Assembly: GCA_001606155.1 (NCBI GenBank)
Contig: LODT01000035.1
Coordinates: 734,658-798,657 of the forward strand
Reading direction: 5' to 3'
Source: Tieghemostelium lacteum
Taxonomy: Eukaryota; Evosea; Eumycetozoa; Dictyosteliales; Raperosteliaceae
Length of the DNA stretch: 64,000 nucleotides
The notes below the pieces were generated by a model. It was given only the letters and a program-made list of their open reading frames with translations, was not told the DNA's origin and did no database searches. Below are positions 1-64,000 of this stretch, one piece after another (positions within the stretch are counted from its first letter, which is position 1; every line of letters starts with the position of its first letter). A program made the position numbers and the translations under genes.

Positions 1-420
1 CTCATTTTGAATGGAAATCCTGTGATTTATAAACTCAAATCCCAGAGGAATACAAGGTTTAGAATGTTCATTTACAACTTGGTCATGTTCCCCAAAAGTC
101 CACAAACCACCAGTATAAATTGCAAACAAATTGGGATTATCATGAGACTTTATCTTTTTAATTTGTTCCAAAACCAACAATTGATCCATATGATTAAATG
201 TTGATGCATCAATAATTATATCACAAGTTGATGCAATAGGATACCATTTTGAAGTCTCTTGAATATCAGCTCTTATTCCTGTAATTTCATTTTTTTCCAA
301 TTGAATTTCTTTTTCTTCAGATCTAGCTAAACTAAAGACTTTATATCCGTGACTAATAAATTCTTCAGCTATACCAGAACCTATGAATCCTGTACCTCCA
401 AATATAAATACTCTTGACAT
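1..420 (-). CDS. NAD(P)-binding Rossmann-fold epimerase/dehydratase-like protein, 3' part cut by window edge
   Basis: The reading frame opens with ATG at 420 and stays open for 140 codons to the left edge, so the C-terminal part is missing. The N terminus reads MSRVFIFGGTGFIG, the GxxGxxG dinucleotide-binding loop of extended short-chain dehydrogenases. An Asp-rich stretch (DIIIDAS) and a YTGGLWTFG segment follow, resembling the strand-4/5 region of NAD-dependent epimerase/dehydratase or NmrA-like proteins. No signal peptide is visible, so it is probably cytosolic. Substrate cannot be inferred because the catalytic YxxxK region lies outside the window. It runs in the same direction as the ABC transporter gene upstream of it, with about 190 bp between. 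Family assignment is good; the exact enzyme is unknown. Confidence 0.8.
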   Translation of the reverse strand, partial: MSRVFIFGGTGFIGSGIAEEFISHGYKVFSLARSEEKEIQLEKNEITGIRADIQETSKWYPIASTCDIIIDASTFNHMDQLLVLEQIKKIKSHDNPNLFAIYTGGLWTFGEHDQVVNEHSKPCIPLGFEFINHRISIQNE

Positions 421-611
421 GTCAATATATTCCAAATTGAAGTGAAAATATTGTAAATTTTAATTAATCACCACTCATCCAACCCCACATGTCATTCACA
501 CAATGTTTGTGAAAATACTATATTATTATAATGTGTTTTTTTTTTTTATTACTTGAAAATAAATATATATAATTGGAAAATAGAATTCTATTTTCTACAA
601 TTAGTAGATTA

Positions 612-2734
612 TTAGAATCTATTACGTGATTTAATTCTTAGAACCATATAAGTTAAACAACGGAATGCAACAATATATAATAAAATAATACCGATGTTTC
701 TCCAATAATTGTCGATATTGAAACCATAGTTCGAAATGACTTCCTCACCAGTTTGGATTGGACAACGACCACCAAGCATTTGAGATTGTGTACATGAGAA
801 TGTTACATTGGTATATGCATTTACAACCGCAGCTTCAATGATATATCTAAAGAATGATATATATGGCATCCACACCCAACCTCTACCTAGTTCCTTAAGA
901 TTCACAAAGAAACCACTAAAGAGGAAGAACAAAATCACAACAAGAGGTGCAATAGCAAGACCAGTTTGAACATTGGGGACTGAACTACTTATAAATATAC
1001 CCAAACTCAATGCACATTGAGATGCAACTACAAGAACTAGAATGAATTTAAAGAATACTGCTGCTGAATAGAATGGATATATTCTTTGATTTGACATCCA
1101 GTATACAAGAGTTCCAGTGACAATAGGTAAGACGATACCCAACATTATATCCATAAATGATTTTGCCAAAAAGAATGGAAGTGTATTGTAGACATTAGAG
1201 GCACGATCTTTTAAAAAGATTCCTACAACCTCTGGGAATACGTTGATAGTTGACATTACATTTGGGAATGATAAACCCATGATTACAAATGCCAAAACAC
1301 CTGTTCTAGATTGAACTGTGTTTTGTCCAAGCCCCAGTTGTAGGTATACTAACCCACAGAGAATACCTTGGAAGATAGCTTGGAAGACTTGTACTCTTAA
1401 AGCCATTGGATGTCTACGTGCATTCAAAGACTCTCTATAGAACAATAATCTAAACTGAGTCCAAAATGAAGGCCCTCGAGTCTCTTGATACACAAATGGA
1501 GTGTGTTCAGATTTTTCAATGAGATCAACTTGTTCTTTTAGTAATCTTCCAGGTTCAGATTCGATAAACACTTTTTTGAATCTATTTAATTCTTCATTGG
1601 AAATTCTTTTGACTTTTGTGTGTTTAGTGTGGTTTGACTCATCATGGTTTTGTGTGGTGATGGTAGTAGATGTCCCAGATGACAATAGTAACTCTTCGTC
1701 TATACCATTGCCTCCTTCAACTTGATTAGGTTTGAGGATTGGTGATTGACCGTCTTGTTCAATGTCATCTTCAATTTGAGTGTTAATAAGATCCATATAA
1801 TAATCTGCTGGATTTACATTTGGAAGACATTTGTAACCCAAAGACTCAAAGTATTCAGCGGACTTTTGAGTATCACCAAAGTATATAGTGTTACCCTCAG
1901 CCAACAGTAACAGCTTATCAAACATATCAAAGATATTGTAACGTGGTTGATGAATTGTACATATAATAGTTCTACCAGAATTTGCAAGTTTTCTAATGGC
2001 GTTCATTACGGTATAAGCAGTGGAACTATCTAAACCTGAAGTAGGTTCATCTAAAAACAATATACTAGGGCTAGTAAGTAATTCAACAGCTATACTAAGT
2101 CTTCTTCTCTCACCACCAGAGACACCACGAATCTTAAGATTATCACCAACCAATGTATTTCTACATCTGTTCAGACCCATCTCTGATATTACATCTTCAA
2201 CTTTCTGTAACTTATCCTCTAATGGCATTTCACGTGGCATCTTTAACTGTGCGTAAAAAGACAGTGTCTCAAAGACAGTCATTGAAGGAGTTAATGTATC
2301 CGATTGAGTTACATATCCACAGAGTTTCTTGAAAATGTGGTAATCTGATATAGACTGATTCAAATACATTACACCCTCACCATTGATCTTTAATCTATGT
2401 GCTAGAATATCCAATAATGTAGTTTTACCAGCACCAGAAGGCCCCATAATTGCCAAAACCTCTCCGCTCTTAACGTGACCAGACATGTTATGTAGAATCT
2501 GTTTAGGTCTCATCACTTGTTTTTTCTTTCCTTTCTTTGTCTGTTTTGTAACCTTTACCTGTACAGAATGGTTTATATTTCTAAATGTAAAGTCTACTCT
2601 ATTTACATTCTTTACAATCTTTAATACATTCTTTTTATTCTGTTATTATTTCATGGTAACCTATTAGTAATCTATTGATTCACAATAAAATAGATAATAC
2701 AAACATCATTAGAATCAAATTGTTGTAATTCCAT
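612..2734 (-). CDS. ABCG (White/WBC-type) half-transporter
   Basis: I read two exons, 2734-2705 and 2639-612, giving 685 aa. Exon 1 encodes MELQQFDSND. The 65-nt intron has a non-standard GTTTGT donor and an AACAG acceptor. The ABC cassette comes first: Walker A GPSGAGKT at about residues 76-83, signature VSGGERRRLS, and Walker B ILFLDEPTSGLDSS with its D-loop. A low-complexity linker follows, then about six hydrophobic helices ending in RIKSRNRF. NBD-then-TMD order and this length are those of ABCG half-size transporters, which work as dimers and export lipids or small molecules. Translation from the ATG at 2513 alone would drop the first cassette strand (VDFTFRN), so the two-exon model is preferred. 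Substrate is unknown. Confidence 0.92.
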
Positions 2735-3267
2735 ATCGGTTATTTTTATATGTTATTTTTATCTATTATTTTTAGTTCTGCAGATGGAATTTTAGCCAAA
2801 AATAAAACCTTAAATATCTAAATTTGAGCAAAAACGACAACTAATCGTGAGGCAATTAAAATTTCATTAGAATTTAATTGAATTATTCCTTAGAATTCAA
2901 AAATAAGTCATTTCTACAAACTTTAAATAAAATACTATAAATTATGTGTTATTTTTTAAAACAAGCACACTGTTTTTATTATTATAAAAAAAAGCTTTTG
3001 GCACATAAAACAAACACTTTCAGATGGGTTATATTTAGAAGTAATCATTCTGTCAATATATGAAACTTAAATTTAATACACTCTAATATAAATTTTACCT
3101 TTACTTCTATTTACCAATAAACAAATAAAAGTGAATATACAAATAAACCTTGATTTCTTTTTTTCAAATAAATAAAGACATCACCAAAGCAAAACCAAAA
3201 CTTTTTTTTTTTTTTTTTAAATTAAATTTCATAGTTTGTATCGCACACCATCTTAGTAGAAAAATAA
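2735..3267. promoter_or_regulatory. Divergent intergenic region with oligo(dT) tract
   Basis: Non-coding, very AT-rich DNA between the start of the ABCG gene (minus strand) and a small plus-strand gene. A run of about 18 T residues near 3201-3220 lies some 50 bp before the small gene's ATG, typical of dictyostelid promoters. No ORF or RNA gene is supported. Confidence 0.5.
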
Positions 3268-3514
3268 ATGGGTAATCAAGTTTCAGGTTTATTAGATAAA
3301 TATAATTCTAGGTACATATAAATGATTTTAACCATTAGTGTAATTACAAATTCTAATTATTCCAAATATGTCTATATTCAGATATGGAGAATTAGATAAA
3401 ACCCAAGATGAGAGATTTGTAAAGAGATTTATTATAGCATCAATATCTGTTAGTTTATTTTTTGGAGTTCTATTTTCAGTGTTTTTAGTTTTACTGCAAA
3501 AGTTTGTGTACTAG
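3268..3514 (+). CDS. 58-aa small membrane protein with myristoylation-type N terminus
   Basis: Two exons, 3268-3311 and 3382-3514, are joined by a 70-nt intron with a GTACAT donor and TTCAG acceptor; the split AG|A codon restores an Arg. The protein begins MGNQVSG, fitting the N-myristoylation pattern (Gly2, small residue at 5, Ser at 6). A charged segment (LDKTQDERFVKR) follows, then one hydrophobic helix of about 22 residues (FIIASISV...FLVLLQ), ending FVY. It was missed by simple ORF scans because each exon is short. I do not recognise a family. The intact reading frame across a canonical intron and the clear helix argue that it is real. It would be a tail-side membrane protein possibly lipid-anchored at its N terminus; function unknown. 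Confidence 0.7.
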
Positions 3515-3703
3515 CGTTATAACAACTAAATAATAATTTTAATAGAGGAAATACCCAAATACCAATAATCAAATAATATTTATTTTGTAAAAAAAAAGAA
3601 TTCAACATACACAGTTAGCATTTATTGTAAATAAAGTAAAAGAATGCGCAATATATATATATATAACAGTTTAATTAAAAATATTTAGATAGAATTTAAA
3701 TTT

Positions 3704-6700
3704 TTATTGATTTGATGATTTTGGAGATTTATAGAGTTTCAATAAGAGTGAAGAAGTTAATACAGATAGTGAACTTACAACCATTGCTGCAGCTGCTGCC
3801 ATTGGTGGTAATCCAACATTGAAAATGACTCTAAAGAGACCAGCAGCTAGAGGTACTGCCAAGAGATTATAGATGAGTGCCAATGTGAAATTGATACGAA
3901 TACGTCTGAATACAACTCTAGACAAATGGATAGATCTATAGACGTCAGTAAGTGAGTTTTTCAGTAGAACAATAGAAGAGGATTCAATGGCAATATCGGT
4001 ACCTGTTGCAACAGAGATACCAATATCAGCTTGTGAGAGTGCTGGTGAATCGTTAATACCATCACCAACAAAACAAACAACATTACCTTGTAATTGAAGT
4101 TGTTCAACCTTTTCAGCTTTTTCTTTTGGAATGACTTCAGAAAATATATTCTCTGGTTTTATTCCAACACTATCTGCAATAAATCTAGCAGCTCTTCTAT
4201 TATCACCTGTAACCATGTAACATTTCAGTCCCATTGATGTCAGTTTCTTTATAGCATGACGAGAGTCTTCTCTAGGAATATCAGAAATACCCATTGTTCC
4301 ACAAAACTTTCCATCAACAGATACATAGATTACAGTCTTTCCATTGGTCTCCAATTGTTGGGCGTAGTCAATTTCAGCTGAGGATACTGAAATTTGATTC
4401 TCTTTCATAAATGAAAGGTTACCTATCAGAACGGATTTAGATTGTATGCTACATTGTAGACCACGACCTGGAATACCTTTGAAATCTTCTACGGATGGTA
4501 GCTGAGATGTCTCACTGATGGATAGCTTATCTTTACAGTATTGTGTTATAGCTCTTCCTATTGGATGCTCTGAAGATGATTCTGCAGCACCTACAATCTC
4601 AAGGAACTCATCAGCAACTTGACAGTCTGTAACTGTCATTTTACCTGTTGTGATAGTACCGGTTTTATCAAATAGAACTGCAGTGGTTTTATGTGCGGTT
4701 TCTAAAGCTTTACCACCTTTAATGAGGATACCCATTGTAGCGCCTACACCGGTACCTACCATCACAGCGGTAGGTGTTGCAAGACCAAGTGCACAAGGAC
4801 ATGCAATGACTACAACAGAGATTGCAGTGAGGAATGAGAAGAGGAATGGCGAGGTACCCTCTTGCCATCTTAGTGGGATATTTCCTGTTTCAGCAGCACT
4901 TATCCACAGTACAAATGTAACAATACCAATGATGAGGATACCTGGTACAAAGTACTTGGAAATGGTGTCTGCCAATGCTTGAATAGGGGCTTTGGAAGTC
5001 TGGGCTTGTTGTACTAAACTAATGATTTGAGAGAGTGTGGATTCAGATCCAATTTTATTGGCTTGGATGTAAAGTAGACCATCGAGATTGAGTGTACCTC
5101 CTGTTACAATGTCACCTTGTTTCTTGGTTACTGGAATGGATTCACCAGTTAACATGGATTCATCAATTGAACTCTGTCCAGAGACTATAGTTCCATCAGT
5201 AGGTACTGAAGACCCTGGAATGACTTTTAGGATATCGCCATACTGAATCAAGTTACTAGGTATAATTTCCTCTGATGTCACTGTAAAGGAGTTACTGGAT
5301 TTATCAATGGAGCCTTGAACTAAAACTGACTCTTTAGTCTGGAGGTTCATTAATTTTACAATAGCTGATGATGTGTGTCCTTTAGCAATGTTTTCTAACC
5401 ATCTACCTAGGATGATAAAGGTAATTAAACTTGCTGAGGTCTCAAAGAAATGCATACCCATGAAATCAGGATTAACCATACCAATGACAATGGAGATTAT
5501 AGAGTATGCATAGGCAGCGGTACTTCCAATGGCCACTAAAAGGTCCATGTTTCCATGAAGGTTTCTAAGTGCAGCCCATGAGTTTTTATAGAATCCCCAA
5601 CCGGATACTATCTGAACTGGGGTAGCTAGAACAAACCCTATAAGAGATTCTACAGGTAACCCTTGAGTGAGTTTATAATGGAGGAAACTTATTGAGGTGA
5701 TAGGAACCAGAATCATTGCAATGACAATCAAAGGTGCTGTGAATGCAATAGAGAAAATGAATAGTTTTCTCCATTTTTCAATTTCTCTCTTTCTTAGGAG
5801 TGATTCTTTGGCATCACTGGAATCTGGGTTGTAGAGCTCAGATTGCAATTCAAGTTGGGATTTTAAAAGATTAATGATGGTTCTAGGACCAACTACAGTG
5901 GAATCACACTCAACTTTTATAACATCTGATGATTCAGTTGAGACTTGAACTGACATGACACCGTGTAGAGTCTGGATTGATTTTACAGATCTATTGACTG
6001 AATCTTGATCTGGTTCATTTAAAATTCTGATAAAGAATGATCCAGGTTTAGAACTTTCAATCAATTTAGTTTCATATCCAAGGAAATCAAGAGATTCCAT
6101 GATGTCTTGAACTTTTGCAACTTCAGGTTGGTACTTAATCTCAGCACGTTCTGCTAAAAGATTAACAGAACATTCAATTACACCAGGAACTGATTTTATA
6201 CCATTCTCAACAATACCAACACAAGATGCACAAGTCATACCATAGACACCCATTACAACACTTGTAATCTCACCGATAGTTGGTGTTACAATTTTAATTT
6301 CATCAAGTCTATTAAGTTCAATAGATTGATGTGGATTGTCATCCAAATCACCCTCTTCATCACTACTGGTTATATTCAAATCTGGAACTTGAGCATTATT
6401 GGTAGTTGTTTCATCAGATACATCAAAATTATGAATTCTCTTACATTTAAAGCCTAGTTTATGTATGATTCTGCTGATGGATTTATCAGAGAGTTGAGCA
6501 GATGCTTGGACTGACAGAATCTTCATTTGGAAGTTAATCTCTGCTTTCTGGACTTTAGGATTATCATAAAGAGTAGATTCAATTCTATTAGCACATCCCA
6601 ATTCACATACCATACCATCAATTTGGAATAATCTGGTATTGGTATATTCATTATTGTTATTGAGATTTTCGGTGGCAGTTTGTTGCTTATTGATCAGTGG

Positions 6701-7258
6701 AGAGTCTTCAAGTTGATCATCAATATCCATCAATGGATTAGTTGGACATTCTTTAGATTGAATAGCAACAATACGTATAGACATTTGTTTGAATACATTA
6801 AGTATTGAGAATACAGATCCATTCTCAGCTTTAGATTCAATTTCAACCATCTTGTTTTTAGCATCCATTCTGACAGTCAGGATTCTGTGCATTTGTAGGA
6901 GTTTAGATCTGAGAGTCTCCAATTCATCGATGGGCATTGTTTGTAGAGATGGTGCAATAATACGGAAATAGGTGTGTTTAAAGAGTGATGATAGATTACA
7001 ACAGGTACCTGTAGAACATGAACAATTGGCATTATGTCTTTCAGAGTCTACAATAGAGTTATTTGGAGATGATATCTTAATATCAGCACCAGTTGGACTT
7101 TGTGTAGAACAACAACTTGCCAACAGAGATGGTGACAGTGGAATGATTATATCTTTGTTACTTTGTCCTTTTGGTGTTACAAAACTTTGTACCAAATCAT
7201 TACAGAGACAGGAAACGCAACTGCAACTACATCTTTCTAATTGACTTGATATTGCCAT
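3704..7258 (-). CDS. Copper-transporting P1B-type ATPase (ATP7/CCC2 family)
   Basis: A single 1184-aa frame from ATG at 7258. From the N terminus it has a Cys-rich head (CSCSCVSCLC, then CC and CSCSTGTCC clusters). A metal-binding HMA domain follows with CELGC in place of CxxC, then a canonical HMA domain with GMTCASC, and a third HMA-like fold with no Cys. The pump core has eight predicted membrane helices, TGES in the actuator domain, the CPC ion-site motif (ACPCALGLATPT), the phosphorylated Asp in DKTGTITTGK, SEHPIG for ATP binding, and GDGINDSPAL. These are the P1B-1 signatures, so it should move Cu(I) out of the cytosol into the secretory pathway or out of the cell. The neighbouring ABCG gene runs the same way, but nothing shows co-regulation. 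Confidence 0.97.
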   Translation of the reverse strand: MAISSQLERCSCSCVSCLCNDLVQSFVTPKGQSNKDIIIPLSPSLLASCCSTQSPTGADIKISSPNNSIVDSERHNANCSCSTGTCCNLSSLFKHTYFRIIAPSLQTMPIDELETLRSKLLQMHRILTVRMDAKNKMVEIESKAENGSVFSILNVFKQMSIRIVAIQSKECPTNPLMDIDDQLEDSPLINKQQTATENLNNNNEYTNTRLFQIDGMVCELGCANRIESTLYDNPKVQKAEINFQMKILSVQASAQLSDKSISRIIHKLGFKCKRIHNFDVSDETTTNNAQVPDLNITSSDEEGDLDDNPHQSIELNRLDEIKIVTPTIGEITSVVMGVYGMTCASCVGIVENGIKSVPGVIECSVNLLAERAEIKYQPEVAKVQDIMESLDFLGYETKLIESSKPGSFFIRILNEPDQDSVNRSVKSIQTLHGVMSVQVSTESSDVIKVECDSTVVGPRTIINLLKSQLELQSELYNPDSSDAKESLLRKREIEKWRKLFIFSIAFTAPLIVIAMILVPITSISFLHYKLTQGLPVESLIGFVLATPVQIVSGWGFYKNSWAALRNLHGNMDLLVAIGSTAAYAYSIISIVIGMVNPDFMGMHFFETSASLITFIILGRWLENIAKGHTSSAIVKLMNLQTKESVLVQGSIDKSSNSFTVTSEEIIPSNLIQYGDILKVIPGSSVPTDGTIVSGQSSIDESMLTGESIPVTKKQGDIVTGGTLNLDGLLYIQANKIGSESTLSQIISLVQQAQTSKAPIQALADTISKYFVPGILIIGIVTFVLWISAAETGNIPLRWQEGTSPFLFSFLTAISVVVIACPCALGLATPTAVMVGTGVGATMGILIKGGKALETAHKTTAVLFDKTGTITTGKMTVTDCQVADEFLEIVGAAESSSEHPIGRAITQYCKDKLSISETSQLPSVEDFKGIPGRGLQCSIQSKSVLIGNLSFMKENQISVSSAEIDYAQQLETNGKTVIYVSVDGKFCGTMGISDIPREDSRHAIKKLTSMGLKCYMVTGDNRRAARFIADSVGIKPENIFSEVIPKEKAEKVEQLQLQGNVVCFVGDGINDSPALSQADIGISVATGTDIAIESSSIVLLKNSLTDVYRSIHLSRVVFRRIRINFTLALIYNLLAVPLAAGLFRVIFNVGLPPMAAAAAMVVSSLSVLTSSLLLKLYKSPKSSNQ

Positions 7259-8167
7259 TCTTTAGTAGTTTTTAAGAGTATTACTTAACAATACAATAAA
7301 TAAGGTTATATTTCTTTAATTAGGTTATTTAAAAAATAATAATAAAGTGTAAATTTCTTTAAATAGTAAACATAATTTTGTGTTAGTGTTTGATTTGAGT
7401 TATAAAGTTTATTTTCCCATTTTTATCCATATTTAAATAAAGTAAATCTTAAAAATAACATCTGCAGAATATAATCACTTAAAAATTAAAAAATAAAATA
7501 AAATTAAAAAACACCACATCACACTACCAGTATTGTTATTATATTTTTATAAATAACCACCACTAGTTTTTACAATTAATATATTCATTCAACAGTTGAA
7601 GTAGTGAGGAACACAAGAATAAAAAAAATCAAAAAAAGGAGGGGAGAATGATGTGTAAGGAGAAGTTGAAGAAAAAATAAATGTGTAATTTCAAGTGAAG
7701 GGGATATTGTAATGATGAAGAGGAGGGAATAAGAAGGGGATTACGAAGGGATAAGAAGGGGAATATTAAGAAGGAGATGAAGAGGAGAGGAATAATTACA
7801 CTTCAATCAAATAATTTTGTCTTTTCAGTGACTTTTTACTTTAAAGAAAAAAAAAAAATTTTTTTAAATTTACTAAAAAAAAAAAATAAATGAAAAGTAA
7901 ACATAATTTTTCGGTGGTTCAGAATATTCCATAGCACCAACACCATTATATTTTTAAATTTCAATTATTTATAAAATTTCATTATAAGGAAATTAAATAT
8001 ATATTTAGATTTTTAATTATAACTTTATTATTGAAATTCTATTAAAAACTAATTAAATTAAAAAAAAAATTATATATAAATATTTTGATGAATGGAACTT
8101 ATAGTCTAATTAGATTTATATATTTAATTAATATTATTATTATTTATTTTATTATTATAATTCAAAT
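7259..8167. other. Intergenic region with purine-rich tract
   Basis: About 0.9 kb of non-coding DNA between the copper ATPase start and the 3' end of the LRR-pseudokinase gene, both on the minus strand. The part from about 7620 to 7795 is unusually purine-rich on the plus strand (GGGGA, GAAGG and GAGGAG units), hence pyrimidine-rich on the sense strand of the ATPase promoter. The rest is plain A/T runs. Confidence 0.6.
7620..7795. repeat. Purine-rich (GA) low-complexity tract
   Basis: About 175 bp made of loose repeats of AAGGGGA and GAAGAGGAG units. It stands out from the A/T-only flanks and lies 360-540 bp upstream of the copper ATPase start. It is not coding in any frame that I can support. 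Confidence 0.6.
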
Positions 8168-11100
8168 TTAAGCTAAAAGTGAAATAATTTTTTTGGAGGC
8201 TAATTGTAGTGATTTGTTTGGTGATGATTCTAAAGGTTTGAGATAACTAATAGCACCAAATCTTTTGAGAGTTTCTTTGTTTGGTTGTTTTTGTACTAGG
8301 ATTAAAACGGATTTAATTGCAAGAGTTCTAAAGACTTCTTCTTCTCTTTCAAGAGATTTAATAATGAAATCAAAGACATTGGATTCTCTCATTATAGCTT
8401 GAGCTGGTTCATCCATTGCAAAGAATGAGAATGCCCACAAGAGTCTTTCAATACAATCATTGTTTTTAGTGGATGTAAATTGAATGAGTTGTTTCAGTAC
8501 ACCTCTTTGTAGGAATGCCATACGACATTCTGGTGAGGATGTCAACCATGATATAGTTGCAATAGATTCCTCTTTGATGGTGGTAGATTTGTCTTGTATA
8601 AAGTCGATAAACAATTGCAAGACACCTGAATTTAGAATAGTTTGTGTGAATTTTGGATTCATCTTGACAAGTGTACTGATGAATTTCAAACTGTATAATT
8701 TGATCTCATAGTTATTAGAATGTCTGAGTAGATTGACTATATTTGGAATACACATGGTCTGCTCGATAGCCTCTATACATGTTACATGGTTAGAGAATGC
8801 AGTTAGACATGTGAGAATCTGGACTATGAAATCACTATTAATCTGCTCAGATTTCTGTAGAACATCTACAAGACGTGGGATAATGGGTTTCAGACGATTT
8901 CTGGAGTTTTCATGATTGATGACTGAGTAGACTACTGATAGTGCACCAGAGAGAATTTCAACAGTTGGTTGGACTTGTTGTTGCATTTGTTGTGGTTGGT
9001 GATACATAAACATGGAAGTGAGTTTGGTGATGGATTGGTTGATTAATAGGGAAAGTTTATCAATACCCAATGAGGCATAGAAGATATTGAATGATATTTG
9101 TTCTTTAAGAATACTAGAGAGACATGACAGTATCATTGGTAATGCATCTTCAGAGGAGTTGTTAAGTTGGTCAGTTAGAAGTTTAATACAATTCTCACGA
9201 ATGAGGAGATCTTTGAATTTAGCATCCTTTGAGATGGTTTGTACAATCTTTAGTGTGTGTAGTCTTAGGAGTTTCTGTGGACTGGCTAGAAGCTCCATGA
9301 GTTTTGGAATGATGCCTGCATGTAAAAGTTCATCTTTACACTTGTCGTTGGTGATGAGGCAACATAGTGCTAATAGAGAACGCATACTGAGACCTGCGTG
9401 ACCTGACGACAACATCTCCAAAAGAATTGCAACGGATCCACTCTCTATAAAGTAGGTTTGAATGTTATAGTCTAATAGTACACGTGACAGAGCTCCAACA
9501 ACTTGCATGACCAATAGCTCGTTGGTAGAATGAAGATACTTCAACAGTGCCTGTAAAATACCAGATGTTCTAATTTGCTCTAAATGTTGTTCGTCTGCTA
9601 TAATAGTAAGTAATTTTACAGAAAGTAAGTTGGTTGAAATATTATCAATTTGCATGATTTTAGATAATGGTTCAAAACCATTTGAGTAAATGAATTCATT
9701 GGATAGTGATTCATTTGTACAAAGAGAATAGAGTAATTTCAATAACTGTTCTTGTAGTTCACCAATTGAAAGCAATCTAACAAGATGTTTCAGTAGACCA
9801 ATACCAATCATCAATGAGTGATTCTCTGGCGATGAAAGATTTTCTAGTGCCTTCAAAGCCTTTTTAATGACATCCAAGGTAGGATCAGCCAACATACTCA
9901 TAATCTTTTCCAAAACCAATGACATTTTTCTCTTGAGATCACCAGTTTCTGAGAACTGATGTTTGGCAGTATTGTTAACAATAGTAATTCCACCAGTGGT
10001 AGCTTGTGGATTATTGTTGATAGATGGTGTATTGGATGGAGTAGCACCAGATGCGGTCATATTCAAAGTAGATGCAGTTGGGACACCAGTGAATATTCTA
10101 GCCATTGGTTGTGAAAGGATCTTTGAAATGGTTAAGAAACTAGGTCTGGCAGATGGATCATGGTTCCAACAGGCTCTGATAAGTCTATTGAATACAGATG
10201 GAACAGTATCTGGTATATCAGGTCTGGTTCCATTCATTATAGTGTCACCAAGACGATTTGGAGTAACGGTTGCAAATGGTTGTTGTCTGGTAAAGAGTTG
10301 TAACAAGATCATTGCAAAACTAAATTGATCAATTGGTGATTCATAGCTATTGCAACTGGTTGAAAAGAGTTCTGGTGCCATGTAAGCATTTCCAGTGTGT
10401 CCAGTACGATGGATGCTATCTTTCATTCCAGTGAATGCAAAGTCTCTTACATAGGCATTTCCAGATTGACTTTCAATAATTACATTATTAGGTTTCAAAG
10501 CACGATGAATGACATCTTTTTGGTGAAGTACAACCATTGCTTTGGAAATTTGATAACTTACACGAAGGATAAACTCATTGGTAACTTGAATATTTGGGTT
10601 ATCCAAATACTGTTGTAATGACATACCTTCATAGTATGGTGATACAATATAAATGGTACTATCAAGACAACAACCTATAACTGGTGAGATATTCTCGTGT
10701 TGAAGTTCTTTGAGTTGATTGACATCCTCTTTGAATTGGTTCAAGAATTGATCAGAAAATCTTTGAGTTCTAATCTTTTTAAGAATGACATGTTTACCGT
10801 GAATTCTACCTTCAAAACAATCACCAAAGCTACCCATACCCAATTTAGATCCAAGTTTGATATCGAGATGTGGAACAACCAATTGTGATAATGAATGAAT
10901 ATTAGAAGCAACTTGTTGTTGAGATGGTTGAGCCAATTGAGTACTAGAACCATGAGTTGGTAGATTTCTTGAAAGATTAGTACTGGAAGTATTCTGAGTA
11001 GCACTGATTTGTGATATAGATGGTCTGGTATTAACAGGTGGATTGGTAGTAATAACATTATTCTTGTTATCATTCTCAAATTTGGTAATGAGTTTATCAA

Positions 11101-13681
11101 GTACATCTTCATCACCAGAGGGTTTGGCATTGTAGGCTTCAATCATTTCATCTAATTTAGAAGTAGCATTTTCAACTTGTTTGGCTAGTGATTGATCTTG
11201 GAGTTTGGTTATATCAGATAACACAGATTGTGGAATTGGTTTAACTTGTACTTTAGTTGGTTGTTCAACGACTGGTTTAGCAACGACTGGTGGTGGTTTA
11301 GCAACAACTTTAGGTATTTCAGTTTTAACTTCCACAACTGGTGTTGGTTTAAGTGTTTCAGTGACTTTATCACCACCTGAGAAACCATAAGCACTTTCAA
11401 TATCTGCCAATGTTTGTTCAATTTCAAAATTGAATTGATTGATATCAAATTCACCAACATTGATATCTTTCTTAGGTCCGGTGGCAGTGGGTTTGGCAAC
11501 TGTTTTGACTGGTTGTTCCACTGGTTTAGGTGGTTCGACTTTAACAGTTTCAACAACAGGTGGTTTAACATCAACCTTAACAGTTTCAACAATAGGTTGC
11601 TTAACTTCAGCAACAGGTTTCAGTTGAGTAACAGGTTTAACTTCAGCAACTGGTTTAACTTGTGCAACTGGTTTGACAACTGGCTTAAGTTTGTTAACAA
11701 TCAATGGTTTAGGAATATTTGGAGTATAGCCTGGTTGTTGTTTAGGTTCATTGCTAATGTTGAGGTCTGTTGGTTTGACAGTTGGTTGTTGAGTTGATCC
11801 AATTGGTGATCCTCGAACTTGAGTATTTGCTGTAATTTTTACAGATGTGGTTACTGTAGTAATTGTTTCCTCTGGAATAACAACAAGATCTGGTGTTTTC
11901 TCTTCGATAACTGGTGGTTTTGGTATCTCAGTTGATTTGGTCCATTTTGGTGAATCAGTAGTTTGTTTAGTGTCCTCAATGAATGAACTATTTGGACTTG
12001 TAGGTGTAGAGATTACAGTGGTTATGGATGGTTGCTCTTGTGGTTTTTCAAGAAGCTCTTCGTCATCTAACAATACTGGAATGGTAACTAGAGGTAGAGT
12101 AGATTTAACATTGATTTCAAAGAGCTCATTTGGAATAACATCTTCAGTTATAGCACGATAAAGTAGATCCAAAAATAACTTTTGATCAAAGAATGATTTA
12201 TAAGTTGAGAAATCAATTACATGGTCAACGGATGGTAACTCATTCAATAGTTGATCTAGATATTGTTCACATTCTTCTTTAGAAAGTTCATTGGTATTTG
12301 GTGTTACGGTATTAGTAGTTACTGTAGTTGTAGATGAACTTGGTGTAACTGTTGATGCTGATGAAGATACAGAAATCTGACTTCCACTTGGTGAATCACT
12401 TAGAGATGATCTCTTAGATCCACCAAACTCGTCTAGACCTGAAAACATATTTTTCAATTTCATTGAATTTTCAGGTGTTCCTATAATAGCACTAGACGAA
12501 GACTTCAATGGACTGGTGGCTGGGGTGGAACTTGATGTTGTTGTAGTGGTTATGGATTGAATGGAAATTGGCTCAGTTTTTGTAGGTGAAGTTGTATCTA
12601 CATTTCCTGACTGTGACAACATATTTTTGAAGCTCAAATCAGAGTTGGAAGATCCCAATGAAGATCCAGGTGTAGACAATGATGGTGAGCTAGATAAAAA
12701 GTTATCATTTGATCTGTTTAATGATGAGAACTTAGGAGACATTCCTATACCCATAGAAGGCTTTCTCTGAAGGAACCCAACAGGACTACTAGGTGGTTTA
12801 ATTGGAATACTACCACTACTAGATCCCAAACTATTCTTGAGTTGCTGTTGCTGTTGTTGTTGAACTTTTAACCAAAATGCATCAGATTCCAATTTTGCAG
12901 CTTTTGTTCTCTCTTCTTTTCCGATAATTACCCAATTGTAGTATTTCAATTTTGGCAATTCATTGGATATATATAATCTAAATTCATCAATAGACTTTTC
13001 AATTGGATTATTCTCCATAGACAGATACTCTAGTGTTTTTACTTTTTTCAAATGTTCCAATATCTTTTTCTGGAAATCCACTAGAGACATTGTAATATTG
13101 TTATTTGACAAATCCAAAACCTTAAGTACCTTTAATTTACCCAATTGATCGAATCCATCTACCAATCTGTTATAACTCAAATCGATATTGAGTAATTTCT
13201 TTGACTGATCTGTTAAATCTGGGAAATGGTCTAATCTATTATTACACAATCCCAAATACACCATCGATGATAATCCTGCAACTGAAATCTCAACTAAATT
13301 ATTCTTATTGGCAATTAGTTTTTTCAGCTTGTTTAAATGTCCTAATGAATTAATTTCAATTAATGCATTCGATGTTAAATTTAATCTATACAATATAAAA
13401 ATCTGTTAGTTTCTAGAGAATATTGAATAATTGAAATTTGAAATTGAAATTTACTCTTTAATAACATTGGTACATGATTTAAGGAAATCATCACTTTCCA
13501 ATTGAAAAGATCCTTCTGAAAAATCTAAAAACACTGGAAAAGATGCCTTTAAAAATAGTGGTCTTACATCTTTTTGAAGGTAATTGGTTACCACTTCAGA
13601 TCCATTAACTGGAAATTTAGTGATATTTCTAATTTTATCTTTAGGTGCGCCTGGTAATTTATGTGTATTTTTTAATGACAT
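8168..13681 (-). CDS. LRR - pseudokinase - armadillo repeat giant protein
   Basis: Two exons, 13681-13455 and 13385-8168, with a 69-nt GTAAAT...TATAG intron, encode 1814 aa. Residues about 70-220 hold leucine-rich repeats (LNLTSN, LDLSYNRL, LDLSNN). A long Ser/Thr/Pro/Val linker with PVV-type repeats follows. A TKL-like protein kinase domain begins near residue 915 with an intact glycine loop (GMGSFG) and the beta-3 Lys. The catalytic loop reads HRALKPNN instead of HRDxKxxN, and the magnesium motif is DFA instead of DFG, so catalysis is very unlikely. APE and the C-lobe are preserved. The last 600 residues are armadillo/HEAT-like helical repeats. It is probably a scaffold that binds partners through LRR and ARM parts. 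Related inactive kinases with ARM repeats are known in dictyostelids. Confidence 0.93.
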
Positions 13682-14586
13682 TTTTTACTATTTACTAAAT
13701 TATACTGTTACAACTATTTATCTGGTGTTTTTTTTTAAATTTTAAAAATACATATAGCAATGATTATTGTGTGTGTGCGCTGGTATTATATTTTAATTTT
13801 ATATTTGTTTTTATGTGATTGTGTTTGTGTGAGTGTTATGTGGTGTGGGTAATAATACAATATCACAATCAAACAAATTCGAATCGCTGAAAAAAAAAAA
13901 AAAATAAAAAAAAGAATGATTTTGGATATTTTGATATTTATGATCAACTGAATCTTGTCTCATTTTTTATAAATCTATCACCCATCGATAGAAATACGTA
14001 TTTTCAAAACAATTATATGTATAAATTTATACATATATTCAATCTAATGAGATTCAATTTAGAACATGTGAAATATTAATTGAATATTCAAACTCAACAT
14101 GTCACATTTTCTATAGTTTTAAAAAGAAACGCAGATTCTCTGTATCTTTTATAGTTAAACTGTATATCCTCATACTAAATAGATTTAATCACCAATCTCC
14201 CCACTATAAATTAATTTAAAGTGATAATATTTAAAAGATGTATCACTCTTTAAATTGTAATATATAAATGAACACTGTTTAGTTTTTAAATCAACTAAAA
14301 TTATGCAATACACTATTAGATTAAATTAAAATAAATATTCCCCCATTTTTATAAAATTTGTCTCTTAGAGATTAATTACACCCCACCATCATATAAAACA
14401 ATACGAATTTTTAAACACTTAAACAGAGTCTGTATTCTAACTGCTAATATCATCATCCACTCACTTTACATTACCCATTATTAAAATTTCACTATATAAA
14501 TGAAACTTAATTAAATTATTATTCATCATATTTTAAAATATTAAATTAAATTAAAGAAAAAGAAACTTTAAAAACTATTAACAAAA
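13682..14586. promoter_or_regulatory. Divergent intergenic region
   Basis: Roughly 0.9 kb between the LRR-pseudokinase start (minus) and the small plus-strand gene at 14587. It holds GT-rich patches near 13765-13855 (TGTGTGTG on the plus strand), A runs, and a perfect 24-bp palindrome at 14014-14037. No ORF or RNA gene is supported. Confidence 0.5.
14014..14037. repeat. Perfect 24-bp palindrome
   Basis: The sequence is its own reverse complement over 24 bp (arms TATATGTATAAA / TTTATACATATA, no spacer). It sits in the shared upstream region of two divergent genes. It could be a dimeric-protein site or simply a consequence of AT richness. Confidence 0.6.
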
Positions 14587-14810
14587 ATGATTTTCAGTAT
14601 GTTAACTTCAAAAATGCAACTTCAATATCTAATAAACTAAATATTAATTTTAATCTTTTAATTATAGATTCACTATCTAAAATCACATTCCAAAGTAAAA
14701 ATATTAACAAGAGCAATATTAATATTTCAAATACCAATTTTCAAATGAATACTCAATCCAATAATTTTTCAACTAGATGGTTTAATCAACCAAGTTATTC
14801 ATTTTGGTAA
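14587..14810 (+). CDS. 50-aa small Asn/Ser-rich protein with a 10-nt first exon
   Basis: Exon 1 is only ATGATTTTCA (14587-14596). A 71-nt intron (GTATGT...TTATAG) follows, then exon 2 at 14668-14810 ends with TGGTAA. The product starts MIFNSLSKIT and is rich in Asn, Ser and Gln, ending QPSYSFW; no signal peptide or membrane helix is clear. The layout, an M-x-x-F start split by an intron after three codons, is like that of the abundant dictyostelid small-protein families (hssA/sigN/UPF0512 type). This is an architectural resemblance only, because the Gly-rich body of those families is absent. The frame continuity and perfect splice signals support a real gene; function is unknown. Confidence 0.6.
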
Positions 14811-14986
14811 AATATATATAATTATATATTTAAAATATCGAACAAATAAAAATTAAAAGTTAGTTTAATCAAATTAATTAGAATAAAAAGATTAAAACTG
14901 ATCATTTCTTTTTCACACACTTTTAGGTTATTTTTTTTTTTTAGGTCATTTTTTTTTTTTGCAAACATTCAACCTTTCAAACAAAT

Positions 14987-15871
14987 ATGAATATATTTGG
15001 GTAAGTTGTGATCACACTACCAAAATAAAAGCATAAATGAATAATTAATTGTATTTAAATTGAAAATATCGATAAATCCAGAAAAAAGAGTCAAACTTTT
15101 AAACCCAAAAAGAATATTCAAGAGGGGTCAAAACAATATCAACTAAAACAATATGCAGAATCAACTCTAGGTAATGGAAACTTAAGATTAGCAGTAACTT
15201 TACCACCAGGTGAAGATACAAATGAATGGTTAGCAGTTAACAGTATGTTTAGATTTCAAATTAAAATACAGAATATACTTTTAGAGTTATAGTAAAAACT
15301 AACATGCATAAACAAAAATACAACATCAACAGCTGTGGATTTTTTCAATCAAATTAATATGTTATATGGTACTATTACAGAGTTTTGTACAGCTACAGAT
15401 TGTCCAGTAATGTCTGCTGGTCCAAAGTAAGTTATTACCAAATAAACGAATAATCATATATAATATAGGAGGATTGACACATTATAATTGAACAATAGGT
15501 ATGAATATCATTGGGCAGATGGTACAACAGTTAAAAAAGCAATTAAAGTTTCAGCACCAGAATATGTAGAATATCTAATGTCATGGGTACAATCACAATT
15601 GGATGATGAGAATATATTCCCATCAAAATTAGGTGTAATGTTCCCAAAGAATTTCCAATCAATTGTAAAAACTATATTTAAACGTCTATTTAGAGTCTAT
15701 GCACATATTTATCACTCTCATTTCCAAAAAATTGTAAATCTAGGTGAAGAGGCACATCTCAATACCTCACTCAAACACTTTATATATTTTGTTCAAGAAT
15801 TTAATTTAGTTGATAAGAAAGAGTTGGGTCCTTTGAATGAATTAATTGATAGTTTACTGAAAGGATCTTAA
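14987..15871 (+). CDS. mob1: MOB1-family kinase activator
   Basis: Four exons, 14987-15000, 15082-15242, 15333-15426 and 15499-15871, give 213 aa, the usual MOB1 length. All introns are GT-AG and the split codons rebuild the family sequence. Family blocks seen in order are [64 protein letters not shown], and the C-terminal YAHIYHSHF / [13 protein letters not shown] segments. The zinc ligands are present (two Cys in [11 protein letters not shown], two His in HIYHSHF). MOB1 binds and activates NDR/LATS kinases in the Hippo/mitotic-exit pathway, and acts in cytokinesis and growth control. The gene is compact, about 180 bp after the 50-aa gene on the same strand. Confidence 0.96.
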
Positions 15872-16324
15872 ATCAATAAAATAAATTAACACAACAACAA
15901 CAACAACACCACGACCAACAACAACTTCTTTACACACATCTCACTCACTTTTTAGCCACCAACTAAACTCTAAAACCAATAAAATAATGTATAATTAGAA
16001 AACTTAGACAATACACATAGTGCAATATTCTCAATATCACATATAATATATATATAAAGAGAGAAATTTAAAATACGATTATAATTGTTTGGTTATTATT
16101 TTTTTTTATTTTAGATTTGTTTATTATTTGAAACAATAATATTATATTGTGATTTAGTGTTTGTTATTTGAATGATTTATAATTTATGTATAAAATTACT
16201 ATTATAAGGGGAAGGAGTGAATTTAAATTAAAATACGATTATTATTATTAGGTGGGGGGTTGGGTGTGGTGATAATTATTATTATTGCGAATTGTTATTT
16301 AGTAAGGAGTGATAATGTAATAGA
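15872..16324. other. Intergenic region between convergent genes
   Basis: About 450 bp between the MOB1 stop and the 3' end of the minus-strand coiled-coil gene. It starts with a CAA/ACC-rich 3' flank of MOB1 and continues as A/T-rich DNA with a short G-rich patch (GGTGGGGGGTTGGG near 16251). No gene is seen. Confidence 0.5.
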
Positions 16325-19175
16325 TTAAGAATTTACTTCATTAGTTTTTGATTTTAAATCGGTGAATTCTTGTTGTGATTTTTTAAGTTCCAATTCAATT
16401 GAATTTTTAGTTTTTTCTAGTTTGTCTACTTGTTCTTTCAAGACGTTATTTATAGATTTTTGTTCGTCCAACTGGTCACGAAGTCCTTGAATTTCCTGAG
16501 AGTTATCGGTAGGTTTTTGCTCTTTTAGTCTCTGGATTTCTTGTTCCTTTTCAGTCACTTGAGCTTTAAGAGGTAGTAAAGCATCCTTGAATCTATCTTT
16601 CATTGTATTAGCTTGGACAAGATCTTGTTCTTTGGTAGCCAATTGATCACGAACTTGTTGTAATGTATTCTCTAATTCACTGACTTTACTAGAGGATCCT
16701 TGGAGTTTTTGAATTTCTTGTTCCTTTTCAGATTTCTCAGAGGTCAATTGGTTATTAGATTCCTTTAGTCTATTGATTTCTTGGTCCTTTTCAGAGACTG
16801 TGCTATTGAGTCTATTGATTTCTTGTTCCTTTTCTTGAACTTGGTTGCTTGATTCCTTTAATCTATTGATTTCTTGATCTTTTTCAGAGACTGTGCTATT
16901 GAGTCTATTGATTTCCTGTTCTTTCTCTTGTACTTGACCAGAAGATGTTTCTTTCAGTTTGTTGATTTCTTGGTCTTTTTCTTGAACTTGTGTGGTTAGT
17001 TTTTGGATTTCCTGATCCTTTTCAGAGTGAGATGAAGTGGTGTTAGACATTTGTTCTTTTAGTCTGTTGATTTCTTGTTCTTTTTCTTGTGATTGGTTGG
17101 AGTGTTCAGATTTCAGTTTATCTAATTGTTCATTGACATGTTTCAATTCCTGTTCTTTTTCAGAGACGACATTGTTGAGTTTACTAATCTCTTGTTCTTT
17201 TTCTTGAACTGTTTTGGTACCATTAGAAACCTCATTCTTCAACTGATTGATTTGCTCCACTTGCTCGTTGGAACTATTAGATGATGATGAAATGGTGTCT
17301 TTGAGTTTAGTGATTTCCTGATCTTTCTCTTGAACGGATCCAGTGAGTTTTTGAATCTCAGAGTCCTTTTCTTGAACGGTTTTAGAGGTATTAGACAACT
17401 CATTCTTGAGTTGGTTGAGTTGTTCAACTTGTTCGTTGGAACTGTTGGATGAGGATGAAATGGTGTCCTTGAGTTTAGCAATTTCCTGATCTTTCTCTTG
17501 TACAGAACCGTTAAGTCTTTGGATTTCTTTATCTTTTTCAGAATTGGATTGTTCGGTATCTTTCAATTTCTGATTGGCAGAGTGGATCTCTTGATCTTTA
17601 TCAGAGTGACTGTTGGTGGCACTGTTGAGTTGGTCTTTCAAAGACTGAACCAATTGATTAGATTCCTTAAGAGACAATTCGAGACTGGCAACAGTAGATT
17701 GTGACTGATCTTGTTGTTCTTTAAGTCTTTTAGTAAGATCTACTCCATTGAATTCTGATAGCTGTAATTTGGATTGCAAATCTTGAACCAAAGTCTCACT
17801 GCTATTCAATTTACCATTGAGTTGTTCTTTCAATTGCTCAATAGTCTGGTTCAGTTCTTTTATAGTTTGATTTGATTTATTAGTGACATTGTCCAATTGA
17901 TCTTTGGATTTCTCAGCTTGGAAACTGGACTCGTTATAGAGGTTCTTGTACATGTTTTCAAATTTCTCTGATTCAAATTCAATCTTTGTGATTCTGTCTT
18001 GCAATTGCAAAGATCTCTGTCTCTCGAGTTCAATGGACTCTTGCAATTGTTGTGACTTTTGCTTTTCGTCTTCCAACTCTCTTTGCAATTTGGCACTGTT
18101 GTCCTTGACTGTGTAGTTGTATTGTGACATTGGATTGTTTTCTGAAGACTCTGATTGTACACCTTTTTGTAATTGTTCAATTCTGACTTCCAATTGCTTG
18201 ACTTTTGCATTCAAACTGGATTCACTAACTTCCTTTTGTCTTTGTAGTTTTTGGAAGTTTTCAATGTGGAAATTCATCTTCATCTCACTGTCATGTCTCT
18301 CCTTTTCAAAATTTTGTTTTTGTTCATTTAATTGAGCTCTGAGATTTGATACTTTTTCAAATTCAGTTGGGCCTGGTCTAACAACTTTCCAGTCATCAAA
18401 ATTTAATGCTAAAAATAAAAATAAAATATTAGAATTGGTAATTTTTCCTTATTTGTGTGGGTGTGGGGTGTAAAAATGACATACCATCATCTTTCTTTGA
18501 AACACCATTTTGTTTAGTAGAAGAAGTAGTTGTAGTGGTAGTTGTAGTTTTTGTTGTTGCTGGTTTACTTTCAACTGGTTTCTTTTCTTTCTTTGGTTGT
18601 TCAGTAGTAGTAGTACCATTTGGTTGTTTAGTTTCAGTTGATTTCTTTGGTTGTTCAGAAGTTGTTGTTGATTTTTTACTTTCAACTGGTTTAGTTTCTG
18701 TGGTTTTCTTTGGTTGTTCAACTGGAGTTGCTTTTTTACTATCAACTGGTTTGGTAACTTCTGGTTTCTTTTCCTTCTTTGGTTGTTCAGAAGTTGTTAC
18801 TGCTTTAGTTTCAGTTTTTTTAGTATCAACAGGTTTAGTAGAAGTAGTAGTAGTGGTGGTAGAAGAAGTTGATGGTGCCTTTACAACATCTGTAATTTGT
18901 GGATTAACAGTGGTGTCTTTTTTGGCAGTCTCTACTGATGTGGTTTTAGTTGATTTTGGTTGTTGTTTGGCAACTTTTGAAACTTTAGTTTTCTTTACAG
19001 AAGATTGATTATTACTATTAGATCCACTTTGTTTTTTGGAAGTGGTGGTGTTGTGAGTTGGGGTTTTGGATTGAAGTGATTCCTTATATGCCAAATCTGG
19101 TTTAACTATGAAAAAGTAATAGAAAAACCATCCCAAAACTCCGACAGTGGCTAATCCAACAATTAATCCAATCAT
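16325..19175 (-). CDS. Membrane-anchored long coiled-coil protein (p180/kinectin-like layout)
   Basis: Exon 1 (19175-18485) and exon 2 (18408-16325) join through a 76-nt GTATGT...TTTTAG intron to give 924 aa. Residues 1-25 form an uncleaved signal anchor (MIGLIVGLATVGVLGWFFYY). The next 200 residues are a Lys/Thr/Pro-rich, highly basic disordered region built from KPVESKK / EQPKK units. From about residue 245 the rest is continuous coiled coil with repeated EKDQEI-x-KL heptads, including tandem duplications of about 57 and 31 residues. Short luminal N terminus, one helix, basic repeats and long coil is the plan of ribosome receptor p180 (RRBP1) and kinectin at the ER. That is a layout match, not a sequence proof; a Golgi or vesicle tether is possible. 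Confidence 0.85.
16760..17520 (-). repeat. Tandem internal duplications in the coiled-coil exon
   Basis: Two kinds of internal copy are visible at DNA level. A unit of about 171 bp (57 codons, the TISSSSNSSNEQVEQ block) occurs starting near 17281 and again near 17452. A unit of about 93 bp (31 codons, the RLNSTVSEKDQEI block) recurs near 16768 and 16862. Lengths are multiples of three, so the coil register changes but the frame does not. Confidence 0.75.
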
Positions 19176-19807
19176 TCTCTTACTGTCTATATCTCTTTTT
19201 TTGTTTTTTGTCTATAAATTGAAATATTTTTTTAAGGTTTGGTTTTTTTTGGTTTTAGAGATGTTGTTGATGAAAAATAATAAAAATAAAAAAAACATGT
19301 GATGATGCGGTGAGTTGATGGATGGAAAATTTTTTTTAAAAAAAAAGGTGTTAATTAGAGGTTGGCTTTTTGGTCCAATGATATAGCATTGGTGTATATC
19401 TATTAATATCAATGTGTGGAGACACTAAAACACATACCTATTAGATTGATTTTAAAATAAAACAATTAAATTCTTGTATTTCTTTAGAATTTGATGTCTG
19501 ATACGTGGCTGTTTGGTAATTAAAAAATAAAAAAAAACCAAAATACAATCTCAAAGTGTATTACTGTATATTGGTATTTAGTTAATGAGAATTAGTGACT
19601 CCTTTTACTTCTTCTCTTTTTTTATTCTTCCTGATTCCAAAGTCTTAACTTGATATCAAAAATAAAATAACAAACTTCAAATCAAAAATATGAAAAAAAA
19701 AAAAAAAAGTTTTTTTATAAGTGTGAGTGATGCATCTTTTGTGGAACTTCAAAAAATTTCAATCAAACAGCTACTGACTTTCATGTAGTGTGTGTAAATT
19801 TGTGATT
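19176..19807. other. Intergenic region, A/T-rich
   Basis: About 630 bp between two minus-strand genes. It has homopolymer A and T runs and a slightly more complex stretch at 19360-19440 that I considered and rejected as a tRNA. No coding or RNA feature is supported. Confidence 0.45.
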
Positions 19808-21089
19808 TTATTTATTTTTTTTGTTTTCACTTGGTTTGGGAGTTGGTTGTGGTGTGGTAGTCGACACTGGTTTTGGTTTGTTTGTGTTTGGAGTGGAAGG
19901 AGTCATACCAAATAGAATATAGGAAATTGCAAATCCAAAGATAAAAGAAAACACTATAAATACCCAAACAAATTCTTTGACAGCTTCTTCAACCAATGTC
20001 AGGATAAAATTGTTAAAAAGAGGTTTGGAATGTCCTGGAGTAGCCATTTGGCCAAATTTGATAAAGTACTCTAAATTCTCATAAGATGGCTCCTGATAGA
20101 ATTCTTTGACTCTTGATGACTTGCTGTCAATGTACTTTATAGTAGGATAACCAGTAATCTGATACAAATCACAGGCATTTGGATTCTCGTCGCAATTGAT
20201 CTTTGCAAAGTTGTATCCCTTCTCAAAGTAATCTGCAGCTACATCCTCAAATTTCGGAGCATAAATCTTACAGTATCTACAAGTTGGAATATAAAAATAA
20301 ACCAACCAATTATCACTGTCAACAGTCTCTGTAAAATTTCCATCCACCAAATTCTGATAGCTTCCTTGTACTGCTATTGACTTGTCTCTTGGTAGTTTGG
20401 ATTTTGTATAACCCAAATATCCACCAGTTATAAAAGTTGTCAATTCAGTAAGTGATCTCTCTTGTTTAAAATCATATAATACCTTATTATCATTATCAAT
20501 TCTAGTTATTGAAATGTGTTTATATTAATATAAACTCTCTAGAGTCTCTATATACCCAAGTTAGTACAACTTACAATTTCAAAGTTGGGAAACTAGTGAT
20601 ATCGAATCTTTTACAGGATGCCTTTTCGACATCACAATCAACTTTTGCTATTTTTACATTTGGGTGTTCGGTTTTTAATTTGGTAGCTAATTCTTCATAA
20701 ATGGGTGCTAGTTTCTTACAATGTCCACACCATGGTGCATCTGATGTTTGCAAAGATGATCAAATTTGGTAATCATGATTATTGTTTCATTTTTTAAAAA
20801 TTAATTAATATTATAATTCTGTATATACCTCACAAATTTCAAATGAGCCCCACATTTCACCACTGTCTTTGTGAATCACTTTTTTTAATTTAAAAAAAAA
20901 TAAAATTATGAGGGTGATTAAAATATACTTACAAAACTCTACCATGATTAATCCATTCATTTCTGAGTTAAATGTTTTATCTGTTAATACTATTACATTG
21001 CTAGTTGTTTCATCTGAGCCTATTACATAAGATAGATTGAAAAGAAATGCAAATACAATTAAGAAATAAAAACAACAATTCATTTTCAT
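19808..21089 (-). CDS. TMX-like transmembrane protein disulfide isomerase
   Basis: Three exons, 21089-20933, 20740-20575 and 20501-19808, encode 338 aa. A signal peptide opens the protein (MKMNCCFYFLIVFAFLFNL). The first thioredoxin domain carries the active site CGHC (residues 57-60, within YAPWCGHCKKLAP), and its sequence is rebuilt exactly only when exon 1 joins exon 2. A second thioredoxin-like domain has CRYC at 182-185 in a YIPTCRYCK context. One membrane helix lies at about 284-306, with a Pro/Thr-rich cytosolic tail ending KKNK, a KKxx dilysine ER-retrieval signal. It should form or isomerise disulfides in the ER lumen, like TMX3 and related PDIs. The 192-nt first intron is unusually long and holds an exon-like segment described in the findings. 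Confidence 0.93.
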
Positions 21090-21099
21090 ATCTTTTTCA

Positions 21100-22012
21100 G
21101 AGTGGTAAATAAAAAAAATCAAAAATTTTTTATTTTTATATTTTGGATTATAAGTATACCCAACTGTTTTATTATGAGATTCTAAGAAAGCTCCTGCCTC
21201 TCGAGCCACCAATCTATATGCTATAGACCTTTCCCAGGTGATGATTACAAATTGATATGAGAGATTTTGCACCAATTAACTCAGATCAGATGTCTGAGGC
21301 AATTTCTGATCCACTTCAGCAACAGATCAGTCCTGGTGTAATACCCTATGCCCTATGATTTTCTTAGAAAAGTACGGAGTATTTTATTCAAACACTAAGC
21401 AAATCTTTGGAATTACAGAGATGCTGGAAACCACTTGTACCAGAGGTTGAGACTTACGTTAGCTAATGCAAATCCAAATAGCCTTCCACCAACTCTTCAT
21501 AATGTTTTTTGGCATCTTTGTCCAGATATTGAAATGACTGATAAAATCTATTATGATAAACGTTTTAAAAATGAAGTACATGAGTTACCATTTATTATTA
21601 AAAATAGTATTAATGAAAATACTCTTCCTTCAAAACAATAGAGGCTAAGAAAAATCTTATTAAATATGAATATTTAATAGACTTTCATAAATACTACTAA
21701 TAATAATGAAAAATAAATATTAGAAACACCTGAAAAAAATGGAATCAATGCTGGTTTCAAAATTCTAACCAGAAGAAATGTTCCAACTAAAAATAGATAT
21801 GTTGTCCAATATCTAATTATTATCTCAAAACCAGAGCCTGGATTAATACCAAACTAGGTAAATACAAAACAGAAATAATTATATGACAACCTCCTTGTGT
21901 TGCACAGGTGATTAGTTGGTTAATAACCAAAATAACTGAAAAAAGAAAGAGTTTTGCCTGTTTTTTTCAAAATTAATGATTTAACTTTATGAGTATTTAT
22001 AGAACCAATTTA
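21100..22012 (+). pseudogene. Degraded coding-like relic of unknown family
   Basis: Between the TMX-like gene and the GH65 gene lies about 0.85 kb whose base composition and codon-like texture differ from normal intergenic DNA (less A/T, few homopolymers around 21160-21440). Plus-strand stretches read like protein, the longest at 21435-21641, but the region is interrupted several times, so it is broken. I cannot assign a family; a mobile-element remnant or a dead host gene are both possible. No terminal repeats were seen. Confidence 0.4.
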
Positions 22013-24196
22013 TTAATAATTAATTAATAATTTATGTTTCTTGTGGGTCGATGAGGAAATTGCTTCGATTGTAAATGTTCCAACAGGTAAAGTTAGTGTT
22101 ACTTTTTCTTTTAGATATTGGGGTGTTCCATTTGAGGTTGTAAGAACAAAATCAAGTTGATCTTTGTTGGAAGATAATTCAATTTGCATTATTTGACTTG
22201 TCCAATAGATATCAAGTTTAGCAGATTGATAATGAACTCCACGAAGTTTCAAAGAAGTTGTATTAATAGGTAACTGTGGATTGAAATCTAAATAAGTTGA
22301 ATGTATTCTAAGACCACCGTATCCATTGATTACACCTTGTAGGAATCCACCAGCACCTGTGATGAAGTTTACTGTTCCTCCTGTTGGTGTTTCTGTCCAG
22401 ACATTGAAAGGTTGCTGTGCATTTGAATAGGATTGAGGCCAAAGTTTAGAAGCTTCTTGAGGTTGGCCAAGTTCCAACCACCCAACTACGAACATTGCCC
22501 ATGTCATAGCTGGTCCATTTACAATATCAGTTTTAGTTTGGTAGTATATCAAATCATTACTTCTGACCTCTGTTGACATGTTATACATTAAAGGGTACCC
22601 TAATAAAATAACATCAGCTTGTTTAATAGTCTCTCCTTGGTATCCTTCATATTCTGGGTGCATCTGAGATGTTTCGTTAAAAAGTACAATCAAACCATTA
22701 CTAATCTCATTCCATTGCTCTACAGGTGCTGTTTTATCACCAACTAAACTAGCAGCCTCTACACCCCATTCCAAAGCCATCTTTGCAATCACATTTGTAT
22801 AAACACTATTATTAACACCAACAGCATATTCATCAGGAGGAATCACAATATTAATTGAAAATACTGGGTTGTAACTATCTGGTACAGTTTCATTGGTGAC
22901 CCTACTAGCCCAGAACTCAGCCATACCTTTTATAGCAGGATATGCTGTAGTCTTCAACCATTTCAAATCACCAGTTAGATAAAAGTATTGCCTCATTGCA
23001 AAAGAGATGTCACCGGTTATATGTTGTTCTAAGAGTCCTGTTGGAGCTACAGTTGGACACACCTCAGTTCCTGTGAATGCTGATTCCCAAGGGAACATAT
23101 ATCCTTGGTATCCTACACCATAGCTCTCAGCTTTCTCTTGAGCACCTTCTAAATGATTAATTCTGTACTGAAGTATACCGTCTCTTGCAGTCTTTGGATA
23201 CAAAGTTAGGATACTTGGGTACATCCATGTCTCAGAATCCCAAAATACATGACCATGGTAACCATTAGATGACAAAGACCCTGGTGAAAGTGACCAAGGC
23301 CAATCATCTCTAACTGAAGATACTATATAGTACAATGAAGAGTTAACAACTTGAGCTAAGTCAAGGTTACCTCCAACTTCAATTCTTGAATCCCATATCT
23401 TTTTCCAAGCATCTCTATGTGATTTCTCTAGAGAGTCTTGTATATTCCAAGAGATCTTATAGATATCCATACTGGTCTCTATATAGAATTGCTCAGTTTC
23501 AAGTGAGGTTACTAAAGAAGTTAAGAAATAGAATGTTTTTGAATTGCCAGATTCTACAGATAAACTTGGTGGTATAGTACTAGTAGTAACACCAACACTT
23601 ACAAAGAGGTTACCTAACTCCGGTGTGAGAATAGTCAAGTTATATTGAGTTGTTTGGTCACTTTGGTCCAGTGTATCAATAGTAAAATCAATTGAATCTA
23701 CAGGAGCACTCTCCAAATCCAATTGAAAATCTTGTGTATTCAAAGTATTATCAATTGTAATTTCTTGTACTAGAACGTTTCTAATACTCTGATGTGCATA
23801 GTAAACTACAGTTGCTGTTGTACTACTACCACTACCAAAAGTATAAACTCTAGTATATGTAGCATTCTCTATATCCAAACCAGCATATTCCAATTCAGCA
23901 CCACTCAAAAGTGTTATATTTTGAAAATTTGGAATTTGAGCTCTGTGAGATGGATTTTCAAGACTTGATGCAGGTCCATTAAATACACCTCCTATATATA
24001 TTGAATCACTACCAATAACATAGGATACATATCCATTACCAACAGATGGCATTAATTCAGATTGCGGTTCTTCAAATGCCGACAATAGGTGACCTTGATT
24101 AATCCTTGTTTGCCACCATTCTGGATAAACATCTTGTGATCTAATAATCCCAATTAAAAAAACAAATATAACCCCAATTAACACTGTTTTCAACAT
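22013..24196 (-). CDS. Secreted GH65-family glucosidase (PGGHG / acid trehalase-like)
   Basis: A single 727-aa frame starts at 24196 with a signal peptide (MLKTVLIGVIFVFLIGIIRS). An N-terminal beta-sandwich region follows (SVGNGYVSYVIGSDSIYIGG), then the (alpha/alpha)6 barrel with GYHGHVFWDSETWMYPS, YRINHLEGAQEKAESYG and GYMFPWESAFTGTEVCP, which are hallmark blocks of glycoside hydrolase family 65 acid trehalases and of ATHL1/PGGHG. The acidic residues in FWDSETW and PWESAFTG are where catalytic and substrate-binding carboxylates lie in this family. PGGHG removes glucose from glucosyl-galactosyl-hydroxylysine, while acid trehalase cleaves trehalose; the overall similarity to ATHL1-type sequences favours the former, without excluding trehalase. 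Several N-glycosylation sites fit a lysosomal or secreted enzyme. Introns are absent. Confidence 0.92.
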   Translation of the reverse strand: MLKTVLIGVIFVFLIGIIRSQDVYPEWWQTRINQGHLLSAFEEPQSELMPSVGNGYVSYVIGSDSIYIGGVFNGPASSLENPSHRAQIPNFQNITLLSGAELEYAGLDIENATYTRVYTFGSGSSTTATVVYYAHQSIRNVLVQEITIDNTLNTQDFQLDLESAPVDSIDFTIDTLDQSDQTTQYNLTILTPELGNLFVSVGVTTSTIPPSLSVESGNSKTFYFLTSLVTSLETEQFYIETSMDIYKISWNIQDSLEKSHRDAWKKIWDSRIEVGGNLDLAQVVNSSLYYIVSSVRDDWPWSLSPGSLSSNGYHGHVFWDSETWMYPSILTLYPKTARDGILQYRINHLEGAQEKAESYGVGYQGYMFPWESAFTGTEVCPTVAPTGLLEQHITGDISFAMRQYFYLTGDLKWLKTTAYPAIKGMAEFWASRVTNETVPDSYNPVFSINIVIPPDEYAVGVNNSVYTNVIAKMALEWGVEAASLVGDKTAPVEQWNEISNGLIVLFNETSQMHPEYEGYQGETIKQADVILLGYPLMYNMSTEVRSNDLIYYQTKTDIVNGPAMTWAMFVVGWLELGQPQEASKLWPQSYSNAQQPFNVWTETPTGGTVNFITGAGGFLQGVINGYGGLRIHSTYLDFNPQLPINTTSLKLRGVHYQSAKLDIYWTSQIMQIELSSNKDQLDFVLTTSNGTPQYLKEKVTLTLPVGTFTIEAISSSTHKKHKLLINY

Positions 24197-24573
24197 CTTG
24201 TATTCTATATTTGATGCTTTGTTGGTTAATCAAATTGTTCTTTGGAAAAATATTGAAAATACATTAGAGAAAAGTTTTTTTGGTATTTTAAAAAATCTGA
24301 TTGGGAAATATAAAAATCTTCCCATGCAACGAATCTCATACCCAGGATACCACTTTATAGTATAATATCTTTCGGACATTACTTTCCTTTATAATTAATT
24401 TTACATTTTATTAAAAAACATTTATAACTTTAAATTAGAATTTCTAAATAAATCTATAGAACTAACAATCGATTAAAACCTACCAAATCCCAAATATAGA
24501 GATAAATTTTAATCAAAAAATTTTTTTTTTCATTATTTTTTATGATTAATAATGAAACTACTGTATTCTAGAA
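24197..24573. promoter_or_regulatory. Divergent promoter region of GH65 and B55-like genes
   Basis: Short (377 bp) A/T-rich spacer between two diverging genes, with a T9 run just before the plus-strand ATG at 24574. Both promoters must lie here. No specific site was recognised. Confidence 0.5.
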
Positions 24574-26250
24574 ATGAACGACAAAAATAATAATGGAAAA
24601 TATAATCTACCTAATGAAATTATAACAGCTCTTGAAATTGATCATACATCAAACTATATAGCAGTTGGGTATTCTAATGGTTCAATTGCCATTCTAAAAC
24701 TATTAGCGAATAGTATTACAAGTCACAATCATAATCACAATAATAATAATAATAATAATCATAATAAAGGATATAATAATGGTAACGAAGATGAGGATGA
24801 TAATGATGTATTATTTTCAATGGAAATTGATAATGATAATAAACATCAGTTAGTTAAAAACAATATTAATAATGTAAATATATCAACAACAAAAACAAAA
24901 ACAACAACAGATACTAGTAGGAATAAAAACTATAAGATTTTATTATATTTTCAAGCACATGATTCACAGGTGATACAAATACAGTGGCTTAGAGGTAATT
25001 GTTCAAGTAAAATGATTCTAAGCAGTAGTGTATCAAGTACAAAGTATTGGAGGATACAAGAACCACTTCAATACTATTCAAATCAAAAAGTTACAAAACT
25101 ACGACTTAAGAGAACATTTGAACACATTGAAATATTTAATCTCAATTCTATTAGTTTAAATAGTGATGGTAATACATTTCTATCTTCTGATGAATTTAGA
25201 ATTTATCTATGGGATCTCAATCAAAATAAAGAATGTTTTAGTAGGTGTTTTAATAGAGTAAATTTCAATATATATGTATAATACTATATTAACATTGATT
25301 ATACATATATAAATATAAAAACAGATATAATAGACTTAAAACCTAATAATATTCAGTTACTTAATGAGATTATAAGGGTTAGTGAATTTCATCCTAAAGA
25401 ATGTAATTTACTGATTTATGGAACTAGTAGAGGTTCAATAAATCTATGTGATATGAGAGAATCTGCATTGGTTAACTCATCATCAAAGGTATTTGGAGGA
25501 TATAAAGGAAAGATTACAACAACACAACATCCATCTATATTTTCATCATATCTCGATCCGATATTGGACTTAAAGTTTTCTTATGATGGAAGATTGATAG
25601 CCAGTCGTACACTGGATACTCTTAGTATATGGGATATAGCACAAGATTCACAACCTCTATCAACTGTAAACTTGTATAATGAAAGTAATTTATTACCTAA
25701 ACTCTATGATATGCATGAGTCTTCTGCTCACGTTGACCGATTTCAATGTAGATTCCTCAGTGACAATAAAACAATAGTAACAGGATCCTATGACCAAAAA
25801 TCACTCTTGTGGGAGTACTCAACAATGACGGATAACTATCAACTATTTACGGCTGATGACTATATTATAAACGATACACATCAGCTGAATAATATAGAAG
25901 AGGAATTGGGTCCTGAATTTCAAGAGTTCTCAAGAATTGATATGAACGATGCTGAAACGAGTTACCATTATATAAACTCAATGGCAGAAGAACAATTAAT
26001 GAGATTCTATATCTATCTTTACTATAGTTCAAATCAAAATAATATACATTTTATACCTGATATGAATACTTTATTTTACAATCATTCCATTCCCGGTAGT
26101 AGTGACAAGACTCTCTCAAAAAAGATATCCATTGATAATTTACATCACAACAAGATTAATAATATTGCAACTTCAGCTCCAAGTAATGATAATAATCTTC
26201 AAATTGTTGCAACATCGTCTCTTAATCAATTATATATATATTCACTCTAA
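24574..26250 (+). CDS. Divergent PP2A regulatory subunit B (B55/PR55-like WD-repeat protein)
   Basis: Exons 24574-25240 and 25325-26250 (84-nt intron) give 530 aa. The exon join reads ECFNIIDLKPNN, matching the B55 block SFNIVDIKPANM. Other B55 blocks are LNSISLNSDGNTFLSSDEFRIYLWDL, SEFHPKECNLLIYGTSRGSINLCDMRESAL, LDLKFSYDGRLIASRTLDTLSIWD and TGSYDQKSLLWEY. It thus folds as a seven-bladed propeller that targets the PP2A catalytic core. Compared with typical B55 proteins (about 450 aa) it is longer and divergent, with a His/Asn-rich insert near residues 50-110 and an acidic insert before the last blade. It may be a second, specialised B subunit beside a canonical one elsewhere in the genome; that is inference. 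Confidence 0.9.
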
Positions 26251-26465
26251 TTACTTTTATCCTTTAGAAAGGGTTATTAGTAACATGTAAATAAAAAAAA
26301 TATAGATACACATACTAGTATGTGTGTTTCTCCATTTAAATAACCATTGGAAAAAAAGACATCGTGATCGCAAGTTTTTTTTTTTTATTAAGTCTCTCTT
26401 GTCTTGGTTGAAGGGGAGGGAGGATTAAATGCTATATATATTTAAAGTTATTCGGACTTGACATC

Positions 26466-26930
26466 TTAGTAATAGTTTGGAGATAGTCCACCTTTTTTGC
26501 AGTCTAAAAATGAATCATATGCCCATTGACATACTGAGACATCGTTTTGGTTCTTTTCCAAACAGGTCATGAAAGATTTGTATAGTGGGTTACATTGGAT
26601 ATCAGATTGAGTTTGCATTTGTTGTGGTTGTTGGTAGTTTTGTTGTTGATCTACTTGTTGAACTTCGTCTTTGTTACCACCTCCAAACATACCGGCACCA
26701 CCTACCAAGGCATGACCAATAACATGACCAGCTGCTGAACCTGCCATTGAACTTGCCAATGTAGCTAACATACCTGGACCTTGGACAACAACTGGGGTTT
26801 GAGTTTGTTGTTGTTGTGGTTGGGTCTTAGTTGGTGTACTTGTGCTAGTTTTAGTTGGTGCTGGTTTAGATGCTGTAGTTGTAGTTGGTTTAGATAATCT
26901 AGATGATGAGGCTCCACGTCTTCCTGCCAT
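26466..26930 (-). CDS. CHCHD2/CHCHD10/Mix17-like twin-CX9C mitochondrial protein
   Basis: Single exon, 154 aa. The N terminus (MAGRRGASSSRLSKP) is basic and Ser/Thr-rich and could be a mitochondrial targeting segment. A Gln/Pro/Thr-rich linker follows, then a Gly/Ala-rich hydrophobic stretch (MAGSAAGHVIGHALVGGAG) characteristic of CHCHD2/10. The C-terminal CHCH domain has two CX9C motifs, CNPLYKSFMTC and CQWAYDSFLDC. Such proteins are imported and oxidised by Mia40 in the intermembrane space and affect cristae and respiration. Length and domain order match the family well. Confidence 0.93.
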   Translation of the reverse strand: MAGRRGASSSRLSKPTTTTASKPAPTKTSTSTPTKTQPQQQQTQTPVVVQGPGMLATLASSMAGSAAGHVIGHALVGGAGMFGGGNKDEVQQVDQQQNYQQPQQMQTQSDIQCNPLYKSFMTCLEKNQNDVSVCQWAYDSFLDCKKGGLSPNYY

Positions 26931-27382
26931 TGTTATGTATTATGAATATATGTAAAATACTGTAATTGATTTTTTAAAAATGAAAAATAAAAAATAAAAA
27001 AAAAAAAAGAATGTTTTTTTTGATAACTTTTCCTGCGTTGATGTAATAATTGTATCATCTTTTTCTATCTATCCAATTATTTGTTAATTTTTAATCATTA
27101 AAAGATTACTATTAAATCCAATGTGTGAGTGTGTCCTAAAATAGTATTTAAAATATTTTTACAATAATTTGGGGCTATTTTTTGAAACATACCACACTCA
27201 ACACACACATTCCCAAATTAATGCAGGACCAATAACAAAAATGTTGTGTTTGTGGTTGTGTTTGGAGGGGAGATAAAGAGGTTGTTTCTCAACACTTCAA
27301 AAATAAAAAAAAACACAATCACAAATCACAATAACTACAATAACAATAATATTTTTTATATATATAAATCTATTTAAGAGAT
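26931..27382. promoter_or_regulatory. Divergent promoter region of CHCHD2-like and B-box/Sel1 genes
   Basis: About 450 bp of A/T-rich DNA between two diverging genes. It contains a G/T-rich patch (TTGTGTTTGTGGTTGTGTTTGG type, near 27244-27270) and CACA-rich segments just upstream of the plus-strand ATG. No gene is seen. Confidence 0.5.
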
Positions 27383-30352
27383 ATGGAATCTATCTTTTGT
27401 ACCAAACACCCAAATAATGCCTGTATTTTAAGTTGTATCAATAGGAAGTGTATGTGTTTAGTTTGTGAACAATGTATAGTATCTAATCACAAAGATCATA
27501 CTATGAGCTCATTGAATAACCTCTACGACCAAATGTGTCCCAATCACCCATGTACCAAATTATCACTCTATTGCCACTCTAATCAGTGCCAAAAATTCAT
27601 TTGTTACGATTGTGTAATTGATAAACATTGCAAACATTCTATAGGACCTATACCCCTAATCATCTTGGAAAAGTCTGCTCTCAATCAGTACTTTGACAAT
27701 CAGACACAAGTGGATTCACAAAGACTACAGGCATTTGGAATTAAAAATACAATCCAAACTATTCTCGAACCTAATAAACATTTTGAAAAGACTTTAGCGG
27801 AGGTTCCTGAAAAATCACTTCCTGAAATTTTCATTGAAAAAATGAAATTGGCAATGTACTATATAAATTCAAAAGAATATCATAATTACCCCAATGCACT
27901 GAGACTCTTGAGAGAATGTTCAAATCAAGGTAGCACAGAGTCCATGTGGTGTCTTTCCATGATCTATGAGACTGGAAATGGCATTATAGGAAGGGATCTA
28001 AAAAAGTTCTATAAATGGTTAAATAGAGCTGCTGAATATGGTCATTTGGCATCTCAGTTCCGGTTGGCTCAGATTCATCTATTTGGAAGTTCCAATACCT
28101 CAGAGTGTAGTGATAGTATACCCCCTGGACTCCAATTAGAAAAACTTACAGGTTATCAATGGGCTAACACATGCTCACAAAACCCTGCTGCTGGTAGAGG
28201 ACATGGCCATCTACTTTTGGCATTGGCTCATATAAGAGCTGTTGGGGTACCGCAGAATCATCATAAATCACTTGTACATCTCAGAGAAGCTATTAAACAT
28301 AAGATACCAATGGCAGACTATTTTATGGGCATTGCATACAAGGAAGGATACCAAGAAGAAAACCATCAAAAAGCAATGATTCACTTTATAAATGGTACTA
28401 AATATAGCAGCGACTCAGATGACACTAATACAAATTACAAATACACTTGTATTAAAGATTATGAAATTATGGCTTCTTGTCATTTTGAGATTGCACAGTA
28501 CTATCATCGTGGTAAAGATTTTCCAAAGGATTTAGTTAAAGCCCTGAGACATTACTCAGAGTCTATAAAACTAAATCCTAATCATTGGGAATCCGTTTTG
28601 GCAATTGGTGAAATCCATCTATTAGAGAATGACGATGAATCACAGTGTATCACAAATGACCTATCCATTGCAAAACTCTGTTTTTTTTCAATATTTCATG
28701 CTGAGGAAAAGAGTCATGCATTTTATCCTATTAAAGATCAAGCCATCCAATATCTACGAATACTAAAAGAATCTAAAATTTACATGAAAAACACTAAAAC
28801 TATAGTAAATGCACCTCTTCCTCTATCACAAAAAACTGTTTTACAGAAACCTGTAGTAGTGGAATCTAAAGAACCAAAACAAGAAGTTAAAGTAATTAAA
28901 GAACTACCACTACCAATACCACTTCACAGACAAAGATCACAAACTATATCAACACCAAGATCGACTCCACCTACTCAACCCAAACCTCTACCTCCTACTC
29001 CTTCAATAAAAGAAGATTTAGAAAAATTCCAAAAACAACAACAACTACAACAAAACTCACCATCGACACCATCTTCCATTTCATCAACTCCTAGATCATT
29101 GTCATCTAACCATTCTGCATCCTCTTCAGTATCAACATCACCAAATTGTGTATCACTATCGTCATCTCCACTTCAATTGGCATCACCTAAACTCACTAGC
29201 GTACCAAGATCACAAACAACACCTCCTAAGCCACAATATAATCCCAGCACTAATAGTACACCACCTATTCTATCTGCATTTGGTAACACTGCATCTAGTT
29301 CACTTAGAAGAAATACCATTTCTTATGAACAGCCAATTAAATTCCCTCTTCCAAATATAAACTTTTTCATAAAAGATGGGTCTTTTGAAATGCCTCCACA
29401 ATACAAGCTCACAACTGCTGATGAACAATTCAAAAAAGCCATTGAGTTTTTAGACTCGTCATCCAATAACACAACTAAAGAGACAGAAAAAGCAATGAAA
29501 GAGGCAACTAAAGTTGCAACGAAACTCATTACAACTCATAATCATGCACCATCGTATTGCTTCTTGGCATATAATCAAATGAGGTTGGGTAGTGGCAAAT
29601 CATCAATTAATGTATTTGAATATCTAAAGATTGCTGCAGAGTCCCATCATCCACGTGCATGTTTCCTATTATCCACATGTTACTCATCAGGAACCTACAC
29701 TAAAAACAATAGATCTCTAGCTTTGAAATGGGCAAATAACAGTGCATATTTAGGTTATATAGAAGGTTTCTACCAAGTAGCCAAAGAACTCTGTGAAATT
29801 GGTGAAAAGACCGAATCTATATCCTGGTTTCTAAAGTTCATTTCACTGACTAAAGACACTAGAAGATCAGATAAAGCAAAGAGTGAACTTGCAAACCTGT
29901 ATTCTGATCTAGGTGACCATAGATCAAGTTTAAATTATCACAAGGATATAGTAGCATCTGGTAACCTCTCAACACCATCCACACTGAATCTAGCAGACTA
30001 TCTCTACTATGGATACGCATGTGAAATCAATTACAAGAGTGCATTGGACCTCTACATGAAAGCTGGTGAACATTCTAGTGAGGTGAACGACTCTGCCAAA
30101 GCTTATCAAATGGTAGCCCTTATCCACCTGAGAGGTAACTCCGTGGGACAAGACATTCAAACTGCCAAAACTTATTTTGACAAATCAGCTAAACTAGGTG
30201 ACAAAGACTCTCAATCCTATTCAATAGAAGTACATAATTGCCTAAAAAATCTAACCAAACAAACTGTCAATGCACTTGTCGAAAGCATCAATAGACAAGA
30301 TTCTCTAGATGATAAATTACGAGCTGCTAAAAAAATCAATCAAAGTATGTAG
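27383..30352 (+). CDS. B-box zinc finger and Sel1-repeat protein
   Basis: A 989-aa frame. Residues 1-90 hold two B-box-like zinc-binding modules: CTKHPNNACILSCINRKCMCLVCEQC...HKDH and CPNHPCTKLSLYCHSNQC...CYDC. Residues about 150-470 and 690-960 carry tandem Sel1/TPR-like repeats (A..WL.RAAEYGHLASQFRLAQIH; ALDLYMKAGEHSSEVNDSAKAYQM). A Ser/Pro-rich disordered stretch lies between them. Sel1 repeats usually form superhelical scaffolds, and B-boxes mediate protein contacts or ubiquitin-related functions; no RING is present. The frame ends at TAG inside a perfect GTATGT donor-like site at 30345, so the true C terminus may continue into the next ORF (see findings). Confidence 0.88.
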   Translation: MESIFCTKHPNNACILSCINRKCMCLVCEQCIVSNHKDHTMSSLNNLYDQMCPNHPCTKLSLYCHSNQCQKFICYDCVIDKHCKHSIGPIPLIILEKSALNQYFDNQTQVDSQRLQAFGIKNTIQTILEPNKHFEKTLAEVPEKSLPEIFIEKMKLAMYYINSKEYHNYPNALRLLRECSNQGSTESMWCLSMIYETGNGIIGRDLKKFYKWLNRAAEYGHLASQFRLAQIHLFGSSNTSECSDSIPPGLQLEKLTGYQWANTCSQNPAAGRGHGHLLLALAHIRAVGVPQNHHKSLVHLREAIKHKIPMADYFMGIAYKEGYQEENHQKAMIHFINGTKYSSDSDDTNTNYKYTCIKDYEIMASCHFEIAQYYHRGKDFPKDLVKALRHYSESIKLNPNHWESVLAIGEIHLLENDDESQCITNDLSIAKLCFFSIFHAEEKSHAFYPIKDQAIQYLRILKESKIYMKNTKTIVNAPLPLSQKTVLQKPVVVESKEPKQEVKVIKELPLPIPLHRQRSQTISTPRSTPPTQPKPLPPTPSIKEDLEKFQKQQQLQQNSPSTPSSISSTPRSLSSNHSASSSVSTSPNCVSLSSSPLQLASPKLTSVPRSQTTPPKPQYNPSTNSTPPILSAFGNTASSSLRRNTISYEQPIKFPLPNINFFIKDGSFEMPPQYKLTTADEQFKKAIEFLDSSSNNTTKETEKAMKEATKVATKLITTHNHAPSYCFLAYNQMRLGSGKSSINVFEYLKIAAESHHPRACFLLSTCYSSGTYTKNNRSLALKWANNSAYLGYIEGFYQVAKELCEIGEKTESISWFLKFISLTKDTRRSDKAKSELANLYSDLGDHRSSLNYHKDIVASGNLSTPSTLNLADYLYYGYACEINYKSALDLYMKAGEHSSEVNDSAKAYQMVALIHLRGNSVGQDIQTAKTYFDKSAKLGDKDSQSYSIEVHNCLKNLTKQTVNALVESINRQDSLDDKLRAAKKINQSM

Positions 30353-30481
30353 AAATTTCTATACAAAAAAATAAAAACAAAATTTTATCCTTTTTTGGAT
30401 TTTACAGATCTACAATTTTTAATATCACTTTTTTATTTTTTTTTTTCAATCATTTCATTTGTAAAGGCTATTAAATATAAA

Positions 30482-31483
30482 ATGAAAGTAAACACCCAAA
30501 GACAAGGTAAAAGAACAGTCTATTTTAATTCTCAATCTATTAGACAAAAAGAAGAAGAGGAAAGATTAAGAATGGAAAAGAAGGGAAATGAAGAGAAAGA
30601 GAGACTAGCCAATGAAATGATTAGATTGAGATCACAATTGGTTCAAGCCAAAAAAGAAAAAGAGGTTAAAGAAAGAGAAGAAAAAGAGAAAGAGTTAATT
30701 GCCAAAGAGTTGGCTTTTAAAGATGAATTGGAGAGACTCTCCACCATTGAATGTGATCTTCTGGATTCCACTCCCACTACCATTGTTGCCTCTGAAAATC
30801 TGGTTGAAGAGGTCTGTTCTGGTTCCACCACTACTGAAATGGAGTCACTTCCAATTGCCATCTTGGAATCTGAACTAGCTCAAGAGATTCCAGAACTCAC
30901 CACATCAACCATCATATCAACCCCTACAACTACAATTTCTACCTCTTCTCCTTCTTCAACATCAACATCATCTTCTTCATATAGTGGATCCTTTAGATGG
31001 ACCACTTTAATAATAATGATTGTTACATTTTTGGTTGCAGTCTACAACAACCAATCAGCACCACAACAATCACAATATCTTGGTCTACCATCTGGATATG
31101 AGTTTGAATATCTATTCAAACAACAACTACAACAAGAACAAAAAAATGAAGAAATATTCAGTTCTGGTAGTCCACTCCTTGCAATTGGTTCCTCTGCTCA
31201 TTGGTACAGTGAATGTAATTTGTCAGCTTCATTGATTTCGCTGGTATACCACAGAGAAGAAACTAGCTATGATCTCTCTTTCATTCAACCTATGGAAAGT
31301 GAACAAGTAAAAGACCTCCCATTTTACTTGGTATTTCCATTAGTTGGTGAGACCCATAACAGCTGTGACTACAGCATTGTTCCCAGAAGTAGCTATGAGT
31401 CTTTGGATTCAATTTTTAATAGATACTGGTTAGAGCTCTTACACTGCCTGTTGAGTGTACTCGATGCTCTTTGGATTGATTAA
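30482..31483 (+). CDS. Coiled-coil, single-pass membrane protein of unknown function (possibly 3' exon of the preceding gene)
   Basis: From ATG at 30482 the frame gives 333 aa. It opens with a basic segment and a strongly charged coiled coil (about residues 15-85, EEEERLRMEKK repeats), then a Ser/Thr-rich linker, and one membrane helix near residue 180 (WTTLIIMIVTFLVAVY). The C-terminal domain of about 130 residues has no family I recognise. Only 130 bp separate it from the previous stop. The frame is open upstream to 30408, where a TTTTACAG acceptor lies, so it may instead be the second exon of a fused 1345-aa protein. Independent start is possible because A's precede the ATG. Confidence 0.6.
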   Translation: MKVNTQRQGKRTVYFNSQSIRQKEEEERLRMEKKGNEEKERLANEMIRLRSQLVQAKKEKEVKEREEKEKELIAKELAFKDELERLSTIECDLLDSTPTTIVASENLVEEVCSGSTTTEMESLPIAILESELAQEIPELTTSTIISTPTTTISTSSPSSTSTSSSSYSGSFRWTTLIIMIVTFLVAVYNNQSAPQQSQYLGLPSGYEFEYLFKQQLQQEQKNEEIFSSGSPLLAIGSSAHWYSECNLSASLISLVYHREETSYDLSFIQPMESEQVKDLPFYLVFPLVGETHNSCDYSIVPRSSYESLDSIFNRYWLELLHCLLSVLDALWID

Positions 31484-31599
31484 GTCCAATCTCAACATCA
31501 TAGTATTCCTTTGAATCCACTCTACCCTCTTTACGATACTCTATTTATCATTTGGTCAGTGAACAAGTAAAAGACTACCCATTTTACTTGGTATTTCCA
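31298..31599. repeat. 42-bp direct repeat, one copy in the coding end and one downstream
   Basis: The segment 31298-31339 inside the coiled-coil gene (encoding SEQVKDLPFYLVFP) recurs at 31558-31599, beyond the stop codon, with two mismatches by my count. The downstream copy still reads SEQVKDYPFYLVFP in one frame. Spacing is 260 bp. Confidence 0.85.
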
Positions 31600-31946
31600 C
31601 TTTGATAATCCCTATGTATCCCCAAATCCATTTAGAACCCATTTCAATCATAAATCATATAATGGAACCCAATTACATTTTCAATTTCTAATTCTTTCGC
31701 TTAATTTCAAAAACCTTATATATTATATTATATTAAATAAAAATTTAGATTAATAATTTTAAAAAAATAGTTTTGTTAACATCACACTGAGTTGGAAGAT
31801 CAATTTTTTGTTTTTTTTTTAATTTATTTTTTTTTTTTTTTTGTCACTTCATCAATTTTTATTACTCTTTTTTTATTACACTTTTAGAATTTTGTGAAGA
31901 TACAACAGTCAGTGTTCTTTACTTGTAGATAAATATTTTTTAAAAA
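31484..31946. other. Intergenic region with long T runs
   Basis: About 460 bp between the coiled-coil gene and psmB3. The first third contains the downstream copy of the 42-bp repeat. The last 150 bp are dominated by runs of 10-18 T, a promoter-like feature of dictyostelid genes. No gene is supported. Confidence 0.5.
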
Positions 31947-32710
31947 ATGTCGATTATGGCTTATAATGGTGGTGCCTGTATAGTAATGACGGGCAAAAAT
32001 TGTGTGGCTATTGCCTCCGATTTGAGATTTGGTATTCAACAACAAACAATTTCAAATAATTTCCCAAAGGTATACAGAATTAATGATAAATGCTTTGTTG
32101 GTATTTCAGGTTTAGTTACAGATGCACAAACATTGTATGTATAGGAATCATCAATGATAGAGTTGGGATATTCATTAAAAATGACTAACTATGTTATTTC
32201 ACTCTATATAGACATCAAAAAATAGTATTTAAACACAATTTATATAAATTAAGAGAGGAAAGAGATATGTCACCACAGGTAGTAACCAATTTAATTGCAA
32301 ATATGTTATATGAGAAAAGATTTGGACCTTATTTTACAGAACCTTTAATTTGTGGATTAGAAGGACCAGAGAATAAACCATTCATCAGTGGTATGGATCT
32401 CATTGGTGCTTTGGTTTCCACTGATGATTTCTTGGTAGTCGGAACTATGACACCAGCAATGTATGGTGTTTGTGAAACTCTATATAGAAAAGATATGAAC
32501 GAAGATGAACTTTTTGAAACCATTTCTCAATGTATGTTAGCTTCTCTAGAAAGAGATGCTTTAAGTGGTTGGGGTGCTGTAGTCAATATTATGTAAGTAG
32601 CTTAACACTGTAATAATAGTTTAGTGGTATTCTAACATTCTATCTCTCTATTTAAATATAGTACACCAACTCAAGTTATTACAAAGAAACTATTAGGTCG
32701 TCAAGATTAA
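31947..32710 (+). CDS. psmB3: 20S proteasome subunit beta type-3
   Basis: Three exons, 31947-32134, 32212-32592 and 32662-32710, give exactly 205 aa, the standard PSMB3 length. The N terminus reads MSIMAYNGGACIVMTGKNCVAIASD, with no propeptide and Gly/Ala in place of the catalytic Thr1, as expected for this inactive structural beta subunit. Further family blocks are DLRFGIQQQTISNNFPKV, GLVTDAQTLHQKIVFKHNLYKL, GPYFTEPLICGLE and RDALSGWGAVV. It sits in the beta ring of the 20S core in cytosol and nucleus. The intron acceptors are TATAG. There is nothing unusual in it. Confidence 0.98.
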
Positions 32711-32898
32711 AATTTTTTATTGTTTATATTTTTATATATTGTAAACCTAAAACACTATCATTAAACTCATATACCACCCTACAAAATAAACACACAATAA
32801 ACAATCAAATGATCACACCTTATATATTTCATTTTTTTTTTTTTGAAAGTCAATTTATTATTAATTAATTTGGTGGTATAATATTTAAATTAAAGAAT

Positions 32899-33800
32899 AT
32901 GTTAGGTAAAATTATAGCTGCAATTTATGTTTTGGTATTACTTATTTTATTCATTTTCGAAGTTATATTACCATGGAAGAGAAGACAGGGTACAACTGTA
33001 AATCACAGTAAGTAGATGCTTAGGTCTAGATAAGTCGTGTAAACTACTAATAGATTGGATTTTCACAAGATTTAAAGGAATTACAGGACAAAAAAGAAAG
33101 GTATTTAGAACAAAAAGAAAAGGAACAAAATGAAAGTAACAAAAAAGAGAGAATTAGACAGAGAATTAAAAAGTTAGAGAAAATTAAGGAATATGAGAGA
33201 TTATTGGCAACTGGTGAGGCAGGAAGTCAGTTAATTAATCCTGTTTATGTAGAAAGTGACTCTGAAAATGATGATTCTGATTCTGAGCAGGAGTCATCAA
33301 CAACAACACAAATTATTAAACAACAAAATAGAGAATATAGAGAATCTTTGAAAGTTGATAGAATAAAAGAACAAACAAAAAGAGATCAATTAGAAATGGA
33401 AAAGTTAAAAGAGGATAAGAGAAAAAAGAGATTAGATCAATTGAAATTAAAATTTAAAAATATGGAGACTAGTCCAAAAGTTGGTGGTCCCCTTACATCA
33501 AATATTCAAATTAAATTACCAAATGGACAGAAAATTATTAGAAAATTCCTTATAACTGATACCATTCAAGTAACTATTTCATTTTAAAGTTTACTATAAT
33601 ATTGTTGACTAATATTTATTTCTATTTTTTTTCAGGAAATATTTGATTATATAGATTATTGTGAGACTTTTAATGAAATTTGTCAGGAAAAGTATCACTT
33701 GGCTAGAAATATACCAAAATCAATATTTAACGATTATAGTAAGACATTAGAGGAGCTTGGTCTATTTCCAAGTGAATCACTATATTTGGTAGAACAATAA
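32899..33800 (+). CDS. Small membrane-anchored UBX-domain protein (FAF2/UBXD8-like without UAS)
   Basis: Exons 32899-33007, 33070-33569 and 33636-33800 give 257 aa. A hydrophobic helix lies at residues 3-26 (GKIIAAIYVLVLLILFIFEVIL), followed by PWKRR, consistent with an ER-type signal anchor. A charged coiled coil then leads to the QQNREYRESLKVDRIKEQ segment, which is the pre-UBX helix of FAF1/FAF2-like proteins. The C-terminal UBX fold follows (IQIKLPNGQKIIRKFLITDTIQEIFDYI, then LGLFPSESLYLVEQ). UBX domains dock on p97/Cdc48, so this should recruit Cdc48 to a membrane, as in ER-associated degradation. It is much shorter than FAF2 (about 445 aa) and lacks UBA and thioredoxin-like UAS domains. 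Confidence 0.85.
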
Positions 33801-33854
33801 ATTTACCAGAGTTAGAAAAAATGTACAAATGTTCCCATTCAACAAATATGGGTA

Positions 33855-35033
33855 CTATTTTTGATGTGTTATAGTTTGGTTGGATAATTTGGTAATAGGT
33901 GGAGTGGAATTTCTACTATTATAGCTATCTTTAAAAAACTGTGGATTTTGTTTTTCAATTTGAAGTATTTTATCTTCTATTGCTTTAACTCTTTGATATA
34001 GATCTTTTGGTACCGATGAGTTATTATTATTATTCATTATTCCCAAATGATTTTCAATGAGATTAACTCTGTCACTGAATACTGAAATACTATTATTGTT
34101 ATTTGTGTTGTCATTTAAAAGTGGACCTGTTTGATTGGTAGTTACTGAATATTTCATTTTCATTGGTGGAATTGCCGTAGTTCTAATAGATTGATTTTCA
34201 GAATTACTGGAATCGTCTCTGAATTCTATACTATTACTCTCAGCAGTCTCAAATGCTTTCATGGTAATAAATGATTTAATTCTCTTTTCAATTTCTTCTT
34301 TTGTGGCATTTATTTGAATTAAATCACTGGCAACATTATTATTTTTTGGAGAGGTACTTTGAATAGAACTAGTATTATTTAATACTGATGATACTGACCT
34401 GAATCTTTTACATTTATTTTTATCTACAACTGAACTGGAATTATTAATTTTATTATACAATGTCTTTTATTACAAAAAATTAGTTTATAAATTCAAATAA
34501 TAATAATTAAAATTCATTGAAATATACCTACAATTAGTTCAGATAAAAAGGTTTGAGTTGATTTTACATATTGATTTTTTACTTTAATTTGTGAATTTAA
34601 TTGTACAGTTGTTGTGGTTGAAGTATTACTTGTAGATCCAATCGGTAAATCAGACCTTATGGATTCAAATAAAATGGTTTTGAATGTATCATTTAACAGT
34701 TCTACTAAAATTTCATTTACTTTAATCTAGATTATTTTTTTTTTTTAAATTAATTTTTTTTAATTTTTTTTATATTTTCAAATACTTTACACTTTTTAAA
34801 TAATTAATAATTTTATTAATTAAATCTACAAAAAGAGATAGAGGTAGTTCATCATTAATTAAGATTCTAGAATGATCACTATTCAGTAATTGATCTTCTG
34901 GCATATTTTCACCAGGTGAACCTACAACACTGTTTTCATGTGATTTAATTGGTAAAATATCCGTGTCATCTACCTCTATATCGATACTGTCCTCTTCATT
35001 GTAGTCACTGTTGTTTGTTCTATTATTGTTCAT
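33855..35033 (-). CDS. mbip: MBIP-like protein (MAP3K12-binding inhibitory protein 1 family, ATAC complex)
   Basis: Three exons, 35033-34791, 34726-34532 and 34463-33855, all in phase 0, give 348 aa. The first third is acidic. The middle has predicted helices (LFVDLINKIINYLKSIKVNEI). The C-terminal half carries two segments resembling my memory of vertebrate MBIP: IQINATKEEIEKRIKSFI, and VNLIENHLGI...VPKDLYQRVKAIEDKILQIEKQNPQFF. In animals the latter is VxxRLxxIExHL..VPRDIYQRIKKLEDKILELEG-SPEYF. MBIP is a subunit of the ATAC histone acetyltransferase complex and binds the kinase DLK. Asn runs interrupt the conserved parts. The assignment rests on the C-terminal motif; an alignment search would settle it. 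Confidence 0.75.
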
Positions 35034-35473
35034 TTTCCTAAAAGATTACAGATTCCAAATTCAAAAATTAAAAACGAAATAAAAAAGTATTTTTTTTAAT
35101 TTTTTTTTTCTCTAAACAAAAAAGTTGAGATCAAAATTAATTGTTTTATATATATTCTTAATTTTTAATTTTTTATATATATAATTTCTATTGTTTTTTT
35201 GTTTATATCTTTTTTGTGTGTTTTGTTTTTCCCTCCAGTTTAGATATATTTATATTTATCTATAGAATTTCTTTTATTTTAGAAAAAAAACATAAAAAAA
35301 AGATCTTCTTTGCACCTATCTATCTCTTTCACCCAACGCAAATACCATCACACCACCACAGGCATTAACTTTCTATCCTAAAGAATAGATTGATATTTTA
35401 ACACACGCACACACAGCTTATTTAGTATCTCACCACGTACAACAACTACAACTTAAACACACCCTATCACCAA
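35034..35473. promoter_or_regulatory. Divergent promoter region with pyrimidine/CA-rich leader
   Basis: 440 bp between the MBIP-like and CELF-like genes. The right part (35316-35473) is C/A-rich (CACACCACCACAG, ACACACGCACACACAG), unlike the A/T runs to its left, and is probably the 5' untranslated leader of the CELF-like mRNA. Confidence 0.5.
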
Positions 35474-36913
35474 ATGCAATCTATTCAACAAATGAACTTG
35501 CAACAACAAATGAACAATAACAACATGATATCACCATCTACACCAGGTTTCACAGTTTTTGTTGGACACATTCCATCAACCATGAATGAAGATGGTCTTA
35601 AACAACTCTTTGAGAAATATGGTAACATTCTAGATATCACAATAATGAGAGATAAAAGAACAAACTTTTCTAAAGGTACATTAAAACACTTTACATTAAG
35701 CAATCTTCAGATAACTTGTTCAACAGGTGATTAACCCAATGTTTAAACAAACCCCTTTACTCCTTTTTTTTATATTCTTTTAGGTTGTGCTTTCATTAGC
35801 TTTAACAGTAAAGAGGAAGCTGATTTAGCCATGGATTCTGTCAACAACAATCCAACTTATCTTGAAAATGTATGTTTTTGGTGTTCATTTACCTAATCCT
35901 CAACCAAACCATTGGAAATTTATTTAAATATTAACTTAATTTTAATCTTAAAATGTAAAGATGAACAAACCACTCCAAGTCAAATACTCTGATAACGAAA
36001 TTGAAAAGATGGAAAGAAAACTTTTCATTGGTATGACAGGTTCAGCTGACGAGACTCAAATCACACAGTTGTTCTCTAGATTTGGTACCATTGAAGAATT
36101 GACTGTTGTCAGAGAAAAAGATGGTAAACCAAAAGGTTATGGTTTCATTAAATTCTCTTCCAGAGAGGAATCTGAAAACGCAATTAGAGAAACTGACGGT
36201 AAACAAACTCTTCCTGTATGTTTTTTTTTTGTACACCTTTTATTAAAATCTTCATTTATATTAATATAATATATATTCATTTAATCTAAACAACTATAGG
36301 GATCAATGAATCCAGTAATTGTCAAATTTGCTGACACTGAAAGACAAAAACGTAAGAAGATGCAGGTTGGTACACAACCAATGCAAACTCAACAGTTCCC
36401 AGGTTACACAGCTTATCCAAATGCTGGTTACAGTCCATTTTATTTCCAAAACCCACAAATCTCTCAACAAATGAATAACTTACGTAATTTCAATCAACCA
36501 ATGAATTACGGTATGCCAATGGCTAATACTCAAAATAACAATAATGCTTTTGATTGTAGGTTTTAAATAGAATTTTTTTAAAAATTTACAGTAGATCTCT
36601 AACAACAAGCAAATTTATTTAAATTTTAAAATTTCATGTAAATATAGATACCCAAGCACCAGAATCAAATGAATTATTTATTTATTATTTACCACCACTC
36701 TATGGTGATGAAGAATTAAAGACATTATTCAGCAAATATGGTAATGTTCTAAGCTCAAAAGTATTTATTGACAGAAATACCAATCAATCAAAATGTTTTG
36801 GTTTTGTAACTTATGATAACACTCAATCAGCTCACCATGCAATTAAAGAACTAAATGGTTTCCCAGTTGATGGAAAGAAACTCAAAGTTACTTTCAAAAG
36901 AGAACGAAACTAA
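35474..36913 (+). CDS. CELF/Bruno/ETR-3-type RNA-binding protein with three RRMs
   Basis: Five exons, 35474-35675, 35784-35869, 35961-36215, 36300-36555 and 36648-36913, encode 354 aa. RRM1 has TVFVGHIPSTMNEDGLKQLF (RNP2) and SKGCAFISF (RNP1), the RNP1 being rebuilt across the first intron. RRM2 has KLFIGMTG and GYGFIKF. A Gln/Asn/Pro-rich spacer follows, then RRM3 with LFIYYLPPLYGDEEL and CFGFVTY. Two RRMs, a divergent spacer and a third RRM at the extreme C terminus is the CELF/Bruno plan. These proteins control alternative splicing, translation and mRNA decay through GU-rich elements. The spacer is shorter than in animal CELFs (about 480 aa proteins). Confidence 0.94.
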
Positions 36914-38194
36914 GAATTAAATCAACAACAACAATAATAACCCTTGTTAAATTAATCATTTAATTAACTTCATTAGTTTTTGTATTATTAATAATTCAAA
37001 AAAAAAATATGTCAACCCAACCAACCAACACTAACCTCATTAAACAATAACTCATTCTCATCTCCCACCAACTCACCAAACAATATTCCAACCCAACCGC
37101 ACTTCCAAAACATAGAAAATTAATTAAATCATTTAACAAACTCACCACCATCTCTCTTCCTCTCTCTTGTCCTATCCTTCTTCTCTCTCTCGCTCGTTTT
37201 AATTTACAATTAACAACTCAATAAATACCATCTAATGCAAAAAAAAAAAATAATAAAATAATACAAAATTAAAAAAAATTACAATAATTAATATTCATCT
37301 TAAGTTACAGACATTCTTTAGATTACTTTTGTGAGATCTTTAAATTATATTAAAGTATAAGAAGTTATCAAAGAACACTACGTCTGTTTCATTTTTCAAA
37401 TAACAAAGAGGTCTTAATTAAAAAAAGAGTTACAAAGGTTTTTTAACAGAAATAAATTCACCAATCTTTAATTAAACGGATTGGAAGTTATAACGAGATA
37501 TTGTTCGAAATTCTATTAAACTAGAAAATACACCTTTGATATCTTTTAAATAGGTCCCAAATCAACGGAAAAACAAAAACTATTATTATTTGAAAAAAAA
37601 ACTTGAATTTCCTATTTTGAAATAAAGTTTTAAATCTTTAAAAATTTCAAGGTATTCAGATATTGCGGAGTGCCAAAAATTTAATTTAAATCTCTTGTTT
37701 GCATATTACATAATAGACTTTCGGAATTTGGAACACAAATTTTGGTTCAACAAATATACAAAAAAAACAATATAAATACTCAAATACACTCCCCAGAAAA
37801 AAACATTGATCATTTTGTATAATTCATAAACAAGCTTGTTTTAAATATTTGTATAGATACTACAACAACACACCTTCAGAAAGTAATTGTGTTGTTTTTT
37901 ATTCAACACCTCCACATTTTTTTTTACAAAAATATCTTTTTTAGCTACCATTTATTGTATATATCTTCACTCTCTCTATCATTTTAAATATTTGTAATTA
38001 TTCCACACCTTCCACTTTTTTAAATAGTAAGTAATCAACTTTTAAAATCATGGTTATTTTTAATACTTAATTTTCATTCATTTGCATTTTCAAATAATTT
38101 ATGTTCATAACTTTTATTTCAATATTTTAATTTTTACTAAAATATTAATGTTTATATTATTATTATTATTAATTATAAAAAAGAAATTTAGGAA
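36914..38194. other. Long intergenic region (1.3 kb)
   Basis: The largest gene-free stretch in the window, between two plus-strand genes. It starts with CA/AC-rich 3' flank of the CELF-like gene, has a pyrimidine-rich patch at about 37141-37200 (TCTCTCTTCCTCTCTCTT-like), and then plain A/T-rich DNA. No ORF above noise and no tRNA promoter boxes were found. Developmental regulatory elements for the G8 gene could lie here, but I recognise none. Confidence 0.5.
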
Positions 38195-41100
38195 ATGTTG
38201 AAATTCTTTGTCCTATTTTTATTTTTTTATATCAGTATAGGTAAGATATTTCTAAAAAAAAAAACTAAGTAAACACAAGTGTGGTGTTTGTGGTGGTTGT
38301 TAAAATTCAAATAATATTAATACATGGCTTATTATAATTAAAATCATATCTTAATGAATAGGTTTAGTACTTTCATGTGATGGACCTGATAGCGATAGTT
38401 CACTGAGTCTCTGGAGTTCAGCCTCTACTTGGGGTAGTGCAGGAATTCCAGTTGCAGGTGGAGTTGCAATTATCACTGGTTCAATGAAAGTTCTCTTGGA
38501 TATCAGTACTCCAAGACTCCAACAAATTAATATCTTACCAGGTGGACAATTGGTAGTCAGTTCTAAACATGGTCCCATTTCCATTTACACTGGAGGTATT
38601 CTAATTGAAGGAAGACTGGATATTGGAAATGACGGATGTCGTTACAATGGCAGTGTTACCATTAACCTTACTGGTAAAGATGGTGTGTCATACTATGAAA
38701 CTCGTAATGACATGGGTAGAAAATTCATTGGTGTTCTTCCAGGTGGAAGATTAGAACTTCACGGAATCTACAGTTACCCAATTCCATCTTGGACTCAATT
38801 GACAAAAACTGCAAAAACTGGTGACACCATTCTCAATTTGAATGCTGACGTCAGTCAATGGCCTATAAACGGCACTGTTGTTGTTGGTACCACCGATTAC
38901 GATATGCTTCAATCTGAAGAAGTTACTATAGTTGCTTGTCCTGAATGTACCTCCAAACAGATAAAGATAGCATCTCCAGGTGTTAAATACTACCATTACG
39001 GTCAGTTTACCTATGGAGTTGATCAAAGAGCTGAAGTAGGTCTCTTGACTAAGAGTATTAAAATTCAAGGTGAAATGGAATCCACATGTACCAAAGGTGA
39101 TCTCTGTAGATTCTTTAATTTTGATACATTAGGTGGCCACATGAGATTCCTTAAAGGTTTTGGATCAGTTCATATCCAAGGTGTTGAATTAACAAAAATG
39201 GGTCAGACTTACAATCTAGGTTGCTATCCAATTCATTTCCACATGTGTGGTGATTTGGATATTCCAACCTATGCAGACTGGCCTACTTTTATCAAAGATA
39301 ACTCCATACATCATACTTTGAGTAGATGTTTGACTATTCACGGTACCAGCGGTTTGATTGCTGTGAATAACTTTGCCTACGATCATTATGGTCACTGTTA
39401 TTTCTTGGAAGATGCTTCTGAAGAGAGAAACTATTTAGAGTCTAATGTAGGTATGGTCACTCGTTATGGTTATTTATTACCTTCTGATAGATCTTGTGAA
39501 TTATGTCTCTATTTGAAACCATATGATTTCAATGGTAACCCAACTAGTTGCTCAGAATGCGAAGCTGTAGCAACTTTCTGGATAACCAATCCAAATAATG
39601 TTTTGAAAAATAATATTGCAGGTGGATCTATTAAAGCTGGTATATGGTATGCTTTCCCAGACCATCCATCAGGTCTCTCTGATCCCTTGTATCCCAAGAC
39701 CTTCCCACCATACATTAAAGTTGCAATGTTTGTTGGAAATAAGGTACATTCCAATACCGAAACTGGTATGATGATTGATTCAGGGTTCCAGGTAGTTCAA
39801 CCTAGTGCCTCTACGCCATCACAGTATTTGTCAATGAATGTGGCACGTTATAAACCCAGAGTCAATAGTACAGATCCTACTTCTGCCAGAGCTGTCTCTG
39901 AATTTCTTGATTTTACAGCCTACAAAAACAAATGGAGAGGTTTATGGGCCAGAGGTGGTGACTTACTTTTCCACAATAGTTTCTTTTCTGATAATGCCAT
40001 TGGTGCTACTTTGGCCTCTGAAGGTGTAATGCCTGCTGATCCAGGTTCAACTCAGAGATTTATTGGATGTACTTTTGTTGCTGAATCTGAGAATCTTGGT
40101 ATGGCAACAAACGGTGTCAATACCTACAAAGGTCACACCATTCCAGCTTGGCAAGAGTTCACACAAAGAGGTGTTGAACTCTATGATGGTCCATGTTCAA
40201 TTTCATATAGTACCTTCATTAACTATAACACAGATGGTGTTAGATCAATGTCTGCTATTGGATGGCTATTGTACAATGACTGGCAATTTGGTAGTAAAAA
40301 TAAGTTTATTGGTAACAGTTATATTAATTCAAATCTCAAGGTATTGAATGTACCTTCAATATACGATGGAACTAAAAATCAAATTTTCCTAGATGACGAT
40401 GGTAGTACTACAGGTACTATTAATGCATCAGTTGTACCTAATGTCGATTACTTTGCCTCTCCAGCATGTATAAAGAATACTGCTTGGAACATGTCAACAT
40501 GTTCTGAGAAATATGGAATGTTGTTTATCTACAATTTGGATCTTTCCAGTAGTTATATCCCAAATGGTCAATCTGGTGTCATCATGATAAGAGATCAGTA
40601 TCCAACTTACAAACATACTCTAATGGGTGTACCAAACAGTTCACCAAGAAATACATTTATGCCTCTAGTCATGATTGGTAGAACCTATACCATGCACTTT
40701 GCCCACGCCACTCCACCATCACTCAATATTCAAATGGCTAATTTTGATAAATCAGATTCCGTAGTAGTAGGTATTTGTTATCCTACTTGGGGTGTATCAT
40801 TCGCAATCAACCGAAATGTAGTTGTAGGATGGAAGACATCCAGTAACAAGATTACTTTAGGTTCCTCCCTATCAGCTGTTGAAAATGATGCATCAGGTCT
40901 CACTGGATTCTACGATAGCAGCTCTGGTTTACTCTTTGTAAAATTCATTCAAAATGGCACACGTACATGGAACATGTATTGTCCAGACAGTGGTTGTGAA
41001 TCCATTAACATTAAAATCACAGGTAGTGGTGTAAATTCCAATAGTGGTGATTGCTCCTCTGCAGCCTATCCAAAATACACCAAAAAAGAAAATGTAGTCT

Positions 41101-41285
41101 ATGGTGGTTGTAATGGTAATCCAAATCTTGTTATAGATGCCTGTGGTATTTGTGGTGGTAATGGTCTTAGTTGTAAAATTGCTGGTACTCTAAGTAATGT
41201 TGCAAACACAGTTCAAAAACCATTATTCTTTAATTTCATTTGCATATCACTTTTGATAATCTTTACATTTTTGATTTTTATCTAA
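38195..41285 (+). CDS. G8-domain surface/secreted protein (CEMIP/TMEM2-related, dictyostelid type)
   Basis: Exon 1 (38195-38240) encodes a signal peptide (MLKFFVLFLFFYISI). After a 121-nt intron, exon 2 (38362-41285) completes 989 aa. The G8 domain begins near residue 25: LWSSASTWGSAGIPVAGGVAIITGSMKVLLD, continuing with INILPGGQLVVS and GILIEGRLDIG. A right-handed beta-helix-like region with HFHMCGD, SRCLTIHG and Gly/Asn-rich strands follows, as in CEMIP/TMEM2 hyaluronan-binding proteins. Near the C terminus there is a Cys motif (DACGICGGNGLSC), then a hydrophobic tail of about 20 residues ending in FIFI, which may be a membrane or GPI-attachment signal. Dictyostelids have a family of such G8 proteins. 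A role in extracellular polysaccharide binding is inference. Confidence 0.9.
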
Positions 41286-41461
41286 AAAAATCAATTAATA
41301 TAAATTATTCCTTTAAAGAATTTGTTAAAATAATAACGATTTATGATTTATCTATTATGACACATAATTATGTGAATATAATAAAAAATTTCTTGTAAAT
41401 TTGAAAATGAGCAAAAATAGCGGTTTTCATTTTTATTTTGAGTTTCAAATTGATTAAATCA

Positions 41462-43356
41462 ATGAATAAAACTCCATTTATAAAGATCACTAATACATTT
41501 TCATGGTTAAAAAATGGAGATACACAGGTATTAAAATTTCTAAATAGTAAATTAAAGTTTCAAAAACCTAAAATGTTATTTGCACTTAGGGGTATAATGA
41601 AGAAGAATAAGGATGAAAAGAAATCAGGAAAGAATTTACACTATTCATCGGTTGAGATTTCATTTTTTAATTCGGGATCAGGAAGATTTGCTACAGGTCT
41701 ATTACCAATTGTATCATCTCATTTAAAAGACTTAAATTATAATATAGAGAGAATTGATGAACGTGATCCAATACCTCAACTCTATTCCAATTGGGACTAT
41801 TCCATTAAACTACCTTCTCAAGAGATTGTAGAAGAACCACCAAAACCATCTAAAAAGAAATCAACAAAATCTAAATTGGATACATCTACCGACATTCCAA
41901 CCACAACCACAAAAAAAACAAAGAAAAAGAAGAAAGACGAAGAAGTTGAAAGACTATTTGATTTGCAACCAAATGATTTGATTCCAAAACAAATTGATCA
42001 GAATCTATTTACAGAGGAAAATAGGAAAATCAAATTACATGATTTTCAAGTAGAATCTGTAAACTTTGCGCTTTCGAATCATAGAGGTATTATAAAATGT
42101 GCAACAGGAGGTGGTAAGACTTTAATTCTTGCCTCATTTATTAAAGCAATTGGTTCAGGGTAAGTGTTCATTCAACCCCTCACTATTATATCAATAGACC
42201 TAATACTTATCTCTATTTTCGAATATAGTGTTCCAACTGTAATTTTAGTAACCAAAAGATCACTTATTACTCAAATCTATAAATGTCTAGTAGATTTAAA
42301 TATTTGTGTACCTGGTAGAGTTAGTATGGATTATTTTGAATTGAATACAGTTACCATATGTACATTACAATCTGTAAAAAAAATTATTGATCACTGTAAG
42401 GAAGCCAAAGTATTATTGGTAGATGAGGTTCACGAATTTGCCTCTCCAACCGCCAAAAAGGCATTTTCATACTTTGAGAATGCATATTGTAGATTTGGGT
42501 TCTCAGCAACACCATTTAAACTTGATGATCCTGTACATAACCACACTCTAACTTCAACCTTCGGTACATTACTTTGTGATGTAACAACTGAACAATTAAC
42601 AAAAAGTGAGTATATATTGTCACAATTGTATATGAAAAGAAAGGTAGATTTTAACATTTAAATATTTATAGAAAATATATTATCTGACGCTTATATACAT
42701 TTCTATCCAATTAATGAACCCACCATTAAAATTGAAAAGGGAATAATCTATCAGGATATGGAGACTATTGCTGTCTCTGAAAATGAATATTTGAATAGAT
42801 GTATTGCAAAATTGGTAGATTCTATACCTAAAGGTAGAATTATGATTTTAGTAAAGAGATTATCACATGGTGACGCTCTATCACAATTATTACCAAATGC
42901 ATTTTGGGTGAAAGGAAATGACAGTGTGGAAACTAGAGAATATGTAATTGAAAAATTGAGAACTGCCAAAGAGGAAAAAGTAGTTGCAATATTCTCATCC
43001 ATAGGTTATGTTGGTGTTGATGTAAGAATTCACCATCTTATCAATGCATCAGGTGGAAAAGATCCAAATATGACTATACAAAAACTTGGTAGAGGTTTAA
43101 GAAAAGCTGATGACAAGGATAGATTGGATTATCATGATTTCTATGTATGTATTTATAAACACTTCAATTTATTATTATTATACTAACATAAGTTACACTC
43201 TAGTTTTCAGAAAAAGTTAATAAATATTTAGAAGATCATTCAAGTGCTAGATTAGCAGTTTTGAAAGAAGAAGGACACAGTGTTACAATGGAACCTGAAA
43301 TTATTCAACCAGATCTCTCTAAAAAGGTATCAATAAAGAAAAAGGATCTGAAGTAG
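41462..43356 (+). CDS. UvsW-like superfamily 2 DNA helicase
   Basis: Four exons, 41462-42159, 42229-42605, 42672-43144 and 43204-43356, give 566 aa. An N-terminal region of about 190 residues includes a Lys-rich linker. The helicase core has LHDFQVESVNFAL (Q-like motif), CATGGGKT (Walker A), LLVDEVHEF (DExH) and GFSATP (motif III). The C-terminal RecA-like domain has ILVKRLSHGDAL, AIFSSIGYVGVDV and QKLGRGLRKAD (arginine-finger motif VI). The block order, and the N-terminal segment RFATGLLPIVSSHLKDLNY, resemble phage T4 UvsW (GLVGQIKKFCDNFGY) and related poxvirus A18-type helicases. It should be an ATP-driven DNA helicase for recombination or fork repair. Whether it acts in nucleus or mitochondria cannot be told. 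Confidence 0.85.
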
Positions 43357-43380
43357 TAGAATTATAATATATACATAAGA

Positions 43381-46300
43381 TTACTTATTTATTTTTCTTT
43401 TCATTTTTGGATAAATGAAATTAAATAGTAGGATTATTAGTGAGGATAGGAAAGTATAGATGGTTACTGTTATACCAATTATAGAGGCATTAATCTTTAA
43501 GTTGGAATATTGATAGTCAACTAAGAGGATTAGAATCATTAGCAGAGAGTTAACTAAACTGTTGCAATGATTTTTTAAATGGTTTTTGTATGGTCTAATA
43601 TAGAATTCTGCAACCAATATTATAAATTGTGTAGTTTTCAGCAGTATAGAATTCAGTTGTTGATTATAAAGACATGTTACTACTATAAAACTGAAGATAA
43701 ATGTCTTTAAATAGTGAATTGAGTCCCACCAAAGTAATCCATTTCTATAAGGTAACAATTGCAGCATTTTATAGAACTTGGATTGTTTACTACCTTTTTT
43801 CAACGTGTACGATATCAAACCAATTGTAAAAGGAAGAAATAGGAATATGATAATTGGAAATATTACCAATAAAGTTGTTATCAGATTTTTGTAATCTGAG
43901 TATACCACATCCATATCAATTGATAAATAGTGTGTGTCTAATTGTGGAATATTTTTGTAAATTAAAAGTGATATCATATTGAATATCAATGGTGGATAGA
44001 GTAGCATGAATAAACTCCAACATTGGTACATCATGCGGTAGTTGATCTGAGGTGAAGATAGTCTTGTTAATCGATGGTATCGGTGTTTCAATTTATGAAA
44101 TGAAATGGTAATACAATAGGTAACCAAAACCATTAATAGCGAAATAAATGTTTTGGATAGTACTGTGATGGATAGTGGACAATAGTCATATATAATGTCT
44201 ATTGAAAATCTAAATACAGGTAGTATATATAGATGTGATGTAGAGAAGAAAATAATGGAGCAGAATTGCAGATAGGTTATGATACGGCCAAAAGCTGAGT
44301 AGAATGATGAGTATCTAAGTGGTAGACAAAATACTATAATCATCAATACCAAGAGCAATAGATAATAGAAAAAATAGACCTCTCTATTTTTGAAATTTTG
44401 GCAACAGTATATACCGGATTTTGGTACAAAATTTCCAAAATCATCAACACACGAACCACATAAAACACCAGTTGTGTGGTTTTTTATACATTGGTTTTCA
44501 CCAAGACATTTGTTTGGTGCACATTGGTAGATGGCTGTGATTTCATTGACCATATAGTAATTGGGTTTGGTGTAGATTAAAGAATTCATGCACACTAGAT
44601 TTTCATTACACCTGATGCATTTTTTATGTTCTTCAGCATAGGCTTGGTTAATTGGACAGTAGATACAATCAAAGTTCCATAGATAGGTATTGTTACTACA
44701 CTGTGGTGTATAGTATGCAAAATCGGTTAATTGGAAGTTTACAGAATGGGATTGTGCAGATATGGAATATAGTATATTAGCATCTGATTTCAGAGGCATA
44801 TTTACATATCCCACGCCATTCGATAAAAAACTAGTAAATGTGAATGATAGTGAGTTATTCTGATTTTTTACCGAAAATTGAACTTCTACATTACTTAGGG
44901 TAACAATTATATTACGAAATATATCTCTGAATGTGTAGGTGAATTTTAGTTGAAATATATCAGTGTTGGTGAATGTTACTGAAATGTTATTGGGGTGTGA
45001 TGCAAAGTCGTCACCGTAGAGTGCTTGGTTATACTGTAGTGCATCCAATGGGTTTTGATTGTAATATGCAAGAGGGAACTGAAAATATGCAACCCCACCT
45101 CCACCATTCGGAGCAGAGTTTCCATAAAAGATGTTTTCTCCAATGGTTAAAAGTGTAGTGTTTCCGTCTGGTTTAGAGGAAACTAGAATGCAACCTCCAT
45201 TGGTTTGTGATGTATTGTTTAGGAATTTACTAGAATTGATAATCAATGAATTTGGTTTAATACTATCCATAAATACACATCCACCAGATTCTGCGCTGTT
45301 TTCTTTTATAAGACATTCAGAGATTGAAATTGAGCTTCTTGAACCAATTTGTATTGTGAAAAGTCCACCTTTGTTAGAAATGATCTGAGTAGAGTTCAAA
45401 TAGACTGATGACCCACCAGTTGCCTCTATAATACCATTTTGTAGAGCAATATTGTTTTTTACAATAGTGTTATAGAAAGTAACATCCGATTTTATAAACT
45501 TCCAGAATGGATTGTGCATGTAGTTACCTTCAAATCGCGAGTTGGTAATCAGTACTTTGGAATTCTGAAATAGGTTTATATCTTCCTGTATATGCAATGG
45601 ATTGGGTTGGAAAGTATTATCTAAAATAAGAAGATTATTAAAGATAATAGATTGACTATTATTGTTGGTAATGAAGAATAGTTTACTCTGGAAACTAGTG
45701 TGATGAGAAATACTATCGGAATCAGAATAGAAATTAGAGTATATAAGATGAACTAAATATCCATTATTGGTATGAGATAATATTGTAGTATTGGTACTGT
45801 TGATATCATTAAATAGTCCATGGAAAACAGTACCAGTATTATCATCTAAAGTGGTATGATATGTAGACATGTTGCAACGTAGCATATTAAATGTTATATC
45901 CAAAAAATTTTGAGAAATTAGGATTTGATCAGTTGTAAACACAGATTCTTTACAGTATACCAAAGCGCTATTTTCAAGTGTATAAACAAATGTTTTTTTA
46001 AATGTGGAGGTGGTCAGAGTTAATATAGTGAATTCCACATAAAATAGAATGGAATTCATGTAGGTATTCTCCATTACCATACCATTAATTATACCAGTAC
46101 TGAATAACATTGTAGCAAATGACAAAGCACCAGTTAAAGTACAGTTTTCAACTCGAATTTGGTCCATTTCTAATTCAGATTTTACCATTTTCAAAAACTG
46201 CTCACAGTAAATTTCTACAAATGAACTGTTTTTAATGGAAAGTGTTGATGCTGACTGAATTTCAAATACAGAGAATTGAGTAAATATAGATAAAAACTCA

Positions 46301-47822
46301 GTTGATTCTATATGGATTGTAGATTGACTAGCTTGTATAATACCAGAACAACCATTTAATGTACTATTGTATACCTCTACTGATGAATTGAAGAGATTAA
46401 CTATATTGGTATGAGCCAACATATTATTAGCTGAAATAGTACATTGGTATATTTTAAGTTGTGAATTGGTTATTAGTTGAAATAGATCTACCATCATTGT
46501 AGATTCTAATGTGGTATTCCTAATTGTCAACTCGGTATTATGCAAAAGTGATGGTTTTAAATCTAATAGTTCACTATCAGTTATAGTTATGAAGACACCT
46601 GCAGAGTCATTTTGTATCTCGATAAATGAATACCCATCAAAACTATTAAAAAAAAATTTACAGCTGTGATACTGTTATTTCTGATTTTACAGTAGAAGGT
46701 GTTGGATAGGATACTAGATTCTTTAGAAATGTTAGTGAACCTTGTCCAATGTTTATGCCATTCATTTGGATATTCGACTGAAGAAATAGAATAAATGTAG
46801 TGGTTGTAAGATAGTCGGTTTGAATATTGTGCAACATAATAGTAGAATTGTAGCTATTGAATATTGCATATTTTGCAGAACATTTGGTAATGAAACTGTG
46901 TGATAATGAGAAATTGGAATTTCTAATAGAGAATAGATTCTGATCTGAAGCCCATCCACTAATGATTATATTTTTCATTGTAAAGTTGGTATTTGTAATC
47001 TCAAATACCGATGACTGAAATATAATGTTACTGTACTTTAGCCAGATGGTACTGATCTCTACTATATCATCCCAACTAGATGCTGTAGTAACGAATGTAT
47101 CTACTATATCTCCACTAGTAATTGATAACTGATTGTTACCATTAAATGTTTTGAAATTTGATCGCATAATAGTACTGTTATAGATAATGAGTTGTGAATG
47201 ATTATAAATGTCAACATTTAACTGAATGGTAGAGTTTCCCATAATCTCTATTCCTGATCTATCAGCAATTATAAATTTACCAAGAGAGGTTGTGAAAATT
47301 GATTTATCAAAAATCAATTTCGATGCACCATCAAGTGTTGATTCGTCAGTTGATGTTGTAATATTCATATTGATAATTGTCAATACTGATGAGTTTTCAA
47401 ACTTCATTAAAAACCCACTAATTTGTGGTTTTATATCTATAGTTGCACTACTACTAAATGTTATATTACATTGTATTGAACACATTATATTGTAAAATGA
47501 ACTTTGATTATAGTTTCCTTCATCAAAGTACACTGTAATAGGTGGTGAAACTTGACGTGTCATATAATAAAGTATTTCGATTACTTTATCAAACGTCTTG
47601 TAAGGGAATTTAGAAGTTCCATTATTATTGTCATTCCCATTACTCTCAGATATATATATGGTTTCTATAAAAGTATAGTTTTGGTATTAGCATGTTAATT
47701 ATATTTTACCACCCCCACAAACCACACTAATTCCACATTTTTAAAAACATACCATTACTGTCTAAAATGACGACATTGATTGATGAAAACAATAGAATTA
47801 TAACAATAATCAAAAATTTCAT
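43381..47822 (-). CDS. Beta-helix (pectin-lyase-like) multi-pass membrane protein
   Basis: Exon 1 (47822-47753) encodes a signal peptide (MKFLIIVIILLFSSINV). Exon 2 (47664-46662) starts ETIYISESNGNDNNNGT, the usual opening of dictyostelid parallel beta-helix proteins. Exon 3 (46642-43381) continues the Asn/Ser/Thr-rich beta-helix repeats (I.NS.F..N), a Cys-rich module (CAPNKCLGENQC...GVLCGSC), and about seven membrane helices from VYFFYYLLLLVLMIIVF to the C terminus KRKINK. The joined length is 1444 aa. The exon 2/3 junction is problematic: the frame-keeping join uses a 19-nt gap with GT...AG ends, while a 55-nt intron to ATCGAG is an alternative. Such proteins are thought to be cell-surface proteins of unknown role. 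Confidence 0.82.
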
Positions 47823-48183
47823 TTATCATGATTACAAAGAATAAATTATTTATCAATCTTAGAAATTCAGAAGTAAAAAAAAAATAAAAAAGTGTTTATT
47901 TATTGTTTTATTAGTTTTCGTTTTATTCAACAGTAATTGAATGTATTATTTAAATTCAACAGAATTTAAGTAACTAAAATCAATTGTGAAGATAAATTCC
48001 AAAAATTTAAGAATATATCTATTAACCCACTTACTTAAAAAATAGATATTCCTTTATTTTTGAGAATAGGTCATGTCATAGATGGGCTTAGAAAAGTTTA
48101 AAATTTTTTTTTATTTTATTTTATTTACTGTCTTTTTTTTTTTTATCAATTAACTTACTTTAATTATATACATATATTCGAAA
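47823..48183. promoter_or_regulatory. Divergent promoter region of beta-helix and PSI-domain genes
   Basis: 361 bp of A/T-rich DNA between two diverging genes that both begin with signal-peptide exons. It contains T runs at about 48106-48145. No specific motif was recognised. Confidence 0.45.
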
Positions 48184-48865
48184 ATGAAACAAATTATAAT
48201 ATTAGCTCTCATACTTTTATCAATTACAGGTAATGTTTAATTTTTTTATTTTTTTTTATTATTTTGTTATTACCTGGTTTAGACAATATGTCCTGGTCGG
48301 ACCAGGAAAATTATAACAAATAAATTTTAAAAGGAATTTGTATTATTTATAATTGAGTTGGATTATTAATATTTTATTGTATGATATAGTATGTGTAAAT
48401 AGTTTAGGATCAACATCACATGAATCTAGCTCAACAGCTGCAGTAAATACATCATCAGAAGCAACCAATGCAACCGGTTGTGCAAAATATACATCATGTT
48501 CAGATTGCGCAGCTGAGAATCATTGTGTGTGGTGTGAAGGTGATTCTATTTGTTCAGATGGTACTTTTTATGGTTCTAAACCATTGAGTACATGTAAGGA
48601 TTTCAGATGGAGACAATGTAAGATTGAAGGTAGATATACATTGATTATTGCCGCTGGTATTATTGCAGTTATTCTATTCTTCTTCTTTTGCATTTGCTGT
48701 TGTTGCTGTTGCCGTAGAAGAGACTCTCACGAACATAAATATTACTCTATTCAAAACAGTGAAGATGAAAATAGCCATCTCATTTCAAAGACTCCAAAAA
48801 CTGATGCCAGAAGAGAAGAACTCTATCGTAAATGGGGTATTAAATCAAAGAACACAAGCTATTAA
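48184..48865 (+). CDS. PSI-domain type I membrane protein (PTTG1IP-like)
   Basis: Exon 1 (48184-48229) encodes the signal peptide (MKQIIILALILLSIT). After a 160-nt intron, exon 2 (48390-48865) completes 173 aa. A Ser/Thr-rich spacer precedes a PSI-like Cys module: CAKYTSCSDCAAENHCVWCEGDSIC...C...C. A single helix follows (TLIIAAGIIAVILFFFFCICC), then a run of six Cys and RRR, a likely palmitoylation site. The cytosolic tail ends RREELYRKWGIKSKN, resembling the C terminus of PTTG1IP (PTTG-binding factor). Size, topology and both end motifs agree with that family. Function in amoebae is unknown. Confidence 0.85.
48291..48307. repeat. GC-rich 8-bp inverted repeat inside an intron
   Basis: TCCTGGTC, one G, then GACCAGGA: a perfect hairpin in an otherwise A/T-rich 160-nt intron of the PSI-domain gene. 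This intron is about twice as long as most in the window. Confidence 0.7.
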
Positions 48866-49093
48866 ACATTTTACATTTTTAGTTTATCCATTTCAACTAC
48901 CAACATATAATTAATAATATACTATAATATAACATCATACAAGTACAAATATAATAATTAGCAAACAGAATCGAATTTCAACCATGTAAGGGTTACAATA
49001 AATCATAACTAAATAGAAAAGGGGGTGAAACAATGTTTCCTCTCATTTTTTATACACTTTTTTTTTTACAATACAATTAGAGGGGATTGATAT

Positions 49094-50779
49094 TTATTGT
49101 GTAGTAGGAGTTGTTGTAGTTGGTGGTACAGTTGGAGTTGTAGTTGATGGAACTGGTTGAACAGTTTGTACTGGAGGTGGTTGATATACACGTGGTGGAT
49201 TTGGTTTGAATTTATATTTATTCATAAAGGCCATAAATTGACCTGGAATTTCACGAAGAGTCTCAGAGGCTAAGGCTTCAAAGTTTGGTAATGATTGGAA
49301 TGGTACAAATTGTACAATATCACGTTCAGCATATTGACCTTTACTGGATTTCAATAGACCATTATCAGCATCTAATTCTTTCATTGCAGTAAATGAAGCA
49401 TTACCAACACCAATAATGACAATGGATAGAGGTAATCCAGATGCTTCTACAATGGCATCAATGGTATTTTCCATATCCAAAATCTCACCATCAGTTATAA
49501 TCAAAAGAATAGTGTATTTTTGTACAACTTGATTTTGTGGAACTGATGCTTGTGAGGCAGCCTCTCTAATCAATGGTGCAAAGTAAGTTGGACCTGACAA
49601 TGTAATACCTCCAATATTTCTATAGTAAGCGTCTAGGATACCTTCAACACCACGTGCAAATACCTGTTGTGGACCTGCGAATGGGAAGCAATGAGAGACT
49701 TGAGAGGATCCTGGATATACACCACCGAATCCATATACAGGGTAGAACCCATCAAAGTCATAAGGTGCTAATACATTACCAATAGAGACAATTGCTTTGG
49801 CATATTGGTTTGGATTGGTTGGGTGTTGGTAATGTAGTGAGGTTGGACTTGTTACCTCACCGTTGGAACCTGTGCAATCTATACCAACAATCAAAGATAT
49901 TTCACAACCACCTGCAATGTATTCCAAAAAGTTATATTCTCTAACTAATTCAGATTCAAAAACTTTGATTTTACCACTACCTTTGTAGTTTTTGGGGTCT
50001 TTTTGTTGTTTTTTTTCATTTACTAATTTATAAAACATTCCTTTAACTAAAAGATCGTTGGTATTGGTTTGGAAAGCACCAATGAAATCGTGTTTACCTA
50101 CTGAATCCCAATCATAGAATTCAAATCTTATAGGGGCAGTCATATCACCACCACAGATATCTTCCAATTTGAATACACATTCATTGAATACTGGGTCTAA
50201 GGTTTGTTTGTGGACTTCTGATGTATAGACTAATGCAAATCCAGCTGCATTATTAGTCTTTCTAAACATTTTGAAATAAGGATCACTCTTTCCAAACAGA
50301 TCTTTCTTGTCGAGCCCTTCACCTCCAAGTCTCATTTTGAAATGTTGGTTAGTAACCATTAGTTGTTCGGCAGAGACTCTCACCATACCTGCTGGTTTTT
50401 GGTGTTTATCTAGGATTTGTACTTCAGCAGTTTGACCAGCTTTTGATAAAATATTACCAAGAGTTACATTGGCAATACCAATCTCTTCTTGACCTTTACT
50501 ATCATCTAAATTATGATCATTATCAACATCCAACACTGTGATACGTAGTTTTTGAATTTGTTCAAAGTAGTAATCAACCTTGATTGGTGTTTGGAAAGTT
50601 GGAGACAATGTATTCTTTTGTCTTTCAGTTCTTCCAATTTTATCCCAACCCTTGTTTATCAAGTTCTCTGCATGAACAATAATCATTGGATCTGACTTGG
50701 AAAGTACATCCATATCTCTTAGTTTAGTGCATGAAAATCTAAGTTCAATCTTAGATGTTGGTTGTTTCAGAGTTGCCAT
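49094..50779 (-). CDS. Copine (two C2 domains plus von Willebrand A-type copine domain)
   Basis: Single exon, 561 aa, the usual copine length. C2A at about 10-130 has KLRDMDVLSKSDP and DVDNDHNLDD, the calcium-binding Asp loops. C2B at about 150-275 has LDKKDLFGKSDP and FYDWDSVGKHD. The vWA-like copine domain spans about 300-520 with the MIDAS-type motif GIDCTGSNG (DxTxSN) and the copine block YGFGGVYPGSSQVSHCFPF. The tail is Pro/Thr/Val-rich. Copines bind phospholipid in a calcium-dependent way and recruit partners to membranes. In dictyostelids they affect cytokinesis, contractile vacuoles and development. The start is supported by the immediate C2A strand (KIELRFSCTKL). Confidence 0.97.
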   Translation of the reverse strand: MATLKQPTSKIELRFSCTKLRDMDVLSKSDPMIIVHAENLINKGWDKIGRTERQKNTLSPTFQTPIKVDYYFEQIQKLRITVLDVDNDHNLDDSKGQEEIGIANVTLGNILSKAGQTAEVQILDKHQKPAGMVRVSAEQLMVTNQHFKMRLGGEGLDKKDLFGKSDPYFKMFRKTNNAAGFALVYTSEVHKQTLDPVFNECVFKLEDICGGDMTAPIRFEFYDWDSVGKHDFIGAFQTNTNDLLVKGMFYKLVNEKKQQKDPKNYKGSGKIKVFESELVREYNFLEYIAGGCEISLIVGIDCTGSNGEVTSPTSLHYQHPTNPNQYAKAIVSIGNVLAPYDFDGFYPVYGFGGVYPGSSQVSHCFPFAGPQQVFARGVEGILDAYYRNIGGITLSGPTYFAPLIREAASQASVPQNQVVQKYTILLIITDGEILDMENTIDAIVEASGLPLSIVIIGVGNASFTAMKELDADNGLLKSSKGQYAERDIVQFVPFQSLPNFEALASETLREIPGQFMAFMNKYKFKPNPPRVYQPPPVQTVQPVPSTTTPTVPPTTTTPTTQ

Positions 50780-51064
50780 TCTTTACAATTAATGAAATAA
50801 AAAAAAAAAAAAGTGTATAAAAACAATCAAAAATAAATATCTGAAAGGTTGATCGGAAAAATGTTTTTGTGACTTATTTGCAAATCTTTGTGAAAAGTCT
50901 TAAAAAAAAAAATTAACTTTAAGTGAGCTTTAGTTTGTTTAATATAAATGTAATTGAAAGAGTAATTGTTTTTATTTTTATTTAAATTCCAAAGATATTT
51001 TAAAATATCTGATCTTTCGAAATTGTTTAGGATAAAATTTTTTTTTTGGACATTCAAAATCATA

Positions 51065-54000
51065 ATGAAAACCTTTATAGTTTTATTTTTATCTTTTATA
51101 TGTTTAATAAGTTTGTATTAGTAAGGTTGTTTAATTATGGATTAGAGTATTAAGATTGATATATATTCAATAGAAGCTGATTATAGAATATATGATAGAA
51201 CAAATCCATTTGATAAAGATGTTTATGGAATTAGTACTGGTTGTTCAGTAGTTTATATATGGAGAGTTGAAAGACTTGATCCAGAACCTAATTTTACTCC
51301 AACAGATGTGATATCTGTTAGCTATAATAGTGGAGGTACATCAAACGTTTATCTTGATGGTGATAATTGGATTGGAAGTGCTGTGGTAAATGTACCTGTC
51401 AATCTTAGTGTAACTTTAAATGTTTCATTAAATGGTGTGGATATAGCATCATTGGGAAACTTTAATTGTCAACCTATACCATATCCACCATCAACTGTAC
51501 CACAACAAACACCAACAATCTACAATTACCAATCTAATTACTATGAAATTATTGAATTTAATTTCTCAAAATCAACTCCAACCTCAATTCAACTATCGAC
51601 AACTAATTTTATAGGGACTCTAGATTGGATTACATTCGGTAAAGGTTTCATCAATTACAATTTAGGAAAAACCAACACACTTACCACCATATCCAGTAAA
51701 ATTTCAGTCCCAGTTGGAAATCCATTTAATACTGATGAAGTTGCCTTAACACAAGTTCCATCATTTCCCATTTCTTGTAAGTTTAAACTCTCTCACATAT
51801 TGTGATAGTATTTAATTAATACTAACTATAGTATAGCTAATGTAAATCTGGATTACACTGTATTACTATACCCAGAACCATCAGCACCTAATAAGGGACT
51901 AGTAAATCTTTATATTATCATAAAATATCCAAGGAATTACACAGGATACTATTCATTAACTAGTGGTTTGGAAAATTCATACTATACAGTAAAACAACCA
52001 AATATTTTGGAATTTGCTGGTGATAGTGCACATAGAGCAATTCTTTATGGTTTCAATTACGATACTTCCAATAATGATGATGACATTACCTTTAAACTTA
52101 TAAAATACCAATCATCATCTTTTGTTCAAGATCAAATAATATCATATACAGTTAATAGTAAGTTTTAAAAGATACCCAATATTAATTTGATAATCAAATT
52201 CTAATATTAAATACTATGATAGCAAATAGAGTATTATCATACACTACAACTTCTTTTACTGAATATACAACTCCTATTAACATACAAGAGTATGAAACAA
52301 CTATGAGTGGTTTTGATCAACCTTTTTCCATATCTTTTGCATTCAATCTATATCATTATAATTTCATATGGAGGGCACCTTATGGTATAATTAAAATGAC
52401 AGGCAATACATTTGAATTTTCTGCACCATATCTACAAAATGTTTATATGGGTGCTTTAGTCGGACCTGACATTGTTAAAAATATTGGATCTGTTCAAGGT
52501 TAGTACATTCTCTACAAATACTACCAAGTGCATCTTTTATTAATTTATTTTTAATTCATTTAGATTTTGTACCACCTACTATTACATCCCTTTCATTTAG
52601 ACCTGTTAGATTGGATAATAGATTATTGACAATTGTCTCATTAAGAGTCTTGGATAGCTCAAGTGGTGTATACCAAATTTTAATTAATAATGGTGAATTT
52701 GTATTGGATAGCAGTAATTTAGAAGATGGATCTATCTATAATGGAACTTATGAAAAATTGATAGATTACACCAATTCGAATTATTATCAGGCTCCTATTT
52801 TCCAAGTTTCAGATGTAGCTGGTAATGTTGCAACGATAACAAATTTTATTGAAATGACACCAATTCCATTGTTTCCAAATATTATACCAAACACATTAGG
52901 TATGTCTTTTATATAGTTATCTGATAAATTAATATTAATATAATTCAATATAAAATATCCTATAGAGTATCGTATGAACCATGTAATGACATTCTTCGAA
53001 TTTAGGGACATAGTAATGGATCTTTCAACCTCATCAAAGTCTAACCAATTAAAGGTAAACTTTACCTATGTTGATCCAAATTTTATTGTAAAGTTGACAA
53101 TATTTGATGGAATACAAAGAGATCCATTTTTAGGATACTGGGATTACAATTTGAAACTATTTATTGTAGATTTCAATTTACCACCCTACCCACCCTCAGG
53201 TTATGTAGATTTCAAAGTTGAATTTCCAGCTCTAACCTATCATAGTTACATGTTAGATTACTATGGTTTTTCAAATCAAAAACTATTATTACAAAGTACA
53301 AGTAAGTTTAGTAAATACTATACCAACATTCAATACAAGATTACTAAAATTATATTGTATTTTTATATAGCAACTGATCGTTTACCACCTATGGCTGTAT
53401 CCATTACAGCAGTACCTTCTAATAACCCAATAATTTATAGTGATACTTACATCGGATGGGATATAGTAATTTCAGATTCTGTTTCAGGTATTAAGAGTGT
53501 AAAGGCATCTGCGGTTTCTAATATAAACAGACAACCAATTAATGCTACAGTTGTGTATGATACATTCCAAGATACTGTATCAGTTAGATTAAGTTTTCAA
53601 ATTATAGCCTCAACATTTGTGTCACAAATTTTCACTCTAAACTATTTAGAATTTACAGATAACAATGGTATGGTTAGTTTCTATGAATATAACCATTTGA
53701 ACGAACTTGGGCCCACATCAGTCAGTGATAATACATTCACTATTTCACCTTTAATGCAAATGTTCAATGCACTTGATAATTTGACCATTTCAGCTACTAG
53801 TACATATGCAGGTACTGATTTAGTACCACCTTTTTTAACTTACTATCATCAAAATGCAGTTTTGGTTGATGTCATGTCTGATGAAAGAACCATTATTATT
53901 ACATTCAATGTATCTGATACCATGTCTATTTCTAATACAATAAACCCATACTGTTATGCTCATGGTCTATTGTTCAGTTACACTGGTGTTCAAGCATCAC

Positions 54001-55520
54001 TTCAATCCAGCAGTGGTAATAATGCCTCTTTCCAATGTGCTCTCAGACTTCCATATGGCTTTGGTTATCCAGGTCAGAAAATAACATTTTCAATACACGG
54101 TTATGCTGATGATTGGGGTAGAATAGGTGGTGTTTCTTACAATGATATTAGTACAATCACATCTCAAGATGCCTCTGTAAATGTACAAGCAAATTTCACA
54201 AACCCATACCTAGATAAAATTACCTATAAACTATCACCTGATAAGAATAAGGTTAGCCTAACAATCTACGGTTACAGATTTGGTGTCACCGCTGGTGTTT
54301 TATCTGTCAATTTCAATAATGGAAATTCCAGTTCTCCATACTACACTCTTACCTCCAATGTATTATTAATTACAGAATACTTTAAACCATCGTCTAATAG
54401 GGCAATGGTAACTTACAAAAATCTTAATAATGGTGATTCGAATATATATCCATTACTCATCGATGGTCTTTTAACACCTCCACCAACTAACTTACCTGAT
54501 GTAGGGTGTGTTGGTGTACCTTTATGTGGAGGTCCTTCTAATGGTGTATGTACACAAAGAGGTTGCCAATGCATTAGTCCTTGGGTTGGAATAGATTGTC
54601 TCTCTCAAGTTGTTATAATATCTCCTCCAAACATTAACACATCCAATCCTGAAACTGGAAATAACTACACAACAACTCTTCCAAATGGAAAGGAAGTTCA
54701 ATTGAAAACATTAATTTCGATTTTATCTATAAACCAACTAAATCACGAGAATATGGTTGTGACTCGTCATGTACCCTCCACTTGGGTATATAGAAACACA
54801 ACATCACAGTTGAATGATTCAAATATTCAAGAATTCAACTACCAAGGTACCATCATCAATGGAAACATAACCACCAATGTAACAGTAATTGTACAATATT
54901 ATAAGAATCAACAAATCATTAAATTTGCTGATAAAAATATGACCATTCTACCATCATCATTGAAATATAGTATTGAAATATCACCATACTATTTCAACTC
55001 CTCTGTCAATTCTCTTCAATTGATAATGTCAGCAAGTATCCAATCCATCAGTGACGATTCATCATCATGTTCATATCAAGAATCTGGAACCACCATTGAC
55101 AATGAAGATTATGTTAAACTTCAAATTGATGAACATTCGCTCTATGCAAAATTCATAAAATTTGGGTTGATAGACAACAGAACTCGTGAAATCAATAACA
55201 AGATTATCAATTCTGCAGATGGTAATCAAACCGCCACATCCAATATCCAACTAATTGGTATTCAAATTCCACATTTTGTAAAAAATGCTATTTTAGATCC
55301 TGATTTTTCATTGTTACTCGACACCAAACCAGCATCAGACAAAGAAAATGCACTCTGTGAATCCAAAGAAACTAGAGGATTGACAAAAGCTCAATTAGCA
55401 GGTATTATCATTGCTGCAACTTGTGGTGGAATAATTCTAATTGGTGCATTATTTTACACTTTGTATCGAAATAATTTGACCTTTAAGATTAAAATTCAAT
55501 CGGTAATTAAATTAAAATAA
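51065..55520 (+). CDS. ComC-type IPT/TIG-EGF transmembrane surface protein, copy 1 of 3
   Basis: Seven exons: 51065-51110, 51174-51776, 51837-52157, 52223-52498, 52564-52899, 52966-53301 and 53371-55520, giving 1355 aa. Every intron is phase 1. Exon 1 is the signal peptide (MKTFIVLFLSFICLI). Internal exons hold immunoglobulin-like beta-sandwich modules. The last exon holds an IPT/TIG-like region, one EGF-like domain (CVGVPLCGGPSNGVCTQRGC, about 1017-1050), a large conserved beta domain typical of ComC proteins, and one membrane helix (about 1308-1335) with a short basic cytosolic tail. The first intron uses a weak GTTTGT donor. ComC and Tgr-type relatives act in cell-cell contact during multicellular development. 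Whether this copy does so is inference. Confidence 0.88.
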
Positions 55521-55653
55521 ATTCGAAAACTTCCTGCCATTTTTTTTAAATCAATATCTAAAATATCTAATGAATTCCGCTAAAAAAGAGATTTCTTTTT
55601 CTTTTTTAATACCATTGGGTTGTTAATAACAAACCTATAAATACAGTTGTAAT

Positions 55654-58600
55654 ATGAAACTACTATATATAAATATATTGATATTTATTTTTATAAATCT
55701 CAATTGTATGTTGAATGATTATAATTTTGATTGATCATATCCCAAATATTAATATTTTATCACTTTTAGATTCTTATATAATTAATAGAGATATAAATTA
55801 TGAAACTCTTAATTCATATGGTACACCAGCATGTGCTCATGAGTATTATATAACAGTGACTAGGGAAGCAGGAGATGCAGCCATTACATTATTCCAGATT
55901 TTTAATTCAAATGCATCTTATTATTTGGCTCCACAGTTAGAGGATCCTGATATTTATATAGAGTTGATATATATTACTTTTACATCCAATTCCAAAGGTA
56001 CATTTAATATCATAGTTAATAGTATTACAATAGGAACTGCACCTTATGAATGTCTAGCTCTACCTTACCCTATTCAACAATTAAATGTACCCTCATTCAC
56101 ACCGTTTCAGGATAGATTTATAACCTATATTGAACTTAATGTCACAAAACCAATACCTTTCATATCAAGTGCAAGTTTCTATTCCATTAATCTACCATAT
56201 ACATGCAGTATATCAGCAATGAATGTTAGTACCTATGCTTTCCTATGTACACTTAAAAATCTAAATTCAGTAGTATCATTTCAAAATTTAGATATTAAAC
56301 TCTATAATCTATTAGAAACGACACTATTCACAACAATTTCAATTCCTACATTTGTGCAACCTCTAGGTAAATATATTATTATAACAGCAGAAATTTAGAA
56401 TCTATAAAGTACTAATTAAAAACTATGATGGTATAAATATTTAGATTTTAATCCAGATTTAGGATATCTAAATCAAACATTTTTTGATGATTTTTTATCT
56501 AAAGAATCAGAAAAAACTTATAACGTGTTTTATTTAAAGAATGTGAATACTAGTAGATACACATTGTTTTTGAATGGTGATATACCAGTATTAGAACACA
56601 CTGATTCAACTAATTATATTAAAAATGCATATAGTGTTGGTAATGCTCAAATGGTATCATTGGCTACTTATAGATTATATGGAGTAATTAATGGTTCAAC
56701 AACATTTAAATTACTAAATTTGAATGGAAATGTAGCTACTTCATCTCCAATTCTCTACCCAATTGCATTATATCCACCTACACTACCATCAATACTCCAA
56801 CAAGCTCCAATACCAACTGCCACATTTATCAGTGTACAATTAGATATCACTAAACCCAAGAAAGGAATATACATCAATCAATTAGGAACCTTTTATACTC
56901 AACCTATACTATTCGATTACCCCTACAATATCATCTCTGGTAACTCCAGTTCTCTAACTACTACCTCTATACTCTATAACAATGGTTTCAAATCTGACAT
57001 AAAAATTTTTAGTACAATGTTATATACCTCTGGATCTACAATAGGTAAGTTAATTAAATTATTCCAATCAATTTTCAATTTATAATCACTAACAAACAAT
57101 TTTTGTATTATAGACTCAGCTGCCCCAACTCTTAAAAATGTTCAATTAATTGGAATTGGCCAAATGAAAGTGTTAGTTAGAGTGACTGCATCTGATCAAA
57201 TATCTGGAATCTTTAAGATTGTAATTAACGAGGTATTTGAATTAAGTACCAATGATCTAGCTAGTGGTAGTGTACTAGATGGAACTTTTGAAAAAATTAT
57301 GGATTTGACAAAGTATTTGAATTCACTAGATCTCTATATAATTAAGGTATATGACTTTGTAGGAAATATAGACTCTAGTGCTGCTTTTAACATTGATTAT
57401 AATTGCTCATTCCCATACATTTCTTATTCACTTGCAGGTAAGATTAAATATTTATATTTTAAAATATTACATAGCCACTAACTTTCATCTTTATATAGGA
57501 TCAGCATCTTCTAAATCAATTCTAAAACCTAAAATTACAGGTTTTAAATTTTCAAATAAGAATGTTCAGGTTTCATCAACAGCAGTATCAAATTCACTTT
57601 TTATAAATTTCACAAATGCAGATCCATCTGTATTGGTTGCTTTAAGAGTATTTGATGGCACTAAAAATGAATTTTGGGGTGGATGGGATAAAGGTGCAAA
57701 AATGTATAAAATTGATTTTGTGATTCAACCTAGACCAGCACCTGGATTCATGGATTTTGCAATTACCTATCCACGTTGGGTATATTATAGTCATGAATTA
57801 GATTACTATTCATTCAGTGACCAAAAATTATATATTAATTCACAAAGTAAGGTTATAAAGTAATTTTATTAAAATGATATTGTGTACTAACTAAATTTTT
57901 TTATGTAAATAGTAACTGATAGAATGCCACCTTTAATTAGTCAATTATACTCCTATATTTCAGGTGGTAATGTTACTTGGGTTATAGCAGTTGAAGAACA
58001 ACATAATGGTCTTAAGAATGCTTCTTTTGTTATTGTTGGTACAGTTGATGTAAAACCATATGTATTCACCTATACATTTGATAGCTTTCCAGTAACTCAA
58101 ATGTTTTTATTGGAAATTCCTCAGCCATTTGAATGTATAACACAAACTTATAGATTAACTGAAATTTCATTAACTGATTCCGCTGGTTTAAAAAGTTATT
58201 ATCAAAACAATCAACTTGATGTTACATCACCTGTACCTGTAAGTCCTCTTCTAAAAGTATTTTCCAATTATACTCAACTTGGTATCCAATTGACATGTAG
58301 TGGATCTTCAGATGTAACACCACCACACGTAACAGGTTATACAGTTATATCTCCTGTAGGACCTATCATTAATTTGGCATCCACTACCAGGGAGTTTGTT
58401 ATCAATTTTGCGGTAACAGATAGTCAAAATAATTTATCAAAAAGACATCTTCCATATTGTATTTTATATGGAACTATATTTGATCAATTAATGGTTGAGT
58501 CTACTGTGGTGCCAATAAACTACACAAACCAAGCCAACTACACTTGTTATTTCAATTTACCAGTTGGATATGGGTATTATGGTGCAGAGAAATATAGTCT

Positions 58601-60014
58601 GGTTTTCACTATTCATGGGTACTCAGATATCATTGGAAATATTGGTGGTTCATCTTATTTGACCTTGACCAGCATAGGAAATCCAAGAGTAGCTGTTGAA
58701 TATAATTTAAATCCAATAATTGAAAGTCACTCTCCTATGACTTTAGAAGGAGGGCATTTGACTTTGTATGGAAGAAACTTTGTTTTTGGGAATTATGTAT
58801 CTGTTATTGTATCCTATCCACTCAAAAGTCAAGAACTAGCTCCTTCATTCCAATCTGGTATTGTTTTGGCAGTACCTATTGATCCCTATCAGTCACTGTA
58901 TAATGTAACTGTTTTGGTTGATAATAAGACTTCAAATACTATACAAATTCAAATTGGACAAACTCCAACATCTACTATTATACCTGTAAAATGTGCTGGT
59001 GTACCTGAATGTGGAGGACCATCGAATGGTGAATGCACTTCAAATGGATGTGTTTGTAAATCACCTTGGATTGGAAATGATTGTCAATCTCAAGTTGTTA
59101 CAATAGATCCAACTATTAACACAACCAATCCTGAAACTGGAAATAACTATAACACAACTCTTCCAAACGGAAGAGAAGTTCAATTGAAAACACTCATTTC
59201 AATTCAATCATTAAGACAACTGAAAGCAACTGGTGAGGAAGTTGTAAATCATCCACTCTACACTTGGATATACAGTAACACAACATCACAATTGAATGAT
59301 TCAAATATTCAAGAATTCACTTATCAAACCAATATCACCAATGGAAATCTAATCACCAATGTTTCAGTAATTGTTCAATACTATAAGAATCAACAAACCA
59401 TTGATTTTGCAAATCAGAAAATCAATATTCTTCCATCATCAATGAAATATAGAATTGAAATATCACCTTATTATTTCAACTCTTCCATCAACACTCTTCA
59501 ATTGGTAATGTCAGCAGGTATTCTATCAAACAATGACCATTCATCATCATGTTCATATCAAGAATCTGGAACAACGATAGACAATGAAGATTATATTAAA
59601 CTTCAAATTGATGAACATTCGCTCTATGCAAAATTCATAAAGATTGGTTTGGTTGATTATCGAGTTCAAAGTATCAGAAATGAATTGATTCAAATCAATA
59701 ACACTCAATCTACAGTTTCAAGCAACCAGTTAATAGGAATTCATATTCCACATTTTGATATGAATGTTGTCTTAGATCCTGATTTTTCATTGTTAGTTGA
59801 CACCAGACCAGCATCTGACAAGGATAATGCACTCTGTGAATCCAATGAAAGTAAAGGATTGACTAAAGCTCAATTAGCAGGTATTATCGTTGGAGTAACT
59901 TGTGGTGGTCTATTACTCATTGGTGCTCTAGTCTATATACTCTATCGTAAGAATATAATGTTCAGAGTACAAGTATTAAAATTAAAGCCAATGAAAAATA
60001 AAATAAATATTTAA
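55654..60014 (+). CDS. ComC-type IPT/TIG-EGF transmembrane surface protein, copy 2 of 3
   Basis: Six exons: 55654-55705, 55770-56366, 56445-57044, 57114-57437, 57499-57846 and 57913-60014, giving 1340 aa, all introns phase 1. It has the same order as copy 1: signal peptide (MKLLYINILIFIFINL), the Y-I-x-D...Y...C opening of module 1, beta-sandwich modules with ISGIFKIVIN and FWGGWDKGAKMYKIDF blocks, and a TDRMPP module. An EGF-like domain follows (CAGVPECGGPSNGECTSNGC, about 999-1031), then the ComC-type domain, a membrane helix near 1290-1318 and a basic tail. The third exon (600 nt) corresponds to two exons in copies 1 and 3, so one intron is missing here. It starts 134 bp after copy 1 stops. 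Confidence 0.9.
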
Positions 60015-60372
60015 AATATCTTATATAATTTTTTAACTTTTTGACCTTTTATTCAAGTGGATCCCAATTGCATGATTTCATGTCCGATTTTTTGAAGATA
60101 TATGTGCCCTTTTACAAAACAATCAAAAAAAACCTCGTAAAAAAAAAATCTATCAAACATGCAAATATTCAGAATCAGGATACCCAATATGATAGTGGAT
60201 TCCAGGTAAACCTAAATAAAAGTATCCTCATTTTCAAGAGAAAAGAGAGATGTTTTTAATTCCGAGCTTAACCATTAGTTTGTGGTTTTTAAAATTTAAC
60301 ATCTCATTCGCATATTCACTTTAAGTAACCTTTATTTATTTATATATAAATAATTTATTTGTATATATTAAA
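60015..60372. other. Spacer between ComC-type copies 2 and 3
   Basis: About 360 bp, longer than the 134-bp spacer between copies 1 and 2. A 72-codon open stretch at 60041-60259 has no features of a protein (Lys/Asn/Ser from A/T richness) and I do not call it. The copy 3 promoter must be in the last 150 bp, which is A/T-rich. Confidence 0.5.
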
Positions 60373-63300
60373 ATGAATCGAATTTTTATTTATTCTTTTA
60401 TTTTTGTTTTATATTTGAATTTTTCAAGTATGTCTTTCTAAAAAAAAACTTTAAATAGCAAAAGAGAACAGTTTAAACTAATTAAAATTATTATAGATTC
60501 ATATATATTTAAAGATAATACAGATTATCAGTATCTACCATATGGCTCATCGAATAGATGCCAATTTAAATATCATTTTTCTATAACTAAAGAGGCTACT
60601 GATGCTGATATTGTTTCAATTGAGGTGCCTGATCTTGCAAATAATTATGTAGTAAATTCTATAGTTAGAGAAAATCAAAATGGTGATACTGGTTATTGGA
60701 TTGGTGTAGTTACAATATCTGCTGAGTTTGATACTATTAATCCTGTTAATGTGTATATTAATTCTCAACCAACAATAATTGGAGCTCTAGTTTCTGATTG
60801 CGAACCTATTCCATTCCCATTTCAACAAAATAACACTGAATTATCATTTATTTATTCACAAGGATACTATATAGCTACAATTCAATTTACACTCACTAAG
60901 CCTATCATTTTTGGACCAAGTGACACATTCTACAGTTTCAATAGTCCTTATGCTTGTAGTATTTCACCAATATCCATTAGTGCCTATTCTGTAATCTGCC
61001 AAGTTTCCTCTATTGACACCTCACTTACATCTTTCCCAAGTAATGTAATATTAACCATTAATGATGAAGCAAATTCTCAATTACCAGTTGTAGTTCAAAT
61101 TCCTACATTTATTAAAAGTATGTAATTAAAATGATATTATTCAGTTTTTTGGTTACTAACAATATTTGTTAATAGCTACCGCCGCCAATATGGATTCTAT
61201 CAGTGAATCTTGGTGTGATTTACAATCATCTAATGTTGTTACAAAGGGATGTTATATAACTCAAACAGTAGATAGAACCTATAACTTCTATCACACATTA
61301 ACTTGTAGTTATATTCCTCTTTTCAATAATAATCCAGTTAATATCTACAGAATAGCTTACAGTAACAGTGATGGTATTGTGTATTTGTATGCTAAAATAT
61401 ATACTCTCACTGATAATGGTAAAACTGATACTTATCAATACATCTCCACTAGAAATTTGAATATTGATCGTATTGGTTTAGGAAATAGTGCCAATATATT
61501 TATTCGTAAGTTAATTCCAAAATATAAATCATTATAACTTTTATTAATTTTATATATTATATATTACAGCAAACCCAGTTACACCTTCATTTTCAGCTGT
61601 AGCTTATAATGGAATAGATTTTGCATACGATATGCCTACAACAGCAACTAATTTTAAATCGCCAGTACCTGTCAAAAATTCTGTAATGTTTCAAGACTAT
61701 ACCAAAGATTATTTGTATCAGTATCCTTATAATATTATTGTATCAAGTTATGCACAAACCAGAGTTGACTCTATTGTAATTGGACTAAATTATGAATCTG
61801 ATGTAACTATTAATGGTGATACTATAACTCTAGGAAGTCTAGTTGGTATGTATTCAAAATATCTAAATTTTAGTAATCTATACTAATAATGTTTAATATG
61901 TAGATACCATACCACCAACAGTCACTAGTTTCGTAGCTACTCCAATTGGAGATATGAAAATTAAATTGGTAGTTCATGCAACCGATGCAGTATCAGGTGT
62001 ATTTAAAATTGTTTATAATTCTAAATTTACTATGGATATTTGTGATCTTTCTAGTGGAAACTTACAAAATGGTGTATTTGAAAAAGTTTGGGATACTAAA
62101 TACGCAGACTTACAGTTATTAAATAGTGGTCTGTTAGAGATTTACGATTTAAGAGGTAATAAGGCTACAATTGTAAATGCACTATATGCCTTTAGTCAAC
62201 CTTATCCATATGTTGCTCGTACTGCAACTACAGGTATGTTTATAAAATATCTAATATAGATGATTTAATGTAATATTAATTTTAGAATAACAGTAAATGT
62301 AGTATATGGTACTATTACCTATTTTGAATTTGACCAAACTTCAATGACAATAGGATCAACATCACAATCAAATATTTTATATGTTAACTTCAAAGAAACC
62401 AACAATGCTTCTCTAGTGAGATTTGAAATATTAGATGGTATAAATGATGTTTTCTGGGGTGCTTGGGATACACAACTACAAATGTATAAAATTAATTTTG
62501 TAGTCAGACCAAATCCAGTACCAGGTGTAATGGAATGGAAACTCACATATCTACCAAATGAATTCTATAATCATCAATTACCATTTTTTGGTTTTTCAAG
62601 TCAACAATTAACTCTATCATCTACTAGTAAGTATAAAAGATTATTTAAACTAGTGAACTTGTATTTACTTACACTTTATCTTAAAGATACTGATAGAATG
62701 CCACCTATTATAACTTATTTAATGCCATCAACTGCTGTGGAAAGTAACAGTTCAACCAACTATGCTGGATATGTCAATTGGAATATTACAGTTCAAGATC
62801 AATTCAATGGTATTAAAAGTATAAAATTATCAGTTTTAGCAGACTTTGATATGAAACCATATAACTTTAGTTATGTTTTAGATGATGCTACAACTGTGAA
62901 TAATTACAATTTTAAAATTGAAATTCCATTGCCAATTGGTTGTAGAACTCAAAAATATACAATCAACTATATTGAAATTACAGATAAACTAGGTCTCACT
63001 AGTTTCTTTGAGAATCAACATCTTGAAATGGAATCCACCTTCAATCAACCTCTTGCACCATGGTACAAGATTTTAAATACAAGTCTCCGTTCTATTACCT
63101 ATACTTGTAGTTCAACAACTAGTGATGTAACAGCACCTGTTTTCAATATAATTTCCTATTCAACTGAACTTTTAGATGTTGGTGGTGTTAATAGAAAGTT
63201 TGATATAACATTCGTTGTCATTGATGCTGTAAGTCCTATTTCTATGAGACATTTACCATTTTGTTATGCTCATGGTCCACTATTCCAAGAGTACAAAGTA

Positions 63301-64000
63301 GAGGCTACACTAGTTTCAAATAATCCTACAACCAATGGTCGATTCAAATGTTCTATGGATATACCCTATGGATTTGCCTATCCATCTGATTCTATAAGAT
63401 TCAGTATTCATGGTTATGCAGATATCTATTCAAACATTGGTGGTATCAGTTATTATGATCTAGACGCTAAAAGTCTTAAAAACAACCTTCCATTGAATTT
63501 CTCTAGAGGTATACCAATTATTAGAGAAACTTCACCTATATCACTTCCAGTTGGAATTGTAACTCTATATGGATACCAATTTGCCAATGGTAGTACTGTA
63601 CAAGTTGATTACGTCGGTGGAACACATTCAACATTGACACCAACCTATATCTCACCTTCTATGGTTGTGTTCTCTGGTGTATCACCCAACCAGGTTAGCT
63701 TTGGTATATCAGTTTTCTCAAATTCAATTCAATCCAATATCTATCAAGTTACACTATCACCGTTAACTACATCTCAACCACCTATCACTCAATCTCAAAG
63801 TGAAACCATTCCAAACTGTCCTGGAACACCTGCTTGTGGAGGCACTTCCAATGGTATATGCAATAGTGATGGAAGTTGCAAATGCATAGATCCATGGGCA
63901 GGCTTCGACTGTCTCTCTCAAAAGGTTATAGTCAAACCAGTAATTGATCCAACTAATCCAGACACTGGAATTGATTATAATACAACTCTTCCAGATGGTG
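60373..64000 (+). CDS. ComC-type IPT/TIG-EGF transmembrane surface protein, copy 3 of 3 (3' end beyond window)
   Basis: Exons 60373-60427, 60497-61117, 61176-61505, 61570-61845, 61904-62233, 62294-62626 and 62687 to the window end give 1086 codons so far, all introns phase 1. The acceptor of the fifth intron must be the second AG (AATAACAG at 62293) because the first one would give a stop. The signal peptide is MNRIFIYSFIFVLYLNFS. Modules match copies 1 and 2: DAVSGVFKIVYN, FWGAWDTQLQMYKINF, TDRMPP, FAYPSDSIRFSIHGYAD, and an EGF-like domain (CPGTPACGGTSNGICNSDGSC) near residue 1025. The ComC-type domain has just begun at the edge. The exon pattern equals that of copy 1. Confidence 0.9.

What the first reader, a model, noticed from the sequence alone, without database searches (positions are those of the whole stretch)
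51065..64000. Tandem array of three ComC-type surface receptors
Three large paralogues lie head to tail with short spacers. Each has a signal peptide, beta-sandwich modules, IPT/TIG-like region and EGF-like domain; the two complete copies also show the ComC-type domain and one membrane helix, which lie beyond the window in copy 3. The N-terminal modules differ strongly between copies while the EGF and C-terminal part are alike. In dictyostelids, clustered IPT/TIG surface proteins (TgrB/TgrC) carry kin recognition. A diversified tandem array of this type could be a related adhesion or self-recognition locus, but that is inference.
Basis: partly seen in the sequence, partly recalled or inferred. 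Interest (0 to 1): 0.75.

Follow-up and report, generated by a model that had tools for sequence, protein, structure and literature searches.

The report
Receptor array with recombined shared tail
Three neighbouring genes in a social amoeba encode large cell-surface proteins whose outer parts have drifted far apart, while the membrane-side quarter of two of them appears to have been kept alike by DNA copying between the genes, a variable-head, shared-tail design resembling animal cell-identity receptors.

Summary
The array is real. The genome is Tieghemostelium lacteum. Copies 1-3 (51065-55520, 55654-60014, 60373-64845) have matching exon borders and the same domain order: DUF7743, DUF7035, DUF7034, a cryptic TIG-like module, DUF7949 (EGF-like), ComC_SSD, one membrane helix. 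The array ends 845 bp past the window. It is one of 19 clusters among 101 DUF7035 loci in this genome. It is not a Tgr array: no Pfam TIG match, no divergent gene pair. The EGF-to-stop block has 63/91 fourfold sites identical against 36/98 upstream; copy 3 shows no such step. Over six arrays, 16 of 20 paralogue pairs have a silent-site change point, 13 of them within 37 residues of the EGF; the four pairs without one involve copy 3 or one other unconverted gene. Gene conversion of a shared membrane-proximal block, leaving diverse ectodomains, is the best explanation. A recognition role is inference; self-recognition is untested. Paralogue dN/dS gives no reliable sign of positive selection.

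The parts
51065..55520 (+). Copy 1: seven-exon gene, 1355 aa; exons 51065-51110, 51174-51776, 51837-52157, 52223-52498, 52564-52899, 52966-53301, 53371-55520
   Evidence: Gene model; Pfam; all six introns phase 1
55654..60014 (+). Copy 2: six-exon gene, 1340 aa; exons 55654-55705, 55770-56366, 56445-57044, 57114-57437, 57499-57846, 57913-60014
   Evidence: Gene model; Pfam; lacks one intron that copies 1 and 3 have
60373..64000 (+). Copy 3 (runs to 64845 outside the window): seven-exon gene, 1367 aa; exons 60373-60427, 60497-61117, 61176-61505, 61570-61845, 61904-62233, 62294-62626, 62687-64845
   Evidence: Gene model with sequence beyond the window; Pfam
54507..55520 (+). Copy 1 membrane-proximal block: EGF-like (DUF7949), ComC_SSD, TM helix, 22-aa tail; homogenised with copy 2
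   Evidence: blastn match to copy 2 starts at the first EGF cysteine, 78% DNA identity
58992..60014 (+). Copy 2 membrane-proximal block, homogenised with copy 1
   Evidence: C-block tree joins copies 1+2 at 100/100
63817..64000 (+). Start of copy 3 membrane-proximal block (to 64845), not homogenised with copies 1 or 2
   Evidence: dS 1.67 to both copies; no change point, 694/1000 and 813/1000 permutations as high
51174..53301 (+). Copy 1 variable N-terminal modules (exons 2-6), the fifth exon being DUF7743
   Evidence: 22-23% aa identity to the other copies in segment N, silent sites saturated; Pfam
55770..57846 (+). Copy 2 variable N-terminal modules (exons 2-5)
60497..62626 (+). Copy 3 variable N-terminal modules (exons 2-6); exon 2 is predicted as two beta-sandwiches
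   Evidence: structure model pLDDT 71.8, generic Ig-like matches

Best explanation
This is a tandem array of three single-pass surface proteins from a large dictyostelid family, with a variable-head, shared-tail organisation. Shown: the N-terminal ectodomain is a string of modules of roughly 100 aa on phase-1 exons (exon 2, about 200 aa, is predicted as two); ectodomains within an array are mostly saturated at silent sites, whereas in copies 1 and 2 the block from the EGF to the stop codon (EGF, ComC_SSD, helix, tail) is much younger. Inferred mechanism: after old tandem duplications, ectopic gene conversion kept copying this ~1 kb block between neighbours, with tracts limited upstream by the highly diverged TIG-like module and linker and downstream by unconserved 3' flank. 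Inferred function: a repertoire of adhesion or recognition receptors in which the ectodomain sets what is bound, while the shared EGF-SSD stalk keeps a common anchor or cis-pairing surface. The partner (kin cell, matrix or bacterial prey) is not determined.
For: Silent-site change points in 16 of 20 within-array pairs (15 with 0/1000 permutations as high, one with 8/1000); 13 of the 16 lie within 37 aa of the EGF, the other three at -99 to -155. The 20 pairs come from six arrays and share genes, so they are not independent; each of the six arrays has at least one pair with a step. Fisher test on fourfold sites below 0.0025 in 15 of 20. Block dS is 0.13-0.25 in the converted pairs of three arrays and 0.59 in copies 1-2, against 0.96 or more in all three upstream segments of the same pairs; in array C34 it is 0.31-0.49, against 0.51-0.92 in the middle part and 1.18-1.75 further up. 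Internal controls: copy 3 and C14:352k share the array and the block but are not homogenised (block dS 1.45-1.67), which argues against constraint on silent sites. The 100 nt of 3' flank are no more alike than background (0.57-0.66 in 7 pairs, median 0.61 over 378 pairs), against simple recent duplication; the stop of L021, in one of these 7 pairs, is doubtful. C-block tree: copies 1+2 100/100 with copy 3 outside; upstream tree: 1, 2, 3 form one clade 95/94. Protein-level repeat on database proteins: 10 of 253 T. lacteum pairs have a C block of 60% identity or more, both members on the same contig in all 10, middle part 29-68%. Surface topology and domains.
Against: GC at third positions is not raised in the 14 converted genes (mean change +0.011, p 0.14) and is raised in the 14 others (+0.036, p 0.007; these include the weakly homogenised L012 and L013), so the GC-biased conversion signature used for fugu protocadherins is absent. 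The upstream tree does not reject copies 1+2 as sisters (AU p 0.19), so incongruence for this array is not significant by topology. L012-L013 is weak (block dS 0.90; Fisher p 0.024). In D. firmibasis P0026/P0028 the step lies about 480 aa upstream of the EGF, and P0030/P0032 show only a mild step, so the EGF border is not universal. Only 41 of 101 loci were modelled, 28 of them usable. Models outside the window are rough: those of L019, L021 and L037 probably carry false last exons. No expression, binding or population data bear on function.
Confidence: 0.72

Rival explanations
1. The C-terminal block is alike only because purifying selection is stronger there; no recombination took place.
For: The block is the more conserved part also between arrays (48-54% aa against 23-30% for the middle part in the closest between-array pairs listed).
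Against: Silent sites differ: block dS 0.13-0.59 against 0.96 or more upstream in the converted pairs of four arrays, and 0.31-0.49 against 0.51-1.75 in C34. Copy 3 and C14:352k, with the same block in the same arrays, are saturated there, and the change-point scan used only codons with unchanged amino acids.
Confidence: 0.07
2. Recent tandem duplicates in which the ectodomains were replaced by cassettes from other, distant family members (head swapping) rather than tails being homogenised.
For: It would give the same step at the EGF border; exons 2-6 are phase 1-1 and shuffle-compatible (44 of 46 introns counted in family models in phase 1).
Against: Middle-part sequences of each array group together in the tree, e.g. 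copies 1-3 at 95/94 and the other five arrays at 99-100/98-100. The breakpoint lies inside the last exon, not at an intron. 3' flanks are not homogenised. Sixty unfetched loci could still hide donors.
Confidence: 0.13
3. Self- or kin-recognition locus functionally equivalent to tgrB1/tgrC1 in a species that lacks those genes.
For: Surface proteins with diverged heads in tandem arrays; tgrB1 limited to group 4 and tgrC1 to D. discoideum (PMC4931340 table passages); mostly lineage-specific clades in T. lacteum.
Against: No polymorphism or expression data. tgrB1/C1 recombination sites fall partly inside the binding regions (12 and 10 GARD sites, several in those regions; PMC12324515 section read), whereas here the ectodomain is what recombination leaves alone. 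No reliable dN/dS above 1 between paralogues.
Confidence: 0.15
4. Prey or matrix receptors: the repertoire binds bacterial or substrate ligands during feeding, not kin.
For: A family of about 100 loci with old ectodomain diversity and no sign of positive selection fits a ligand repertoire at least as well as a polymorphic self tag; [quoted passage not shown]
Against: No expression or binding data; no lectin-type domain found by Pfam.
Confidence: 0.3

Closest known systems
DUF7034/DUF7035/ComC_SSD 'EGF-like domain-containing protein' family of dictyostelids (e.g. DDB_G0290059, DLAC_08574)
   Same: Shared DUF7035, DUF7034, DUF7949 and ComC_SSD domains and similar length; 29% and 35% identity over 98-99% of copy 3 residues 420-1367 for these two.
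   Different: The window genes are members; in the tree the array has no orthologue among the other species sampled. DDB_G0290059 carries no precomputed DUF7743. The listings showed me no paper on the function of these genes.
Tgr (TIG) family, TgrB1/TgrC1
   Same: Single-pass surface proteins with Ig-like modules in dictyostelids; clustered, lineage-specific.
   Different: No Pfam TIG match, one cryptic TIG-like module instead of repeats, head-to-tail same-strand array, recombination placed at the membrane-proximal block rather than in the binding region.
ComC of D. discoideum
   Same: EGF plus the supersandwich domain named after ComC (PF22933 above cut-off).
   Different: PMC4931340 lists comC as limited to group 4 (passage); no ComC sequence was compared here.
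Clustered protocadherins of fishes (fugu)
   Same: Tandem adhesion-type genes with divergent 5' ectodomains and a 3', membrane-proximal region homogenised by gene conversion (PMC1852091, passages read).
   Different: Different domains and lineage; no constant exons; no rise of GC3 in converted parts.

Membership tests
Dictyostelid DUF7035/ComC_SSD surface family | DUF7743-DUF7035-DUF7034-DUF7949-ComC_SSD domains above curated cut-offs | tested here: met
   Five domains over cut-off in each of the three proteins
Dictyostelid DUF7035/ComC_SSD surface family | Signal peptide, one C-terminal membrane helix, short tail | tested here: met
   the signal-peptide peak of copy 3 is below 1.6 by hydropathy
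Tgr family | Characteristic TIG repeats | tested here: not met
   No PF01833 match in any of the three proteins nor in the array region of the genome scan, which scored 150 of 314 candidates; a single TIG-like module by profile only
Tgr family | tgrB1/tgrC1 organisation: paired diverging genes sharing a promoter | tested here: not met
   All three genes on the + strand, spacers 133 and 358 bp
Tgr family | Falls in the sequence clade of TgrB/TgrC | not tested
   No TgrB1/TgrC1 sequence was at hand; no Tgr name appears among the (partly cut) names shown for 43 hits of copy 3
Tgr-like allorecognition system | High polymorphism among isolates and matching-allele binding | not testable with these tools
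   One genome only; no population or binding data
ComC orthologue | Orthology to comC | not tested
   Only the domain name is shared; comC reported as limited to group 4
Protocadherin-type regional homogenisation (works like) | High silent-site identity limited to the membrane-proximal part of tandem paralogues | tested here: met
   copies 1-2 and four other arrays (a fifth, C2:197k, is weak)
Protocadherin-type regional homogenisation (works like) | Raised GC3 in converted regions | tested here: not met
   converted genes +0.011 (p 0.14), other genes +0.036 (p 0.007)

The most novel reading that the evidence does not exclude
T. lacteum carries an independently evolved, protocadherin-like receptor repertoire: dozens of surface genes whose ectodomain barcodes are preserved and varied while each array's EGF-SSD-membrane block is kept interchangeable by recurrent gene conversion, so that array members can pair in cis through the shared block and combine their heads. 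It could be a cell-identity or social-recognition system in a lineage without tgrB1/tgrC1 orthologues.
Probability: 0.15. Interest if true: 0.8.

Novelty: new variant of a known kind. Interest (0 to 1): 0.5.

Why it matters
The characterised dictyostelid allorecognition system rests on one gene pair, tgrB1/tgrC1, reported as limited to group 4 or to D. discoideum (passages). A family of about 100 related loci in another dictyostelid, in which recombination homogenises the membrane-proximal block but spares the ectodomain, gives concrete candidate loci for how other social amoebae recognise kin or prey. It is also a protist parallel to regional gene conversion in vertebrate protocadherin clusters. 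The step at the EGF border makes a testable claim: the shared block should do something that array members have in common, such as cis-pairing or sorting, and the heads should set specificity.

Tried and rejected
Positive selection in the N-terminal modules: not supported. dS of segment N is 1.18-1.75 in all 20 pairs, so the test has little power; in one of the least diverged pairs (L037-L038 of array C34) dN/dS is 0.24-0.33 in N, pre, middle and C segments alike; the two dN-above-dS values come from saturated segments. cDNA-mediated 3' conversion: considered because the block is 3'-terminal and intron-free; not supported, since the 3' flank is not homogenised. GC-biased conversion: not seen. 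Recent whole-gene duplication: rejected by the diverged upstream silent sites. Assembly collapse: unlikely, since copies 1 and 2 differ by 22% in the block.
Full report
What is there. The window lies on contig C30 (734658-798657) of a 23.3 Mb genome. The database protein of copy 3 sits on a 1536112-base contig, the length of C30, and its nearest relatives are named Tieghemostelium lacteum, several of them on contigs whose lengths equal those of C2 and C31 of this genome. Spliced models give three genes of 1355, 1340 and 1367 aa at 51065-55520, 55654-60014 and 60373-64845, with one stop each. Introns are 58-78 bp, all 17 in phase 1, and copies 1 and 3 share all six positions; copy 2 lacks one. 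In other family models introns near these positions are also in phase 1 (44 of 46 counted, window genes included; these models are rough). Pfam places DUF7743, DUF7035, DUF7034, DUF7949 (with the EGF-like cysteine pattern) and ComC_SSD over the cut-off in every copy; DUF7743 of copy 1 nearly fills its fifth exon. Between DUF7034 and the EGF lies a module that a 28-gene profile matches to TIG (93%; positive control 97.8%, negative 0.5%), although the profile of the three window genes alone reaches only 13%. One membrane helix and a tail of 22-28 aa follow. The array ends with copy 3: no further DUF7035 locus lies near it on C30, and the next ORFs look unlike it.

Context. The genome holds 101 DUF7035 matches and at least 150 ComC_SSD matches (150 of 159 candidates scored). 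85 of 101 DUF7035 loci have an SSD within 2.5 kb downstream. 55 of 101 lie in 19 clusters of 2-5 genes, all genes on one strand in 18 of the 19. So the array is a typical cluster of a large family. In a tree with 15 proteins of five other named dictyostelid species and one D. cf. discoideum, T. lacteum rows form mostly their own clades, and copies 1-3 have no orthologue among the rows sampled (a quick tree with long branches).

The mosaic. I could fetch 36 further regions of 96 wanted, which gave 38 models; with the window, 41. 28 had a recognisable EGF and more than 250 aa after it; 13 were dropped. Six arrays gave 20 within-array pairs, which share genes and so are not independent; I counted L021, 23 kb from L020, with its cluster. 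The block from EGF to stop is 86-92% identical in three arrays (leaving out C14:352k, at 55-56%) while the middle part (DUF7035-DUF7034-TIG-like) is 31-55% and the N-terminal part 18-33%. For copies 1-2 dS is 0.59 in the block and 1.27-1.88 upstream; for copies 1-3 and 2-3 the block is at 1.67. Fourfold sites differ between block and upstream at p below 0.0025 in 15 of 20 pairs. A change-point scan on codons with unchanged amino acid found a step in 16 of 20 pairs, 13 within 37 aa of the first EGF cysteine (copies 1-2 at +23) and three at -99 to -155, all in array C34; the four pairs without a step are exactly those with copy 3 or C14:352k. In the blastn comparison of 12 pairs, 10 of them homogenised, 5 of the 10 begin within 40 bp of the EGF start, two near -425 and three run further up; matches end within about 90 bp of the stop, save for L019 and L037, whose models run on past it, probably falsely. 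The 3' flank is not alike. The C-block tree joins copies 1+2 (100/100) without copy 3; the middle-part tree joins all three (95/94) with copies 2+3 weakly together, though copies 1+2 as sisters are not rejected (AU p 0.19). At protein level, 10 of 253 pairs among 23 database proteins of T. lacteum have a block of 60% identity or more, both members on the same contig in all 10; eight of the 10 lie on two contigs of which I had fetched at most one gene, the other two on the contig of C2 and so perhaps the same genes as above. In D. firmibasis one pair shows a step much further upstream and one pair only a mild one.

How it most likely works. Shown: topology, modules, the mosaic. Inferred: neighbouring genes exchange the well-conserved last kilobase by ectopic gene conversion, while the diverged ectodomains no longer recombine. 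The result is a set of different heads on a shared membrane-proximal block within an array. By analogy with protocadherins, whose homogenised membrane-proximal domain serves cis contacts (recalled, not tested), the EGF-SSD block may be a common pairing or sorting surface. What the heads bind is unknown. Old ectodomain divergence without a reliable sign of positive selection fits a ligand or prey repertoire at least as well as a kin tag.

Against the reading. GC3 is not raised in converted genes. Gene models outside the window are rough at both ends. Function rests on family features and topology only.

Compared with what is known. The proteins belong to a dictyostelid family present in public databases under domain names of unknown function, so the genes as such are not new. 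They fail two defining features of the Tgr family. Regional conversion of membrane-proximal segments is known in fish protocadherins (PMC1852091, passages). I saw no report of it for this family in the searches named under Tried and rejected. tgrB1/C1 recombine in part inside the binding regions (PMC12324515, sections read), a different placement. Placing T. lacteum in dictyostelid group 3 is recalled, not from a call.

Noticed in passing
60252-60550: The database protein of copy 3 (P0001, 1358 aa) begins at another ATG near 60252 and lacks the hydrophobic N-terminus of my model; the exon at 60373-60427 supplies one.
   Followed up: partly
43381-47686 (-): Two long adjoining ORFs, probably one gene: an Asn/Ser/Thr-rich extracellular-looking part and several hydrophobic stretches at the C end; no Pfam match.
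   Followed up: no
48353-48865 (+): Small protein with a hydrophobic stretch and a PSI-like domain just below the curated cut-off (22.9 against 23.1 bits).
   Followed up: no
49094-50782 (-): Copine gene (C2 plus copine domains) directly upstream of the array.
   Followed up: no
L014, L015, L025, L034, L035, L045: A second class of DUF7035 gene, most models about 1100 aa, that ends soon after DUF7035; 16 of the 101 DUF7035 loci have no scored SSD within 2.5 kb downstream.
   Followed up: no
L021 (C2:1144786-1150827): A lone family gene 23 kb from its cluster still shares a homogenised C block with it (dS 0.18-0.25), so conversion may act over that distance.
   Followed up: partly
G000 whole genome: Some ORFs carry many Pfam TIG domains together with ComC_SSD (e.g. 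C30:458728-461853), a TIG-rich class apart from the array.
   Followed up: no
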